Made by a program: the position numbers and the translations under genes. This document shows positions 1 through 64,000 of a stretch of 64,000 nt of DNA, in pieces. Origin of the DNA: Clostridiaceae bacterium (GTDB lineage: Bacteria; Bacillota; Clostridia; Saccharofermentanales; Saccharofermentanaceae). The stretch covers positions 1 through 64,000 of the forward strand of contig JAAYCT010000033.1 of assembly GCA_012729635.1 (NCBI GenBank). The letters run 5' to 3'. The notes beneath the pieces are model-generated. The model ran no database searches. It was not told the origin of the DNA and saw nothing but the letters and a program-made list of their open reading frames with translations. The first letter of the stretch is position 1; every line of letters starts with the position of its first letter.

Positions 1-80
1 GATCCTACTAGGAGAAACAGAACTAGTCCTCAAACGGCCTTCAAGACCATTTTCTAACAGGACGTTTGCAAAATCAACCG

Positions 81-104
81 GTCCGGAAAGACAGTTTTCC
101 GGAC
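81..104. other. Stem-loop upstream of clpP
   Basis: A perfect 9-bp inverted repeat (GTCCGGAAA at 81-89 and TTTCCGGAC at 96-104) encloses a 6-nt loop, about 30 nt before the clpP start. It is followed by TTAAAAAG rather than a T-run, so it is not a canonical intrinsic terminator. It may end or process the transcript of an upstream gene that lies outside the window. No CIRCE-like operator is visible in the first 133 bases. Confidence 0.5.
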
Positions 105-133
105 TTAAAAAGAATTATACGAGGAGAAAAGCA

Positions 134-739
134 ATGAACATGGAAAACATCCGATCCAATCTGGTACCGACCGTTATTGAAACAACGAATCGCGGTGAGC
201 GGGCGTATGACATTTTTTCGCGGCTTTTAAAGGAAAGGATTGTCATTCTTTCCGAAGAGGTCAATCATATTACGGCCAGTCTGATTACAGCACAGTTATT
301 GTTTCTTGAGGCCGAGGACCCGGATAAGGATATTCAGTTTTACATCAACAGCCCCGGAGGATCGGTTTCGGACGGTCTGATGATCTTTGACACCATGAAC
401 CACATTAAACCGGACGTTCAGACGATAAGTATGGGGATGTCCGCTTCTATGGGGGCTTTCCTTCTTGCCGCGGGCACGAAGGGCAAACGGTTTATTCTGC
501 CGAACTCGGAGGTCATGATTCATCAGCCTTCAAGCGGAACGCAGGGACAGGCATCGGATATTCTGATTGCAGCGAATCACATCAAACGAACGCGGGAAAG
601 ACTCAATGAGCTTATGGCGAATATGACGGGACAATCGATCGAAACGATAGAAAAAGATATGGACAGGGACAACTGGATGAACGCCGAGGAGGCCGTGAAA
701 TACGGTATCGTCGACCACATAATGAACAAGAGAACGTAA
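134..739 (+). CDS. clpP: ATP-dependent Clp protease proteolytic subunit ClpP
   Basis: This is the serine peptidase chamber of the Clp protease, which degrades proteins unfolded by ClpX or ClpC in the cytoplasm. The 201 aa length is normal for the family. The catalytic triad is recognisable: Ser105 in SASMGAF, His130 in MIHQP, and Asp179 in the MDRDNWM segment. The substrate-strand motif NSPGGSV is also present. The ATG at 134 follows GAGGAG at good spacing. dnaK starts 14 bp downstream with its own ribosome site, so the two are probably co-transcribed. clpP directly before dnaK, without hrcA or grpE in view, is not the usual order in Bacillota. Confidence 0.97.
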
Positions 740-753
740 CGGAGGATAAAAAT

Positions 754-2589
754 ATGGGAAAAGTAATTGGTATTGATTTAGGAACAACGAACTCGTGCGT
801 AGCGGTCATGGAGGGCGGAGAAGCCGTCGTCATTCCGAATGCGGAGGGAAGCAGAACGACCCCTTCGGTCGTTGCGTTTTCCAAAACCGGTGAGCGCCTG
901 ATCGGTCAGGTGGCCAAGAGACAGGCGGTTACGAACCCCGATCGAACGGTACAGTCTATTAAGAGGGAAATGGGATCCAACTTCAAGGTGAACATTGATG
1001 ATAAACAGTATTCACCGCAGGAGATTTCCGCAATGATTCTCTCCAAACTGAAGAGCGATGCGGAGGCTTATCTGGGTCAGACGGTAACACAAGCGGTGAT
1101 TACCGTACCTGCATACTTCTCGGATTCGCAAAGACAGGCGACCAAGGACGCAGGTAAAATCGCGGGTCTGGACGTGCTTCGAATTATTAATGAGCCGACC
1201 GCGGCCTCGCTCGCTTACGGACTAGACAAGGAATCCGATCAGAAGATTTTGGTTTTTGATCTTGGAGGAGGTACCTTTGACGTTTCGATCCTTGAAATCG
1301 GAGACGGTGTTTTCGAGGTTTTAGCAACAGCGGGTAACAATCGATTGGGCGGAGATGATTTCGACGCGAAAATCGTAGATTATCTGGTGGATGCTTTTAA
1401 GAAGGATCAGGGCGTTGATTTACGCGGCGACAAGATGGCGATGCAAAGACTTCGCGAGGCGGCCGAAAAATCGAAAATCGAACTTTCGGGCGTAACCACC
1501 TCAAATATCAATCTTGCCTATATTACGGCGGATGCAAGTGGTCCGAAGCACATGGATATCACGTTGACGCGCGCTAAATTCGACGAGCTTACACATGATT
1601 TGGTGGAAAAGTCGATGGAGCCTCTTCGCAGAGCGATGTCGGATGCCGGGATGACTCCGAGCGACATTCACAAGATTCTGCTCGTCGGCGGATCGACGAG
1701 AGTGCCGGCCGTTCAGGATGCCGTTAAGAAGTATTTCGGGAAAGAACCCTTTAAGGGGATTAATCCGGATGAATGTGTTGCAATCGGTGCCGCGATTCAG
1801 GCTGCGGTGCTCACCGGTGACGTAAAGGGACTTTTGCTTCTTGACGTTACCCCGCTTTCACTTGGAATTGAAACACAGGGTGGAATTTTCACCAAAATGA
1901 TCGAACGCAACACGACCATTCCGACGAAGAAGAGCCAGACATTCTCTACCGCGGCCGACGGACAGACACAGGTTGATGTACACGTTCTTCAGGGTGAGCG
2001 CGAAATGGCTTCATACAACAAAACGCTCGGGAATTTTATACTGGACGGAATTGCTCCCGCACCTCGCGGAGTCCCTCAGATTGAGGTTACCTTCGACATC
2101 GACGCGAACGGCATCGTTCACGTGTCGGCAAAGGATCTCGGAACGGGTCGTGAGCAAAAGATTACAATCACCGCTTCGACCAACATGACTGAGGATCAGA
2201 TCAAACAGGCAATTAAGGAAGCCGAACTTCACGCTGCGGAAGACTCCAAGCGAAAAGAAGAGGTAGAGGTGAAAAACCACGCCGAAACAGCGGTCTACCA
2301 AACAGAAAAGACCTTGAGTGAGCTGGGCGATAAAGTGGATGCCGCAGATCGTGCGCCCGTTGATGAGGCTCTCGGTAGACTCAAAGAGGCGATCTCCCAA
2401 AACAACCATGAAGAGATGAAAAAAGAGACAGAGGCTGTTCAGCAGGCATTCTACAAAATTAGCGAAAAGCTTTACCAACAGCCGAATGCCGAGCCTCAGC
2501 AAGCACCTCCGAATCCCGATGATTACACCGGGTATCAAAGCTCGGAAGGGGATCAAGAGGGCTTTAAAAACGCCGGGGGCGATTTCTGA
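754..2589 (+). CDS. dnaK: Molecular chaperone DnaK (Hsp70)
   Basis: This is the cytoplasmic Hsp70 chaperone, which binds exposed hydrophobic peptides in an ATP-controlled cycle with DnaJ and GrpE. At 611 aa it has the N-terminal ATPase ([13 protein letters not shown] at the start, phosphate-binding [11 protein letters not shown] near residue 170, [11 protein letters not shown] near 310), the [11 protein letters not shown] linker region and a C-terminal substrate-binding domain with helical lid. The extreme C-terminus ends in a Gln/Gly-rich tail finishing GGDF, not the acidic EEVD-like end of many homologues. The ATG follows GGAGGATAAAAAT. dnaJ lies downstream across a long hairpin. No grpE or hrcA is in the window. 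Confidence 0.98.
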
Positions 2590-2601
2590 CAACATTTATG
2601 A

Positions 2602-2645
2602 ACGAGCACACGGACACGGAAATCAAGCCGTGTCCGTGTGCTCGT
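2602..2645. other. Perfect 18-bp hairpin between dnaK and dnaJ
   Basis: The arms ACGAGCACACGGACACGG (2602-2619) and CCGTGTCCGTGTGCTCGT (2628-2645) are exact reverse complements around an 8-nt loop. No T-run follows (AGATTCTAATCC), so complete termination is unlikely. A stem this strong inside a chaperone operon would fit mRNA end protection or partial termination that keeps DnaJ below DnaK. That role is inferred; only the hairpin itself is seen. Confidence 0.8.
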
Positions 2646-2678
2646 AGATTCTAATCCCGCATCAAGGAGGGCACGTCT

Positions 2679-3806
2679 TTGGCGGACAAACGCGATTATT
2701 ATGAGGTTCTGGGCGTTGGAAAAAGCGCTTCGGAGGAGGATCTGAAGAGGGCTTATCGAAAACTTGCCAAACAATATCATCCGGACCTTAACCCGAACGA
2801 TAAGGTAGCGGAGGCAAAATTTAAGGAAGCGAACGAGGCATACGCCGTATTGTCGGATGGCGAAAAACGACGTCAGTATGATCAGTTCGGACATGCGGGT
2901 ATGGACGGACAAGGATTTTCCGGGTTCTCCGGTGTGGATATCGATTTGGGTGACCTGTTCGGCTCTTTTTTCGGGGGAGCCTTCGGGGGCGGGGGAAGAA
3001 GAAGAAGCGGTCCGGAAAAGGGGGCCAATCTCAAGTACGGATTGTCGCTGGATTTTATGGAAGCCGCTTTCGGAGTCGATAAAACAATTACCGTCAATAA
3101 AGAGGACATATGCGATGCCTGTAAAGGATCCGGGGCAGCGACGGGATCATCTCCCGAAACATGCCCTTCATGCAAGGGATCCGGTCGGGTGCAACAGCAG
3201 TCTCAAACGCTTTTCGGAATAACAATGGTAACCCGTGATTGCCCTGCCTGTAACGGTACGGGTACCGTGATTCGCAATCCCTGCCCCTCTTGCGGCGGCC
3301 GGGGAAGACGCTCGAAAAAGAAAGATATCAAAATTCATGTTCCGGCCGGCGTGGATACGGGAGATATGCTTCCGATCAAAGGGGAGGGTGAGCCCGGTGA
3401 ACGAGGCGGACCCTACGGCGATCTTTACATTCAATTCAAGGTAAGGTCGCACCCGGTATTTGAGAGAAAAGGAAGCAACACATACTGTGACTTGCCGATA
3501 ACTTTTTCACAGGCGGCATTGGGTGCGGATGTGGAGATTCCGACCATTGACGGAAAAGTCACAACCCGCATTAAAGAAGGAACACAACCGTTTGACACGT
3601 ATACACTTCGCGGAAGGGGCATCCCGTTTAAGAATCGTCCGACATCTCGAGGAGACCACGTATGTCGATTTGTGCTTGAGGTTCCGACCAGTCTTTCGGA
3701 GGAACAAAAGGAGATGCTTCGAAAATTCGAGGGCTCCCTGTCGGATAAGAATTATCAGAAAAGAAACAGCTTTTTCAAGAAAGTAAAGGACTTGTTTGGT
3801 ATCTGA
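2679..3806 (+). CDS. dnaJ: Chaperone protein DnaJ (Hsp40)
   Basis: This is the J-domain co-chaperone that delivers clients to DnaK and stimulates its ATPase. The 375 aa contain, in order, a J domain with HPD (in YHPDLNPND, near residue 35), a Gly/Phe-rich linker (about 70-105), a zinc domain with four CxxCxGxG-type repeats ([32 protein letters not shown], about 145-210) and C-terminal beta-sandwich domains. The start is TTG at 2679, preceded by AAGGAGGGCACGTCT; no better ATG exists in frame. prmA begins one base after its stop. Confidence 0.97.
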
Positions 3807-3807
3807 T

Positions 3808-4863
3808 GTGAAGTGGGTTTCATTTTCCGTAAAAACGTCGCGGGAGGCATCCGATGCGATCAGCGATATGCTGATCGGCTTCGGTGCCAACGGTGTCAGC
3901 GTCTCGGATCCGAAGGATATTCTGGATATCATCGGCGAGCCGGGATCTCTCGTTTACGCGGATGATGAGTTTCTTTCCTCACTCGGATCCGATGTCGTTA
4001 TAAACGCATATTTCCCGGTCTCGGGAAAGCATATCCGAATCGCAAAACAAAGCGGAAATCCGGGGTGCGTTACTCTCGGAGATGATTTATATTCGTCCAT
4101 TCCCGAAATCAAGATTTCAATTGCAGAGTTTACGGATCGTATTTCGGACCAAATCCTCCGGATCAAGGAATTCCTGCCGGTCGGGAAAGCGGAGATTTCT
4201 TGGGAAATCGTGCGTGAAAAGGACTGGGAAGAAAATTGGAAAAAGGATTATAAGCCGATTCATATCTCGGATCGGATTACGATTTGTCCATCTTGGGAAA
4301 AAGCATCTGCCGTTCAAGGCGAAATGATTGTATATTTGGATCCCGGATCTGCTTTTGGAACCGGTTCTCATGAAACGACTGCCATGTGCTCCGAAATCAT
4401 CGATGGTATCCTTCGAGCCAACGATCGAATACTTGATCTCGGTTGCGGTTCCGGAATTCTTGCAATCATCGCATCAAAGATCGGTGCCGAATGGGTGGAA
4501 GCGATTGATATCGATCCGACTGCAGTGGCAGTGGCGCGAAAGAATATTTCGGATAACGGTGCGGGTGTTATATTGAACGAAGGGGTTCTTTCGGACGCCA
4601 CACGTAATGACTATTCGCTGATTATCGCGAATATTATTGCCAATGTGCTGATTGATCTGAGGGATGATTTTCCAAAATTCATGTGCGAAAATGGGCGGCT
4701 TCTGATTTCCGGCATCATCGACATACAAAAGGAGCGGGTTCTAAATGCCTACAACGACGCCGGGTATGAGCTGTTACGCTCAGTCCATAAGGGCGATTGG
4801 TATTCGTTTTTGTTCAGAAAAGGTCCCGGGCAGAAGCGAGAACAGCATCCCGATAGACCCTGA
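3808..4863 (+). CDS. prmA: Ribosomal protein L11 methyltransferase PrmA
   Basis: This enzyme methylates ribosomal protein L11 using S-adenosylmethionine. A GTG start at 3808 gives MKWVSFSV, which matches the MKW.E start typical of the family; a TTG at 3796 inside dnaJ would add four residues and is less likely. The protein is 351 aa with the class I methyltransferase motif ILDLGCGSGIL and the family motif DPGSAFGTGSHETT. The later IIANIIANVL segment is also typical. The dnaK-dnaJ-prmA order is common in Clostridia. Its last 50 bases overlap mutY on the opposite strand. Confidence 0.95.
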   Translation: MKWVSFSVKTSREASDAISDMLIGFGANGVSVSDPKDILDIIGEPGSLVYADDEFLSSLGSDVVINAYFPVSGKHIRIAKQSGNPGCVTLGDDLYSSIPEIKISIAEFTDRISDQILRIKEFLPVGKAEISWEIVREKDWEENWKKDYKPIHISDRITICPSWEKASAVQGEMIVYLDPGSAFGTGSHETTAMCSEIIDGILRANDRILDLGCGSGILAIIASKIGAEWVEAIDIDPTAVAVARKNISDNGAGVILNEGVLSDATRNDYSLIIANIIANVLIDLRDDFPKFMCENGRLLISGIIDIQKERVLNAYNDAGYELLRSVHKGDWYSFLFRKGPGQKREQHPDRP

Positions 4864-5914
4864 TCGCAGTAGGGAACGGAAGAGATTTCATTTCTTCTGC
4901 GGGAACGAAAAGCCCCTTCGTGTTTTTTTCGGATAAAGGCTTCGGTCCGAGATCGTTATCATACACCAGACGAATCAAATATCCTTTCATATCCCAGATC
5001 AGATGTGAAAACCGATGCTCGGAATCCGGCAATGCTTCGATCGAAAGGATCGATGCATCGTTGAGGACAAATTCGGGCTTTATAGACGTTATCAAGTCCT
5101 CTTTGTCATAGTGGCCCGGAATCATTAAGAATTCATACAGGCCGGCCAGAAGACCGGAAGCGGCCCTCTTTTTGACATAAACCGTATTTCCGTAAAGAAT
5201 CGGACAAATCGTGAAGGCATATCGCTGCAAAGAAGCGGTTTTTTTATTGCCGGGATATAACTCCGGACATCCCTCATGAGCGGCTATACAAAGACTTTCA
5301 AGCGGACATGTTTCACAGGAAGGTGATTTGGGGGTGCAGATTGTCGCTCCCAGGTCCATCACGGCCTCGTTAAAGTCGCCGGGCCGCTTTTCGGAAATCA
5401 TTTTTGATGCAATTACGGCAATCTGTTTTTGTGTTTTTGAAGAGCTCGAAAGTCCGGACAATGCGTGAAGTCTGGATATCACACGGATTAGATTTCCGTC
5501 TATGGAAGGCTCCGGCTTGCCGAATGCCATGGACAGGATCGCAGCGGCGATATAGGGACCGACTCCGGGAATTTTGAGAATATCCTCCTTCCGGAACGGG
5601 AAAATTCCTTGATGCTCGGATACGATATATCGGGCACCGTTTTGAAGATTCGTTGCTCTCGAATAGTAACCGAGCCCTTCCCAAGCTTTCAGCACATTGT
5701 CCTCCGATGCGTGGGCGAGAGCGGAAATAGTCGGGAATTGTTGAATAAATCGGCAAAAATAAGGAATAACCGTGTGGACTCGGGTTTGCTGAAGCATGAC
5801 CTCGGAAACCCATGTCTTATATGCGTTCCGATCCGATCTCCAGGGAAGATCGCGACGATGCAGATCATAATGGTCAAAAAGCAATCTGCGCATCTCTTCG
5901 TAGTAGTATGTCAT
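4814..5914 (-). CDS. mutY: A/G-specific adenine glycosylase MutY
   Basis: This base-excision repair enzyme removes adenine mispaired with 8-oxoguanine. The 366 aa include the catalytic Glu in VSEVMLQQTR (near 38), the helix-hairpin-helix IPGVGPYIAAA, the catalytic Asp in SIDGNLIRV and the [4Fe-4S] cluster ligands C-x6-C-x2-C-x5-C starting at CTPKSPSC. The C-terminal third is a NUDIX-like 8-oxoG recognition domain. Its 3' end runs 50 bp into the coding sequence of convergent prmA, so the two mRNAs are complementary there. Confidence 0.95.
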   Translation of the reverse strand: MTYYYEEMRRLLFDHYDLHRRDLPWRSDRNAYKTWVSEVMLQQTRVHTVIPYFCRFIQQFPTISALAHASEDNVLKAWEGLGYYSRATNLQNGARYIVSEHQGIFPFRKEDILKIPGVGPYIAAAILSMAFGKPEPSIDGNLIRVISRLHALSGLSSSSKTQKQIAVIASKMISEKRPGDFNEAVMDLGATICTPKSPSCETCPLESLCIAAHEGCPELYPGNKKTASLQRYAFTICPILYGNTVYVKKRAASGLLAGLYEFLMIPGHYDKEDLITSIKPEFVLNDASILSIEALPDSEHRFSHLIWDMKGYLIRLVYDNDLGPKPLSEKNTKGLFVPAEEMKSLPFPTAIRVYRDAVLASARDLF

Positions 5915-5944
5915 TTTTTTACCTCGTTACGAAGTATAACATAC

Positions 5945-5973
5945 TTGACAAGAATCACGCCTTGTAGCATACT
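5945..5973 (+). promoter_or_regulatory. Promoter of the trpB2 T-box leader
   Basis: A consensus -35 TTGACA (5945-5950) is followed by a 17-nt spacer and a -10 CATACT (5968-5973). Transcription would start near 5980, just ahead of stem I of the T-box leader. Confidence 0.65.
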
Positions 5974-5979
5974 TCCACC

Positions 5980-6266
5980 TATAAATAATAATAAACCGTT
6001 GATTGGGGATAGTATCTTCCCATTAGGCCGTAACAGAGAGCCTCAGAGGATGGAAATGAGGTACGGAAGGGGAAGGGAATGGGCCCGAGAGGGTAGCCCG
6101 AAAGAGAAGTGTGTACGCTTTTTTGAGTAGGAGCTGACGGGGACTTTGCCCGTTATCAGGGAAGCACGCTGTTGGGCGTGAAGGAGTGGGCCGTTTTTTA
6201 CGGTCAATTTGGGTGGTACCGCAGGCGTTTGACTCTTGTCCCATGTTTGGGATGAGAGTCTTTTTG
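5980..6266 (+). promoter_or_regulatory. T-box leader, Trp specifier (UGG), controlling trpB2
   Basis: All core T-box elements are visible. There is an AGTA S-turn (in GATAGTATC near 6010), the AGAGAG distal motif followed by GGATGGAAA, and the 3' side of stem I reading GGAA-UGG with the probable specifier codon UGG at 6080-6082. The T-box sequence AATTTGGGTGGTACCGC covers 6207-6222, and a terminator stem at 6231-6260 is followed by TTTTTG. CTTCCC pairs with GGGAAG to place the UGG in the specifier loop. Uncharged tRNA-Trp should stabilise the antiterminator and switch on trpB2. The upstream end is set from the promoter and is approximate. Confidence 0.92.
6231..6266 (+). terminator. T-box-controlled intrinsic terminator
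   Basis: GACTCTTGTCCCA (6231-6243) pairs, with G-U wobbles, with TGGGATGAGAGTC (6248-6260) and is followed by TTTTTGTTT. It sits immediately after the T-box sequence and is the default OFF state of the leader. Confidence 0.85.
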
Positions 6267-6348
6267 TTTGCCCCAGAGGATCATCACGGGAAACTGCCCC
6301 CAAAGGGCAAGTCGCCGGTTTTATCAAGCGGCGCTGAAAGGAGAAAAA

Positions 6349-7734
6349 ATGTCACGAAAAGTACCGAAAAGAGTTTTTTTAACCGAGGATCAAATGCCGA
6401 CGAAGTGGTATAACGTACGTGCCGACATGAAGGAACAGCATGACCCCTATATTAACCCGGGAACCATGAAGCCGATTGAGCTTGAGGATCTCCTCCCCGT
6501 ATTCTGTACGGAACTTGCAAAACAGGAGGGAGACTGCCAAACACGATATTTCGATATTCCCGAAGAGATTCTCGATTTTTACAAGATCTATCGTCCTTCG
6601 CCGATCGTTCGTGCGTATGAGTTGGAGAAGGCATTGGATACTCCTGCAAAAATCTACTACAAATTCGAGGGCAACAACACTTCGGGAAGCCACAAACTCA
6701 ATACGGCTGCCGCACAGACCTATTATGCCAAAAAACAAAATCTTAAAGGACTGACAACCGAAACAGGTGCCGGCCAATGGGGAACGGCAATGGCTATGGC
6801 AACCGCTTATTTCGGTCTGGATTTGATCGTTTACATGGTTAAATGCAGCTCCGAGCAGAAGCCCTATCGGAAAGCGGTTATTGAGACATTCGGAGCCCAG
6901 TTGATTCCGTCTCCGTCCGAGACGACGAATGTCGGACGCGAGATATTGAAGAATCACCCGAATACGGGCGGAAGTCTCGGATGTGCCATTTCGGAAGCGG
7001 TCGAAAAGGCCGTGACAACCGAGGGGTACCGATATGTTCTCGGCTCGGTTCTTAACCAGGTTCTTCTTCATCAGTCCATCATCGGAGAAGAATGTAAAAT
7101 GCAGATGGAAATGATTGACGAGTATCCGGACATTGTTATCGGATGTGCCGGCGGCGGATCCAATATGGGCGGCGTGATGGCATCCTTTATGCAGGATAAG
7201 CTGCTCGGAAAGACCAACCCTTATTTCATCGCGGTGGAGCCCGCTTCCTGTCCGACGATGACTCGCGGAAAATATGCGTATGATTTCTGTGACACCGGAC
7301 ATATTACTCCGCTTGCGAAGATGTACACGCTCGGAGCGGATTTCATCCCCTCACCGGATCACGCGGGCGGACTTCGGTATCACGGCATGTCTCCGGTTCT
7401 TTCGAAGCTTTATCACGACGGGTTCCTTGATGAGGCGCGGGCGGTCGTTCAAACGGAGGTTTTTGACGCCGCGGTTCAGTTCGCGAAATATGAAACCATT
7501 TTACCGGCTCCGGAGTCCGCACACGCAATCCTTGCCGCCATTCAAGAGGCCAATAAGTGTAAGGAAAGCGGAGAGGCGAAGACAATCCTGTTTAACTTAA
7601 GCGGGACCGGCAACTTCGACATGGGAGCGTATACCGCATACCGCGAAGGGAAAATGAAGAATTATGTGCCGAGCGACGAAGATCTTGCACAGGGATTTGC
7701 TTCTTTGCCCAAAATTCCCGGAATTCAGGAATAA
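6349..7734 (+). CDS. trpB2: TrpB2-type tryptophan synthase beta chain-like PLP enzyme
   Basis: This PLP-dependent enzyme condenses indole with serine (or phosphoserine) to make tryptophan. Length is 461 aa, in the longer TrpB2 class rather than the ~395 aa TrpB1 that partners TrpA. The PLP lysine lies in SGSHKLNTA (near 115), the phosphate-binding loop is CAGGGSNMGG, and the C-terminal motif is NLSGTGNFDM. The ATG at 6349 follows AAAGGAGAAAAA; an upstream in-frame TTG falls inside the leader and is rejected. No other trp genes adjoin it, so it may work in indole salvage. The Trp T-box supports the Trp assignment independently. Confidence 0.92.
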   Translation: MSRKVPKRVFLTEDQMPTKWYNVRADMKEQHDPYINPGTMKPIELEDLLPVFCTELAKQEGDCQTRYFDIPEEILDFYKIYRPSPIVRAYELEKALDTPAKIYYKFEGNNTSGSHKLNTAAAQTYYAKKQNLKGLTTETGAGQWGTAMAMATAYFGLDLIVYMVKCSSEQKPYRKAVIETFGAQLIPSPSETTNVGREILKNHPNTGGSLGCAISEAVEKAVTTEGYRYVLGSVLNQVLLHQSIIGEECKMQMEMIDEYPDIVIGCAGGGSNMGGVMASFMQDKLLGKTNPYFIAVEPASCPTMTRGKYAYDFCDTGHITPLAKMYTLGADFIPSPDHAGGLRYHGMSPVLSKLYHDGFLDEARAVVQTEVFDAAVQFAKYETILPAPESAHAILAAIQEANKCKESGEAKTILFNLSGTGNFDMGAYTAYREGKMKNYVPSDEDLAQGFASLPKIPGIQE

Positions 7735-7744
7735 TTATTCAGAC

Positions 7745-7782
7745 AAAAAACGCCGTCCGGCGAATACCGGACGGCGTTTTTT
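7745..7782. terminator. Bidirectional intrinsic terminator
   Basis: CGCCGTCCGG (7751-7760) and CCGGACGGCG (7767-7776) form a perfect stem flanked by AAAAAA on the left and TTTTTT on the right. It can therefore end both trpB2 (+) and the convergent AIM24 gene (-). Confidence 0.92.
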
Positions 7783-7798
7783 CTTGTCGGAACAAAAA

Positions 7799-8473
7799 TT
7801 ACTTGGCGGGGATATAGGGAATAATGGTTTTGGCTACGCCGCTGATCGGCATTGTCTGAAGCCAAACACGACCGGGACCGGTTACCTTTGTGAGGAAAAG
7901 GCCTTCGCCGCCGAGGAAAACGTTTTTAATTCCTTTAACGGTCTCAATATCCATCTGGACGCTTGAGTCCATAATCGCTAGATATCCGGTATCAATCAGC
8001 ATGGACTGACCGGCCTGCAAATTATACTCAACAACATGACCGTCGATTTCGACAAAAGCAATCCCCTGACCGGAAAGTTTTTGCATAATGAACCCTTCGC
8101 CGCCGAACAGGCCGGCACCGAATTTCTTCTGAAAATGAACGGACAACTCAACACTGGTCTGAGCTGCGAGAAATGCAGATTTTTGAACAATCATGGGTGC
8201 ATCGGGCTTGATTTCCAGTGCCATGATTTGACCGGGAAAACTCGAAGCAAATGCAATCAATCCCTTGGAGTCCATTGCTGTGAACTTGTTTTGGAAAAGC
8301 GACTCGCCGGAGAACATTCGCCCGAGTGCCTTTCCGACGCCTCCGCCGACGGTTTCCATTTTCATGTTCGGTGACATCCAGCTCATCGATCCCTTTTCGG
8401 TAATCAGAGCCTCGTTCTGCTCGATCTCGCACACCACTACAGGCAAAGGGGTGCCTTTGATTTCGTATTTCAT
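7799..8473 (-). CDS. AIM24 / TIGR00266 family protein
   Basis: The 224 aa protein belongs to the AIM24 family, all-beta proteins of unknown molecular function in bacteria. The sequence is rich in short beta segments with many Gly turns, and the family pattern appears in its FPGQIMALEI, FGGEGFIMQKLSGQG and FLGGEGLFLTKVTGPG segments. No signal peptide or membrane segment is evident. The ATG at 8473 is chosen because AAGGAGGATTTTTT precedes it on the - strand; an upstream start at 8530 would lack a ribosome site. It stands alone, convergent with trpB2. Confidence 0.88.
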   Translation of the reverse strand: MKYEIKGTPLPVVVCEIEQNEALITEKGSMSWMSPNMKMETVGGGVGKALGRMFSGESLFQNKFTAMDSKGLIAFASSFPGQIMALEIKPDAPMIVQKSAFLAAQTSVELSVHFQKKFGAGLFGGEGFIMQKLSGQGIAFVEIDGHVVEYNLQAGQSMLIDTGYLAIMDSSVQMDIETVKGIKNVFLGGEGLFLTKVTGPGRVWLQTMPISGVAKTIIPYIPAK

Positions 8474-8613
8474 AAAAAATCCTCCTTGATAAAATAATCC
8501 GCTTATACATGTCATCATTTTTATAGACACATAATTATTTTACATTTTTTTTGAACGTTTCACAATTATTTCTTGAAATGATTTTTTGGGGGAAGCGGAT
8601 ATGCTTTGTCTGA

Positions 8614-8619
8614 TATAAT
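8614..8619 (+). promoter_or_regulatory. Probable -10 element for rsmE
   Basis: A perfect TATAAT lies 31 bp before the rsmE GTG, in the spacer to the divergent AIM24 gene. No good -35 is seen at 16-18 nt, so the assignment rests on the -10 alone. Confidence 0.4.
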
Positions 8620-8649
8620 TTCAATGTACCATCGAAAAGGGGGAATCTT

Positions 8650-9486
8650 GTGACACGACTATTTGTTGATAAGCGTATTGAGCATGGAGCAACGACCCAT
8701 ATTCTTGACGATTCGGACAGTCGTTACATTCGGGACGTTCTTCGAATGAGATCCGGGGAGCGACTGATTCTTTGCGACCCGGATTCGACAGAATATGAAG
8801 CAATCGTAACCAGCCCGGGGAGCAAACATATTGAGTTGACGCTTTCTCCGGGACGAGCGAATCAAACGGAGCCGCTTTATCGTGCAGTCCTTTATCAGGG
8901 CCTTCCGAAAGGCGACAAGATGTCCGGAATCATTCAGAAATCCGTTGAGCTCGGAGTGTCCGGAATTGTGCCCGTTTCGTGTGCCCGATCCATCGTAAAG
9001 ATCGATCCGGGAGATCTGCGTGAAAAGACAACCCGATGGCAGAAAATTTCTCATGAGGCCGCCAGACAAAGTGAACGCGGGAGGGTTCCTTGGGTATCGG
9101 AGACGATGTCTTTTCGCGAAGCGATTGAGACAGCAACGAAGCAATCGGATTTAACCTTGATTCCATGGGAAGAGGAGAGCGGAAAATCATTGGCCGAAGC
9201 GCTTGAACCGTTAGACAATAAACGGCGATGTCAAAACCCGAATCCTGACGATGATATCGGGCCTGATTTATCTGATCCTGAGCGAAGTCTTCCCAATATC
9301 AGTCGAAGGGAAGGTCCGCTCGTTTCAATTTTTATCGGACCGGAAGGCGGATTCGAAAAAAAGGAAGTAGCGTTTGCGAAAGAGTGCGGCGCGGTATCGG
9401 TATCGCTCGGGAAACGGATTCTGAGGACTGAAACCGCAGGCATTGCCGTTCTTTCGATGTTGCTCTATCGTCTGGAGTTGTTGTAA
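8650..9486 (+). CDS. rsmE: 16S rRNA (uracil-1498-N3)-methyltransferase RsmE
   Basis: This SPOUT-class enzyme makes m3U1498 in 16S rRNA. The GTG at 8650 follows AAGGGGGAATCTT. Family motifs seen are YQGLPKGDKM, the SAM-binding IFIGPEGGF and the C-terminal knot motif SLGKRILRTETA. At 278 aa it is about 30 residues longer than usual. The extra length is a polar, Asn/Pro/Asp-rich insertion at about residues 190-222, just before GPEGG. It is separated from prmA, its frequent neighbour in Bacillota, by about 3.8 kb. Confidence 0.94.
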   Translation: MTRLFVDKRIEHGATTHILDDSDSRYIRDVLRMRSGERLILCDPDSTEYEAIVTSPGSKHIELTLSPGRANQTEPLYRAVLYQGLPKGDKMSGIIQKSVELGVSGIVPVSCARSIVKIDPGDLREKTTRWQKISHEAARQSERGRVPWVSETMSFREAIETATKQSDLTLIPWEEESGKSLAEALEPLDNKRRCQNPNPDDDIGPDLSDPERSLPNISRREGPLVSIFIGPEGGFEKKEVAFAKECGAVSVSLGKRILRTETAGIAVLSMLLYRLELL

Positions 9487-9550
9487 TGTATAATAACAAA
9501 ATGCAGGTTTTTAACCGGCTGTTTCTTCGATGAGTCAGAGGAGGAAGGGA

Positions 9551-10813
9551 ATGACATTTTCCGTACCGAAAGGCACCAAAGATATATTGCCCGGGGAGGT
9601 TGCTTCATGGCAGCATGCGGAGCGGGTATTTTTCGATGTATGCTCCGACTTCGGGTATCGTGAAATTCGAATACCGACATTTGAACATACTGAGGTTTTT
9701 TCCCGGGGTGTAGGACAGTCGACAGATGTCGTACGCAAGGAAATGTATACGTTTGAGGATAAAGGCGGGCGAAGCATGACACTGCGCCCGGAAGGGACAG
9801 CGGGTGTTGTTCGCAGTTTCATTGAAAACGGAATGACTTCACAGCCGGCTCCGGTACGCCTTTTTTACATGATCAATGCTTTTCGCTACGAGAAAATGCA
9901 GAAAGGTCGTTATCGAGAATTTCATCAGTTCGGCGTTGAGGCGTTCGGATCGGAAGGTCCGGAGATTGATGCTGAAATTATCAGCCTTTTGGTTTTGTTT
10001 TTTGAACGTATGGGAATCGAAAAAACCCGTTTATGCATCAACAGCATCGGTTGCCCGGAATGCAGAACACTTTATCACAAAGCGCTCAAGTCATATTTTT
10101 CCGATAAAATAATAGAAATGTGTTCCGACTGCAAGGAAAGATTTGTTCAAAACCCGATGCGCATCCTTGACTGTAAGGAAGAGAAATGTAAAACGTACAC
10201 GTCAAAGGCTCCGAGACAGCTGGAGTATCTGTGTTCCGGTTGTCATACACACTTTCAAGGCTTAATCGGAGCTTTACACGCACTGGGAATTGCGTTCGAG
10301 GTCGATCCGGGTATCGTTCGCGGACTGGATTATTATACCCGCACGGTTTTTGAATTTATTTCCGACAACGTCGGAACACAAGGAACAATATGCGGTGGCG
10401 GGCGATACGACAAATTGGTTGAGATGATGGGCGGTCCGTCCGTTCCCGGTATCGGGTTTGCGATGGGAGTCGAACGTTTTCTAATGGAAAGGGCGGCACA
10501 AAACATACCCGGACCCGATGAATCCACGGTGAAGTTATACATCGCCAATCCGGATAACGAGACTCGTTCGGCATGTCATAAGCTTGTGTATCAGCTCCGT
10601 CGAAAAGGAATCTCTTGTGAAGCCGATTTAATCGGAAGAAGTTTTCGCGCTCAAATGAAATACGCGAATAAAAACAGTATTCCTTTTGTGGCGGTGATCG
10701 GGCCGGACGAGTTGTCTTCCGGAAAATTCTCGCTAAAAAGAATGAGCGACGGAGAAACCGCAGATTTTTTGATGGGGGATGAATTGGATCACATCATCCG
10801 CTGGATCAATTGA
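9551..10813 (+). CDS. hisS: Histidyl-tRNA synthetase
   Basis: This class II synthetase charges tRNA-His. The 420 aa protein starts at the ATG at 9551, directly after AGGAGGAAGGGA; the ATG at 9530 has that site inside it and is rejected. It begins with the typical PKGTKDILP. Motif 2 is FRYEKMQKGRYREFHQ, and the histidine-binding signatures are GLDYYTRTVFEF and GGGRYDKLV. A mid-protein segment has cysteines in CINSIGCPEC, CSDC and CKEEKC, suggesting a metal-binding insertion. A TATAAT at 9489-9494 may give it its own promoter. aspS follows. Confidence 0.96.
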   Translation: MTFSVPKGTKDILPGEVASWQHAERVFFDVCSDFGYREIRIPTFEHTEVFSRGVGQSTDVVRKEMYTFEDKGGRSMTLRPEGTAGVVRSFIENGMTSQPAPVRLFYMINAFRYEKMQKGRYREFHQFGVEAFGSEGPEIDAEIISLLVLFFERMGIEKTRLCINSIGCPECRTLYHKALKSYFSDKIIEMCSDCKERFVQNPMRILDCKEEKCKTYTSKAPRQLEYLCSGCHTHFQGLIGALHALGIAFEVDPGIVRGLDYYTRTVFEFISDNVGTQGTICGGGRYDKLVEMMGGPSVPGIGFAMGVERFLMERAAQNIPGPDESTVKLYIANPDNETRSACHKLVYQLRRKGISCEADLIGRSFRAQMKYANKNSIPFVAVIGPDELSSGKFSLKRMSDGETADFLMGDELDHIIRWIN

Positions 10814-10886
10814 TTCGACGAATCCACGTCAATGGATGAATAAATCGGGTGAACCGATACTATAAAAAAAGGATAGAGAAAAGAGA

Positions 10887-12674
10887 ATGGCGGATTCAAT
10901 TCAAGGACTTTTCAGAACCGCGATGTGTGGTGAAATCACATCGGAATTTATCGGTCAATCGGTAACGCTGATGGGATGGTGTCATCATTTCAGGGATCTG
11001 GGGGGATTATATTTTATTACACTCCGGGACCGATCGGGAGAAATCCAGCTTGTCGCATCTCCGAAGAGTGATCCCGAGGTCATTCGGAAAGCTACGCGCG
11101 TTCGAAGTGAGTTTGTTCTTGCGGCAACGGGAACGGTTCAAAAAAGAAGCGCACCGAACCCCGCAATGAAAACCGGAAACATAGAGGTCGAGCTGACCGA
11201 ATTGCGCATATTGTCCGAGGCGATGACTCCGCCGTTTTATATTGAGGAAAACATAACCGCAAACGAGACTCTTCGTTTGAAGTATCGCTATCTGGATTTG
11301 CGAAGACCCGATATGCAAAAAAATCTTATACTCAGACATCGTATCGCAAAATGCGCACGCGATTATTTTGATCGGAACGGGTTTTTGGAAATCGAAACGC
11401 CGATGCTCGGCAAAAGCACTCCGGAAGGAGCTCGCGACTACCTGGTGCCGAGCCGGGTGAAAAAGGGAAGCTTCTTTGCATTGCCCCAATCTCCTCAGCT
11501 TTACAAACAACTGTTAATGCTCGCGGGATATGACCGGTATATGCAGATAACAAAGTGTTTTCGTGACGAGGATTTACGTGCCGACCGACAACCTGAATTT
11601 ACACAGATCGATCTGGAGATGTCTTTTGTTCGGGGTGACGACGTGATGAATCTCACGGAGGGCTTTCTCATCGAGGTTCTTCGTGATGTTATGGGAATTA
11701 CAATCAATCAACCTATACCGAGACTAACCTATGCGGAGGCGATGGAACGTTACGGCTCCGACAAGCCGGACACCCGATTTGGTTTGGAGCTTAGAAATAT
11801 TTCCGAGATTGCCGCACAAATCGAGTTTCCGCCGTTTAAGAATGCTCTTGCAGAAAACGGAAGTGTTCGGGCAATCTGTATTCCGAACGGAGCCGGTCTT
11901 TCCAGAAAGGAAATCGAAGCATTCGGAGAGGTTGCAAAAACCTATCGCGCGGGCGGAATGGCATGGTTGATTCCTTCCGATCCGCCGCGAGGTTCTTTTC
12001 TGAAGTTTATCGAAAGGGATATGATCGAGCGGATATCCTCAGCGGTCGGCGCCGGTCCCGGGGATCTTGTGCTGATTGTTTCGGATCGGGAGCAGACGGT
12101 TTTTCATGCGCTCGGAGCGGTCCGTTGTGCCGTAGCATCGAAAATGGGTCTTGTGGATGATAAAATAATGGCGCCGCTTTGGATTACGGAGTTTCCGCTT
12201 TTAGAGTATGATGAGGAAGAGAAGAGATTTGTAGCCAAGCACCATCCGTTCACTTCGCCGTTGCCGGAAGATTATGATCTTTTGGGCACGGATCCCGGAT
12301 CCGTACGTTCCGATGCTTATGATATCGTTCTGAACGGAACGGAGCTGGGTGGGGGAAGTATTCGTATTCATGATAGAGATTTGCAGAACAAGATGTTTTC
12401 ACTTCTCGGGTTTTCCGAAAAGGAAGCTCAAGCCCAGTTCGGATTTCTTCTCGATGCCTTTCAATTCGGCGTACCTCCGCACGGCGGACTGGCTTTTGGC
12501 CTGGACCGAATGGCGATGATTCTTGCAGGATGTTCAAGTATTCGGGATGTTATCGCATTTCCTAAGGTGCAGAATTCATCCGATTTAATGACGGAGGCTC
12601 CGGCACCGGTATCCGAAGAACAAATGCTGGAACTCGGAATTGATTTGCGAAAGGAGTCGGCGGATGGATCATAA
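10887..12674 (+). CDS. aspS: Aspartyl-tRNA synthetase
   Basis: This 595 aa class IIb synthetase charges tRNA-Asp. It has the N-terminal OB-fold anticodon-binding domain (LMGWCHHFRDLGG at about 28-40), a catalytic core with motif 2 (FRDEDLRADRQPEFTQID), a bacterial GAD insertion domain in the middle, and motif 3 near the C-terminus (GLAFGLDRMAMIL). No gatCAB genes are in the window, so whether it also charges tRNA-Asn cannot be judged. It follows hisS as in many Bacillota, and its last 11 bases overlap the start of lepB. Confidence 0.96.
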   Translation: MADSIQGLFRTAMCGEITSEFIGQSVTLMGWCHHFRDLGGLYFITLRDRSGEIQLVASPKSDPEVIRKATRVRSEFVLAATGTVQKRSAPNPAMKTGNIEVELTELRILSEAMTPPFYIEENITANETLRLKYRYLDLRRPDMQKNLILRHRIAKCARDYFDRNGFLEIETPMLGKSTPEGARDYLVPSRVKKGSFFALPQSPQLYKQLLMLAGYDRYMQITKCFRDEDLRADRQPEFTQIDLEMSFVRGDDVMNLTEGFLIEVLRDVMGITINQPIPRLTYAEAMERYGSDKPDTRFGLELRNISEIAAQIEFPPFKNALAENGSVRAICIPNGAGLSRKEIEAFGEVAKTYRAGGMAWLIPSDPPRGSFLKFIERDMIERISSAVGAGPGDLVLIVSDREQTVFHALGAVRCAVASKMGLVDDKIMAPLWITEFPLLEYDEEEKRFVAKHHPFTSPLPEDYDLLGTDPGSVRSDAYDIVLNGTELGGGSIRIHDRDLQNKMFSLLGFSEKEAQAQFGFLLDAFQFGVPPHGGLAFGLDRMAMILAGCSSIRDVIAFPKVQNSSDLMTEAPAPVSEEQMLELGIDLRKESADGS

Positions 12675-13626
12675 CCCGATGGGTAGTAACCCGGATGAAG
12701 AGATAATAACGGACGATAATCATCAAATTGATTCCGTGATCGGTAAAACGAAAAATGCGGTTGATGAATCGGTAAACGAGGATCTCAATTCAATGATTTC
12801 GGATGATCAGGCATCAGAAAAAACACTTTTCGGCGGGCCGGAAGGTGTGGTGTTGGACGGTTCGACGTTATCGGAGGAAATTGAATCGCTGGAGGGTCGG
12901 GTTCTGGATATTCACGAACCGTCTGCGGATATCATTCTCCCTTCCGAACCGAGCAGGCTGGAGGGCGAGGTTCGTCTCGTGCGACGAGTCGATCCGGATG
13001 AAAAAGATTCGCCTTCAGGATATCACGTTAAAAGAGTAACGCCGGGCGGAAAATCCGGCACGGGTGATGACGGATCGCACGGATTTTTGTATTCGATGAT
13101 GGATACAATCCGCTATGTAAGTCTCGGTCTTCTGATCGGTATCCTTTTAGTTGTGTTTGTTGTGCAACGAAACGATGTTTACGGCGGGTCCATGGAACCG
13201 ACACTTTATGATCGGGATGCGGTTTTTGTCGAAATGATCAGCGTTTATCTGGGAAATTATGAAAGAGGCGACATAATTACAATTAAGGCCGAGGGGATGG
13301 AAGGTTTTTACTTTAAAGAAAACATAATTAAAAGAGTAATCGGTATGCCGGGAGAAACCGTTTCCATTATTGACGGACAGGTTTACATCAATGACAAACT
13401 CTTGATTGAACCGTATCTCTCGGAGGGGATTATGACCTATGTTTCCTCCGATGGAGTAGCGAAGGGGTATGACCGCATCACGTTAGGCCCGGGTGAGTAC
13501 TATTGTTTGGGAGACAACCGCGGGGCAAGTAACGACAGCCGACGACTCGGACCGATACCCGAATCGAGGATCAAATCCCACGTAATCGCACGGATTTTTC
13601 CGTTCGACACGATGGAAATTTTTTAA
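12664..13626 (+). CDS. lepB: Signal peptidase I with long acidic N-terminal extension
   Basis: This membrane serine protease removes signal peptides from exported proteins. The ATG at 12664 follows AAAGGAGTCGGCGG and overlaps the aspS stop by 11 bp. The catalytic Ser is near residue 176 in GGSMEPTL, the Lys is in [10 protein letters not shown], and the C-terminal box is [13 protein letters not shown] single membrane anchor lies at about 156-171. Known family members place the Ser near residue 40. Here about 150 residues precede the membrane segment, very rich in Asp/Glu/Ser and predicted cytoplasmic and disordered. The role of this extension is unknown. Confidence 0.93.
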
Positions 13627-13630
13627 AAAT

Positions 13631-15448
13631 ATGGCGGAAAACATGGACAGACTGGATGCAATCAGAAATTTCAGTATCATTGCGCATATCGATCACGGCA
13701 AATCAACATTGGCGGATCGTTTAATTGAGCATACCGGGGTTCTTTCATCGCGCGAAATGCAAAGCCAGGTGCTGGACAATATGGATATCGAACGCGAGCG
13801 GGGAATTACCATAAAAGCACAGGCCACGCGAATGTTTTATAAGGCTCGAGACGGGAAGACGTATCAACTGAATCTGATTGACACGCCCGGTCATGTGGAT
13901 TTCAATTATGAGGTGCTTCGCAGTTTGCTTGCTTGCGACGGAGCCGTTCTGGTTGTCGATGCTGCTCAGGGAATCGAAGCACAAACGCTTGCGAATGTTT
14001 TTTTGGCGATTGACGCAAACCTTGAAATTCTACCGGTTATCAATAAGATTGATTTGCCATCCGCGATGCCTGAAGAGGTTCGAATGGAGATTGAGGATGT
14101 AATCGGTCTTGCTTCCGCCCACGCACCGTTGATTTCGGCAAAAAATGATATCGGAATCGATCACGTACTTGAGTCGATCGTTCATTATCTCCCGCCTCCA
14201 AAGGGCGATGAGGAGGCGCCGCTTCAGGCCCTCATCTTCGATTCGAAATTCGATTCTTATAAAGGAGTCATCGTCCATGTGCGCATCGTTAACGGAAAGG
14301 TGAAGATCGGCGATCGTATTCGAATGATGCATACAAAAAAGGAGTTTTCCGTCGTTGAACTCGGGTATTTTCATCCGGGCGTGCTGATTCCGTCCGACAT
14401 TCTGCTTGCCGGCGAAGTCGGCTATATCTGTGCCTCCATCAAAAATGTTCGGGACACGGCACCCGGCGACACGGTCACCTTGGCCGATCGCCCGACTCCC
14501 GACCCCTTACCCGGGTACAAAAAGATTCAGCAAATGGTTTTTTGCGGGCTGTATCCGACGGACGGGGCAAAATACCCGGATCTGCGCGACGCACTCGAAA
14601 AGCTTCAGTTGAACGATGCCGCACTTTCGTTTGAGCCCGAAACATCCGCCGCTCTCGGCTTCGGATTCCGTTGCGGGTTCTTGGGACTTCTTCATTACGA
14701 GGTCGTTCAGGAGCGAATCGAACGAGAATTCAATCTTGATTTAATTTCCACCGCGCCCTCCGTCGTCTATAAGATTTATAAGACCAACGGTGAGGAGCTT
14801 CGGATGGACAACCCGACCAATATGCCGGATCCCGCCGATATCGATTTCATCGAAGAACCGATTGTTAAAGCTTCCATCATGATTCCCAAGGACTATGTGG
14901 GGAACATCATGGAACTTTGTCAGGATCGACGCGGTGAATACATGAACATGGAATATCTGGACGATAAACGCGTTATCCTGCATTACCGGATGCCGCTCAA
15001 TGAGATTATCTATGATTTTTTCGACGCACTGAAGTCCAGAACCCGAGGCTACGGATCGCTGGATTACGAGGTGGACGGATATCAGAAATCCGATCTGGTC
15101 AAGCTGGACATCATGCTGAACAGTGAAATCGTTGACGCACTTTCATTTATCGTTCATCGGGAAAAGGCGTACGCACGTGCCCGGAGAATGGCCGAAAAAT
15201 TGAAGGAAAACATCCCGAGGCAGCAATTTGAGGTGCCCGTTCAGGCTTGTATCGGAGGAAAAGTGATTGCCCGTGAGACCATACGTGCGTATCGAAAAGA
15301 TGTCTTAGCCAAATGCTACGGCGGTGACATCACACGCAAGAAGAAGCTTCTTGAGAAGCAAAAGGAAGGCAAAAAGCGAATGCGGCAGGTCGGAAGCGTC
15401 GAGGTGCCTCAGGAAGCATTTATGAGCGTTTTGCGCTTGGACGAATAG
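13631..15448 (+). CDS. lepA: Elongation factor 4 (LepA), ribosome back-translocase GTPase
   Basis: This translational GTPase acts on stalled or mis-translocated ribosomes. At 605 aa it has normal family length. G1 is [10 protein letters not shown]3 is DTPGHVDF, G4 is NKIDLP, and the C-terminal LepA-specific domain includes [17 protein letters not shown] and the basic [15 protein letters not shown]. It starts 4 bp after the lepB stop. The spacer lacks a clear Shine-Dalgarno, so translation may be coupled to lepB. The lepB-lepA order is common in bacteria. Confidence 0.96.
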
Positions 15449-15491
15449 AAAACGATTCGTCGAGAGATGAATTTCAAACGATAAATAATGC

Positions 15492-15525
15492 CTTGTGCAA
15501 AATCCGCACAAGATGATAGTATAAA
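15492..15525 (+). promoter_or_regulatory. Inverted repeat and probable promoter of tRNA-Leu
   Basis: CTTGTGC (15492-15498) and GCACAAG (15506-15512) form a perfect 7-bp inverted repeat. It overlaps a possible -35 (TTGTGC) and is followed by the AT-rich -10 candidates TAGTAT (15517) and TATAAA (15520). It is followed by only a short gap to the tRNA. Whether it is a promoter with an operator, or a lepA 3' hairpin, is not settled. Confidence 0.4.
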
Positions 15526-15540
15526 TAATTATGTCAATAT

Positions 15541-15623
15541 GCGGACGTGGTGGAATTGGCAGACACGCTGGATTTAGGTTCCAGTGCGAGAGCATGCAGG
15601 TTCAAGTCCTGTCGTCCGCACCA
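15541..15623 (+). tRNA. tRNA-Leu (anticodon UAG)
   Basis: The acceptor stem GCGGACG pairs with CGTCCGC at the 3' end, followed by A and an encoded CCA (15621-15623). The anticodon stem CTGGA/TCCAG encloses loop TTTAGGT, with anticodon TAG at 15575-15577, reading CUA. A long variable arm and the TTCAAGTCC T-loop fit a class II leucine tRNA. Confidence 0.97.
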
Positions 15624-15636
15624 AATTATTTTATTA

Positions 15637-15661
15637 GCCGGATTCAATCCGGTCTTTCATT
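15637..15661 (+). terminator. Probable weak terminator after tRNA-Leu
   Basis: CCGGAT (15638-15643) and ATCCGG (15647-15652) form a short stem with a 3-nt loop, followed by TCTTTCATTTT. It is weak but well placed 14 bp after the tRNA. Confidence 0.5.
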
Positions 15662-15712
15662 TTCGCATATCATCTTTCATTTCTACTTACGGCGCGCGGG
15701 AGAAGAGTAATA

Positions 15713-15741
15713 TTGACATTGCTTTATCTATCTGTTATATA
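15713..15741 (+). promoter_or_regulatory. Promoter of the gntR operon
   Basis: Consensus -35 TTGACA (15713-15718), a 17-nt spacer and -10 TATATA (15736-15741). It is one of the best sigma-A-like promoters in the window. Confidence 0.8.
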
Positions 15742-15744
15742 AGA

Positions 15745-15759
15745 TATAGAACATGTATA
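15745..15759 (+). promoter_or_regulatory. Candidate GntR operator
   Basis: An imperfect palindrome, TATAGAACATGTATA, sits just downstream of the -10 and before the gntR ribosome site. YtrA-type GntR proteins commonly repress their own operon from such sites. That link is inferred. Confidence 0.4.
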
Positions 15760-15790
15760 GTAATTACATTTTCAAAAGGAGGCGGTTTCA

Positions 15791-16174
15791 TTGTTGATTG
15801 AGGTTGATTTCGCCGGTGAGGTTCCGATATATACTCAGGTTCGGGATCAAATCGTAATCGGTATTGCCGCAGGTCTTCTGAAGCCGGGCGAGACACTGCC
15901 GTCCGTGAGACGACTGGCAGCCGATATCGGAATAAATGTACATACAGTGAATAAAGCATACTCGCTTCTCCGAGACGAGGGATTTTTACTTATGGATCGC
16001 AGATCCGGAGCGGAGATTGCTCCTTTGATGACGGAAGATCCTTCCTTTGATGAGCTGCTTTCGAATAAACTGATTCCCGTTGTTGCGGAAGCGATATGCC
16101 GACGGATGGACATCGAGGATTTCTGTCTGACCGTCCGTAAAACCTATTCTTTCATTAAGCGAGGGGGGAAATAA
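15791..16174 (+). CDS. GntR-family transcriptional regulator, YtrA subfamily
   Basis: This 127 aa protein is a short GntR regulator with an N-terminal winged helix (VPIYTQVRDQI at 11-21, LPSVRRLAADIGINVHTV at about 36-53) and a small C-terminal dimerisation tail instead of a ligand-binding domain, as in the YtrA subfamily. The start is TTG at 15791 (or 15794) after AAAGGAGGCGG. Two bases separate its stop from the next gene, a membrane protein. YtrA regulators usually control the adjacent membrane transport or stress genes, so it probably regulates this operon. Confidence 0.9.
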   Translation: MLIEVDFAGEVPIYTQVRDQIVIGIAAGLLKPGETLPSVRRLAADIGINVHTVNKAYSLLRDEGFLLMDRRSGAEIAPLMTEDPSFDELLSNKLIPVVAEAICRRMDIEDFCLTVRKTYSFIKRGGK

Positions 16175-16176
16175 TT

Positions 16177-17352
16177 ATGGCCGAAATGGCATTAATATTT
16201 TATGTGATTAACCTTTCCGTTTTGATTCTAACCGGAGTGTTGCTTGCAGCAATGCCTTATTATACGGGCAAGTCACTTCTATTCGGCGTTCGAATCCCTC
16301 AGATACATAAGAATCATCCCGCAGTAATTGTTCTGAAGCGAAACTTCAGCCTCTTGATCGGCTTATTTGTGATGATTTTGATGGCGGCCGTTACATTCCA
16401 ATATCTTTTTGCCCCGAAATGGTCGATATTCACATCGGTTTTCGCTCCCTTTGCTTTGGTTTTTTTTCAAATCATCGCATATGTTCCGAGTTGGAAGAAA
16501 GCGAGGAAACTAAAGAAGGAGAATCAATGGGTCGTTTCCTTTGTCGGAAGTGCAGACACAAATATGGCACTGTCTCGACAGACGTTTTCCCGTATGCCTT
16601 GGTATTGGTATATATCCGGTTTTGCGCTTTGTATCATCTTCATTTTAATTTCCTTTATGGTTTATCCGAAAATACCGGAAACGATGGTCACCCATTGGAA
16701 TGCCCGGATGCAACCGGACGACTGGTCACAAAAGAGTTATTTATCGGTTTTGAGCATACCTATGATTGCGATGGGAATGAATGTTATCATGCTGTTTTCC
16801 AACATGATGGTCTGGAGAATGAAGCTTCAGGTCAATCAGGAGAATCCGGCGTTGTCCTTTGCGCAACATCGAAAATATCGTCTTCTTCTAAGTCATGTTT
16901 TGGGGTTAATTAACCTTCTGTTTTGTGTTTTGCTTCTTTTTTTCGGTGGAATGACACTTGAACTTTGGTTACCGGACTCCAACACGGTCTGGGCTCTGAT
17001 TATAGGGACAACCGCAGTCTCGATTCTTATTCCAGTCGCGTTCTCGATATGGGCGGGACAGGCAGGAAATAAGCTAAAGCCGAAGGTTTTGCCAGAGGAC
17101 GAAAGGTCGGCGGGGCTTATTCCGAAAAACACCACGGTACCGAAGCCGTCTTTTCAAGATGATCGATACTGGATTCTCGGAATGTTCTACTATAATCGCG
17201 AGGATCCGACTCTGTTTGTGGAAGATCGGTTCGGTACAAACGGGGGACTCAATTACGCACGTCCGATGGCATGGGTATTTGTTGTGTTGATTGCCGGTTT
17301 AACGATTGCAACACTTGTCCTGACCACCGTGATAATGATCAACCAGATGTAA
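16177..17352 (+). CDS. DUF1648 / DUF5808 multi-pass membrane protein
   Basis: The 391 aa protein has about eight predicted membrane segments. A DUF1648-type motif (PETMVTHWNARMQPDDW, near 167) lies after the fourth. This motif is shared with SdpI-like immunity proteins. The C-terminus carries a DUF5808-type motif (DDRYWILGMFYYNREDP, near 328) before a final membrane helix. Related proteins often sit beside YtrA-type GntR regulators in Bacillota, as here. The function is unknown; protection against a membrane-active compound is one possibility based on the SdpI resemblance. Confidence 0.82.
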   Translation: MAEMALIFYVINLSVLILTGVLLAAMPYYTGKSLLFGVRIPQIHKNHPAVIVLKRNFSLLIGLFVMILMAAVTFQYLFAPKWSIFTSVFAPFALVFFQIIAYVPSWKKARKLKKENQWVVSFVGSADTNMALSRQTFSRMPWYWYISGFALCIIFILISFMVYPKIPETMVTHWNARMQPDDWSQKSYLSVLSIPMIAMGMNVIMLFSNMMVWRMKLQVNQENPALSFAQHRKYRLLLSHVLGLINLLFCVLLLFFGGMTLELWLPDSNTVWALIIGTTAVSILIPVAFSIWAGQAGNKLKPKVLPEDERSAGLIPKNTTVPKPSFQDDRYWILGMFYYNREDPTLFVEDRFGTNGGLNYARPMAWVFVVLIAGLTIATLVLTTVIMINQM

Positions 17353-17385
17353 GGAAAAATCGCTCAAATATTGGGAGGTGATACC

Positions 17386-18177
17386 ATGGTTTCGGATTTA
17401 TCGATTATGGGAATGATCTTTTCAGCGTTTATCGCTATTCTTGTACCCGTGGTACTTTCCATAATTCTTTATGTTCGCTTTCGATATCGGATATCGTTTT
17501 TACTGGTCGGCATACTTGCCTTTGTCATCAGTCAGGGAATTCGAACCGCTTTGTTGCTCCTTTTATCCTCGGCAGAATGGTACCGAAATCTTTCGGAGAA
17601 CCTTCTGTTTGCGATTTTCATCGGCGGTGTTACCGCCGGTCTGTTTGAGGAAAGCGCGCGTTACGGAGGCTTTCATATCCAGAGGAAAAAACAGCCGCAA
17701 TGGGCGGATGCGGTCGCTTTCGGAATCGGACATGGCGGGATCGAAGCCATTTTGCTGGTCGGCTTGTCACAGGTTTCGAATCTTGTTTTGGGCTATATGA
17801 TTAATTCCGGAATGTTTGACACGCAAATTGCGCCGGCTTTAGGTGATCAGGCCGATATCATTCGAAATCAGTTGGTTGAAACGTCCTCAGAACTCTTTTT
17901 CATTTCCGGGATGGAACGTATATCTGCCATTTCCTTGCATATTTTTCTTTCTGTTTTGGTATGTCTTTCGGTGAAAAACAAGAAGCCTCTCCTTCTTTTG
18001 CTCGCCGTTGTTCTCCATACCGTGTTCAACACTCCGGCGGTTTTCTATGCGTTCGGGTATCTGAACATATATGTTGTTGAAGGATTGCTCGCGCTTGTCG
18101 GCGCTGTGATGTTGATCGGTACGATATGTCTTAAACGCCGATTGGATAAACAGGTAAACGAAATGCACATAGAATGA
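17386..18177 (+). CDS. YhfC-family putative intramembrane metalloprotease
   Basis: This 263 aa protein is mostly hydrophobic, with about seven membrane segments. It has the YhfC pattern: a paired-Glu motif FEESARYGGF (E88-E89), FGIGHGGIEAILL (His116, Glu120) and a later LHTVFNTPAV. These resemble the EExxxR and His motifs of CPBP/Abi-type intramembrane proteases. The ATG at 17386 is chosen since GGGAGGTGAT precedes it. It is the third gene of the gntR operon. A substrate is unknown; the neighbour membrane protein is an obvious candidate partner. Confidence 0.85.
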   Translation: MVSDLSIMGMIFSAFIAILVPVVLSIILYVRFRYRISFLLVGILAFVISQGIRTALLLLLSSAEWYRNLSENLLFAIFIGGVTAGLFEESARYGGFHIQRKKQPQWADAVAFGIGHGGIEAILLVGLSQVSNLVLGYMINSGMFDTQIAPALGDQADIIRNQLVETSSELFFISGMERISAISLHIFLSVLVCLSVKNKKPLLLLLAVVLHTVFNTPAVFYAFGYLNIYVVEGLLALVGAVMLIGTICLKRRLDKQVNEMHIE

Positions 18178-18350
18178 CCGCTTCTTTTCATGTGTGTGTA
18201 CAAACATTGTTCTTTCCGTTCCTATGTGATAGATTGAAGTGGCAGGTATAACTATGCAATATGAGTTCCCTGAGCACCGTTTTTTCAGAAGCCCGATGGC
18301 TTTTATGAGAAAGGAGGGAGCGAGACGGTTACTGCCACTCGCCGAAATAA

Positions 18351-18689
18351 ATGGAAAAATATGTTTTTTTTGCCTTTAACGGAAGCCCTGTGTGTTTCAT
18401 TCATGTCATGTTGAATGCACTGGATCTCGATACGCGAGGACATGACGTGAAGATTGTTTTGGAAGGAGAGGCGGTTACTCTGATTCGTGAGATGCGCGAA
18501 AAACAAAATACACTTTTTGCGTTGTTGGAGGAGAAATTTATCATGGATTGTGTTTGCCGTGCCTGCTCAAAAAATATGGGTGTTCTGGAATATAACGAGA
18601 GTTCCGGTATTCGACTTGCCGATGAGATGAACGGACATCCGGCGATGTCGACCTATACGGATATGGGATACATCGTCATTGTGATTTAG
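18351..18689 (+). CDS. DsrE-like small protein
   Basis: The 112 aa protein resembles the DsrE/DsrF-like sulfur-relay superfamily. It has an N-terminal beta strand and helix (YVFFAFNG, then HVMLNALDLDTRGHDVKIVLEGEAV) and a cysteine cluster CVCRAC at 67-72 where DsrE relatives carry reactive cysteines. No ribosome site lies at normal distance from the ATG, and an in-frame TAA precedes it directly. An AAGGAGGG at 18311 lies about 30 nt upstream. The coding assignment is likely from composition and fold pattern; the function is not known. Confidence 0.65.
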   Translation: MEKYVFFAFNGSPVCFIHVMLNALDLDTRGHDVKIVLEGEAVTLIREMREKQNTLFALLEEKFIMDCVCRACSKNMGVLEYNESSGIRLADEMNGHPAMSTYTDMGYIVIVI

Positions 18690-18765
18690 CGTTCGTTCAG
18701 AGAAATCCGTGTGTTCGACCATTGAGAAGAGATGGAGTGATAACAAATATTCAGAGGAGTTGTTT

Positions 18766-19200
18766 ATGCGTTTTGAAGTGTTGAACAGAGAACATCTGGA
18801 TCAGTGTGCAGACGCTCTGGTTCAGGCTTACAAGGATGATCCGTGGACACCGGAGCGAGCGAAAGAACTGTTGAACAACTACATCGGATCACCGGGATTT
18901 CTCGGCTTTGTTGTGTATGATAATGATATGTTTGTCGGGGCTGTCTTCTGCAGAGAAATGGTTGGAGCCAAGAGGAATCGTATCGTAATCGATGAATTAT
19001 TCATATTGCCCGAAATGCAAAAAAAAGGATTCGGAAACGCTTTGCTTGATTTGTTGCGTCATCATGTTCGAAAAAATGAGCTCTCCGGAATATTTCTGAT
19101 GACGGAACGAAGCAATCCCGCAATCGAATTCTATGAGAAGAGCGGCTTTGTCAGAAACGATAATGTTGCGTTTCTCTCGGAGGATTCCGAAGACCGATAG
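18766..19200 (+). CDS. GNAT-family N-acetyltransferase
   Basis: This 144 aa protein shows the GNAT fold. It has the beta4-alpha3 acetyl-CoA loop (IDELFILPEMQKKGFGNALL, about 77-96) and the C-terminal NPAIEFYEKSGFV pattern. The substrate cannot be inferred. The ATG at 18766 follows AGAGGAGTTGTTT; an upstream TTG-type extension has no support. It is monocistronic or follows the DsrE-like gene, and ends 11 bp from the convergent radical SAM gene. Confidence 0.9.
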   Translation: MRFEVLNREHLDQCADALVQAYKDDPWTPERAKELLNNYIGSPGFLGFVVYDNDMFVGAVFCREMVGAKRNRIVIDELFILPEMQKKGFGNALLDLLRHHVRKNELSGIFLMTERSNPAIEFYEKSGFVRNDNVAFLSEDSEDR

Positions 19201-19211
19201 CATCCTCGATT

Positions 19212-20030
19212 TCAGTAAAAAACATAAGCAAGATAAGAAGATGCGATATCGGCAAGCTTTTCGATAAGCTCAAAAGGCGTCGCTTCTTTATCCGTCATTT
19301 TATACCGAGGAAAAAATCGAGTGATATGCAGAGGAATGTTCGAGTCTATGCCGGCGATCCATTCGGATTCGGCGCGCATTTCCTCTTCCGAATCATTCTC
19401 TCCGGGTATAATCAGTGTAGTTATTTCAACATGACTGAAATCGTTTGCGATTTGAATCGTTCGTTTTACCGTTTCGAGGTCTCCGGATATTCGTTGATAG
19501 AAATCATTCGAGAATGATTTTAAATCGATATTGAGCGCCCGAATATTCGGGAGGATAGCGCGGAGCGGAGTCTCGTTCACATAACCGTTAGAAACCATTA
19601 CTGTCTCCAGACCTTTTGATCTCGCCAGACGCGCCGTATCCGAAACGTACTCATATCCGATAAACGGCTCGTTATAAGTAAATGCAATTCCGATATTTCC
19701 TTCCGGGACGGTACGAGCGGCCATTTGAACCAATGCTTCGGGAGAATAATTCACCGTATCGGCGACGGTCGAATTCGACATGGATATTTCATGATTTTGA
19801 CAAAAGGGACATCGAAGATTACAACCGAAACTGCCGACGGAAAGGATTTTGCTGCCCGGATGAAAAAGTCGGAGCGGTTTCTTTTCGATCGGATCCATCG
19901 CGATCGAAGTGATCCGTCCGTAATTAATGGATTCGATGATGCCGCGGATATTTTTTCGCGCTCGGCAGAAACCGACTTGTCCTTCCGAAAGCGAGCACAT
20001 ATGAGGACAGATATCGCAGGTTGCATTCAT
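19212..20030 (-). CDS. AmmeMemoRadiSam system radical SAM enzyme
   Basis: This 272 aa radical SAM protein of the AmmeMemoRadiSam family has the N-terminal CPHMCSLSEGQVGFCRAR segment and the [4Fe-4S]-binding CNLRCPFC (Cx3Cx2C, near 75). The reaction is unknown. The family is defined by co-occurrence with AMMECR1 and MEMO-like genes, which is what is seen here: its ATG overlaps the stop of the upstream MEMO-AMMECR1 fusion as ATGA on the - strand. It resembles pyruvate formate-lyase-activating enzymes but lacks a nearby glycyl radical enzyme. Confidence 0.93.
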   Translation of the reverse strand: MNATCDICPHMCSLSEGQVGFCRARKNIRGIIESINYGRITSIAMDPIEKKPLRLFHPGSKILSVGSFGCNLRCPFCQNHEISMSNSTVADTVNYSPEALVQMAARTVPEGNIGIAFTYNEPFIGYEYVSDTARLARSKGLETVMVSNGYVNETPLRAILPNIRALNIDLKSFSNDFYQRISGDLETVKRTIQIANDFSHVEITTLIIPGENDSEEEMRAESEWIAGIDSNIPLHITRFFPRYKMTDKEATPFELIEKLADIASSYLAYVFY

Positions 20031-21400
20031 TTGTGCCGGGTCACCTCAAATTTTTCAACGAAGTAGTCAACATCAGGGGGTATCCCGGCTTTTGAAAGGG
20101 CAATCGACAGCTGGTCCTTAACGGTATCTACGCCTTCAAGGTTCGGAAGCAAAAGACCCCTTCTTCCTCGGTAAGAAACGATAACCCCGTATCGGGAGGG
20201 ATCCAATTCGGATCGATCGACAACGGGAGAAGGAGGACCTAGAACGTCTACGCTAAATACCAGATGTTGAAGCTCTTCGGCCCGGACCGGCGGGAATCTC
20301 GGGTCAGCCGTTCCGGACTCAATTGCGTTTCGGATAATTTCTTCCGCGATGCTTTCGGTCACCGGTGCGATTGTTCCGATACATCCGCGAAGCTGGCCGC
20401 CCTTTTTTATTGAAACGAAAACGCCTGCGCGCTCTTTTATCAATTCATCGGGGAGATTCGCCGGGACTGAAATGACATGACCGTTGTTAACATATTCATC
20501 AAGTGCTGCTTGTGCAAGCGCCACAAAAGGGTCTGTTTCCTCGTGAAGAAACGGCGAATCTTTATTTTTCTTTTCGCTGAGGTCGGATTTTTCGATTATG
20601 CTCTCGGGTAGAAACTCGCAAACCGCATAACCGACTCCGAACGGACCTTCGTACGAGAGAAAACGGGACGAGAAACCGATAACCGAGAGTGCCCCCGACA
20701 TAATAATCAGTGATCTTAATCCGCATTCTCCGGCCGGAATTGAAATTTGAGGATCGATTTTTCTGATTTCTTCGGTTTCTGAGTTTCGCATCAGATCGGT
20801 TACGATCTGATCAAAGAGCGGACCTTCCTTGGCAAAACCATAAGGGCCGGAGGGTATGAGTCGATGTGAAAGGTCTCCGCTTGCAATCAAAACCGTTTTA
20901 CTGTCATGGGATTCACATGCTCTTGCGATACACCTACCCAATGAAAAGTGGTCATCATAGGACAGATCCGACAACGAGATGATAACCAATTGATAATCGT
21001 GATGCTTTTTTTCAATGAAATACAGGGGCACCAAAACACCGTGGTCAATATAATAATCGCTTCCCTCCGATAGAAGAACGGGAAGCGATTTTCGTAATGA
21101 TTCGGTATATATTTTTGTGGAAAGCTCAAGATCAACATTTTTTCGAATAAATACGGAGGGGGCGTGAAAACGTCGCATATCACCGTAAAGACTGCGATCC
21201 GACGAGATCACGAAGCGATCGCTCATATGCGGTGCATGCGGAGAGATGACAATGATTGTATCCGGCTGAAGCTCCGCAATCCTTTTGGCGACCCGTTGCA
21301 TGGAATCGAGTGTGTCACGAATCTCGTTTTCCTCTCCCAAACCGATCTCGGGGATCAGCAACGGCGGATGAGGAACGGCGAAAACGGCAGTAAGTGCCAT
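20027..21400 (-). CDS. MEMO/LigB-like and AMMECR1 fusion protein (AmmeMemoRadiSam system)
   Basis: The 457 aa protein joins two domains. Residues about 1-270 are like MEMO and class III extradiol dioxygenases (FAVPHPPLLIP, VISPHAPHMSD, SGDLSHRL), with His and Asp residues suited to a metal site. Residues about 290-457 form an AMMECR1 domain (LRGCIGT, TADPRFPPV, RGLLLPN). The ATG at 21400 follows AAAGGGGTGTTCGT. It is translationally coupled to the radical SAM gene. The three families form a conserved but biochemically unassigned bacterial system; a joint oxidative or radical modification is a common guess. Confidence 0.92.
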   Translation of the reverse strand: MALTAVFAVPHPPLLIPEIGLGEENEIRDTLDSMQRVAKRIAELQPDTIIVISPHAPHMSDRFVISSDRSLYGDMRRFHAPSVFIRKNVDLELSTKIYTESLRKSLPVLLSEGSDYYIDHGVLVPLYFIEKKHHDYQLVIISLSDLSYDDHFSLGRCIARACESHDSKTVLIASGDLSHRLIPSGPYGFAKEGPLFDQIVTDLMRNSETEEIRKIDPQISIPAGECGLRSLIIMSGALSVIGFSSRFLSYEGPFGVGYAVCEFLPESIIEKSDLSEKKNKDSPFLHEETDPFVALAQAALDEYVNNGHVISVPANLPDELIKERAGVFVSIKKGGQLRGCIGTIAPVTESIAEEIIRNAIESGTADPRFPPVRAEELQHLVFSVDVLGPPSPVVDRSELDPSRYGVIVSYRGRRGLLLPNLEGVDTVKDQLSIALSKAGIPPDVDYFVEKFEVTRHK

Positions 21401-21501
21401 ACGAACACCCCTTTCTTGCTCAAGGAACAAAGGCTTCCGTGTTCATTATACCATGATAATCTGATAGACTAATATCGATAAAACGATTCGGAGGCGTGTC
21501 T

Positions 21502-22905
21502 TTGAAAAAATACGGAAAAGAGAAAACGATCTTCGAAAAAGCAGATTGTTTTTTGAAGCGACACTTGTCGGGCGATACGTTGGATTATCGCCGGATTATC
21601 GCACTGATTATTCCTCTTTTTATCGATCAGACCTTTATCATCTGTACAAACTTTTTCAACATTTCAATGATCAGCTCGTCCGGAATGGATGCCGTAAGTG
21701 CGGTCAATATGGTTGATTCCATCAATCTTTTTTTGTTGAGTGTTTTTATTGCAGTCGCGACGGGCGGAACCGTTATCGTAGCCCAAATGAAAGGAAGAGG
21801 TAATCACCGTGAAGTGCCGAGAGCGATATCGGGGACGGTCACGTCCGTTTTTCTGATTTCCTTTGGAATCGGTCTTCTAATTATCATTTTTTCATCGGTA
21901 ATATTGGGATTTCTGTTCGGAAATGCCGAAGAGAACGTGCTGATAAACGCACAACTATTCCTTGTCGGAAGTGCCGCATCCTATGTTTTTTTCGGGCTAA
22001 CAGAGTCGGTTTCCGCATCGTTGCGAGGTTTGGGAGAAACGCGCTCGTCGCTTCTTCTGACGCTTTGTATGAACGGCCTTTATGTGTTGTTGAACATCAT
22101 ACTGGTCCTCGAGTGCTCTTTAGGAATTGTCGGTATGATCATTTCTCTTCTTGCCGCGAGAATCATCGCCTCCGGAGTTGCGGTATATCTATTAATTCGA
22201 AGGAAGAATATGTTCCGTCTTTCTTTTTCGAAAATTATCCGGATCGATCCGCCGATGCTCGGAAGAGCGTTTGCGCTCGGAATTCCCTTTGCGGCCGAAC
22301 AGATGTTTTTTAACGGAGGAAAACTACTGACGCAAACTTTTATCGTCGGAATGGGTACTTATGCGATAGCAACCCATGCAATCACTTCATCCATAACCTC
22401 ACTTTTTATGATTCCGGCCAACACCTTGTCTCTTGGAATAATCACGGTGGTCGGTCAATGTATGGGAAACAAGGATATCGCCCAGGCGAAAAAATCAATA
22501 CGTACATTTTCCGTTATGACATCATTGTCTATTCTTATAATGGCGGTCGTTATTCTCCCGTTTATAGGCAATATCGTTGGTGTTTTTCACCCGACGGACA
22601 ATATTGTAGGGAGTATCCTATTGATTACTTTTGTGAACACCGCCGCACAATTAATTTTTTGGCCCTCCAGCTTTCTGTTTCCTTCCGCTTTACGCGCTGC
22701 GGGCGACGCGAGATTTACTTCGGTGGTGTCCATGCTTTCGATGTGGCTGTTCCGCGTCGTGATGGGATATGTCATGGGTGTGATTTTCGGATGGGGAGTG
22801 CCCGGAGTCTGGTTTGCGATGGAAGCCGAGTGGGGCGTTCGCGGAGTTATTTTCTGGCTTCGTCTGCGCGGGGACAAATGGTATCGACACAAAGTGATTG
22901 ATTAG
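21502..22905 (+). CDS. MATE-family efflux transporter
   Basis: This 467 aa membrane protein has about 12 hydrophobic segments in two halves, with the MATE pattern (RIIALIIPLFIDQTFI near the start, SASLRGLGETRSSLL near 175, TNTLSLGI-like PANTLSLGIITVVGQCMG near 315). It would export drugs or metabolites in exchange for Na+ or H+. The start is TTG 21502, 7 nt after GGAGG; a GTG at 21496 is too close to that site. It is divergent from the AmmeMemoRadiSam operon, with a shared 100-bp control region holding a - strand TATAAT at 21445-21450. The substrate is unknown. Confidence 0.9.
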   Translation: MKKYGKEKTIFEKADCFLKRHLSGDTLDYRRIIALIIPLFIDQTFIICTNFFNISMISSSGMDAVSAVNMVDSINLFLLSVFIAVATGGTVIVAQMKGRGNHREVPRAISGTVTSVFLISFGIGLLIIIFSSVILGFLFGNAEENVLINAQLFLVGSAASYVFFGLTESVSASLRGLGETRSSLLLTLCMNGLYVLLNIILVLECSLGIVGMIISLLAARIIASGVAVYLLIRRKNMFRLSFSKIIRIDPPMLGRAFALGIPFAAEQMFFNGGKLLTQTFIVGMGTYAIATHAITSSITSLFMIPANTLSLGIITVVGQCMGNKDIAQAKKSIRTFSVMTSLSILIMAVVILPFIGNIVGVFHPTDNIVGSILLITFVNTAAQLIFWPSSFLFPSALRAAGDARFTSVVSMLSMWLFRVVMGYVMGVIFGWGVPGVWFAMEAEWGVRGVIFWLRLRGDKWYRHKVID

Positions 22906-22963
22906 TGTTCAGGGTTCGCAAAAAGAACATCTGTGAAATGTCTGCGAATTCCGAACCGTTTGT

Positions 22964-22993
22964 TTGACTTTATCATTTCTCGAAATATAGAAT
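22964..22993 (+). promoter_or_regulatory. Promoter of the PHP-nagA-crp operon
   Basis: A -35 TTGACT (22964-22969) is followed by overlapping -10 candidates, TATAGA (22986, 16-nt spacer) and TAGAAT (22988, 18-nt spacer), about 40 bp before the PHP gene. Confidence 0.6.
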
Positions 22994-23031
22994 GAAGGAA
23001 AACAGGCAAGCCGATCCAGACAGGGAGTAAG

Positions 23032-23796
23032 ATGCTAAAAAGATTATTTGATGTGAAAAGGGATTCCGACATGCGCCGCCTGACCGACTCGATCGGCAAA
23101 GAGTATGCAATTGAGACACATATGCATACAGCGGAGGCCAGTAGATGTGCCGAAGCTTCCGGAAGCGAAATGGCTCGGTTCTACAAAAAACTCGGCTACT
23201 CGGGGATGATTGTTACGGACCATTTTTTCAACGGAAACACGGCGATACCGCCTCATTTTTCGTGGGAGGAACGTGTTCGCCTGTTTTGTCTCGGTTATGA
23301 AGAAGCGGCCCGGGAAGGGAATCGCATCGGTTTGGATGTGTTTTTGGGTTGGGAGTACGGATACTTCGGGACCGAGTTTATTACGATCGGACTGAATAAG
23401 GAGTGGTTGCTTTCCAGTCCCGACGTTCTTAACTGGGGCGTTGAGGATTATTTGACCCGCGTGCGTTCGGACGGTGGATTTGTGATACACGCACATCCGT
23501 TCCGTGAGGCTCCGTATATCCGTTCACAAAGATTTTTTCCCGATATGGTCGACGCAGTCGAAGTAATTAACTCCAGAAATGTTCAGATGGAATGGGATCA
23601 AAAAGCACACCGTTATGCTTTGGAGCACCGACTTGCGATGACATCGGGCTCTGATTCACATGATGCCCGTGTCATTCCGAACGGGGGAATGATCATGTCT
23701 CGTCGTCCCCGGACGGTTATGGATATAATTTCTGACTTTCGAAACGGAACATGTCCGCGAATGATCGGATCCGAAAGATTGGTATCAAAGAATTGA
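23032..23796 (+). CDS. PHP-domain metal-dependent phosphoesterase
   Basis: The 254 aa protein carries the PHP metal-binding motifs: ETHMHTAEAS (near 28), TDHFF (near 62), HAHPF (near 157) and GSDSH (near 206). Such proteins hydrolyse phosphate esters with two or three metal ions. The specific substrate is unknown. The ATG follows AGGGAGTAAG. It leads a tight operon with nagA and a Crp/Fnr regulator (9-bp gaps), which suggests a part in amino-sugar or cell-wall recycling, by inference only. Confidence 0.9.
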   Translation: MLKRLFDVKRDSDMRRLTDSIGKEYAIETHMHTAEASRCAEASGSEMARFYKKLGYSGMIVTDHFFNGNTAIPPHFSWEERVRLFCLGYEEAAREGNRIGLDVFLGWEYGYFGTEFITIGLNKEWLLSSPDVLNWGVEDYLTRVRSDGGFVIHAHPFREAPYIRSQRFFPDMVDAVEVINSRNVQMEWDQKAHRYALEHRLAMTSGSDSHDARVIPNGGMIMSRRPRTVMDIISDFRNGTCPRMIGSERLVSKN

Positions 23797-23805
23797 GGTG
23801 ATCGA

Positions 23806-24951
23806 ATGCTTCTTGCAAATGCTCTCGTTTGTGACGAAAACTTCAGGATGATTGATTCCGCCCTGCGGATCGAAAAAGACCGTATTGCGGGCTTGGTATC
23901 GGAGGACATTCCCGCAGCAGACGACCGGATTAATTTAAACGGCTGTATGATCTTACCCGGTTTCATCGACATTCATATTCACGGAGCCGCCGGAGCGGAT
24001 ATCTGTGACGGAACGCCCGAAGCGATTCGAACCGTTTCTCATTTCCTTTCCACACGAGGGGTAACCCGGTTTTGTCCGACCACAATGACAACATCGGCGC
24101 TTGATTTGGAACACATACTTTCCAATATCGCATCTTGCATGAATAAGGAAATAAACGGCGCGATGATTCAGGGAATTCATTTGGAAGGACCGTTTTTATC
24201 GGCCGAAAAGTGTGGAATTCAAAACGAGAAATTTATCAAAAATCCCGACATCAGCTATTTCAAAAGATTGAATGATACCTTCCCGGGAGCGATCCGAATC
24301 GTAGATGTGGCGCCCGAAAAGGAAGGTGCGATGGAATTTGTTGAAGAAGCCTCAAAGATCTGCTCGGTTTCCATGTCGCATACCAGCGCAGACTATACAA
24401 TGGCCACGGATGCGATACGCAGAGGCCTTTCACACGCGTCTCACCTTTTTAACGCGATGCCGCCCCTTAACCATCGGAATCCGGGAGCCGTGATGGCGGT
24501 ATTCGACAGCGAAAAAGTAACTGCGGAGTTGATATGTGACGGAATTCACATTCATCCGGCAATCGTTCGCATGGCATTTTCATTGCTCGGAAGAGATCGA
24601 ACGATCGTTGTCAGCGATTCGATGAGAGCGGCCGGGATGCCCGACGGAGAGTATTTTCTCGGCGGGAAAAAAGTGCTCGTATACGATAAGAGAACATCTT
24701 ATGCCAACGGAAGACTTGCCGGCTCGGTTTCAAATCTGTTAGAGGAATTCGGAAACCTGATCCGATATGGAATCCCCTTTGATCATGCAGTGCGATCCGT
24801 AACGATCAACCCGGCCAGGCGTCTGAAAATCGACTCGGTCACCGGAAGCATCGAGAAGGGAAAATTTGCGGATTTGACGGTTCTTGATAAAAATATGAAC
24901 GTCCGGATGACGATCCTTATGGGAAAAATCATTTACCGCGCACCGGAATAA
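23806..24951 (+). CDS. nagA: N-acetylglucosamine-6-phosphate deacetylase
   Basis: This amidohydrolase converts GlcNAc-6-phosphate to glucosamine-6-phosphate and acetate. At 381 aa it has family length. Motifs seen are DIHIHGAAGADICDG (metal site, near 51), HLEGPFLS, the metal ligand His in MSHTSAD, HLFNAMPPLNHR, and SDSMRAAG with the catalytic Asp. The ATG follows GAGGTGATCGA. No nagB is next to it; its glucosamine-6-phosphate product connects to the glmS/glmM genes 8 kb downstream. Confidence 0.96.
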   Translation: MLLANALVCDENFRMIDSALRIEKDRIAGLVSEDIPAADDRINLNGCMILPGFIDIHIHGAAGADICDGTPEAIRTVSHFLSTRGVTRFCPTTMTTSALDLEHILSNIASCMNKEINGAMIQGIHLEGPFLSAEKCGIQNEKFIKNPDISYFKRLNDTFPGAIRIVDVAPEKEGAMEFVEEASKICSVSMSHTSADYTMATDAIRRGLSHASHLFNAMPPLNHRNPGAVMAVFDSEKVTAELICDGIHIHPAIVRMAFSLLGRDRTIVVSDSMRAAGMPDGEYFLGGKKVLVYDKRTSYANGRLAGSVSNLLEEFGNLIRYGIPFDHAVRSVTINPARRLKIDSVTGSIEKGKFADLTVLDKNMNVRMTILMGKIIYRAPE

Positions 24952-24960
24952 GGAGATGGA

Positions 24961-25668
24961 ATGATTCGGGCATGTGAGGCTCTTTCGAAAACTGCACTAT
25001 TTGTCGGACTGGAGCGGTCAACGTTCCAGGAGTATTGTTATCTGACACGTTTGAAAACATTCGCGAAAGGTGAAATCATTGCCGCCGAGGGAGATATTTG
25101 CTTGAGTATCGGCGTAATCGAAAAGGGTCGGATTGCCATACAAAAATACACTTCGGGCGGCGATTTCGCGACCATCTCACTTCTTAAGCCCGGCGATTAT
25201 TTCGGAGAGGATCTGATTTTCGGAAGTTCGAACGTTTTCCCTTTTACATTGGAGGCAATGTCTCTGACCGAGGTCTTGTTTGTAAATAAAGATACGCTGA
25301 ATGCACTTCTCGAAAAAAGTTCGGTCGTAAAAAGCAATTTTTTACGCATCCTGTCGGATCGGGTACTGGAACAAAATAAACGGATTGCACTTCTTTCGCA
25401 AAAAAGCATCCGACAGAAAATCGCGTATTATCTCTTGGATTTAAACAACGAAAAGAATCGGACCGCGGATCAGGCGGATTCGGTCCGTCTTCCGGTGTCC
25501 AAGGAAGTGGTTGCAAAGCTTCTCGCGATGCCCAGGCCCTCATTTTCAAGAGAATTGATTCTGATGCAAAAGGACGGTTTGTTGAAAGTAGAGGGAAGAA
25601 TCATTCACTTGTGCAATATTGAACGGCTTGAGGCGGAGGTTGTCGAAGGATTTACATACGGAACCTGA
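24961..25668 (+). CDS. Crp/Fnr-family transcriptional regulator
   Basis: This 235 aa protein has an N-terminal cyclic-nucleotide-binding-like barrel (FAKGEIIAAEGDICLSIGVIEKG, about 35-57; GDYFGEDLIF near 80) and a C-terminal winged helix (VSKEVVAKLLAMPRPSFSRELILMQKDG). The Arg that contacts cAMP in true CRP is not evident, so the effector is unknown. No FNR-type N-terminal cysteines are present. It is the third gene of the PHP-nagA operon, with a 9-bp gap, and may regulate it. Confidence 0.93.
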   Translation: MIRACEALSKTALFVGLERSTFQEYCYLTRLKTFAKGEIIAAEGDICLSIGVIEKGRIAIQKYTSGGDFATISLLKPGDYFGEDLIFGSSNVFPFTLEAMSLTEVLFVNKDTLNALLEKSSVVKSNFLRILSDRVLEQNKRIALLSQKSIRQKIAYYLLDLNNEKNRTADQADSVRLPVSKEVVAKLLAMPRPSFSRELILMQKDGLLKVEGRIIHLCNIERLEAEVVEGFTYGT

Positions 25669-25727
25669 GATATCCGGCAACCCCTTGAAATCAAGTGAAT
25701 TTATGAATTTCTTTTCGGTCACGGTGT

Positions 25728-25755
25728 TTGATTCTATGACTCGTTGGAATATAAT
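25728..25755 (+). promoter_or_regulatory. Promoter of the xpt-BMP transporter operon
   Basis: A -35 TTGATT (25728-25733), a 16-nt spacer and a consensus -10 TATAAT (25750-25755), 51 bp before xpt. The leader is too short for a purine riboswitch and none is seen. Confidence 0.75.
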
Positions 25756-25806
25756 AGCAGTATGTTTTCGAACAATCGGAAATAAATCGATTTGGATGAG
25801 GTTCCC

Positions 25807-26403
25807 ATGGATCTATTGAGAGAGAGAATTATTTCTGAGGGTAGGATCATCGGTACGGATATTCTCAAGGTCGACAGTTTTCTGAACCACCAAATTGACC
25901 CGGCAGTGATGGATGAAATCGGAAGATCCCTATCCGGGGCTTTTTCGGAATCGGGCGTAACAAAGGTACTTACGGTTGAAAGCTCGGGAATCGCTCCGGC
26001 TCTTTCTGTTGCCCGCTTTCTCGGAGTGCCTGCGGTTTTCGCTCGAAAAACGGCCTCCCGCAATTTAGACAGTGACACCTATGTTTCCGGCGTTCATTCC
26101 TATACCAAAGGGGTCGATTATGTTATTCGCGTCAGCAAACGCTACCTTCAAGCCGACGATGTCGTTCTTTTGATTGATGATTTTCTGGCTAAGGGTTGTG
26201 CGCTCAGAGGGTTGATCGATATAGTCGCTCAATCCGGAGCGAAAATAGCCGGCGCGGGAATTGTTATCGAGAAAGGCTTTCAGGAGGGCGGTGCCCTCAT
26301 TCGAGGCATGGGCATCCGGGTTCATTCCCTGGCCATAATAAAGGAAATGTCGGAGAAGGAGAATAGAATTTCCTTCAAGGACGAGAATGACACAAAAGGA
26401 TAG
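25807..26403 (+). CDS. xpt: Xanthine phosphoribosyltransferase
   Basis: This salvage enzyme converts xanthine and PRPP to XMP. The 198 aa sequence closely follows Bacillus Xpt, with KVDSFLNHQIDP near residue 20, ESSGIAPAL near 60 and the PRPP-binding loop VLLIDDFLAKG near 120. The ATG at 25807 aligns with known Xpt N-termini; the upstream start at 25792 is not needed. BMP transporter genes follow after 13 bp, so imported purines probably feed this enzyme. Unlike the Bacillus xpt, no guanine riboswitch is visible. Confidence 0.95.
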   Translation: MDLLRERIISEGRIIGTDILKVDSFLNHQIDPAVMDEIGRSLSGAFSESGVTKVLTVESSGIAPALSVARFLGVPAVFARKTASRNLDSDTYVSGVHSYTKGVDYVIRVSKRYLQADDVVLLIDDFLAKGCALRGLIDIVAQSGAKIAGAGIVIEKGFQEGGALIRGMGIRVHSLAIIKEMSEKENRISFKDENDTKG

Positions 26404-26416
26404 AGGAGGAAGACTT

Positions 26417-27511
26417 ATGAAGAAAGTACTGTCAATGATTCTGGCTGTTCTGATGATATTCGGAATGGCCGCGATCGCCGGTTGCGAGGAGAAAAAGGAC
26501 GAAGCTTTAAAGGTCGGTGTTTTGTATATCTCACCGAAGGACGACGGAGGATATTCTCAGGCGCATGCCGAGGGAATCGCGGAGGCAAAAGCTAAGTTCG
26601 GAGATAAGATTATCGTAAGCGAAATCGAAAATGTCAACGATACCGATGTGACGGCGACCAATAACGCGATCGACAATCTTGTAAACAACGGATGCAAATT
26701 GATTTTTACCACAAGCTACGGATACATGGATCCGACCGAAGCGGCCGCAAAAAAATATCCGGATGTGAAGTTTTGTCACTGCTCCGGATATAAGACGAAC
26801 GACACGAATATGGATGCATATTTTGGTCAGATTGAGACCGGACGGTATCTTGCGGGTATCGTCGCCGGAAAAATGACGAGCAACAATAAGCTCGGTTACG
26901 TTGCGGCATTTCCGATCCCCGAAGTAATTCGTGGAATCAATGCCTATACCCTGGGTGCGAAGTCCGTAAATCCCGACGTAACCGTTCAGGTCGTCTGGAC
27001 CAACACCTGGTTTGATCCCGCAACGGAAAAAGCTGCTGCCGAGGCTCTTTTAGCAGCCGGAGTCGATGTAATGGCTCAGCATCAGGACTCTCCGAGTGCA
27101 ATCGAAGCGGCAGAGGCGGCCGGAGCCTACGCGACCGGTTACGATCTGACCTATTCCGGTGCTCCGGATGCGTACCTTACCGCTCCTTTATGGGGATGGG
27201 GAGTCTATTACACGTATAAGATTCAACAAGTCCTTGACGGGCAGTGGAAGGTGGAGAATTATTGGGGTGGCATGAAGGAAGGCGTCGCCAAACTGGATGA
27301 GCTTTCCGCTCTGGTCAGTGAAGACGCGAAGGCCGCAGTAGAAGCTGCGCGCCCGATGGTAACCGAGCAAGGAAACGCATTTGTTTTCTCCGGTCCGATT
27401 TACAACCAACAGGGGGAATTGATGGTTGCGGAAGGAGAGAGCATTTCTTACGGTGACCAGATGGGTATGAAATGGTTCGTGCAGGGAGTAATCGGAGAAA
27501 TTCCTTCCTAA
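26417..27511 (+). CDS. BMP-family ABC transporter substrate-binding lipoprotein
   Basis: The 364 aa lipoprotein has a signal peptide with lipobox AIAGC (Cys near 23) and the BMP/Med/TmpC pattern (KVGVLYISPKDDGGYSQAHAEG after the linker, TNNAIDNLVNNGCKLIFTTSYGYMDPTEAAAKKYPDVKF, later AGVDVMAQHQDSPSAIEAAEAAG, described here only in part). This family binds purine nucleosides or related ligands outside the membrane. The ATG follows GAGGAGGAAGACTT. Together with the ATPase and two permeases downstream it forms a full importer. Confidence 0.94.
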   Translation: MKKVLSMILAVLMIFGMAAIAGCEEKKDEALKVGVLYISPKDDGGYSQAHAEGIAEAKAKFGDKIIVSEIENVNDTDVTATNNAIDNLVNNGCKLIFTTSYGYMDPTEAAAKKYPDVKFCHCSGYKTNDTNMDAYFGQIETGRYLAGIVAGKMTSNNKLGYVAAFPIPEVIRGINAYTLGAKSVNPDVTVQVVWTNTWFDPATEKAAAEALLAAGVDVMAQHQDSPSAIEAAEAAGAYATGYDLTYSGAPDAYLTAPLWGWGVYYTYKIQQVLDGQWKVENYWGGMKEGVAKLDELSALVSEDAKAAVEAARPMVTEQGNAFVFSGPIYNQQGELMVAEGESISYGDQMGMKWFVQGVIGEIPS

Positions 27512-27535
27512 AAGAAATGATGAAACGATCATTGT

Positions 27536-27569
27536 CGCGGCATCCGGGATACCGATTCCGGATGCCGCG
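27536..27569. other. Hairpin between the binding-protein and ATPase genes
   Basis: CGCGGCATCCGG (27536-27547) and CCGGATGCCGCG (27558-27569) are exact complements around a 10-nt loop that can extend the stem by two more pairs. No T-run follows. Such hairpins after substrate-binding protein genes often stabilise the upstream mRNA or partly stop transcription, giving excess binding protein. That role is inferred here. Confidence 0.75.
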
Positions 27570-27597
27570 AAATGTAAACACAGCGGAGTTTATCGTC

Positions 27598-29256
27598 ATG
27601 AGCGTGAGTTCAAGTTCACCGGCTGAGAATGCTTTTTCCATGAAAGGGATTTCAAAATCCTTCGGTTCGGTATGTGCGAATGAAGGAATCGATTTTGAAG
27701 TTAAAATAGGAGAAATCCACGCATTGCTCGGCGAGAACGGATCCGGAAAAAGCACATTGATGAATATTTTATCCGGAGTGTATCGGCCGGATTGCGGAAA
27801 GATCTCCGTTTTCGGAGAGACCCGCGATTTCCGTTCACCCGGAGACGCAATCCGATGCGGAATTGGTATGGTTTATCAGCATTTTAAACTTGCGGAGTCG
27901 CTTTCCGCTACCGATAATATCATTGCAGGTTTAAGTAAAGGTCAGATTTTTCGCGCGTTACAAACCGAAAAAAGTGATGATCGTCATATTTCGACTATGG
28001 ACCCCGATGTTTCGGTATCCCCGGATCAAAAACAAAGACGAACCGGCACGAATTATATAAGCGATCTGATCAGAAAATTTGCGAAGCGTTTTCATATTGA
28101 TTTTGATCCCGATAAACTGGCATCGCAACTTTCCGTAAGCGAGAAGCAATCGGTTGAGATTATCAAGGTTCTGATCCGAGGGGCGAAAATTCTGATCATG
28201 GATGAACCGACCGCGGTTCTTACGCCGCAAGAAACGAAAAAGTTGTTTTCCGTTCTGAAAAAAATGCGGGATCAGGGTTGTTCTATCGTCTTTATTAGTC
28301 ATAAACTCGGTGAAATCACCGAGTTATGTGATCGCGTGACCGTTCTTCGGAAAGGAAGAAGTGTGGATACCTTGGTCGTATCACAGGTGGATACGTATGA
28401 TTTAATCGAAAAGATGGTCGGCCGAAAAATCGAGCTGGAAATTGTTCGACCGGCACCCAATCCTGAACGACTGGAATGCCTGCGCGTCGAAGGCTTAACC
28501 TATCATGACGAAAAGGGCTTAGCCAAGCTTTCCGATGTTTCCTTTTCAACCTTTTACGGTGAAATCCTCGGTGTTGCGGGATTAGCCGGTAGCGGTCAAA
28601 AGGAGTTATGTGAAGCGATTGCCGGAATCATTCGCCCGTCAAGCGGAAGCATCTCGGTGGACGCGGAGGAAATATCCGGTCTTTCTCCGAGAAGTATAAC
28701 CGCCAAAGGTGTTTCCATGTGCTTTATTCCCGAGGATCGTCTCGGGATGGGGTTGGTTGCTTCCATGGGAATCACTGAAAATGTTTTGCTCAAGGAATAC
28801 GCTTTTCAAAAGGGTATTTTCATTAAAACCGATCGAGCAAGTGAAAAATCCGATCAAATCATCAAGGAGTTGGATATTATGACTCCCGGGGTTCGGCACC
28901 CCGTCCGACTTCTGTCGGGTGGAAATATTCAAAAAGTCATACTCGGAAGAGAAATTCATTTGCACCCGAAATTAATGATTACAGCGTATGCCGTTCGCGG
29001 ATTGGACATTCAGTCTTCGCATACCGTATACCGTTTGCTGAACGAGCAAAAGAAACAAAATGTTTCTGTGTTATATATCGGCGAGGATTTGGATGTATTG
29101 ATTGCCTTTTGTGACCGCATTATGGTCTTATGCCGCGGTGAAAATATGGGGATTCTGGATGCGAATCATACCTCGAAAATTGAAATCGGGCAAATGATGT
29201 CGGGTACCCGGCTGGAAGTGATAAGAACGGGGGTGGACTATGTTTCGAATCGCTAA
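27598..29256 (+). CDS. BMP-type ABC transporter ATPase (two nucleotide-binding domains)
   Basis: The 552 aa protein has two ABC domains in tandem, as in sugar and nucleoside importers of this class. The first has Walker A GENGSGKST, a degenerate signature LSVSEKQ and Walker B ILIMDEPTAVLTPQE. The second has GLAGSGQKEL, signature LLSGGNIQK and a degenerate Walker B region (LMITAYAVRGLD). A polar insertion of about 35-40 residues (about 118-152) lies between the first Walker A region and the signature, explaining the extra length over the usual ~510 aa. The ATG at 27598 is the best fit; the site upstream is only GGAG. Confidence 0.93.
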   Translation: MSVSSSSPAENAFSMKGISKSFGSVCANEGIDFEVKIGEIHALLGENGSGKSTLMNILSGVYRPDCGKISVFGETRDFRSPGDAIRCGIGMVYQHFKLAESLSATDNIIAGLSKGQIFRALQTEKSDDRHISTMDPDVSVSPDQKQRRTGTNYISDLIRKFAKRFHIDFDPDKLASQLSVSEKQSVEIIKVLIRGAKILIMDEPTAVLTPQETKKLFSVLKKMRDQGCSIVFISHKLGEITELCDRVTVLRKGRSVDTLVVSQVDTYDLIEKMVGRKIELEIVRPAPNPERLECLRVEGLTYHDEKGLAKLSDVSFSTFYGEILGVAGLAGSGQKELCEAIAGIIRPSSGSISVDAEEISGLSPRSITAKGVSMCFIPEDRLGMGLVASMGITENVLLKEYAFQKGIFIKTDRASEKSDQIIKELDIMTPGVRHPVRLLSGGNIQKVILGREIHLHPKLMITAYAVRGLDIQSSHTVYRLLNEQKKQNVSVLYIGEDLDVLIAFCDRIMVLCRGENMGILDANHTSKIEIGQMMSGTRLEVIRTGVDYVSNR

Positions 29257-30382
29257 GAGAGAGAAGGCTTCCATAACCGATTCGATTCGATTCCGTTCTC
29301 TGGGATTTCTCGCCGGACTCTTGCTTTCGATGGGTTTTATCGCAGTGCTCGGTTACAACCCCTTTTCTGCTTTGGTTACACTATTGATCGGCGCTTTCGG
29401 AACCGGAACCGGCCTCCGAAACACGCTGACATTTGCGATACCGCTGGCGACAACAGCTCTCGGGTTGTCTGTTGCGTTTCGGATGAAATATTGGAATATC
29501 GGCGGAGAAGGTCAATTGCTTATAGGCGCGACCGCGGCAATGTTCGTTTCTCTCGTAGCGGGAGAAAATACATCCGGATGGATACTCGTACCGATGATGC
29601 TTCTTTTTGGGTTCATCGGCGGAGCCTGGTATGCTTTGATTCCGGGTCTTTTTCGTGTATATTTCCGAACGAACGAGACGCTTTTCACATTGATGATGAA
29701 TTATCTGGCCATCGCATTTGTAAAGTATCTGTACCATGTTCTGTGGAAGGATCCCTTAAAGAGCGGATTTCCGGGAATTCGAAGCATTCAGGAGCAAGCG
29801 GGACTGCCTCGTATTCTCGGTGTCAGTGCCGGGATCATTGTGCCTGTCATACTGATGATTGTCCTTTATGTCCTAATATCACGGACGAAGCCCGGATATG
29901 AGATACGCGTCGTCGGAGAAAGCGAGCCGACCGCACATTATGCCGGAATGAACGTTCAGAAAATAATGGTGGGCGGGATCATTTTGTCCGGCGGAATTGT
30001 CGGACTGGCCGGGGCAGTCAAACTGAGCGGGGAGACGCTTACTTTGACCGAAAGCCTTGGCGGCGGTACAGGATTTACAGCGATAGTCATTGCCTGGCTC
30101 GCAAACCTCTCCGCGCCGATTATTCTCGTTGTTTCTTTTCTGTTTGCCGCTTTGCAACAAGGGGCTCAAATTATTCAACTGCGATTGAATGTCCCTGCCG
30201 CTGTTGCGGAAATCATCAAGGGATTAATGTTGATGTCGTTTCTCGGATCCGAGTTTTTTCTTCGATACCGTATCATTTTTAACAAAAGAGACAAAAGTCA
30301 ATCTTATCCGCAGATTTTATCTGCAAGCCAATCCTCTGATATAGAAACGGATAAGACTCCTGACAAGGAGGTAAAACCATGA
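29240..30382 (+). CDS. BMP-type ABC transporter permease 1
   Basis: This 380 aa integral membrane protein of the branched-chain/ribose-type permease family has about nine membrane segments and the TNETLFTLMMNYLA segment near 135 that is typical of nucleoside permeases. Its ATG overlaps the ATPase stop by 17 bp (GGGGGTG upstream) and its own stop overlaps the next permease as ATGA. A hydrophilic tail of about 30 residues follows the last helix. Confidence 0.92.
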   Translation: MFRIAKREKASITDSIRFRSLGFLAGLLLSMGFIAVLGYNPFSALVTLLIGAFGTGTGLRNTLTFAIPLATTALGLSVAFRMKYWNIGGEGQLLIGATAAMFVSLVAGENTSGWILVPMMLLFGFIGGAWYALIPGLFRVYFRTNETLFTLMMNYLAIAFVKYLYHVLWKDPLKSGFPGIRSIQEQAGLPRILGVSAGIIVPVILMIVLYVLISRTKPGYEIRVVGESEPTAHYAGMNVQKIMVGGIILSGGIVGLAGAVKLSGETLTLTESLGGGTGFTAIVIAWLANLSAPIILVVSFLFAALQQGAQIIQLRLNVPAAVAEIIKGLMLMSFLGSEFFLRYRIIFNKRDKSQSYPQILSASQSSDIETDKTPDKEVKP

Positions 30383-31347
30383 TTTCGATTCTAACGAGTC
30401 CGGACTTCATTTCATCCGCGATTTCATTCTCGGTGATTTTGCTTCTCGGGACGCTTGGGGAATTACTTACGGAACGTGCCGGACACTTGAATCTCGGTGT
30501 AGAGGGCATGATGCTTCTGGGGGCTTCTTTCGGTTATATAGCCGCGGTGAGATCTTCATCTCTTGTTTTTGCACTGGTAGCCGCCTGCCTCGGATCCGGA
30601 CTGGGTGCGCTGATGTACGCATTTTTAACCGTTTCACTTCGCGTTAACCAGACGGTAACCGGACTTGCGTTAACCATGTTCGGAGCTGGACTTGCCAATT
30701 CTGTCGGAAGCAAGGTTGCCGGTACGTCAACACCTCCAAATATCGAAGCATTTTTTTCGTTTCATCCTTTGGAAATGGATTCGCCGAACAGCGCGTTTCT
30801 TCGATTTATCAACAAAGCGTTTTTGTCCCATGATGTATTTGTATATTTTTCGATTGTTCTTGCGGTCCTTTTATGCGTATTTCTGTTTCGGACTCAAGAA
30901 GGATTGGCCCTTCGACTTACCGGCGAAAACACCGCGGCGGCGGATGCGTCCGGGATTAAGGTTACGCGGATAAAATACTTGTATATCGTCATCGGAGGGG
31001 TGCTTTGCGGTCTGGGAGGTCTTTACCTGCCTCTGGTACAACAGGGGTACTGGATTGAAAATATTACTGCAGGACAGGGCTGGCTGGTCGTCGCGCTGGT
31101 TATTTTTGTCCGCTGGCATCCGATAAAGGCCATCGCGGGCTCGTTTGTGTTTGGAGCATTATCTATTCTCGGATCTTCCGTTCAACTGAACGAAAGGCTT
31201 TCGACAATACCATTTTACAATCAATACATCATGTCCATGTTTCCGTTTTTTTTGACCATCGTTGTCCTGGTAATCACTTCCGCTCGAAAAGGGGCGTGGC
31301 GCGGACCCGCGGAGATCGGTCATCCCTATTTTCGAGAGGATCGGTAA
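30379..31347 (+). CDS. BMP-type ABC transporter permease 2
   Basis: The second permease of the importer is 322 aa with about eight to ten membrane segments and the motif GVEGMMLLGASFGYIAA near 45, typical of this family. It begins in an ATGA overlap after AAGGAGGTAAAACC. The five-gene set xpt-BMP-ATPase-permease-permease looks like one transcript for purine nucleoside or base uptake and salvage. Confidence 0.93.
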   Translation: MISILTSPDFISSAISFSVILLLGTLGELLTERAGHLNLGVEGMMLLGASFGYIAAVRSSSLVFALVAACLGSGLGALMYAFLTVSLRVNQTVTGLALTMFGAGLANSVGSKVAGTSTPPNIEAFFSFHPLEMDSPNSAFLRFINKAFLSHDVFVYFSIVLAVLLCVFLFRTQEGLALRLTGENTAAADASGIKVTRIKYLYIVIGGVLCGLGGLYLPLVQQGYWIENITAGQGWLVVALVIFVRWHPIKAIAGSFVFGALSILGSSVQLNERLSTIPFYNQYIMSMFPFFLTIVVLVITSARKGAWRGPAEIGHPYFREDR

Positions 31348-31365
31348 GCTGTGGCGCAATTATGT

Positions 31366-31371
31366 TATAAT
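31366..31371 (+). promoter_or_regulatory. Probable -10 element for the cda-glm genes
   Basis: TATAAT at 31366-31371 within TATGTTATAATTAT lies 30 bp before the cdaA start. No convincing -35 is seen at standard spacing. Confidence 0.45.
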
Positions 31372-31400
31372 TATTTGCGATAAACGGAGGAAGTCAGGAC

Positions 31401-32906
31401 TTGAATAAAGGGCTTATCGATCAAATTGTTAATTTTGTCCGTGAAATATTTGCGGGCCTGGACAGTGGCTACCTTTTTTTCGGTGGACCGGTGGATATTG
31501 TTCGTTATGTGTTTGACATCATTCTGATTACATTTGTCGTTTATCAGCTTCTGAAACTTTTAAGGCAAACCCGGGCGTGGCAGCTTCTTCAGGGATTATT
31601 TCTCATCGTTCTTTTTACGATGGTTTGCAGTATCCTCGGATTAGAAATGGTCGGGTTTATTTTTGATAATATTTTATATGTGGTTGCGATTGCCTTTGTT
31701 ATCATCTTTCAACCCGAATTGCGAAAAGCGTTGGAAACGGTCGGACTGAAATCCTTTTCGACTTTCTCTAATGCATTATCCTCCGAGTATCAAGAGGGTG
31801 CCGATAATATTTCACTAATGATTGAAAATATTGTCGGAGCATGCTCCGAGATGTCAAAATCCTATACCGGGGCATTAATCATTATTGAAAGAAATTCAAA
31901 GCTCAGCGAACTTCTAGAGCAAGAGAATGCCGTGAATCTGGACTCCTCGGTCACCAAAGAAATGTTGACTTCTATTTTTTACAAAGGATCGCCGCTTCAT
32001 GACGGTGCCGTGCTGATTCGCAATAACCGGATTGCTGCGGCTCGCTGCCATGTTCCGCTTTCCGAATCATTGCATACAAAAGTAAGTTTCGGGACTCGGC
32101 ATCGTGCTGCGGTCGGTGCCAGCGAAATGGGCGATGCAATCGCGGTAGCCGTTTCCGAGGAGAGGGGTAAGATTTCCCTTGCGCTGAATGGATGCCTTTA
32201 TGAGATGCGGGGAGGAGAGGAACTCAAAAGAAACCTTCTCTATGTTTTTGGGATCGCGGGAGCGCCCGGAAAGAACCGCCGAAAAAGCAGAAGAATCACA
32301 AACCCTTTCCCAAAACGTGGTTCGGTCTCTGTCGCTCACAGTGCGGGGAATGTTGATGAAATTATTCGCAGCAAGGGATCTGATTTAGTGGACGGTGAAA
32401 TTGTTGCCGTTTCTGCGGTGAATGCAACCTGTGCTTCGGATTCTTCGGAAAAAGTGACGGATCCGGTTTCGGAATTGCCGATTGCCGCAAAAAAGTCGGA
32501 GTTGGAATTCAGAAGAAGCATTCCGAAAAAGATTGCTTATATATTGGCCTCGTTTCTGATCTCGTTAAGCCTTTGGATGTACATCCAAATCAATACCAAT
32601 CCGGTAGAGATGAAGCAAATAACGGTTCCTCTACAGTTCCGTTCGGAAGGTGTTTTAGAGAGCAAGGGATTGGAAACGACCGACTATACCATTCAGAATG
32701 TCAATATATCCATTGTCGGACGAAAAAATGTTATTGATGATTTTTCGGACACCGATATCGGCGCATATATTGATTTTTCCCCGATTACCGATGCCGGAGT
32801 ATACACACTGCCTATTGATATTTCTTCACAAAAAAATGTATACTATCGCGTGGAGTTCCAAAACCCGGAAAGCATAGCGGTCGTTATCTATCATTCCGAT
32901 GAATAA
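31401..32906 (+). CDS. cdaA: Diadenylate cyclase CdaA fused to CdaR (YbbR domain)
   Basis: One continuous 501 aa reading frame carries a membrane diadenylate cyclase and its usual regulator. Residues about 25-105 hold three membrane helices. Residues about 105-290 form the DAC domain with the catalytic DGA (in LHDGAVLI, near 201) and RHRAA (near 232), making c-di-AMP from two ATP. After a polar linker (about 290-370), a new membrane helix (about 377-395) leads to one YbbR/CdaR domain (about 400-490). In most Bacillota these are separate genes cdaA and cdaR. The TTG start follows GGAGGAAGTCAGGAC. glmM follows after 21 bp. Confidence 0.92.
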   Translation: MNKGLIDQIVNFVREIFAGLDSGYLFFGGPVDIVRYVFDIILITFVVYQLLKLLRQTRAWQLLQGLFLIVLFTMVCSILGLEMVGFIFDNILYVVAIAFVIIFQPELRKALETVGLKSFSTFSNALSSEYQEGADNISLMIENIVGACSEMSKSYTGALIIIERNSKLSELLEQENAVNLDSSVTKEMLTSIFYKGSPLHDGAVLIRNNRIAAARCHVPLSESLHTKVSFGTRHRAAVGASEMGDAIAVAVSEERGKISLALNGCLYEMRGGEELKRNLLYVFGIAGAPGKNRRKSRRITNPFPKRGSVSVAHSAGNVDEIIRSKGSDLVDGEIVAVSAVNATCASDSSEKVTDPVSELPIAAKKSELEFRRSIPKKIAYILASFLISLSLWMYIQINTNPVEMKQITVPLQFRSEGVLESKGLETTDYTIQNVNISIVGRKNVIDDFSDTDIGAYIDFSPITDAGVYTLPIDISSQKNVYYRVEFQNPESIAVVIYHSDE

Positions 32907-32927
32907 ATCGTAACGGAGGCAAAACGG

Positions 32928-34283
32928 ATGAGTCGATTATTTGGTACGGACGGAGTTCGCGGTATAGCCAACAGTGAATTAACACCGGATCTTGCTTACA
33001 AGTTGGGGTTTGCAGGGGCAAGGGTTTTGGCGGTGAGCTCGGATATAAAACCGACATTGCTGATCGGGATGGATACGCGAATCTCTTGTAATATGCTTGA
33101 AGCCGCACTCGCGGCGGGTATATGCTCCGCGGGAGCCGACGTAGTATTATGCGGTGTGTTGCCGACGCCGGCTATCGCTTACCTGACGTCAAAGTACAAA
33201 TATGATGCAGGAGTAATGATCTCCGCATCACACAATTCATACGAATATAACGGAATCAAGTTTTTCTCGGGCAACGGACTAAAATTATCCGATGAGATCG
33301 AGGATGAAATCGAGCGGACCGTCAACGAATATGATATTTATTCCAAAAGCCGGCCGGTCGGAGAAGATGTTGGTACCGTGATTCGCAGACCGGAATCCGC
33401 AAGACAATATGTCGAACATCTGAAACGGAGAATGAGTGTTGATCTTTCCGGAATGAGAATTGCCATGGACTGTGCCAACGGTGCTGCCAGTGCCATCGCC
33501 CCTTCCTTATTTGAAGATTTGGGTGCGACAGTGATCGCTATCGGAAACACCCCGAACGGACTCAACATCAATAAAAACTGCGGATCAACGCATTTAGAGC
33601 AGTTATCTATGACCGTCATTTCTGAGAAGTGCGATATCGGTCTGGCTTTTGACGGGGATGCGGATCGTTTTCTCGGGATTGATGAAACCGGGAAAGTGAT
33701 TGATGGTGATGTTATCATGTCGATTATCGCGTCGGATATGAAGGAAAACGGAGAACTGAATTCCGATACCATCGTTGTCACAGTGATGAGCAATCTCGGC
33801 CTGGACATTATGGCCGAGAAAAACGGGATTGTACTCGAAAAAACCAAAGTCGGTGACCGGTACGTACTCGAGAGAATGCTCGAAAAGGATTACAACATCG
33901 GCGGTGAGCAATCCGGACATGTCATACTACTCGATCACGCGACGACGGGTGACGGGATATTGACGGCGCTGGCTTTACTGAAGGCTCTCTATCGCAAAGG
34001 ATTGAAGCTTTCCGAGGCTTCGAAGATTATCCGTATCCTTCCTCAAGTCCTCATGTCGGCAAAGGTGAAGAACGAAGACAAGACGAAGGTAATGGAGTTC
34101 GGTTTGCTAATGTCAACCATCGAAAAATACGAAGAACAACTAAACGGCAAGGGCCGCATACTGGTTCGTGCTTCCGGCACGGAGCCGATTATCCGCGTAA
34201 TGATTGAAGGGGAGGACGAGGAAGAAATCTCCCTGATGGCCAGAGATTTGGTATCGATCATTCAGAAGAATTTCATCGTATAG
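32928..34283 (+). CDS. glmM: Phosphoglucosamine mutase
   Basis: This enzyme converts glucosamine-6-phosphate to glucosamine-1-phosphate for UDP-GlcNAc and peptidoglycan. At 451 aa it has family length and starts with the typical LFGTDGVRG. The phosphoserine loop is MISASHNSYEYNG (near 100), the metal loop is DGDADR (near 243) and the C-terminal phosphate site is RASGTEPIIRVM. The ATG follows AACGGAGGCAAAACGG. GlmM is known to bind and restrain CdaA in Bacillota, and the cda-glmM adjacency is kept here. Confidence 0.97.
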   Translation: MSRLFGTDGVRGIANSELTPDLAYKLGFAGARVLAVSSDIKPTLLIGMDTRISCNMLEAALAAGICSAGADVVLCGVLPTPAIAYLTSKYKYDAGVMISASHNSYEYNGIKFFSGNGLKLSDEIEDEIERTVNEYDIYSKSRPVGEDVGTVIRRPESARQYVEHLKRRMSVDLSGMRIAMDCANGAASAIAPSLFEDLGATVIAIGNTPNGLNINKNCGSTHLEQLSMTVISEKCDIGLAFDGDADRFLGIDETGKVIDGDVIMSIIASDMKENGELNSDTIVVTVMSNLGLDIMAEKNGIVLEKTKVGDRYVLERMLEKDYNIGGEQSGHVILLDHATTGDGILTALALLKALYRKGLKLSEASKIIRILPQVLMSAKVKNEDKTKVMEFGLLMSTIEKYEEQLNGKGRILVRASGTEPIIRVMIEGEDEEEISLMARDLVSIIQKNFIV

Positions 34284-34312
34284 GATAATCGTCCGGAAAG
34301 AAGCGGTCCCGA

Positions 34313-34330
34313 AGCGCGGATAAGCGCGCT
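34313..34330. other. Short stem-loop between glmM and glmS
   Basis: AGCGCG (34313-34318) and CGCGCT (34325-34330) can pair around GATAAG. It is short and lacks a strong T-run. The 85-bp gap is too small for a glmS ribozyme, and none of its conserved core is seen. Confidence 0.35.
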
Positions 34331-34368
34331 TGATTTCATATCATTTTCCAAGTGATTCAGGAGGCTTT

Positions 34369-36234
34369 ATGTGCGGCATTGTAGGTTATGTCGGGAAAAG
34401 ATTCGCTATCCCGATACTGATTCGCGGACTTAAGAAACTGGAGTACAGAGGATACGACTCTGCCGGAGTAACATTCCTTGAAAACGGGCATCTTCGTGTA
34501 ATTAAAAAACAAGGACGTATCGACGTTCTTGAAAATACACTGAAGGAACTGAATTACGAAACCGCTTCGGAAGAATCTTCTGCTCCACCGGTTAAAATCG
34601 GCATGGGACACACCCGATGGGCGACACACGGTGTTCCGAGTGATGAGAATGCCCACCCTCATCTTTCGGAACAAAGACATGTCTGTGTGATTCATAACGG
34701 TATTATTGAAAATCATGTCGAGCTTCGCAGTTTTCTTATCGATAAGGGTGTTCATTTTTTATCGGAGACGGACTCTGAAGTGGCCGCTCATCTGATAGAA
34801 TATCATTATTTGACAGACTGTCATGCGGATATAATGAGTGCGGTTCAAGCCGCACTGCTCGAAATCGAAGGCTCGTATGCGCTGGTTGTTCTATGTACGG
34901 AGCATCCGGACCTGCTGATTGCCGCCAAAAAGGATAATCCGCTCATTATCGGGCTCGGCTCCGGTGAAAACTATATCGCCTCGGATATTCCGGCACTGAT
35001 TGAATATACTCGGGATGTTCTCATCGTTGAAGACAACGAAATCGCGGTTATCAAGGCGGATTCGGTACATCTTTATACGGTACATGGTCAAATCGTTAAC
35101 AGAAACACGATTTCCGTCGATTGGGATTCGGAGGCCGCCGAAAAAGGCGGGTTCGAGCATTTTATGATGAAGGAAATCTTCGAGGAGCCGTCAGCGATAA
35201 AAGCGACACTTTCTTCGAGAATTCGATCGAATCGTGTTGTTCTTGATGATATTCCGCTGGATCGGGACCGTATTTTACAAGCTTCACGGATACATTTTGT
35301 TGCATGCGGAACGGCATATCACGCCGGGTGCGTCGGAAAAAATGTAATCGAAAAATTATGCAGAATACCGGTTGAAGCCGATGTTGCCTCGGAATTCCGA
35401 TACAAGGATCCGATTATCGACGAGAATTCGATTGTCGTCATTATCAGTCAGTCCGGTGAAACGCTTGATACGCTGGCCGCGATGCGTGAGGCGAAAAAAC
35501 GCGGAGCACTGACCATTTCGATTGTGAACGTTATTGGCAGTTCGATTGCACGCGAATCCGATTATGTAATGTATACTGCAGCAGGACCCGAGATATCCGT
35601 TGCTTCCACCAAGGCATACCTGACACAGTTGTCATGTATTTATCTCTTGGCTCTATATATTGCTTCGTTGATCGGAAGTATCTCGTCGGAAGAGTATGAC
35701 CATTACATAAAGGAAATGCTCCGGCTTCCGGAGTTGATCGGAAAAACACTTGAAAAGCAGTCCGAAATCCAACGGTTTGCTTCTGAGCATTTCAACGCCA
35801 AAAGCATATTTTTTATCGGGCGCGGGCTGGACTATTATCTTTCTATGGAATCCTCTCTGAAACTCAAGGAGATTTCATATATTCACTCCGAGGCATATCC
35901 GGGCGGAGAATTAAAACACGGAACAATCGCCTTGATTGAGAAGGGCACGTTGGTTGTCTGTTCTTTGACTCAGGATCAACTCATGGAAAAAATGATTTCA
36001 AACATCTCTGAGGTGAAAGCCAGAGGAGCCATTGTTCTCGGAATTACAACCGAGAATCAGGAAAAAGCGATACGGGCTTGTGACGAAGTTTTCACGATTC
36101 CTCCGATCCATCCTGTTTTGGCTCCGATGCTCGCAATTACACCGAGCCAGTTGTTTGCATATTATATGGCCGTTAACAAAGGTTGCGACGTGGATAAGCC
36201 GAGAAATCTTGCCAAAAGCGTTACGGTCGAATAA
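34369..36234 (+). CDS. glmS: Glutamine-fructose-6-phosphate aminotransferase (isomerising)
   Basis: This enzyme makes glucosamine-6-phosphate from fructose-6-phosphate and glutamine. The ATG at 34369 follows CAGGAGGCTTT and places the catalytic Cys directly after Met (MCGIVGYVG), as required for an N-terminal nucleophile amidase. The 621 aa protein has the glutaminase domain (about 1-240) and two SIS sugar-isomerase domains (CGTAYHAG, SQSGETLDT; later GRGLDYYLSMESSLKLKEIS). The C-terminal LAKSVTVE is typical. It completes the glmM-glmS pair next to the c-di-AMP cyclase. Confidence 0.98.
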   Translation: MCGIVGYVGKRFAIPILIRGLKKLEYRGYDSAGVTFLENGHLRVIKKQGRIDVLENTLKELNYETASEESSAPPVKIGMGHTRWATHGVPSDENAHPHLSEQRHVCVIHNGIIENHVELRSFLIDKGVHFLSETDSEVAAHLIEYHYLTDCHADIMSAVQAALLEIEGSYALVVLCTEHPDLLIAAKKDNPLIIGLGSGENYIASDIPALIEYTRDVLIVEDNEIAVIKADSVHLYTVHGQIVNRNTISVDWDSEAAEKGGFEHFMMKEIFEEPSAIKATLSSRIRSNRVVLDDIPLDRDRILQASRIHFVACGTAYHAGCVGKNVIEKLCRIPVEADVASEFRYKDPIIDENSIVVIISQSGETLDTLAAMREAKKRGALTISIVNVIGSSIARESDYVMYTAAGPEISVASTKAYLTQLSCIYLLALYIASLIGSISSEEYDHYIKEMLRLPELIGKTLEKQSEIQRFASEHFNAKSIFFIGRGLDYYLSMESSLKLKEISYIHSEAYPGGELKHGTIALIEKGTLVVCSLTQDQLMEKMISNISEVKARGAIVLGITTENQEKAIRACDEVFTIPPIHPVLAPMLAITPSQLFAYYMAVNKGCDVDKPRNLAKSVTVE

Positions 36235-36279
36235 TGCCGTTACATTTCTTTCGACGATCTTTTCGCGGGAAACAAAGCT

Positions 36280-37146
36280 TTAATCATTTTCCAGAACTTC
36301 ACGGTAATGACTCAGCAACTCCATCTGATCTTCGGGAAGGGAAGGATACTGAGGATCGATTTTTCGGAGTGTTTGCAGAAGGATCTCGCTGACGAGCGTT
36401 CTGGCAAACCATTTTCGATCGGCGGGAACGACATACCAGGGTGCATATTCGGTAGCGGTGTTTTGTATCATCTCTTCAAATACCCTCTGGTATTCATCCC
36501 AGTGTTTTCTCTCATCCAAATCACCCGCCGAAAACTTCCAGTTTTTTGCCGGATCGTCGATTCTCGTAAGTATTCGTTTTTTCTGTTCGTCCTTGGAAAG
36601 ATGCAGAAAGATTTTAATCATTACAATACCGTTTTCGTGCAGGTATTTCTCATAATCATTAATTTGTCGATATCTTTCTTTCCAAAGGTTCTTGGTCAAT
36701 CGGTCTTTCGGTAATTGCTGTTTCATGGGCAAATCATGAACCTTAGCAACAATAACTTCCTCATAGTGAGAACGGTTAAAAACCCCGATGGTTCCGCGCT
36801 GCGGGAGTTGACGACTGATTCTCCACAGATAATCGTGGTCCAGTTCTTCGGAGGAAGGTGCTTTGAAGCTCCGGACATGACATCCTTGAGGGTTAAGACC
36901 GCTGGTGACATGTTTTATCGTCCCGTCTTTCCCGGCGGCATCGGTAGCCTGAAGAACGATCAGAACACTGTGCGTGTTTTGTGCATATAACTTATCCTGA
37001 AGCTCGGCTGACTTCGCCGTGTTTTCGGAAAGCTTTTTTTCAATTTTTGAGCGATCTTTTTTATTATGACCGAGCAACTCATCGCACTTGTTCGGATCAA
37101 GCTTGAAACCTTTCCCGCTTTTGACGCAGATAGAAGAGATATCCAT
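36280..37146 (-). CDS. Polyphosphate kinase 2 family protein
   Basis: This 288 aa PPK2-family enzyme uses polyphosphate to phosphorylate nucleotides (AMP or nucleoside diphosphates, depending on class). It has Walker A DAAGKDGT (near 74), the lid and Walker B region FNRSHYEEV (near 123), and a conserved RFLxR-like ILTRIDDPAKNWKF stretch. The class cannot be set with certainty from motifs alone. On the - strand, its ATG follows AAAAAAGGAGTCGACCC, with TATAAT at 37172-37177 upstream. It is divergent from the hexapeptide-repeat gene and convergent with glmS. Confidence 0.93.
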   Translation of the reverse strand: MDISSICVKSGKGFKLDPNKCDELLGHNKKDRSKIEKKLSENTAKSAELQDKLYAQNTHSVLIVLQATDAAGKDGTIKHVTSGLNPQGCHVRSFKAPSSEELDHDYLWRISRQLPQRGTIGVFNRSHYEEVIVAKVHDLPMKQQLPKDRLTKNLWKERYRQINDYEKYLHENGIVMIKIFLHLSKDEQKKRILTRIDDPAKNWKFSAGDLDERKHWDEYQRVFEEMIQNTATEYAPWYVVPADRKWFARTLVSEILLQTLRKIDPQYPSLPEDQMELLSHYREVLEND

Positions 37147-37216
37147 GGGTCGACTCCTTTTTTATTTTTTTATTATACTATACACGCGTAGTTGGGATCG
37201 GACAATCGATCGGGTA

Positions 37217-37245
37217 AAGACATTCGGTCGAAAAATTGATAAAAT
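37217..37245 (+). promoter_or_regulatory. Probable promoter of the hexapeptide-repeat gene
   Basis: AAGACA (37217-37222), a 17-nt spacer and TAAAAT (37240-37245) lie about 30 bp before the ATG. The -35 matches four of six consensus bases. Confidence 0.45.
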
Positions 37246-37275
37246 ACACCTTATCCAAAGAACGGAGGAATCTAT

Positions 37276-37947
37276 ATGGTTATTGGTATCCAAATTACCG
37301 ACCTTCTTGATTTAGAAAAAACGATAGCAGCCGAAATTTTTGCCGATCGGGAATTTGTCTGGGAAGTCCTGTCGGATATCACCGAGTTTATTCGGAAAAA
37401 AGGGAAAACATTAAATCCGGAAGAATACGAGTCTCGAGGCGATGACGTATACATATCGAAAAGTGCGAAAATTTACCCGAGCGCCATGATCACCGGACCC
37501 TGTATTATCGATCACGGAGCCGAGATTCGTCACTGCGCGTTTATTCGCGGAAGCGCAATTGTCGGGAAGAATGCCGTTGTCGGAAATTCGACGGAATTGA
37601 AAAACGTTATACTGTTTGATTCGGTTCAGGTTCCGCATTACAATTATGTCGGCGATTCTGTCCTTGGATTCAAAGCGCATATGGGGGCGGGTGCAATTAC
37701 GTCCAACGTGAAATCGGATCACTCGCTTACGACATTTCGATTCGGTGAAGAGAAAGTGCCGACGGGGATGAAAAAATTTGGTGCGATTATCGGAGATTTT
37801 ACGGAAATCGGATGCAACAGCGTACTTAATCCAGCCACGATTATCGGAAGGAACGCAACCGTCTATCCTCTGTCCATGGTTCGTGGATATGTTCCCGCGA
37901 ACAGCATTTATAAAAAACAGGGAGAAGTGGTGGGTAAACGAGAATAA
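37276..37947 (+). CDS. Left-handed beta-helix protein, GlmU C-terminal-like
   Basis: The 223 aa protein has an N-terminal alpha-helical part (about 1-50) and a hexapeptide-repeat left-handed beta helix (about 55-200; repeats such as ISKSAKIYPSAMITGPCIIDHG and IVGKNAVVGNSTE). It resembles the acetyltransferase half of GlmU, the next step after GlmM, but has no uridylyltransferase domain. Clostridial relatives are often labelled UDP-N-acetylglucosamine pyrophosphorylase-like. Acetyltransferase activity is a reasonable but untested reading. The ATG at 37276 follows CGGAGGAATCTAT. Confidence 0.82.
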   Translation: MVIGIQITDLLDLEKTIAAEIFADREFVWEVLSDITEFIRKKGKTLNPEEYESRGDDVYISKSAKIYPSAMITGPCIIDHGAEIRHCAFIRGSAIVGKNAVVGNSTELKNVILFDSVQVPHYNYVGDSVLGFKAHMGAGAITSNVKSDHSLTTFRFGEEKVPTGMKKFGAIIGDFTEIGCNSVLNPATIIGRNATVYPLSMVRGYVPANSIYKKQGEVVGKRE

Positions 37948-37957
37948 TTTGAACGGA

Positions 37958-38000
37958 AAAAAAACGAGCCGGCACATCAGGGATGTGCCGGCTCCCGTTT
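37958..38000. terminator. Bidirectional intrinsic terminator
   Basis: GAGCCGGCACATC (37966-37978) and GATGTGCCGGCTC (37982-37994) form a perfect 13-bp stem with a 3-nt loop. An A8 tract precedes it, giving a U-run for the - strand HEAT gene, and CCGTTTAT follows on the + strand. Confidence 0.88.
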
Positions 38001-38012
38001 ATCAAAAGACCG

Positions 38013-38354
38013 TCAAATAACGCGTGTTCTGATTTTTTCCAAAGCCTCCCTGGCGGTCTGGCGTACTGACGGATCCGAATCTGCATATGCAAGCTTCTTG
38101 ACATATTCTTCGCAGTGTTTTGCGTTAATCTCGCCGACTGCTTCGGCCGCAGCCGCTCTCACCAAAGGAGAACTGTCACGCAGCAGAGGAATCAATTGCA
38201 TTCCCGCATCATACGACTGAATTTGTCCGAGGGCTTGAGCAACTGCCACACGCACCTCATCATCCGGATCATCCTTCATCTTGACCAGAGCGCCAAGATT
38301 CTGTTTCTTGCCGAGTTTCTCAATCTTTTCTACGACTCTCTCGATTCTTGCCAT
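38013..38354 (-). CDS. Small HEAT-repeat protein
   Basis: The 113 aa protein consists of about three HEAT-type helical repeats (DPDDEVRVAVAQALGQI, DSSPLVRAAAAEAVGEI, DSDPSVRQTAREALEKI), a protein-protein interaction scaffold related to PBS-lyase repeats. No catalytic residues are evident. The ATG follows AAAGGGGCGATCAAG on the - strand. It is monocistronic; its partner is unknown. Confidence 0.85.
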   Translation of the reverse strand: MARIERVVEKIEKLGKKQNLGALVKMKDDPDDEVRVAVAQALGQIQSYDAGMQLIPLLRDSSPLVRAAAAEAVGEINAKHCEEYVKKLAYADSDPSVRQTAREALEKIRTRVI

Positions 38355-38797
38355 CTTGATCGCCCCTTTCTTTCGCTTATCCTACCTTGATTATGAGGGA
38401 TTTAAATGTTAAATACCATAGAAATCAACCGCTGATTTTGTAAAATTAATGTGTCATAAGTGTTAATAGGTCAAAATAATTTAGAAAAAATCAAATGCAT
38501 AATCGAATCGGCTGTGACTCGAAACGTTTAATATACAGCACAATTTTTGATCAATCGAAAGAAATTACAAAATAGAAATTTGAGATTTGACAATTAAATC
38601 TTGAACAGGACGTCACATTGTTGTGAAGCGATGTTGGGTTTACGGGAAACAAGAGAGACGTCATTCAAAATAAAAAACGGAGGAAAACCTCGGAGGAATT
38701 GACGCGCATTACGGACAATTGGGTTATAATGATAGGGTATATGGAAAATTCTGATGAGATAATCCGTAAATAAAGTGTGCAGAGGCCGCAATTATTA
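38355..38797. other. 443-bp AT-rich intergenic region
   Basis: No convincing gene is seen. The region is clearly more AT-rich than its surroundings. It holds the HEAT gene's - strand start region, an inverted repeat AGATTT (38583) / AAATCT (38596) spanning a TTGACA, two copies of GACGTCA (near 38608 and 38658), and a TATAAT at 38725-38730 with TTGACG at 38699-38704. Their 20-nt spacing is longer than ideal. The last pair is the best guess for the CapA gene promoter. Confidence 0.5.
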
Positions 38798-39904
38798 ATG
38801 AAAAAACGCATTTCAATGATTTTTCTTCTGGCAATATTGATTTGTATCGTGACGGGGTGCCCGGATCGAATTCTTACTGATTCATTCTCGACTCCCGTAA
38901 TTCCAAGCAGTCCTTCGATTACGCTCCCGAGCTATACGCAACCATCTCCGACGCCTTCGCCGACGCCTTCGCCGACCCCTTCACCATCACCGACACCGAC
39001 ACCGACGGCCAAACAAATTGTGGTCAGTTTTCTCGGCGATTGTACATTGGGGCAGAACAAGGACATATTTGGAGCGGAACACAGTTTCGCGAAAGTCGTG
39101 GGTGAGCAATATGATTACCCTTTTCAAAACGCGACAGATATACTTTTAGCAGATGACTTAACACTGGCTAACCTTGAGGGCCCGCTCACCGATTCGAATA
39201 CTTTTCGTGAAAAGGAAGTTGTCTTCAAGGGGAAACCCGAATACACAGAGGTTTTAAATCTCGGCGGTGTCGAAGCCGTAAATCTCGCCAACAACCATAC
39301 ATATGATTATTGGGATCGTGGATTAAAGGATACACAGGAAGCGTTGGATGCGGCGGGAATCCTGTGGAGCGACAGCAAGAATTATGCGATATTTGAGATC
39401 GACGAAGTAAAAATCGGGATGGCGGGTTTTAATTTTCCGTATCAGATGGAACCGATTTATAAAGCCATAGATCAGTTGAGGGAGGAAGGGTGTGACATCG
39501 TTATCATTTCGGTCCACACGGGAGTAGAACGAATGTATGAGCCTGAATCGGTTGCGGTTCGCATGGCTCACGATATCATCGATTACGGAGCGGATATTTA
39601 TGTGGGACATCATCCGCACAGACTTCAGCCGATTGAATTTTACAACGGAAAATACATATTATACAGCTTATCCAATTTTGTCTTCGGAGGTCAGCCGTGG
39701 TTGACCGATCCGGATACGGCGATCGTTCAATGTACGTTCACTATAGATTATGGTGAATTAATCGATGTTCGATTGAACGTGATTCCATATTCCATGACTT
39801 CGACTTTTCCGGGAAATGACTATTGCCCGAAACCATACGATCCGGGTACGGAGGATTATTATCGCGTACTGGATAAACTCAGGTGGTCGGATGAACCGGA
39901 ATAA
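38798..39904 (+). CDS. CapA-family lipoprotein with Pro/Ser/Thr-rich linker
   Basis: This 368 aa protein has a lipoprotein signal (lipobox IVTGC, Cys near 22), a low-complexity linker of alternating Pro-Ser-Pro-Thr (about 50-70, DNA-level short repeats), and a CapA/PGA_cap metallophosphoesterase-like domain (FLGDCTLGQN, LANLEGPLTD, NLANNHTYDYW, GHHPHRLQPIE). Relatives act in poly-gamma-glutamate or capsule formation. No capB/capC genes are nearby, so a capsule role is uncertain. It is probably anchored outside the membrane by its lipid. Confidence 0.9.
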   Translation: MKKRISMIFLLAILICIVTGCPDRILTDSFSTPVIPSSPSITLPSYTQPSPTPSPTPSPTPSPSPTPTPTAKQIVVSFLGDCTLGQNKDIFGAEHSFAKVVGEQYDYPFQNATDILLADDLTLANLEGPLTDSNTFREKEVVFKGKPEYTEVLNLGGVEAVNLANNHTYDYWDRGLKDTQEALDAAGILWSDSKNYAIFEIDEVKIGMAGFNFPYQMEPIYKAIDQLREEGCDIVIISVHTGVERMYEPESVAVRMAHDIIDYGADIYVGHHPHRLQPIEFYNGKYILYSLSNFVFGGQPWLTDPDTAIVQCTFTIDYGELIDVRLNVIPYSMTSTFPGNDYCPKPYDPGTEDYYRVLDKLRWSDEPE

Positions 39905-39981
39905 TGTCGGATTCATTGACGGGCAGACTTGGGATTGCTATATTTTGTGACAGGAAACCAGGGTTTTGGGGGAGGTGTACA

Positions 39982-40491
39982 ATGTCTTTAAATAAGGTAC
40001 TCGTAGTGATGGGAAGCGATTCGGATTTCCCGATGATGGAACCGTGCTTTAAGTTGCTTTATAAATTTTCCGTTCCGTATGAAGCGCATGTATGCTCGGC
40101 ACATCGATCTCCTCGAAAAGCAGCGGAGATTGCCGAGAAAGCAAGAGAATCGGGATTCGGAGTGATTATCGCCGCCGCCGGACTTGCCGCGCATTTACCG
40201 GGCGTTCTTGCGTCCTTTACCACAATCCCGGTAATCGGTGTGCCATGCAAGACCGGAGCGTTATCCGGTGTCGATGCGTTGTATTCGATCGTTCAAATGC
40301 CTTCGGGCGTTCCGGTTGCGACAGTATCGATCGACGGTTCCGCGAATGCCGCTTTGTTGGCGGCGCAAATCCTCTCTCTGAATGATGAGCGAATTTCCGG
40401 ACAACTGTCCGAATACAAAAAAGAACTCGAGATGTCGGTCGAATTGCGCAACGAGAGACTTTCAGAAAAAATATCTGCGATCGGAGAATAA
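39982..40491 (+). CDS. purE: N5-carboxyaminoimidazole ribonucleotide mutase PurE
   Basis: This purine biosynthesis enzyme moves the carboxyl group of N5-CAIR to form CAIR. The 169 aa sequence has the class I motifs MGSDSDFP (near 10) and SAHRSP (near 43), then AAAGLAAHLPG. The ATG at 39982 follows GGGGGAGGTGTAC; an earlier in-frame start at 39904 is rejected. It leads purE-F-N-H-D. The next gene begins one base after its stop. Confidence 0.97.
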   Translation: MSLNKVLVVMGSDSDFPMMEPCFKLLYKFSVPYEAHVCSAHRSPRKAAEIAEKARESGFGVIIAAAGLAAHLPGVLASFTTIPVIGVPCKTGALSGVDALYSIVQMPSGVPVATVSIDGSANAALLAAQILSLNDERISGQLSEYKKELEMSVELRNERLSEKISAIGE

Positions 40492-40492
40492 A

Positions 40493-41941
40493 ATGAGCGA
40501 CGGTAAATGGGTTGAAGAGTGTGGTGTCTTCGGAGTATTTGATCCCAAGAAGGTACTGCATGAAGCTGCACGGCTAGCGTATTACGGTATTTTTTCATTG
40601 CAGCACAGAGGACAGGAATCTGCCGGGATTGTTGTCAACCATGCGGGGCAATTTCTCGGACATAAAGGGGTCGGTCTGGTCGTAGATGTATTTGACGATT
40701 TGCATCTGAGCATGATGACCGGACATGCTGCCGTCGGTCACGTTCGCTTTCCGGACCCGGGTGAAGGTGGTTCTGATGTCATTCAACCGATGCAGATTAA
40801 ATCAAAAGCCGGGCAATTGGCGATTGCGACCAATGGCTCCATCATCAATGCCGATGAGATTCGGACTCAACTCAAGGAGCTCGGTGCGATATTTCAAACA
40901 ACGGCTGATTTTGAAGTTATCCTGACGCTTCTGGCCAGAAATCGAATCGCATCGGATTGTATTGAGGATGCGATTCTTCAGGTAATGAGTGAGATCAAAG
41001 GTGCATATTCAACCGTAATCATGACGGACGATCGTCTGATCGGATTTCGTGATCCGTTGGGAATTCGTCCGTTAATCATCGGAAAGAAGGACAGCAGTTA
41101 TATTTTTGCTTCCGAGAGTTGCGCTCTGGATGCAATCGGTGCCGAGACGATTCGGGATGTTCTTCCCGGAGAAGTGATCACCGTTTCGGAGGACGGTCTT
41201 TTTTCGCGGTATTATATTCCGCAAGAAACCGCGCATTCGAACGGAAAGCTTTGTATCTTCGAATTTGTTTATTTTGCTCGTCCGGACAGCTGTTTGGACG
41301 GAGCGAGTGTGCATCAGTCCAGAGTGAATACGGGAAGAGCTCTTGCCAGAGAGGCGCCTTGTGAATGTGATGTCGTTGTCGCCGCTCCCGATTCCGGGGT
41401 TGCCGCGGCCATGGGATATGCGATGGAAAGCGGCATTCCGTATGGATCCGCTTTACTTAAGAACAGATATATCGGACGTACATTTATCCAGGCGACTCAG
41501 CTTCAGCGTGAAATGTCCGTTCGTCTGAAGTTTTCTGTCCTGAAATCCGAAGTGCGCGGTAAAAAAATCGTTATCGTGGATGACTCTATCGTGCGAGGGA
41601 CCACAATGAGAAACAATATACAAATACTCCGCGAAGCGGGAGCGAAGGAAGTTCATTTGCGCGTTGCTTCTCCGCCGGTTCGCTTTCCTTGCTATTACGG
41701 GGTCAGTGCTTCGAACCCAGATGAGCTCACCGCCAGCAGGAGTTCGGTCGAGGAAATCCGAACAGCAATCGGAGCGGATTCTTTGGCGTATGTCAGTCTT
41801 GAAGGCTTAAAAGCCTCCACGGAAGGGATTTTGTGCGGTCATTGTGCGTCCTGTTTTGATGGTGCTTTTCCCGCGGGAGTGCCCGAATGCCATGCGGAGA
41901 TATACTCGGAGAAAAGCCTGGAGGAAAACGAAGCAAAATGA
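40493..41941 (+). CDS. purF: Amidophosphoribosyltransferase PurF
   Basis: This enzyme commits PRPP to purine synthesis using glutamine. The ATG at 40493 follows GGAGAATAA and gives MSDGKWVEECGVFGVF, a short propeptide before the catalytic Cys in ECGVFG. The 482 aa protein has the glutaminase domain (about 10-240) and a PRPP-binding phosphoribosyltransferase domain (IVIVDDSIVRGTTM, near 360). C-terminal cysteines in GHCASC, with an earlier Cys in FPCYYG, fit the oxygen-sensitive [4Fe-4S] cluster of the Bacillus-type enzyme. Its stop overlaps purN as ATGA. Confidence 0.97.
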   Translation: MSDGKWVEECGVFGVFDPKKVLHEAARLAYYGIFSLQHRGQESAGIVVNHAGQFLGHKGVGLVVDVFDDLHLSMMTGHAAVGHVRFPDPGEGGSDVIQPMQIKSKAGQLAIATNGSIINADEIRTQLKELGAIFQTTADFEVILTLLARNRIASDCIEDAILQVMSEIKGAYSTVIMTDDRLIGFRDPLGIRPLIIGKKDSSYIFASESCALDAIGAETIRDVLPGEVITVSEDGLFSRYYIPQETAHSNGKLCIFEFVYFARPDSCLDGASVHQSRVNTGRALAREAPCECDVVVAAPDSGVAAAMGYAMESGIPYGSALLKNRYIGRTFIQATQLQREMSVRLKFSVLKSEVRGKKIVIVDDSIVRGTTMRNNIQILREAGAKEVHLRVASPPVRFPCYYGVSASNPDELTASRSSVEEIRTAIGADSLAYVSLEGLKASTEGILCGHCASCFDGAFPAGVPECHAEIYSEKSLEENEAK

Positions 41942-42591
41942 ATATAGCGGTTCTGGTCTCCGGTGGGGGAACCAATCTACAGGCAATCATGGATGCAAAC
42001 CGAAACAATCAGCTGGGTAACGTTTGTATATCAATAGTAATTTCCTCAAAACCGGATGCATACGCAATCAAAAGAGCGGAAATCGAGAACATCCCCGTTC
42101 TCGTCCTGTCAAAAAAAGAAATTTCGGATCCCCGTGAATATGATCGCCGGATGCTCAGTGCTCTTGATCGTGCTCAAACCGATATCGTTGTCCTTGCCGG
42201 TTTTCTTTCGCTTTTGGGACCGGATGTGGTCAGCAGATATGAAAACCGTATCATCAATATTCATCCGTCTCTGATTCCTGCGTTTTGCGGTCCCGGGATG
42301 TATGGGATCCGACCTCATCAAGCGGCAATCGACCGCGGAGTCAAGGTGTCGGGAGCGACGGTTCATTTTGTCAATCGAAACTATGACGATGGGCCGATTA
42401 TCTTACAAAAAGCGGTTTGTGTTTTTAATGAAGATACGCCGGAATCCTTGCAATTGCGGGTCATGACCGAGTGCGAGCAGGTTATCCTGCCCAAGGCGAT
42501 TCGATTGATTGCGGAAAATCGCGTAATCGTGGAGAATAATAAAGTGATTTTGTTGGCGGAAGAGGATGCCGCCGGAAAGGAGCGATTATGA
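41938..42591 (+). CDS. purN: Phosphoribosylglycinamide formyltransferase PurN
   Basis: This folate-dependent enzyme formylates glycinamide ribonucleotide. The 217 aa protein starts MNIAVLVSGGGTNLQAI and carries the catalytic motif NIHPSLIPAF (Asn, His near 105) and later the conserved Asp in YDDGPIILQ. It is ATGA-coupled to purF and purH. The conserved His and Asp are both present, suggesting an active enzyme. Confidence 0.96.
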   Translation: MNIAVLVSGGGTNLQAIMDANRNNQLGNVCISIVISSKPDAYAIKRAEIENIPVLVLSKKEISDPREYDRRMLSALDRAQTDIVVLAGFLSLLGPDVVSRYENRIINIHPSLIPAFCGPGMYGIRPHQAAIDRGVKVSGATVHFVNRNYDDGPIILQKAVCVFNEDTPESLQLRVMTECEQVILPKAIRLIAENRVIVENNKVILLAEEDAAGKERL

Positions 42592-44132
42592 TCAGGAGAG
42601 CACTAATCAGCGTATCGGAAAAATCGGGAATCGCGGATTTTGCGAGAAAGCTCGTTGAACGAAACGTAGAAATTCTTTCAACCGGCGGAACTGCCAAACT
42701 TCTGGAAAGGGAAGGGATTCCCTGTAAGGAGGTTGCGGAGGTAACCGGATTTCCGGAGTGCCTTGACGGACGAGTGAAGACACTGCATCCTCTTTTGCAC
42801 GGCGGTATTTTGGCAATTCGCTCAAACGAGGAACATATGAGCCGTGTTCGGGAGCTGGGTATCGGGTTAATCGATCTGATCGTAGTCAACCTGTATCCGT
42901 TTCGATCAACTATCATGAAGCCGGGCGTATCATTTTCGGAGTGTATTGAAAACATCGATATCGGTGGTCCGTCAATGCTTCGTGCGGCCGCAAAAAACCA
43001 CAAAGATGTTACTGTTGTTACCGATCCGGATGATTACGAGACGGTTCTTCAAGAAATGATTAATGGTGGCGACACGACATATGAGACCCGTTTCCGGCTC
43101 GCAAAGAGAGTATTCGAGCATACCGCCGCATACGATGCCTTGATTGCCGAATACTTTTTAAACCAATCCAAGGAAAAAAAGCTTCCGTCCCCGTATACCG
43201 TCACTTTTGACCGGATTTCGGAGATGCGATACGGTGAGAATCCCCATCAAAAGGCAACATTTTATAAGAACGCCGTTCCGGTTCGCGGATCTCTGTCCGA
43301 AGCCGAGCAAGTAAACGGCAAGGAGCTTTCTTATAACAATATAGCGGATACGGATGCAACCATCGCATGTTTGAAGGAGTTTTCAGAGCCTACCGTAGTC
43401 GCTGTCAAACATGCGAACCCTTGCGGAGTCGGTTCCGGAAAATCGATACACGAAGCATGGCAAAAAGCGTACGAGGCGGATTCGGTTTCGATATTCGGCG
43501 GAATCGTCGCCGCAAACCGTGAGATTGACGCAATAACCGCCACGGAGATGAGCAAAGTATTCTTGGAGGTAGTCGTAGCTCCGTCTTATTCTCCGGAAGC
43601 AAAGGAAATTCTTTGCACCAAGAAAAACCTGCGCGTACTGGTTCTCCCCGATATATCGTTTCCGATTCCGGAAAGCGAGCTCAATTACAAACGCGTAATC
43701 GGAGGACTTCTGGTTCAGGATCATGACAGAAAAGTTCTTTCCGATGAGGGAATGCGTACGGTTACAAAGTCTTCGCCGGACGAATCGCTGACCGCGGATA
43801 TGGAGTTTGCGATGAAGGTGGTAAAACATGTGAAATCGAACGGAATTGTCGTCGTAAAAAATCTTCAGACACTCGGAGTCGGTCCGGGACAAACCAACCG
43901 GGTCGGAGCGGCAAAGATCGCGCTGGATTTTGCCGGGGAAAAAGCCAATGGCGCGGTTTTGGGATCGGACGCTTTTTTCCCGTTTCGTGACGTTGTGGAT
44001 GTTGCACACCAAGCGGGTATCAAGACCATCGTTCAACCGGGGGGATCCATGAGGGATCAGGAGTCCATTGATGCCTGTGACGAATTCGGAATCGCCATGG
44101 TGTTTACCGGGGAGAGACATTTTAAACACTAA
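42588..44132 (+). CDS. purH: Bifunctional AICAR transformylase/IMP cyclohydrolase PurH
   Basis: This enzyme performs the last two steps to IMP. At 514 aa it has the N-terminal MGS-like cyclohydrolase domain (ISVSEKSGI, STGGTAKLL, KTLHPLLHGG) and the C-terminal transformylase domain (MRYGENPHQKA, VKHANPCGVG, GPGQTNRVGA, SDAFFPFRD). The Lys-His of the VKHANPCG motif is present. It is ATGA-coupled to purN; purD follows after an 18-bp gap. Confidence 0.97.
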   Translation: MIRRALISVSEKSGIADFARKLVERNVEILSTGGTAKLLEREGIPCKEVAEVTGFPECLDGRVKTLHPLLHGGILAIRSNEEHMSRVRELGIGLIDLIVVNLYPFRSTIMKPGVSFSECIENIDIGGPSMLRAAAKNHKDVTVVTDPDDYETVLQEMINGGDTTYETRFRLAKRVFEHTAAYDALIAEYFLNQSKEKKLPSPYTVTFDRISEMRYGENPHQKATFYKNAVPVRGSLSEAEQVNGKELSYNNIADTDATIACLKEFSEPTVVAVKHANPCGVGSGKSIHEAWQKAYEADSVSIFGGIVAANREIDAITATEMSKVFLEVVVAPSYSPEAKEILCTKKNLRVLVLPDISFPIPESELNYKRVIGGLLVQDHDRKVLSDEGMRTVTKSSPDESLTADMEFAMKVVKHVKSNGIVVVKNLQTLGVGPGQTNRVGAAKIALDFAGEKANGAVLGSDAFFPFRDVVDVAHQAGIKTIVQPGGSMRDQESIDACDEFGIAMVFTGERHFKH

Positions 44133-44150
44133 GTATAGACGGGGTATTTT

Positions 44151-45410
44151 ATGAAGGTATTGGTCATCGGTTCCGGCGGACGCGAGCATGTAATTTGTTG
44201 GAAATTAAGTCAGAGCCCGAAAATATCAAAGTTATTCTGCGCTCCCGGAAACGGTGGTATTTCCGAAGTTGCGGACTGCGTTCCGATTTCTGCTGAGGAT
44301 ATCCAAGGCATCGTTCAGTTTTCTGTCTCGGAGGGAATCGATTATGTTATGGTCGCTCCCGAGAACCCTCTCGCACTCGGCCTGGTTGACCGTCTGAAGG
44401 AAAACGGCATAGTAGCCTTCGGTCCGAGCGCAAAAGCGGCAATGATCGAATCATCGAAGGCATTCTCAAAGGACCTTATGGTAAGATATCATATTCCGAC
44501 CGCTCAATATCGATTATTCGACAATGAGACGGATGCGCTTGAATATGCACACAACATCAACCTGCCGGCAGTCGTAAAGGCCGATGGGTTGGCTCTTGGG
44601 AAAGGTGTTATTATTGCGCGGGACAAAGAAGAAATGGAATCGGCAATCCGGGCGATGTTTTCCGAGAAGAAATTCGGGAAGGCGGGAGACCGGGTCCTGA
44701 TCGAAGAATTTCTGGAAGGTCCGGAGTTAACGGTGTTAGCGTTTTCCGACGGAGATACCGTTCTGCCGATGGTTTCGTCCAGGGACCACAAGCGTGCTTT
44801 CGATCATGATCTCGGAAAGAATACGGGAGGAATGGGTGCGATTACTCCCGGTGCGGATCTTTCGATGGAAGAGGAGAATCAAATCCTTGAAATGATTATC
44901 CGACCGACGATTAAAGCGCTCAGAGAGGAGGGCGCGCCTTTTGTCGGCGTAATCTATTTCGGATTGATTCTGACTTCGTCCGGTCCGAAAGTCATTGAGT
45001 ATAACGCGCGTTTCGGAGATCCCGAGGCTCAGGCAATTTTACCTCGTCTGGAAAATGATCTGATGGAAGTGTTTGAGGCGTGTACGGACCATTGTCTTAA
45101 CCGGGTTTCTCTTCGATTTAAGAAAGGTGGATCCTGTTGTGTGGTCATGGCATCCGGGGGATATCCTGACCGTTATGAAAAGGGATTTGAAATTCAGGGA
45201 ATCAAAGCGTGTAACTGCCTGGTTTTCCATGCGGGGACGAAAAAGGTGAACGGGAAGTATTATACAAACGGCGGAAGAGTTCTGGCGGTTTACGCGGACG
45301 CCGATACTGTAGATGAAGCAATCGATCAAGCGTATGAAGGTGTAAGGAATATTCAATTCCGGGGAATGCACTTTCGAACCGATATCGGTCGGACCGGGAG
45401 TAAGAGTTGA
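44151..45410 (+). CDS. purD: Phosphoribosylamine-glycine ligase PurD
   Basis: This ATP-grasp enzyme joins glycine to phosphoribosylamine. The 419 aa protein has the N-terminal MKVLVIGSGGREHVICWKL, ATP-grasp residues around VVKADGLALGKGV and EEFLEGPELTVLAFSDG, and EYNARFGDPEAQ near the metal site. purC, purL, purM and purB are absent from this cluster, so the pathway needs genes elsewhere. Its stop overlaps the next start as TTGA, linking purine and NAD genes in one transcript. Confidence 0.97.
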   Translation: MKVLVIGSGGREHVICWKLSQSPKISKLFCAPGNGGISEVADCVPISAEDIQGIVQFSVSEGIDYVMVAPENPLALGLVDRLKENGIVAFGPSAKAAMIESSKAFSKDLMVRYHIPTAQYRLFDNETDALEYAHNINLPAVVKADGLALGKGVIIARDKEEMESAIRAMFSEKKFGKAGDRVLIEEFLEGPELTVLAFSDGDTVLPMVSSRDHKRAFDHDLGKNTGGMGAITPGADLSMEEENQILEMIIRPTIKALREEGAPFVGVIYFGLILTSSGPKVIEYNARFGDPEAQAILPRLENDLMEVFEACTDHCLNRVSLRFKKGGSCCVVMASGGYPDRYEKGFEIQGIKACNCLVFHAGTKKVNGKYYTNGGRVLAVYADADTVDEAIDQAYEGVRNIQFRGMHFRTDIGRTGSKS

Positions 45411-46984
45411 ACTACGGAGTATACGGCGGAGCATTTGACCCCTTTCATGACGGACACATGTCCGTCATTCGCGGGGCGATAAAAAGTGAAAAAATCGATC
45501 GACTGATTGTCGTGCCTACGGGAATGCCCGTATTCAAAAACTCCAGAGATCTGACACCGGCTCCATATCGTTACTACATGGTCAAAAATGCATTGAAGGA
45601 TATCCCGGAATGTACCGTTTCGCCGGTGGAAATTTTGGACGAGAATCCTTCATATACGGTCAATACGATGTCCGAACTGATCCGCGAGGAGAAGGCCGGA
45701 TCCGCAGATCGATGGTTTCTGATTGTCGGAGCGGATGTAGTGTTTGAGTTTGAATCTTGGTATATGCCGGACCAAATCATGAGTCTCGCAACGCTTCTTG
45801 TCGCATCTCGACCCGGCTTTCAAGAGGGTGAACGACTTCGAAAAACAAAAGAAATCGCAGACCGATTTAATGGAGATGTAGATTTTTTCGAGATTGATCC
45901 GGTTGATGTTTCATCAAGCGTAATTCGCGAAAACAATGATTTCTCTATGGTTCCCGAAGAGGTTCGTTCGTTCGTTTCCGCGAACGGGCTGTATCCGTTA
46001 GATCGTCCGCTGCATCGGGTCAGTGACTCGGCATTTGATCGGTTTATCGGCTGTTTGAGGATTCTGTTCTCCGAACTATCCGAGAAAAGACTTCTTCACA
46101 GTTTAAACACGGCGGTTTTATCGGCTCGATATGCCATCCGCTTCAATGAAAATCCGGACCAGGCATTGATTGCCGGATTGCTTCATGATTGTGCAAAAGA
46201 GCTATCCTTGGAAGAACAGCGGAAGATGGCGGGCGATGTTGACAAAGATGATTCTTCAATCATTGAAATGATCCATGCCCCTGCGGGTGCAGGATATGCT
46301 AAGACAAGGTATGGTGTATCGGAGGAAGAAATACTACGTGCGATCGCATACCATACAACCGGCAGGGCTCATATGTCGGGCATTGAAAAAATTGTTTATC
46401 TTGCCGATAAATTGGAGCCTTCCAGAAAGTTTGATGATCTGAGCGAAATCAGACGACTGGTTCAAACGGATCTGGATGCGGCTATGTTTGAATGTTTGAC
46501 CGCAGTCAGAGATTCGCTGGAACGAAAAGGGATGATTTTTCATAAAGATTCGCACGAGGCTTTACAGGTATTGATCAGTGAAAAGGAACAAAGGGAAAAA
46601 TTGGAGGAGAGAATGGATTCAAAAAAAATCAGTGAGACTATTTCCGAGATTCTTAACGAAAAAAAGGCGTCAAATCTTGATGTGGTATATGTTCGGAACA
46701 AAACCGTTATAGCCGACTATTTTGTCGTTGCAACGGGAACGTCGACCACGCATGTCAAGGCGCTGGCAGATGAGGTGGCTTTTGTTATGAAAGATCAATA
46801 CCGGATTATCCCCGAGCGAATCGAAGGCATATCGACATCGCGTTGGATACTGATTGATTATCGGGATGTGGTTGTTCATATATTTCACCCGGAGGAACGT
46901 GAAAATTACAGCCTGGAAAAGCTTTGGGCAACTCGGCCGGAAGACCCCATGATCGCGGATGGATTGTCGGATATAAAAAACTGA
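45407..46984 (+). CDS. nadD: NadD-YqeK-RsfS triple fusion protein
   Basis: One uninterrupted 525 aa frame joins three proteins that are usually separate neighbours. Residues about 1-200 form nicotinate-mononucleotide adenylyltransferase NadD (YGGAFDPFHDGH; SSSVIRE). Residues about 210-390 form a YqeK-type HD hydrolase (HSLNTAVLSARY, LLHDCAKEL near 257, HTTGRAHMS, VYLADKLEP); YqeK relatives cleave Ap4A. Residues about 403-525 form ribosomal silencing factor RsfS (DVVYVRNKTVIADYFVVATG; WILIDYRDVVVHIF). The TTG start overlaps purD. An internal ATG at 46613 with a strong ribosome site could also yield RsfS alone. Confidence 0.94.
   Translation: MNYGVYGGAFDPFHDGHMSVIRGAIKSEKIDRLIVVPTGMPVFKNSRDLTPAPYRYYMVKNALKDIPECTVSPVEILDENPSYTVNTMSELIREEKAGSADRWFLIVGADVVFEFESWYMPDQIMSLATLLVASRPGFQEGERLRKTKEIADRFNGDVDFFEIDPVDVSSSVIRENNDFSMVPEEVRSFVSANGLYPLDRPLHRVSDSAFDRFIGCLRILFSELSEKRLLHSLNTAVLSARYAIRFNENPDQALIAGLLHDCAKELSLEEQRKMAGDVDKDDSSIIEMIHAPAGAGYAKTRYGVSEEEILRAIAYHTTGRAHMSGIEKIVYLADKLEPSRKFDDLSEIRRLVQTDLDAAMFECLTAVRDSLERKGMIFHKDSHEALQVLISEKEQREKLEERMDSKKISETISEILNEKKASNLDVVYVRNKTVIADYFVVATGTSTTHVKALADEVAFVMKDQYRIIPERIEGISTSRWILIDYRDVVVHIFHPEERENYSLEKLWATRPEDPMIADGLSDIKN
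46603..46615 (+). promoter_or_regulatory. rsfS: Internal ribosome binding site and ATG for free RsfS
   Basis: GGAGGAGAGA (46603-46612) is followed directly by an in-frame ATG at 46613 (codon 403 of the fusion), starting MDSKKISETISEIL. This matches where an independent RsfS normally begins (about 120 aa to the stop). It suggests both the fusion and free RsfS may be made. Confidence 0.6.
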
Positions 46985-47073
46985 TTCTTGTCGAAACCAA
47001 AACCTGATGTCGTCTTTTTTTTCGTTGGGTACATTCTGATTTGATATCCTGACCGAGAGGGAGGGTGATCAAA

Positions 47074-47826
47074 ATGGATTCCTCAAGAAGAAAAATTGTC
47101 GGGTTTATTATTTTTGCTTGTGTCGGCATGATCGCATGCGGTATTCGTATATATTTCGACAATCATTCGAAACCCGCCGTAGTGTATCTTACCGCGGAGT
47201 CTTCCGATTCAAAAATCACTAATCCGGGAGAGCCGAACGATAATGATCCTTCCCATATAGATAATATGACCGGTGTGGCATCGAATATAACGGACCATTC
47301 CCCGTCTTCAGATGGTTTTATTCCGATATACCTTTGCGGAGCTGTCCGGAATCCCGGTGTTTATTATGTTCTTGAGGGATCCTTCCTGTTCGAATTGCTT
47401 GAAACAGCCGGCGGCGTTCTTCCCGAGGCGGCTACGGATCATATCAATATGGTGATGAAATTCTCCGAGCCTGTGTCTGTATATGTGCCTGCGGGAAGCG
47501 ACCTCCCTGCAGATCAATTTGTGCATGCCGATATTTCGAACTCCTCCTTTCTGAGAATCGGATCGGATTGTTATATTTGGGGCCAAGGCGCTTCGTATAT
47601 CTTGGGGCCACAATCCGACGGCGAAGGTGCCGACAAGATAAACATCAATACCGCAGAAGAAAGAGAATTGATGAGTCTGTCGGGAATCGGCGAGGTAACG
47701 GCACAAGCCATCATTCGATATCGGACGGAAAATGGCTTATTTTCAAAAATTGAGGATATAATGAAGGTCCCCGGAATAAAGCAGGGAAGATTTGATGCAA
47801 TAAAGGATTGCATTGTTGTCCGTTAA
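47074..47826 (+). CDS. comEA: ComEA-like DNA-binding competence protein
   Basis: The 250 aa protein has one N-terminal membrane anchor (about 8-28), a Ser/Asn/Asp-rich stalk, an SLBB domain (IPIYLCGAVRNPGVYYVLEG, about 85-150) and a C-terminal double helix-hairpin-helix (ININTAEERELMSLSGIGE, about 189-250) that binds double-stranded DNA. This is the arrangement of ComEA in natural transformation. The ATG at 47074 follows GGGAGGGTGATCAAA, an almost full Shine-Dalgarno. No comEB/comEC follows; the thrS leader is next. Confidence 0.92.
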   Translation: MDSSRRKIVGFIIFACVGMIACGIRIYFDNHSKPAVVYLTAESSDSKITNPGEPNDNDPSHIDNMTGVASNITDHSPSSDGFIPIYLCGAVRNPGVYYVLEGSFLFELLETAGGVLPEAATDHINMVMKFSEPVSVYVPAGSDLPADQFVHADISNSSFLRIGSDCYIWGQGASYILGPQSDGEGADKININTAEERELMSLSGIGEVTAQAIIRYRTENGLFSKIEDIMKVPGIKQGRFDAIKDCIVVR

Positions 47827-47854
47827 AGAAAGATTAACCCCGGAAACGACATTC

Positions 47855-47883
47855 TTGCATTTCCGATTATTTTGGAGTAGACT
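47855..47883 (+). promoter_or_regulatory. Probable promoter of the thrS T-box leader
   Basis: TTGCAT (47855-47860), a 17-nt spacer and TAGACT (47878-47883) sit just before the T-box leader, after the comEA stop. Confidence 0.5.
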
Positions 47884-47884
47884 T

Positions 47885-48146
47885 GCCCTTATAGGCAAAA
47901 CTGTGACAGGGACAAGCGTCGTATGAATCGATCTGCAGAGAGAAAGGGTCGTGGCTGGAAGCCCTTTGAGATAATGAAATTCGACGTACCCCCCTTGAGT
48001 TTCCCGGTGAAGGCGATGGATGAATCCGCCGCTTGTATCTGAGGACGCGGACTGCGTTAAAGTCAATGAAGAGGCACTCTTTGTGCAATTTGGGTGGAAC
48101 CGTGCGACCAGCACCCCAGAGGTGGTTGAATCGCATGGTATTTTTA
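47885..48146 (+). promoter_or_regulatory. T-box leader controlling thrS
   Basis: A T-box leader is clear from AGAGAG at 47936-47941 with the following GGTCGTGGCTGGAA, the T-box AATTTGGGTGGAACCG at 48087-48102 and a terminator with a T-run downstream. The UGGA bulge (48095-48098) fits a tRNA with discriminator U, as for threonine tRNA in Bacillota. The specifier is probably a threonine codon in GACGTACC on the 3' side of stem I: ACG at 47984-47986 or ACC at 47988-47990; I cannot decide which. The leader start is approximate. Confidence 0.9.
48101..48146 (+). terminator. T-box-controlled terminator of thrS
   Basis: CGTGCGA (48101-48107) pairs with TCGCATG (48131-48137), with an inner CACC/GGTG stem and interior mismatches, followed by TATTTTTATG. 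Its 5' arm overlaps the T-box sequence, so antitermination excludes it. Confidence 0.65.
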
Positions 48147-48167
48147 TGTTTTCGGGAGGGAAAGAAA

Positions 48168-49961
48168 ATGGTTGATTTTTCAACAGAGGAAGGAAGAAAA
48201 AGATATCGCCACACCAGTTCTCATATCCTGGCGCATGCCGTCAAGCGTTTGTGGCCGGAGACAAAGCTTGCAATCGGCCCTGCGATAGAGGACGGTTTTT
48301 ATTATGATTTTGATCGCGAAGGAACTTTTAACAAAGAAGATTTGGATCGCATCGAAGAAACAATGCGCCAGATAATTAAAGAAAACCTCCCGATCGAGCG
48401 CATTGAATTATCCCGCGACGAGGCAAGGAAAAAAATGGAAAGCCTGGGAGAAATCTACAAAATCGAGCTGATCGATGAGTTGCCCGAGGGAGAAAAGATA
48501 TCGTTTTACCGCCAGGGAGATTTTACCGACCTTTGTGCAGGACCTCATTTGGAAAGCACGGGTGAGGTGAAAGCGTATAAGCTTACGATGGTTGCGGGAG
48601 CCTATTGGCGCGGGAGCGAAAAGAACATGATGCTTCAGCGCATTTATGGAACGAGTTTTCCGGATAAGGGGATGCTCAAAGAATATCTGGACAGAATGGA
48701 AGAAGCCAAGAAGAGAGATCATAACAAAATCGGAAGGGAACTGAAGTATTTCATGACTGCCGATTGCGTTGGTCAGGGACTTCCGATTATGCTCCCGAAG
48801 GGAGCGAAGGTCCTTCAGATTCTTATGCGCTTCATTGAGGACGAAGAAACGAACAGAGGATATCTTTATACTCGTACACCGTTTCTTGCGAAGTCGGATC
48901 TTTACAAGATATCCGGTCATTGGTATCACTATCGGGACGGCATGTTTTTAATGGGAAATACCGCTTTGATAGATGAGTCGGGAGAAACAACGGACGGCAG
49001 CGAGGTTTTCGCTCTTCGCCCCATGACCTGTCCGTTTCAGTATCACGCTTATCTGAATGAATCGAGAAGCTACCGTGATTTGCCCATTCGATATGCGGAG
49101 ACCTCGACTCTTTTCAGAAACGAGTCGTCCGGTGAAATGCACGGATTGATCCGGGTCAGACAGTTTACGATTTCGGAAGGCCATTTGATTTGTACACCCG
49201 ATCAGTTGGAGCCGGAATTTAAGGGCGCGCTTGATCTTGCGACATATGTGATGAGGTGCATCGGACTTGATGAGGATGTCAGTTATCGCTTTTCCAAGTG
49301 GGACATCAACAACAAAGAAAAATATGTCGGAACCGCAGCGGAATGGGAAGCCGTTCAGACCACCATGCGTAAAATACTTGACGATTTAGGGCTTGATTAT
49401 CGGGAAGCGGACGGAGAGGCAGCATTTTACGGTCCGAAACTCGACATCCAAATAAAAAACGTTTGGGGGAAGGAAGATACACTGATTACACTTCAAATCG
49501 ACTTCCAGCAGGCTAAACTTTTCGGAATGGAGTATACCGATCGGGACGGAACGAAGAAATTTCCGTACATTATTCACCGAACCTCCATCGGATGCTATGA
49601 ACGGACACTTGCTTTACTTCTGGAAAAATTTGCCGGTGCACTGCCTTTGTGGATGGCACCGGAGCAGGCACGTATTCTTCCGATATCGGATAAGCACATT
49701 CCTGCGGCAAAAGAGATATGCGACGAGATGAGGAAACAGGGATTCCGCGTCGGGACGGATGAGCGAGACGAAAAAATCGGGAAAAAGATCCGACAGGCGC
49801 AGCTTGAGAAGACTCCCTACATGCTTGTAGTCGGAGACAAAGAAATGGAGGAAAAGACCGTTTCCGTTCGTTCCAGATATGAGGGGGACCTCGGGAGTAT
49901 GACTTTAGATGCAATTATGGTAAAGATTTCGGAAGAAGTGAAAACGAAGGCGATATTTTAG
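48168..49961 (+). CDS. thrS: Threonyl-tRNA synthetase lacking the TGS domain
   Basis: This class II synthetase charges tRNA-Thr. The ATG at 48168 follows GGGAGGGAAAGAAA. The 597 aa protein goes straight into the editing domain (RHTSSHILAHAV at about 11, with HxxxH; GPAIEDGFYYDF), then catalytic motifs (RPMTCPFQYH with the zinc Cys, GEMHGLIRVRQFT motif 2, later HRTSIGCYERTLALL motif 3) and the C-terminal anticodon-binding domain. The usual ~60-residue TGS domain is missing at the start. Upstream in-frame sequence belongs to the leader and is not coding. The Thr T-box agrees with its identity. Confidence 0.96.
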   Translation: MVDFSTEEGRKRYRHTSSHILAHAVKRLWPETKLAIGPAIEDGFYYDFDREGTFNKEDLDRIEETMRQIIKENLPIERIELSRDEARKKMESLGEIYKIELIDELPEGEKISFYRQGDFTDLCAGPHLESTGEVKAYKLTMVAGAYWRGSEKNMMLQRIYGTSFPDKGMLKEYLDRMEEAKKRDHNKIGRELKYFMTADCVGQGLPIMLPKGAKVLQILMRFIEDEETNRGYLYTRTPFLAKSDLYKISGHWYHYRDGMFLMGNTALIDESGETTDGSEVFALRPMTCPFQYHAYLNESRSYRDLPIRYAETSTLFRNESSGEMHGLIRVRQFTISEGHLICTPDQLEPEFKGALDLATYVMRCIGLDEDVSYRFSKWDINNKEKYVGTAAEWEAVQTTMRKILDDLGLDYREADGEAAFYGPKLDIQIKNVWGKEDTLITLQIDFQQAKLFGMEYTDRDGTKKFPYIIHRTSIGCYERTLALLLEKFAGALPLWMAPEQARILPISDKHIPAAKEICDEMRKQGFRVGTDERDEKIGKKIRQAQLEKTPYMLVVGDKEMEEKTVSVRSRYEGDLGSMTLDAIMVKISEEVKTKAIF

Positions 49962-50074
49962 AACATGTTCGGGAAAAATTTGATCCTGAGGCCTGAATTT
50001 TATATCATTCACGGTCTTTGCGTCGGCTATAATCCATCCGATACAAACGACCGGGAAACAATATCAAACGCGCG

Positions 50075-50103
50075 TTGACAGTTTGTACGTAAACGAGTAA
50101 AAT
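50075..50103 (+). promoter_or_regulatory. Promoter of tRNA-Pro
   Basis: Consensus -35 TTGACA (50075-50080), a 17-nt spacer and -10 TAAAAT (50098-50103), ending 31 bp before the tRNA. Confidence 0.8.
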
Positions 50104-50134
50104 CCTAATGGTCAACGATATGATATCGTCGTTC

Positions 50135-50210
50135 CGGGGTGTGGCTCAGGTGGTAGAGCGCTTGGTTCGGGACCAAGAGGCCGGAAGTTCAAGTCTTCTC
50201 ACTCCGACCA
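50135..50210 (+). tRNA. tRNA-Pro (anticodon CGG)
   Basis: The acceptor stem CGGGGTG pairs (with one G-U) with CACTCCG, followed by A and an encoded CCA (50208-50210). The anticodon stem CTTGG/CCAAG encloses TTCGGGA, with anticodon CGG at 50168-50170, reading CCG. The D-loop GGCTCAGGTGGTAGAGC and T-loop TTCAAGT are standard. Confidence 0.97.
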
Positions 50211-50212
50211 TT

Positions 50213-50256
50213 CACCTCATGACATCGATGGTATTTCGGGTCATGGGGTGTTTTTT
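50213..50256 (+). terminator. Terminator after tRNA-Pro
   Basis: CACCTCATGAC (50213-50223) pairs with GTCATGGGGTG (50240-50250), with one G-U pair, followed immediately by TTTTTT. Confidence 0.88.
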
Positions 50257-50293
50257 ATATACAAATATACGAATTTGAATTAGGGAGAGAATA

Positions 50294-50977
50294 ATGAGCA
50301 GTCTCAAAAAGAAATGGAACATTTTTCTTTTTCGTAATTCAGATAAAGGAATCCCCAATCTTTCGAAGAGTATCGTCATTTCTATGGCAACATTATTTGT
50401 TGCGCACTGGGCGCTTACCATGTTGGGCAGACCCGGTTTTCTGAGCTATCTGAATTTTGATCGTGATTTGATATTTTCCGGGCAGGTTTGGCGACTGATT
50501 ACCTTTATTTTTATACCGCCGAATCTCTCCTTTATTTTCATTATCTTTGCGCTTTATCTGTTCTGGTACATGGGATCTTCTCTGGAAGCCTTCTGGGGCG
50601 TTTTGAAATTCAATCTCTTTTATTTTTGCGGAGTAATCTTTACGATCATCGGCGGTATGATTTTGGGATCGACCGTTAACGAATACTTAAATTTTTCTAT
50701 TTTACTTGCTTTTGCGATCATTAATCCGAATTTTGAAATTATGCTCTTTTTCTTCATTCGGGTCAAAATGAAATACATTGCTATCATCAATCTTATATTA
50801 TATGCAGTCATGCTGGTGATTGTACCGCTTGCGGAAAAGACGGCCATAATCATTTCATTCGTGAATATTCTGCTTTTCTTCGGACCGACGATGTATCGTG
50901 GAATCCGGAATTTCATTGAAAGAAAGATACACAAACGGAAGTGGCAGAGAAAAATGCGCGATATCAAATGGAAATAA
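50294..50977 (+). CDS. Rhomboid-like membrane protein, probably non-catalytic
   Basis: The 227 aa protein has about six membrane helices and the layout of the rhomboid superfamily (VWRLITFIFIPP near 65; WYMGSSLEAFWGVLKFN near 92; GVIFTIIGGMILG). The GxSG catalytic motif is not seen at the expected place, and a paired catalytic His is not obvious. It may be a rhomboid pseudoprotease, a group known to bind other membrane proteins. The C-terminus is strongly basic. The ATG follows AGGGAGAGAATA. A role next to thyA-folA is not apparent. Confidence 0.7.
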   Translation: MSSLKKKWNIFLFRNSDKGIPNLSKSIVISMATLFVAHWALTMLGRPGFLSYLNFDRDLIFSGQVWRLITFIFIPPNLSFIFIIFALYLFWYMGSSLEAFWGVLKFNLFYFCGVIFTIIGGMILGSTVNEYLNFSILLAFAIINPNFEIMLFFFIRVKMKYIAIINLILYAVMLVIVPLAEKTAIIISFVNILLFFGPTMYRGIRNFIERKIHKRKWQRKMRDIKWK

Positions 50978-51034
50978 TTGGCTCGTGTGCTAATATGAAT
51001 ACAGGTTTTCGTTATTGTGCGTTCGGAGGTAATT

Positions 51035-51865
51035 GTGAGCAAGGCGGACGAAATATTCATTTCCAACTGCAAAAAAATACTTACTCAAGGTTTTTCAACG
51101 GAAAATGAGCATGTTCGACCTCGTTGGCCGGATGGTGCTTTTGCATATACCATGAAACGTTTCTGTGTGGTGAATCGATATGATCTGGCCGAAGAATTCC
51201 CGATGCTTACCCAGCGTTTCATAAATTTCCCCGCGGCCATCGACGAGCTTTTATGGATATGGCAGAAAAAATCCAACAATGTTCATGATCTGGGAAGTCG
51301 TATTTGGGACTCTTGGGCAGACGAAACGGGATCGATCGGGAAAGCATACGGGTATCAACTCGGAGTGAAGCATCGCTATAAAGAAGGTCTTTTTGATCAG
51401 GTCGACCGTGTCATCCATGATTTGAAGAATCATCCCTTCAGCAGAAGAATAATCACGAATATTTACGTTCATTCCGATTTGCACGAGATGAATTTGTATC
51501 CGTGCGCATACTCCGTCACCTTTAATGTAACCGGGGATCGACTGAACGCGATATTGAACCAGAGGTCGCAGGATATGCTCGTCGCCAACGGCTGGAATGT
51601 TTGTCAGTATGCTGCGCTTGTTCATCTGATGGCGACAAGCACCGGATTCAAGCCGGGTGAGTTTGTACATGTGATTGCGGACGCACATATTTATGACCGA
51701 CATATTCCGATTGTCGAGGAATTGATTGAACGACCTTGCTTTCCTGCGCCGAAGCTGGTAATCGATGAAGGGATCCGGGATTTTTACAGCTTTTCTCCCG
51801 AAAACATACGGTTGGAACAATACGAGCACGGGGCCAAAATCAAAGGAATCCCGGTTGCCGTGTAA
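51035..51865 (+). CDS. thyA: Thymidylate synthase ThyA
   Basis: This enzyme methylates dUMP to dTMP using methylene-tetrahydrofolate. The GTG at 51035 follows CGGAGGTAATT. The 276 aa protein has the nucleophilic Cys in LYPCAYSV (near 157), followed by the folate and dUMP-binding RSQDMLVANGWNVCQYAAL and the HVIADAHIYDRH motif. The catalytic-loop wording differs from the canonical PPCH, but the surrounding family pattern is strong. folA follows after 16 bp, the classical thyA-folA pair. Confidence 0.94.
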   Translation: MSKADEIFISNCKKILTQGFSTENEHVRPRWPDGAFAYTMKRFCVVNRYDLAEEFPMLTQRFINFPAAIDELLWIWQKKSNNVHDLGSRIWDSWADETGSIGKAYGYQLGVKHRYKEGLFDQVDRVIHDLKNHPFSRRIITNIYVHSDLHEMNLYPCAYSVTFNVTGDRLNAILNQRSQDMLVANGWNVCQYAALVHLMATSTGFKPGEFVHVIADAHIYDRHIPIVEELIERPCFPAPKLVIDEGIRDFYSFSPENIRLEQYEHGAKIKGIPVAV

Positions 51866-51881
51866 TATTTCGGAGGTTCGC

Positions 51882-52412
51882 GTGATTGCAATTGTCGCCG
51901 TTGATAAGAATTGGGGTATCGGGAAAGACGGGAAGCTTCTGGTTTCAATTCCGGAAGATCAGCGAGATGTCTTTAGAAGATATACAATCGGAAACACGAT
52001 TGTGTACGGAAGAAAAACTCTTTTTACCTTTCCCGGAAAAAGACCGCTTCCCGGTCGGATGAATATCGTTTTAAGTAAAAACACGAGTTTTTCGGTAGAC
52101 GGGGCGTTGGTTCTCAACTCACTTTCGGAGATCAAAGAGTATATCAGACGGCACATGGAGGAAGTCGTTTATGTAATCGGAGGCGCTGAAGTTTATCGAT
52201 TGTTACTTCCGTATTGTGACGAGGCAATTGTTACACGGATTGATGCGGAATTTGAGGCGGATTCTTTCTTTGAAAATCTCGATTTATCGAAGAACTGGGT
52301 GGAAACGAGCAGGACGGATCCTTTTATATCCGAAAAGGGTATTCATTTTTGTGTTTCGAGGTTTCGGAATTTGAAAATGACAGGAAATTGTGCGATGTGC
52401 ACAAACGACTAG
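51882..52412 (+). CDS. folA: Dihydrofolate reductase
   Basis: This enzyme regenerates tetrahydrofolate used by ThyA. The GTG at 51882 follows CGGAGGTTCGC and gives the typical start IAIVAVDKNWGIGKDG. The 176 aa protein also has the NADPH-binding IVYGRKTLFTFPGKRPLP and VYVIGGAEVYRLLLPYCDEAIVTRI-type motifs, of which the GGAEVY part is diagnostic. The active-site acid in the IPEDQRDVF helix is consistent with DHFR. It is probably co-transcribed with thyA. Confidence 0.95.
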   Translation: MIAIVAVDKNWGIGKDGKLLVSIPEDQRDVFRRYTIGNTIVYGRKTLFTFPGKRPLPGRMNIVLSKNTSFSVDGALVLNSLSEIKEYIRRHMEEVVYVIGGAEVYRLLLPYCDEAIVTRIDAEFEADSFFENLDLSKNWVETSRTDPFISEKGIHFCVSRFRNLKMTGNCAMCTND

Positions 52413-52443
52413 TCCTATATATGTGTAATATGTACAAAGGGAA

Positions 52444-52474
52444 TTGGTTAATAAAACGTTTCGCGTGCTATAAT
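52444..52474 (+). promoter_or_regulatory. Probable promoter of the HPr-like gene
   Basis: A consensus TATAAT (52469-52474) preceded by TGC forms an extended -10; a weak TTGGTT lies at 52444-52449 with a 19-nt spacer. It is about 84 bp before the gene. Confidence 0.55.
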
Positions 52475-52557
52475 CAGATTGACCGATTCAGCGGTCGGTT
52501 ACCGTTTTATAAACCATATCGGGATGAGTTTTCCCGAGAAAGCAAGGAGGTAAAAAC

Positions 52558-52821
52558 ATGAAAGCATTTAATTTGAACAACGTTGATATCCACGCTTTTA
52601 TGAAGGCTCTTGACACGTGCAAGGGAGATGTGATGCTGATCACGGATGAGAATGATCGGTTTAATCTGAAAAGCAAGCTGAGCCAGATTACCGGTCTTGT
52701 AAAGCTGATCGAAGGCGGGAAACTGGTTAACGCCAAGATTTACTGCACGAGTCCGGAGGATGAGTCGCTTTTATTCCGACTGAACCTGTTCGGATCCGCT
52801 GATGATGTTGCGGAGGTATAA
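52558..52821 (+). CDS. HPr-like small conserved protein
   Basis: The 87 aa protein resembles small HPr-fold proteins common in Clostridia (sometimes mislabelled polyA polymerase). The pattern seen is KALDTCKGDVMLITDENDR followed by NLKSKLSQITGLVKLIEGGK. It has no histidine at the phosphorylation position of real HPr; its only His is near residue 12 and out of context. It is therefore probably not a PTS phosphocarrier. The ATG follows AAGGAGGTAAAAAC, an excellent site, suggesting high expression. Its function is unknown. Confidence 0.8.
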   Translation: MKAFNLNNVDIHAFMKALDTCKGDVMLITDENDRFNLKSKLSQITGLVKLIEGGKLVNAKIYCTSPEDESLLFRLNLFGSADDVAEV

Positions 52822-52850
52822 TCCGCAACCTCTTTCCGATGACATCACAG

Positions 52851-52880
52851 AACCGTCCCGATCGGATCGGGACGGTTTTT
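52851..52880 (+). terminator. Terminator after the HPr-like gene
   Basis: AACCGTCCCGATC (52851-52863) and GATCGGGACGGTT (52865-52877) form a near-continuous stem followed by TTTCGTTT (after the GGTTTTT run). Confidence 0.88.
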
Positions 52881-52928
52881 CGTTTATCCGAAACGCCGTA
52901 CTTCGTGTTTTGCGTAAATGGATTATGT

Positions 52929-52934
52929 TATAAT
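52929..52934 (+). promoter_or_regulatory. Probable -10 element of the following gene
   Basis: A TATAAT within TATGTTATAATAATC, 36 bp before the next start, after a strong terminator. No -35 of quality is seen. Confidence 0.45.
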
Positions 52935-52969
52935 AATCATCTGTAACGATGGGATCCTGAGGGCAAATA

Positions 52970-53695
52970 ATGACGCAGTATTTATATAACGCGAGAGATA
53001 TTGCCGCCTATTTTAAATGGGCGGGAGTCCCGCCTGATCGAGAAAAGAATTATCTTAGTTTCCTTTACGACAGAAGGGATCTGTTGATCGCTCGCCCGAT
53101 GACTGTCGAATACGATTTCTTAGAAAAAGAAGTGTTTCGGGAGATGTACTATTTATGGTCGGCAGGGTATGTAAATGAGTACTCTGATGTCGGATTGATT
53201 GTTCCGGATGGCGGTGTCTCAATTATCTGTGACCAGGAATTTATTCGTCTTGAAGCGTATATGAAGCTTGTCGCTTTACATTTGATCTTGACCGCAAATC
53301 TTCCGTACGTAAGGATGAATTTTGTCGGTCTTCCTCTTGTTCTGGGTATCAGCGGAGAATACGCGGATTTTGAAAGAAACCTGACAATCGCGTTTCAATC
53401 GCTAAGGCTTGTTGCGGCCGATATACACGGCAATGAGTTTGAGATCGAAAAGGGGATACCCGACGAGATTCTGTGTATTTCGATTTCTAACGATTTAAAG
53501 GATGCGCTTTTCGGTAAAGACGGTTCACGGCGGCGATCCGATCCCGATTGGAGCGAGCAGCTTCGTTTGTTAAAACAGAAGTCGTTACGTGAAAAAGAGA
53601 TTCGGGATCGACGGCAAAAAAGATCGGAAGAAAAAAATGAATCCGTTGAGGGAAAAGAAACCAAAACCCGAAAAGGCGGGAAGAAATACCCGTAG
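52970..53695 (+). CDS. Protein of unknown function with charged C-terminal tail
   Basis: I do not recognise this 241 aa protein. About residues 1-185 look globular, with mixed helical and beta composition and no membrane or signal segment. The last ~55 residues are extremely rich in Lys, Arg and Glu and probably disordered or a coiled helix. Nothing catalytic is visible. The ATG follows CTGAGGGCAAATA. It ends about 55 bp before the activase-like giant gene, which has its own ribosome site; they may share a transcript. Coding is supported by its own promoter element, ribosome site and normal codon use. Confidence 0.75.
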   Translation: MTQYLYNARDIAAYFKWAGVPPDREKNYLSFLYDRRDLLIARPMTVEYDFLEKEVFREMYYLWSAGYVNEYSDVGLIVPDGGVSIICDQEFIRLEAYMKLVALHLILTANLPYVRMNFVGLPLVLGISGEYADFERNLTIAFQSLRLVAADIHGNEFEIEKGIPDEILCISISNDLKDALFGKDGSRRRSDPDWSEQLRLLKQKSLREKEIRDRRQKRSEEKNESVEGKETKTRKGGKKYP

Positions 53696-53750
53696 GCGGT
53701 TATTGATGATCATAACAAAAACGGACGATAAATAATAAAAAGGTGGATAC

Positions 53751-56700
53751 ATGCAAAATAATCTGCGTATGGGCCTGGATATCGGCTCAACAACCGTAAA
53801 AATTGTACTGATAAGAGAAGACAAAATCATATACAAGCAATACAGAAGACACCACTCGGATATCCAAGGCGAGTTAATCAAGGTGTTTGAAGATTTCGAT
53901 CGTGAGCATCCGGATTCGCGTGTTTCGATCGCCATCACCGGATCCGGCGGCCTTTCCGTCGCGCGTTGGCTCGGACTTGATTTCGTTCAGGAGGTCATCG
54001 CGGAGACGAGCGCGATTACGAGATATCATCCCGAAACCGACGTAATCATAGAGCTTGGGGGTGAAGATGCCAAAATTACATATTTGCATCCGGTTCCCGA
54101 GCAAAGGATGAACGGAACCTGTGCGGGCGGAACGGGAGCCTTTATCGACCAGATGGCGACGCTTCTTCAAACCGATGCCGACGGCTTGAATGAGATGGCG
54201 AAAGAATATAAGTCGCTATATACCATCGCGTCCAGATGCGGTGTTTTCGCGAAAAGTGATCTTCAGCCGCTGATTAACGAGGGTGCGGCGAAATCCGATC
54301 TTGCCGCGTCCATTTTTCAGGCTGTAGTGAATCAAACGATAGCCGGGCTTGCGTGCGGTAGACCGATTCGCGGACACATCGTTTTTCTCGGAGGCCCGTT
54401 ATATTTTTGCTCCGAATTACGCAGAGCATTTGAACAGACGCTGAAAGATCAGGCGAAGTCTTTTTGGATGCCGGAAAATGCTCAGCTGTACGTTGCCCTC
54501 GGTGCGGCACTATCCGCTTCCGGATCAGAGGTGCCGGTTCGCGACCTGATGGATTCCTTTCGAAACAAAAGCGGATTTGTTCCCGATATCAACCGCATTT
54601 CGCCTCTTTTTGCATCCGATGAAGAGAAACGTGATTTTGACGAAAGGCATGAGCGAGCGACTCTTGAATTGTTTGATTTATCCAAACAAAAAGGACCTTG
54701 TTATCTGGGGATTGATGCCGGAAGCACCACGACTAAGGCGGTTCTGATTAACGACCAAGGACAAATGGTTTTCACATATTACGGCGGGAACAAAGGAAAC
54801 CCGGTACGAAGCGCCGTAAAGATCATGAAAGATCTGTACCGGCAAATGCCGAATGAGTCCTATATTGCGTATTCGTGCGTGACCGGATACGGAGAAAACA
54901 TAATCCGGGCAGCTCTTCGGGTCGATATTGGCGAAATTGAGACCATGGCGCACTTTCAGTCCGCAAAATACTTTTGCCCCGAAGTTGATTTCATCATTGA
55001 CATCGGCGGACAGGATATGAAATGTATGCGGATCAGAAATGGCGTGATTGACTCGATCATGCTCAACGAAGCCTGTTCTTCGGGATGCGGTTCGTTTATC
55101 CAAACCTTTGCGGAAAACCTGAAAATGGACTCGCATACCTTTTCAATCGAAGCATTGTCCGCACAAAGTCCCGTGGATCTCGGAACGCGATGCACTGTTT
55201 TTATGAACTCAAAGGTTAAACAGGCACAGAAGGAAGGGGCGACCGTCGGCGATATTTCCGCAGGGCTTTCCTATTCGGTCGTACGTAATGCTTTGTATAA
55301 GGTGATTAAAATACGCGATACCTCTCAGCTCGGAGAAAAGATCGTCGTTCAGGGCGGGACGTTTCTGAATGATGCGATTTTAAGATGCTTCGAGCTTGTT
55401 TCCAAACGAGATGTTATTCGACCGAACGTTGCCGGTTTGATGGGTGCTTTCGGAGCGGCAATCGTGGCGAAAAATCGTTGTGAGAATAAAAGCGATCGAT
55501 CCTCGCTGATGAGTTTGGAGGAACTTGATCAATTCCGGATGGAAACCAAAATGTCGATCTGCCAGTTATGTACTAATCATTGCAAACTGACGATTTCAAC
55601 CTTTTCAAATGACAAGCGTTTCGTTTCCGGTAATCGCTGTGAGCGCGGAGAGGGGAAGGATAAGGACGAGAATAAACTTCCCAACATGTTCAAATATAAA
55701 TACGACCGAACATTCCGCTATCGACCTCTTGCCCCGGATAAGGCTCCGCGCGGAACGATCGGAATTCCTCGTGCGCTCAATATGTACGAAAACTATCCGT
55801 TCTGGTTCACCGTTTTAACGCAGCTCGGATTTCGTGTTCTTTTATCCGCGCGATCGGATCATCGGCTTTTTGAAAAAGGAATGGACTCCATTCCGTCCGA
55901 AAGTGTTTGCTACCCCGCAAAGTTGGTTCACGGGCATATTGAGGACCTGATCGAAAAAGGAGTGGATACGATTTTTTACCCCTCGGTTCCCTATGAGCGA
56001 CGGGAGAATCAGGCGTCCAACAATCACTTCAACTGTCCGATCGTAGCTTCCTATCCCGAAGTAATCAAAAATAATGTTGAAAACATAAGGGATCAGAACA
56101 TTCTGCTGTTAAATCCGTTTGTCCAGCTGGATAATGCAAAAAAACTGGCTCGTAAGCTCTCCGAGGTTTTTTCTTATAAAAATGTGTCTTACAAAGAAGC
56201 GCTCGAAGCGATCAACAACGGAAACCGGGAGTACCGGGACTACAAAGAGGATATTTACAAAAGAGGGATGGAGATCGTACTGGATCTGAACCGTGCCGGC
56301 CAAAAAGGAGTGGTTTTGGCCGGTCGTCCCTATCATTGTGATCCCGAAATTCATCACGGAATACCGGAAATGATTAACGGTTTGGGACTTGCGGTTCTTA
56401 CGGAGGATAGTGTCGCGCTCCCGGGAAGGCTCCAGCGTCCCATACGTGTTGTTGATCAGTGGATGTACCATACACGACTCTATGAAGCGGCTGCCTTTGT
56501 AGCCGAACAAGATCATTTGGAACTGATTCAGCTCAACTCCTTCGGTTGTGGACTGGATGCGGTGACATCGGATCAGGTTCAGGAAATTCTGGAAGCAAAG
56601 GGCAAACTCTATACTCTTCTAAAAATAGACGAGGTCAGTAATCTCGGAGCCGCGAGAATTCGTATCCGATCACTTAAAGTTGCGATGGATGAGCGTGCTA

Positions 56701-58130
56701 TGGAAGAAAAAGCGGGAAGAAAAAACATGAAAGTATCGGACTACACGATACAAAAGGTTCCGTTTACCAAAAAACACAAAAAGATGCATACTCTGCTGGC
56801 TCCGCAAATGGCTCCGATTCAATTTGAATTTGTTGAGGCGGTTTTTCGGAATTCCGGATTTCGGATTAAGGTACTGAAAGAGGCTTCCGCCCAGGATATC
56901 GAATGCGGATTGCGATTTGTAAATAACGATGCATGTTTTCCGACGATTGTTGTCGTCGGACAATTAATCAACGCCTTTATCTCGGGGAAAGAGGATCCGG
57001 ACCAAACCTCTGTCATGATTACACAAACGGGTGGTGGGTGCAGAGCGACAAATTATGTTGCTTTTCTTCGAAAAGCGCTTCGTGAGGCAGGTCTGGAACA
57101 CGTGCCGGTCATCGCGCTTTCCGCTCAGAGCTTTGAAAAAAACCCGGGCTTGACCTTTACTTTACCACTTTTGCATCACGCGTTGCAGGGGCTTTGCTAC
57201 GGCGACCTGCTTTCGACACTTCTTCTTCGCGTGCGGCCTTATGAGAAGGTTCCCGGATCGGCGAATGAGTTGTATCGGATATGGAGTCGTAAAGGAGTTG
57301 CGTTTTTCAACCGGGAATCCAAATTCGACGGTCTTACCGATGAGTACCGGATCGGCGGCGCGTCCGATAAACAGGAGCTGTCGGTCGGAGCGGAAATTTC
57401 ACGAGTTGTGGACGATCTCTCCGAAAAATTGTTTTTTGATAAGGATTCCATCTCTTTCCGTAATTTAGTTGATCGTGTAATTGAAGCGTTCGAGGCTTTT
57501 CCGCTTCTTGATATCCCGAGAAAACCACGAGTCGGTATTGTCGGCGAGATCCTGGTAAAATTTCATCCCGATGCGAATAATCACGCAATCGACGTTATTG
57601 AGCAGGAAGGCTGCGAAGCCGTAATGCCGGGTCTTTTAGACTTCTTTTTCTATTGTGCGTATAATCCTTTTTGGCGGGTTAAAAACCTTGACGGAAATGC
57701 AATAACCGGTTTTGTTTCGAATCGGCTTATTGATGTAATGGATCTTTACCGAAGTCACATCATTAAAAAAATGTCGGTTTCCGGAAAATTTCAAGTACCC
57801 GTATCCATTCGCCATCTTGCCCAAAAGGCGGAATCCGTATTGTCTTGCGGGAATGCTTGCGGCGAGGGGTGGTTTTTAACCGCAGAAATGATTGAACTGA
57901 TTGAAAGCGGCGTCCCGAATATCATTTGCGCACAACCGTTCGCCTGCCTACCGAACCATGTTACGGGTAAAGGAATGATTAAGGAGCTTCGAAGGCAATA
58001 TCCTCAGTCCAACATTGTTCCGATCGATTATGATCCGGGCGCAAGCGAGGCGAATCAGTTAAATCGGATTAAATTAATGATCAGCACGGCCCATATGATC
58101 TTCGATGAATCCAAAGGGGGTGTGAAGTGA
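53751..58130 (+). CDS. 2-hydroxyacyl-CoA dehydratase activase-like giant protein
   Basis: The 1459 aa cytoplasmic protein has two BadF/BcrA-type ATPase domains (first about 5-260, GLDIGSTTVKIV, GTCAGGTGAFIDQ; second about 318-580, GIDAGSTTTKAV, DIGGQDMK, CSSGCGSFIQ), a Cx2Cx3C motif (CQLCTNHC near 602), a DUF2229 domain (GTIGIPRALNMYENYPFW near 667), then a C-terminal region similar to the dehydratase/activase-related family (to 1459). True activases reduce a [4Fe-4S] enzyme with ATP; relatives like this are widespread in Clostridia with no settled substrate. The ATG follows AAAAAGGTGGATAC. polA overlaps its stop as GTGA. Confidence 0.9.
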   Translation: MQNNLRMGLDIGSTTVKIVLIREDKIIYKQYRRHHSDIQGELIKVFEDFDREHPDSRVSIAITGSGGLSVARWLGLDFVQEVIAETSAITRYHPETDVIIELGGEDAKITYLHPVPEQRMNGTCAGGTGAFIDQMATLLQTDADGLNEMAKEYKSLYTIASRCGVFAKSDLQPLINEGAAKSDLAASIFQAVVNQTIAGLACGRPIRGHIVFLGGPLYFCSELRRAFEQTLKDQAKSFWMPENAQLYVALGAALSASGSEVPVRDLMDSFRNKSGFVPDINRISPLFASDEEKRDFDERHERATLELFDLSKQKGPCYLGIDAGSTTTKAVLINDQGQMVFTYYGGNKGNPVRSAVKIMKDLYRQMPNESYIAYSCVTGYGENIIRAALRVDIGEIETMAHFQSAKYFCPEVDFIIDIGGQDMKCMRIRNGVIDSIMLNEACSSGCGSFIQTFAENLKMDSHTFSIEALSAQSPVDLGTRCTVFMNSKVKQAQKEGATVGDISAGLSYSVVRNALYKVIKIRDTSQLGEKIVVQGGTFLNDAILRCFELVSKRDVIRPNVAGLMGAFGAAIVAKNRCENKSDRSSLMSLEELDQFRMETKMSICQLCTNHCKLTISTFSNDKRFVSGNRCERGEGKDKDENKLPNMFKYKYDRTFRYRPLAPDKAPRGTIGIPRALNMYENYPFWFTVLTQLGFRVLLSARSDHRLFEKGMDSIPSESVCYPAKLVHGHIEDLIEKGVDTIFYPSVPYERRENQASNNHFNCPIVASYPEVIKNNVENIRDQNILLLNPFVQLDNAKKLARKLSEVFSYKNVSYKEALEAINNGNREYRDYKEDIYKRGMEIVLDLNRAGQKGVVLAGRPYHCDPEIHHGIPEMINGLGLAVLTEDSVALPGRLQRPIRVVDQWMYHTRLYEAAAFVAEQDHLELIQLNSFGCGLDAVTSDQVQEILEAKGKLYTLLKIDEVSNLGAARIRIRSLKVAMDERAMEEKAGRKNMKVSDYTIQKVPFTKKHKKMHTLLAPQMAPIQFEFVEAVFRNSGFRIKVLKEASAQDIECGLRFVNNDACFPTIVVVGQLINAFISGKEDPDQTSVMITQTGGGCRATNYVAFLRKALREAGLEHVPVIALSAQSFEKNPGLTFTLPLLHHALQGLCYGDLLSTLLLRVRPYEKVPGSANELYRIWSRKGVAFFNRESKFDGLTDEYRIGGASDKQELSVGAEISRVVDDLSEKLFFDKDSISFRNLVDRVIEAFEAFPLLDIPRKPRVGIVGEILVKFHPDANNHAIDVIEQEGCEAVMPGLLDFFFYCAYNPFWRVKNLDGNAITGFVSNRLIDVMDLYRSHIIKKMSVSGKFQVPVSIRHLAQKAESVLSCGNACGEGWFLTAEMIELIESGVPNIICAQPFACLPNHVTGKGMIKELRRQYPQSNIVPIDYDPGASEANQLNRIKLMISTAHMIFDESKGGVK

Positions 58131-60916
58131 CGGCTACTAATTCTTCAAAACGAATTCTTCTGGTTGACGGAAACAGCATCATTAACCGTGCCTTTTTTGC
58201 ACTTTCCGGAAGGAGCAATCTGACGGCGCCCGACGGTACGCCGACAGGTGCGATCAATACATTTTTGAATACGCTCAACAAGCATATCGAGGATATTTTA
58301 CCGACTCACGTCGTTACTCTTTTTGATCGAAAGGAAAAGACATTTCGACATGAGATGTATGATGGGTACAAGGCGAAAAGAAAAGGCATGCCGGATGAAC
58401 TGGCTGTTCAGATCCCGCTTCTGAAGGATGTACTGGACGCGATGAATATTTCTCGATATGAATTGGCCGGATATGAGGCGGATGATCTGATCGGAACCTA
58501 TGCTGAAAATGCCGGAAGAGAAGGATATTCTGTATATATTTTGAGTGGAGACAAGGATGATTTTCAACTGATTGATTCGGATACGGTGGTTGTCATGCCG
58601 GTATCAAAAGCGGGAAAGACCGGATCCGACATATATGACGAAGAAGTGTTTTATGCCCGTTACGGATTGATGCCGGACCAATTCGTTACAGTAAAGGCTT
58701 TAATGGGTGATCCGAGTGACAATATTCCGGGCGTTCGCGGGGTCGGTGAGAAAACGGCGCTTGATCTGGTTATTCGATATCAAACGCTTGATCGTATTTA
58801 CGAAAATCTTAACGAGTTACCGGACGGACTTCGTAAAAAGCTTCTGAATGATAAAGAATCCGCTTATCTTTCCTATGATTTATCACGGATCAAAAGGGAT
58901 GTTCCCGCAGAACTGTCTATTGACTCCTTTACAGTTAAAGAACCGGATAAAGATCGAGTATCCGACCTTTTTCGGCGGCTCGGATTGCGAACGCAATTAA
59001 GAAAAGCGGGACTTGAGGATTATGTTTCGTATTCATCCGAGAGTCGGCCGGATGAAGCATCGGAAACCGCGGCAGGCGAAGGAATACCCGAGAGATATCC
59101 CGAGGTGGAGTTGATTTCCGATCTTCTTACATTTCAACAACGGACCGAGCTTTTATCTGAAAAAAAAGAAGTATTAATCGCCGATGTTTTTGAAATCGGG
59201 AATGGCGATGATAGTACTCGTTTTCTGATCCTTTCGTTTACTCCTTCCCGCGTTATCGTAATCGAAGAAGACCGAATACTCGAAGTGCTGAAAATCATAG
59301 CGCAAAGAGGGTTCGGCCGCGACCCGAATCGAACGTTTGTCGGCTTTTCCGTTAAAAACACATTCAAATTTTTACCGGAGCCCGCTCCAATCGATTCGTG
59401 CTTTGACACAATGATTGCGGGTTACCTGCTGAATCAGATCGAAGGGTCGTCTCCTGCGTTCGAAACACTTTATGAGCATTCTGCCGGAGTTCCTTATCCG
59501 CTTATACCCGATGGTGATTCGATTGATTCCGTTCCGAGCGGAGTGCAAGCCATGCTTTCTGACTTGATGATTCCGAAGAAGAATAAATCGGAGATAATAA
59601 TGGACCGATCTTTTCGATTGATTGTCTGGCGGGCAGCACTTATGCATTCTCTTTATGAGACGCAAAAAAAGCAGATTCACGATCTCGGAATCGAGAAACT
59701 GGTTTACGATATCGAGATGCCTCTGGTTCTTCATTTGGATAATATGGAACGGGCCGGATTCTTTGTAGACCGCGAGTTTTTGCTTGAAATGCATGAGAAT
59801 TTCGAGAAAAAAACGGAGGACCTTGCTCTTCGGATATATGAACAGGCAGGGACAACGTTTAACATACTGTCTCCGAAGCAATTGGGTCAAGTTTTATTTG
59901 ATCGGCTCGGATTGCCGTCCGGCAGAAAGAATGCCGGCGGTGGATATTCGACGGATTCGGACGAACTGGACCGACTTTCGAATTTGCATCCGGTGGTCCC
60001 CTTACTATTGGAATATCGACAGATATCGAAATTGGATTCGACTTTTGTAATCGGACTTTTGAAGGGGATTGACCCGAAGGACAATCGAATTCATTCGAGT
60101 TTTTCACAGGCAATGACGACTACCGGCAGGCTTTCTTCCGCAGAGCCGAATCTTCAGAACATACCGATTCGTACTGAAATGGGCCGTTTGATCCGTAAAG
60201 CGTTTATTGCTCCCGACGGATATATGCTGTTGGATGCGGACTATTCCCAGATTGAGCTGAGACTTCTCGCACACCTGTCCGGAGACGAGACAATGATTCG
60301 GGCATTTATGAATAACGTGGATATTCATACCGAAACGGCTTCCAGTATCTTCAAATTGCCGGTTGAATCCGTTTTGCCGCATATGCGCTCTGCCGCCAAA
60401 ACCGTAAATTTCAGTATCGTTTACGGCATCAGTGATTACGGATTATCTCAGGATTTAGGCGTATCCATACAGGAAGCGCACACGTATATCGAAAAGTATT
60501 ATTCGAAATATCCGAAAATCCGTGAGTATCTGGATTCGCTGAAAGCATCGGGATACGATAAGGGGTATGTCGAGACGATGTTTAAAAGGAGAAGAAATCT
60601 TCGAGAGTTGACCTCTCCCAACCGAAATGTACGCATGTTTGGTGAGCGGGCGGCAATGAATACACCGATTCAGGGAACGGCTGCGGATATCATCAAAATC
60701 GCAATGAACAGAGTCAGTAAAGATTTGAAGCAGGCCGGACTTCAAGCGCGGTTAATTTTACAGGTTCATGATGAATTGATTATTGAGTGTGCCGAAAAAC
60801 ATATTGCTCCCGTATCGGTCATATTAAAAAACGCGATGGAAACCGCGGCTGTTTTGACGGTTCCTCTGATATCCGAGGTTCGTGTCGGTAAAAGTTGGTT
60901 TGAGTGTAAAGAGTAA
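58127..60916 (+). CDS. polA: DNA polymerase I
   Basis: This repair and gap-filling polymerase is 929 aa. The 5'-3' exonuclease domain is at about 1-290 (LLVDGNSIINRAFFAL, SGDKDDFQL, GDPSDNIPGV). The 3'-5' exonuclease-like domain (about 330-520) lacks the canonical DxE motif, so proofreading is probably lost, as in many Gram-positive enzymes. The polymerase domain has motif A (DADYSQIELRLLAHLSGD), motif B (RSAAKTVNFSIVYGISDYGL) and motif C (QVHDELIIE). The GTG start is inside the upstream stop (GTGA) after AAAGGGGGT. coaE follows after 55 bp, as is common. Confidence 0.97.
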   Translation: MTATNSSKRILLVDGNSIINRAFFALSGRSNLTAPDGTPTGAINTFLNTLNKHIEDILPTHVVTLFDRKEKTFRHEMYDGYKAKRKGMPDELAVQIPLLKDVLDAMNISRYELAGYEADDLIGTYAENAGREGYSVYILSGDKDDFQLIDSDTVVVMPVSKAGKTGSDIYDEEVFYARYGLMPDQFVTVKALMGDPSDNIPGVRGVGEKTALDLVIRYQTLDRIYENLNELPDGLRKKLLNDKESAYLSYDLSRIKRDVPAELSIDSFTVKEPDKDRVSDLFRRLGLRTQLRKAGLEDYVSYSSESRPDEASETAAGEGIPERYPEVELISDLLTFQQRTELLSEKKEVLIADVFEIGNGDDSTRFLILSFTPSRVIVIEEDRILEVLKIIAQRGFGRDPNRTFVGFSVKNTFKFLPEPAPIDSCFDTMIAGYLLNQIEGSSPAFETLYEHSAGVPYPLIPDGDSIDSVPSGVQAMLSDLMIPKKNKSEIIMDRSFRLIVWRAALMHSLYETQKKQIHDLGIEKLVYDIEMPLVLHLDNMERAGFFVDREFLLEMHENFEKKTEDLALRIYEQAGTTFNILSPKQLGQVLFDRLGLPSGRKNAGGGYSTDSDELDRLSNLHPVVPLLLEYRQISKLDSTFVIGLLKGIDPKDNRIHSSFSQAMTTTGRLSSAEPNLQNIPIRTEMGRLIRKAFIAPDGYMLLDADYSQIELRLLAHLSGDETMIRAFMNNVDIHTETASSIFKLPVESVLPHMRSAAKTVNFSIVYGISDYGLSQDLGVSIQEAHTYIEKYYSKYPKIREYLDSLKASGYDKGYVETMFKRRRNLRELTSPNRNVRMFGERAAMNTPIQGTAADIIKIAMNRVSKDLKQAGLQARLILQVHDELIIECAEKHIAPVSVILKNAMETAAVLTVPLISEVRVGKSWFECKE

Positions 60917-60971
60917 ACGTAGTGTCATTCGGCCGATAACCGCATCGGGGATCGGCGAAAGTAAGGAGAAA

Positions 60972-61583
60972 ATGATGTTCGTTATCGGCATCACAGGCGG
61001 AATCGGATCGGGGAAAACCTCCGTGGCCGACATTTTCAGATCAAAAGGTGTCCGAGTATTGGATGCAGATGAGATTTCACGGGAGGTTACCGGGCCGGGT
61101 GGAGCCGCCTTGCCCGAAATATGTGAGCTTTTCGGAAAGAAATCGATTGATTCCGATCATTCGATGAATCGAAAGTTCATTGCTTCATTGGTTTTTTCTA
61201 ACCGGAAAAAATTGGACTTGCTTTCAAAAACAGTTCACAAATATGTTCTTCAAAAGATTGCCGCGGAACTCGGTTTAGAAAGAGAAAAGGGAGCGAAACT
61301 GATTGTTCTTGACGTTCCGATTCCGGTAAAGAAAGGCTTCGCGGATATTTGCAACCAGATATGGGTAATAAGCGCGGACGAATCCATACGTATGGATCGT
61401 TTGATTGCTCGTGGAATGGATGCCGATGACGCTCGACGCCGAATGGACATGCAAATGACACGGGAAGAGTACGAAGAAATGGCGGATATAGTCATCGTGA
61501 ATGATAATGGGAAAGAGGATCTGTTGGCCTGCGTAGAAAAAAACATCGTCGAACAGTTACATGAGCGGGGCATTCGAATATAA
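60972..61583 (+). CDS. coaE: Dephospho-CoA kinase
   Basis: This enzyme catalyses the last step of coenzyme A synthesis, phosphorylating dephospho-CoA. The 203 aa protein starts with the P-loop GITGGIGSGKTS and has VLDADEISREV near 38. A basic helix (SIRMDRLIARGMDADDARRRM) forms the lid. The ATG at 60972 (or 60975) follows AAGGAGAAA; an upstream in-frame start inside polA is rejected. The polA-coaE order is common in Bacillota. Confidence 0.95.
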   Translation: MMFVIGITGGIGSGKTSVADIFRSKGVRVLDADEISREVTGPGGAALPEICELFGKKSIDSDHSMNRKFIASLVFSNRKKLDLLSKTVHKYVLQKIAAELGLEREKGAKLIVLDVPIPVKKGFADICNQIWVISADESIRMDRLIARGMDADDARRRMDMQMTREEYEEMADIVIVNDNGKEDLLACVEKNIVEQLHERGIRI

Positions 61584-61618
61584 GCGATTTGTGTGTCCGG
61601 AAGTAAAGGATCAAAGAT

Positions 61619-62710
61619 TTACACATTGAATCGAAAAAGAACGACGTCTCCGTCCTTCATCACATAATCTTTACCCTCCGAACGAACAAGCCCTCTTTCT
61701 TTGGCTGTGGCATAGCTTTTTGACTCGAAAAGATCTTTAAAGGAAACAATCTCTGCCCGAATAAATCCTCGCTCAAAATCGGAGTGAATTTTTCCGGCGG
61801 CCTGCGGAGCTTTTGTACCGTCCTTGATTGTCCATGCTCGCACCTCAGTCGGACCGGCGGTTAAAAACGAAATCAGGCCCAACAATTGGTAGCCGGCACG
61901 GATCATCCGGTCCAACCCGGAAACTAAAATACCGAGCTCCTCGAGAAATAATGCACGTTCCGATTCCTCAAGAATTGCGATCTCCTCTTCGATTTTCGCG
62001 GAAATCGCTATCGCTTGTGCGTTCTGGCTTTCGGCAATTTTCTGTACTTCCGAAAAATAAGGGGTATCGGGGCCGGAGATATCCGCTTCCGAAATATTGG
62101 CGGCAAAGAGAACGGGTTTGAGTGAAAGAAGTGGTAAGTCCTTGAGCATTTCCTTTTCCTCGTTCGTGTACTCGATTCGTCTGGCAGAAATCCCCTCGCC
62201 CAATGAGTCGTTTATTTTTTCGTAAAGGCGGAGGATCGCCGCCGCCCCTTGGATATTGGTTTTAGCGATTTTACGTTGTTTATCGAGCCTGCGTTCCAGA
62301 TATTCGATATCGGAAAGAATCAATTCGAGTTCAATCGTTTCGATATCTCGTTTTGGATCCGGTTCGCCGTCCACATGAACGACGTTTGAGTCGTTAAAGC
62401 AGCGAACCACATGAACGATTGCGTCCACTTCACGAATATTGGATAAAAACTTGTTCCCGAGACCCTCGCCTTTGCTTGCGCCCCTGACAAGTCCTGCGAT
62501 GTCAACAAATTCTACGACAGCCGGGGTATATTTTTCCGGGCTGTATAGAGACGCGAGAAAATCCAGACGAGGATCCGGAACCGCGACCACACCTACATTC
62601 GGTTCAATCGTACAAAAAGGATAATTTGCGCACTCTGCTCCCGCTTTTGTGATTGCATTGAACAATGTGCTTTTGCCGACGTTGGGCAACCCTACAATTC
62701 CAAGCCTCAT
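61619..62710 (-). CDS. ychF: YchF/OLA1-family nucleotide-binding ATPase
   Basis: The 363 aa Obg-like P-loop protein has G1 [10 protein letters not shown]3 [15 protein letters not shown] and a C-terminal TGS domain ([20 protein letters not shown] onwards, ending DVVLFRFNV). YchF proteins prefer ATP to GTP and associate with the ribosome and stress responses. It is on the - strand, convergent with coaE (35-bp gap, no visible terminator) and divergent from the YifB gene. Confidence 0.97.
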
Positions 62711-62921
62711 ATTTCTCCTTGAATACCGGTAATCAGTTAACCCGGTAATTATACATTAATACGGAGTTTATTTCGATATGTTCTGATATAAACGGGGCCA
62801 TGGATATCTTTTCGAATGCTGCGTTTTTTGTAGTTTGGGCGAAAACAACGCGGCAATTGTCGAAAAACGGTCGGATTTTCAAATAAACGATCACATAAGA
62901 TTAGCTGGACTGGAGATTGCT

Positions 62922-64000
62922 ATGGCTGTAAGAAAAAATCGATTTGCGAAAATATATACTTGCTTTCTGGACGGTCTTGAGGGCGTAGAAGCAAGCGTGG
63001 AAATATCTATTCTTCCGGGACTTCCCTCTGTGGATATCGTCGGACTCTGCGACTCTTGTGTTCGAGAGTCAAAAGAACGTGTTCGTGCTTCGGTCCGGCA
63101 ACTCGGTTATGAGTTTCCTTCCGCACGAATCACGGTCGGTATTTTCCCTTCGTACATTCATAAATCCGGTTCATCATTTGATCTGCCTCTTGCGATCGGC
63201 ATTTTGATGGCCTCGGGACAAATTCATGTTTCGGATTCAGTTCCGATCGTTGCTTTCGGTGAGCTGTCTCTTACCGGTGCGATCAGAGACACACCCGGAT
63301 CGATTGCGAAGCTTTCATCGATTCGTAATCCAGAGAAAGCACATGTCATTGTTCCCGAATCAAACCGTCACGAGGCAAAGATTATGGGGATGAAAGTATT
63401 TGCAGCATGCTGTCTGAAGAGTGTCGTTTGTTATCTTGAACATTCTGAGAGCAGTAAATGCGACTGCAGGCGCAAACCGGACAGAATCGAAAATAATAAA
63501 ACATATATATCACTCAATGACCCGGATACTGTAGGTTATGATTGCGATAAAGCAGGATGCAAAACAGAGTCGGATTTATCGGAATGCATGGGGGATGACA
63601 TACCGGATTTTTCATGTCTGAAAGGTCAGGAGAAAGCATCACGAGCCCTGATCATTGCAGCCGCGGGAATGCACAATCTTTTGATGATCGGAAGTCCGGG
63701 GAGCGGAAAGACAACCGCGGCTCGGGTCCTGAGCGGGTTGCTTCCGCCGATGAATACGGATGAACGAATCGACCATTTAAAAATCATCGGCGTTTCACGT
63801 TTGCTCAATCCAAAAGAGATAACTTCTGAAACGAGACCTTTTCGGTATGTACACCACTCAATCACGTTGATGAAATTAATCGGAGATGTCGTAAAACACA
63901 TCCCGGGAGAGCTTGCTATGTCTGCTCACGGAATTCTATTTTTGGATGAGATGGCAGAATTCAATCCGCGTGTTTTGGATGCGCTTCGACAGCCGCTGGA
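62922..64000 (+). CDS. YifB/ComM-family AAA ATPase (Mg-chelatase-like), 3' truncated by window end
   Basis: The first 359 codons of a YifB/ComM-type ATPase run off the window. The ATG at 62922 follows TGGAGATTGCT. The N-terminal domain (GLEGVEASVEISILPGLPSVDIVG, KERVRASVRQLGYEFP) is characteristic. A short Walker A (GSPGSGKTT, near 256) and Walker B (GILFLDEMAEF) follow. Between them and the N-domain lies a ~50-residue cysteine-rich insertion (about 178-227, with CDC, then CDKAGC and a further Cys). Relatives help branch migration in transformation or have unknown roles. The C-terminus cannot be seen. Confidence 0.92.
   Translation, partial: MAVRKNRFAKIYTCFLDGLEGVEASVEISILPGLPSVDIVGLCDSCVRESKERVRASVRQLGYEFPSARITVGIFPSYIHKSGSSFDLPLAIGILMASGQIHVSDSVPIVAFGELSLTGAIRDTPGSIAKLSSIRNPEKAHVIVPESNRHEAKIMGMKVFAACCLKSVVCYLEHSESSKCDCRRKPDRIENNKTYISLNDPDTVGYDCDKAGCKTESDLSECMGDDIPDFSCLKGQEKASRALIIAAAGMHNLLMIGSPGSGKTTAARVLSGLLPPMNTDERIDHLKIIGVSRLLNPKEITSETRPFRYVHHSITLMKLIGDVVKHIPGELAMSAHGILFLDEMAEFNPRVLDALRQPL

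Follow-up and report, generated by a model that had tools for sequence, protein, structure and literature searches.

The gene at positions 31401–32906 of the forward strand is very probably a single-chain CdaA–CdaR: a cyclase of the membrane that carries its own extracytoplasmic YbbR domain, derived from an old, single fusion. The domain architecture, its conservation throughout the order, its single origin among the proteins sampled and the standing of the fused frame as the only DAC and the only YbbR protein of its genome were established by computation. Coordinates refer to the window, the whole stretch of 64,000 nucleotides that was analysed, and all features of the fused gene lie on its forward strand.

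Architecture of the fused protein

The frame opens with TTG and runs for 501 residues without interruption, its coordinates including the stop codon. A Shine–Dalgarno-like GGAGGA (31386–31391) precedes the start, with its GGAGG ten bases 5′ of the TTG codon. Re-reading the frame bore out the coordinates, length and single open frame given in the first-pass annotation, and Pfam searches and helix prediction agree with the fusion it described, in which one chain carries a DAC domain, a linker, a second membrane anchor and one YbbR domain. A scan for promoters and terminators returned no more sites than chance warrants.

The N-terminal part corresponds to CdaA. The CdaA membrane domain (PF19293; residues 35–106, positions 31503–31718) comprises three predicted helices, and hydropathy places the four helices of the whole chain at residues 33–51, 66–84, 89–107 and 378–396. 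It is followed by the DAC diadenylate cyclase domain (PF02457; residues 147–264, positions 31839–32192, E value of 1.9e-37). Sequence reading and alignment locate the DGA motif at residues 201–203 (32001–32009) and the RHR motif at residues 233–235 (32097–32105); the DGA and RHRAA noted earlier are thus present, as HDGA and TRHRAA. The protein passes the CdaA equivalog model TIGR00159 (212.5 bits against a cut-off of 188.8) and scores well below the cut-off of every DisA, CdaS and CdaM equivalog or exception model. The closest fold to the DAC domain of the whole-chain AlphaFold2 model is that of Bacillus subtilis CdaA (PDB entry 8ogk), in a model that is poor overall (pLDDT of 57.6), with an unreliable membrane part and uninformative helix packing. 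HDGA occurs in all 20 unfused cyclases compared; HDGG takes its place in 11 of the 68 fused copies (L005, L006, L015, L025 and L028–L034).

Beyond the DAC domain lies a cytoplasmic linker of about 100 residues (32253–32531) that is variable and probably disordered. It has low identity among relatives, a length ranging from 73 to 168 residues between fixed motifs, and a pLDDT mostly of 22–32 over residues 291–370 of the whole-chain model. The fourth transmembrane helix (32532–32588), assigned from hydropathy and profile comparison, carries LWMYIQINTNP and is the counterpart of the N-terminal anchor of CdaR. In an alignment of 68 distinct copies, nothing in the CdaR part is better conserved than the W-x-[YF]-x-Q...NP pattern of this helix. 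An Arg/Lys-rich stretch precedes this helix and four helices are predicted, in agreement with the earlier suggestion that the YbbR domain faces outward.

The single YbbR domain (32604–32894) is the counterpart of the first YbbR domain of CdaR by Pfam, profile and fold matching. The Pfam YbbR match (residues 421–495) scores 20.6 bits in a single-protein search (E value of 0.00057), under the cut-off of 22.3, and clears it at 24.1 bits in the genome-wide search; it is above cut-off in two of three relatives tested (25.8–30.5 bits) and undetected in the third (L003). When the YbbR part was modelled alone (AlphaFold2, residues 396–501, five-sequence alignment), the pLDDT was 85.7, and the top three PDB matches were the YbbR-family structures 3lyw, 4qdy and 2l3u. 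Two fused proteins of family f4 (L073 and L075) have extra C-terminal tails after YbbR, that of L073 being long and Ser/Thr-rich.

Production of a separate YbbR protein from an internal start was considered and rejected. As the first-pass annotation had stated for the region near YbbR, no in-frame start with a plausible ribosome site was found ahead of the fourth helix in the linker of this protein, and no internal start is conserved among the linkers of relatives.

Constraint along the chain

Compared with two relatives of the same genus, identity is 89% in the DAC domain, 63–66% in the YbbR part and 53% in the linker. In the same comparison, in which synonymous sites are near saturation, nonsynonymous change is low in the transmembrane domain, DAC, helix 4 and YbbR and highest in the linker, and dN in YbbR is well below dS. 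The linker is under the weakest constraint of the chain, yet its frame is always kept.

These values bear on two other readings of the gene. The YbbR domain might no longer be regulatory, surviving as a degenerate remnant that merely supplies an extra membrane anchor; its faster divergence than DAC within the genus and the disappearance of YbbR domains 2–4 point that way. We regard this as unlikely, since every complete copy that was read has retained the domain, its dN is well below its dS, its fold is confidently recovered by the model and its PDB matches, and a bare anchor would have no need of a conserved domain of 97 residues. Somewhat less probable still is that one chain is translated and then cut in the linker, which would release the cyclase and the YbbR part as two proteins and leave the fusion itself of little importance. 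A long, predicted disordered linker of such variable length would suit a cut; however, it contains no conserved site, and cleavage by itself would not call for the frame to persist throughout the order, as it has.

Conservation across the order

A DAC domain was found in 122 of the 128 genomes of the order that were sampled, one in each, and its frame is at least 408 residues long in 118 of the 122. The four short frames all lie at contig ends: one contig stops shortly past the match (G047), one gene has its halves on two contigs (G022), and in two cases the frame starts right where the contig does (G463 and G473). One genome that is 96% complete (G041) has no DAC match, which could reflect a sequence gap or a true loss of c-di-AMP synthesis.

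With the Pfam YbbR model, a single copy per genome was detected in 60 of the 128, about half of the sample being missed. In 57 of these 60, YbbR lies on the contig of the DAC match in a frame of equal length, and the remaining three involve broken contigs. Despite the misses, YbbR could be placed by alignment in the fused copies read. No second YbbR protein was detected in any genome of the order, though with a model of this sensitivity. Named relatives are Saccharofermentans sp. and Ruminococcaceae bacterium YAD3003.

A stop between the two domains in related genomes had been proposed as the observation that would undo the fusion; instead, the frame is continuous throughout the order. The idea that an assembly or base-calling error joined two overlapping genes, which a single indel could do given the cdaA/cdaR overlap in unfused relatives, and for which the 44 contigs of the genome containing the window leave room, is refuted to the point of negligible probability by YbbR lying in the DAC frame and by frame continuity in those 118 independently assembled genomes, near-complete ones of one to three contigs (G036, G039 and G048) among them.

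Extent and origin of the fusion

Outside the order, one genome from each of about 78 further families of the class yielded no fusion, their DAC frames reaching at most 381 residues. Nor was one present among the CdaA frames read from the matches listed for a phylum sample of 129 genomes, in which the weaker, DisA-range matches include a few longer frames of up to 464 residues. Two long CdaA frames in the phylum sample (G596 and G564) proved to be upstream open-frame extensions without YbbR.

When 61 fused cyclases were placed in a tree with 20 unfused ones, a branch of length 1.2 and support 100/100 set all the fused proteins apart. The simplest reading is that, within the sampled set, the fusion arose a single time and did so before the families of the order split.

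In all 17 unfused loci examined, the last 4–26 nt of cdaA are also the first of cdaR (taking the best-placed start in each), so that one frame change suffices to join the two genes. Profile comparison matches the C terminus of the fused protein to the beginning of CdaR, that is, its helix and first YbbR domain, and only weakly to later repeats; the three unfused CdaR proteins tested have three or four YbbR matches each. By this comparison, the fused form has lost YbbR repeats 2–4, and its CdaR part is truncated as well as fused. The fusion would have arisen by a frame change at overlapping cdaA and cdaR genes, together with loss of these repeats, before the order diversified.

Genomic setting

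The fused gene is followed, 21 nt after its stop, by glmM (32928–34283, +), which encodes phosphoglucosamine mutase with PGM_PMM domains I–IV, and then by glmS (34330–36234, +), which encodes glucosamine-6-phosphate synthase with SIS and GATase domains. GlmM is an inhibitor of CdaA in other Firmicutes. In each of the four families, glmM directly follows the fused gene at most loci. In genera g2 and g4, however, the majority of members have no glmM within 1.5 kb; the loci lacking an adjacent copy (L014–L016, L018–L030, L032, L034 and L035) belong mostly to these two genera.

The genome encodes a PgpH-type phosphodiesterase, and neither a recognisable GdpP nor a c-di-AMP riboswitch was found in it. 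Two DHH proteins were considered as GdpP and rejected, as their sequence and context suggest a RecJ and an NrnA/DhhP-type protein.

Upstream, positions 26387–31347 hold the genes of a probable nucleoside-type transporter, made up of a Bmp-type substrate-binding protein, an ABC ATPase and two permeases; the last of them stops 53 nt short of the fused gene. The window also contains a T-box leader (RF00230) at 5990–6246, and a polyphosphate kinase 2 gene (PPK2) at 36280–37146 on the reverse strand, convergent with glmS.

Proposed working

The helices 1–3 and the cytoplasmic DAC domain would act as CdaA, with a predicted activity of turning two molecules of ATP into c-di-AMP. The flexible cytoplasmic linker would bring the chain back to the membrane, where helix 4 would serve as the CdaR anchor and place one YbbR domain outside the cell. 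Such a long, flexible linker would allow the topologies of both CdaA and CdaR to be kept on joining, and an uncleaved chain would fix the stoichiometry of cyclase to regulator at 1:1.

CdaR binds the membrane region of CdaA through the membrane helices and exposes three or four YbbR domains on the exterior of the cell (PMC10243994), and it can activate or repress CdaA depending on conditions, whereas GlmM inhibits the DAC domain (PMC8573169). By analogy, helix 4 may pack against the CdaA helices and YbbR may tune the cyclase according to the state of the envelope through these helix contacts, with GlmM acting on the DAC domain from inside.

The mode of regulation of CdaA by CdaR 'remains unclear' (PMC8573169). 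A one-chain form with one YbbR domain, serving a whole order as the sole source of c-di-AMP, supports CdaR as an obligate partner of CdaA and points to the first YbbR domain of CdaR as its essential part. We suggest tentatively that the entire order signals through one ancient single-chain cyclase-sensor, that a single extracytoplasmic YbbR domain suffices for the job of CdaR and that the protein represents the minimal natural CdaA–CdaR unit. The compact fused protein should be useful for structural work on the cyclase–regulator complex.

Comparison with known systems

The fused protein resembles CdaA (DacA, TIGR00159) in its three N-terminal helices, its DAC domain with DGA and RHR motifs, and its glmM neighbour. 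It differs from CdaA in not ending with the DAC domain, to which the linker, the fourth helix and YbbR are added, and in the long stem branch (1.2) that bears the fused cyclases. With CdaR (YbbR) it shares a YbbR domain preceded by the N-terminal helix of that protein, with its LWxY...NP motif; however, CdaR is a separate protein with three or four YbbR domains, of which one, fused, is found here.

The novelty implied for such a fusion by the first-pass annotation was overstated. CdaA–CdaR fusions are known in some streptococcal strains (A5LQF8, E1M7C3 and V8IIN0; PMC10243994, 2023), and a 'DacA-YbbR fusion' has been reported 'in some bacteria' (PMC4342491). In the literature searched, no text on an order-wide, single-YbbR fusion was found, although surveys of DAC architectures may already list one; order-wide fixation and reduction to one YbbR domain are apparently new. 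The streptococcal fusions and the DacA–YbbR fusion likewise join cyclase and CdaR in one continuous chain. By their published description, these are large fusions that occur in some strains, whereas the present one extends through the whole order, goes back to one event in the sampled set and retains a single YbbR domain. In the tree of cyclases, the clade of the order looks like an event of its own.
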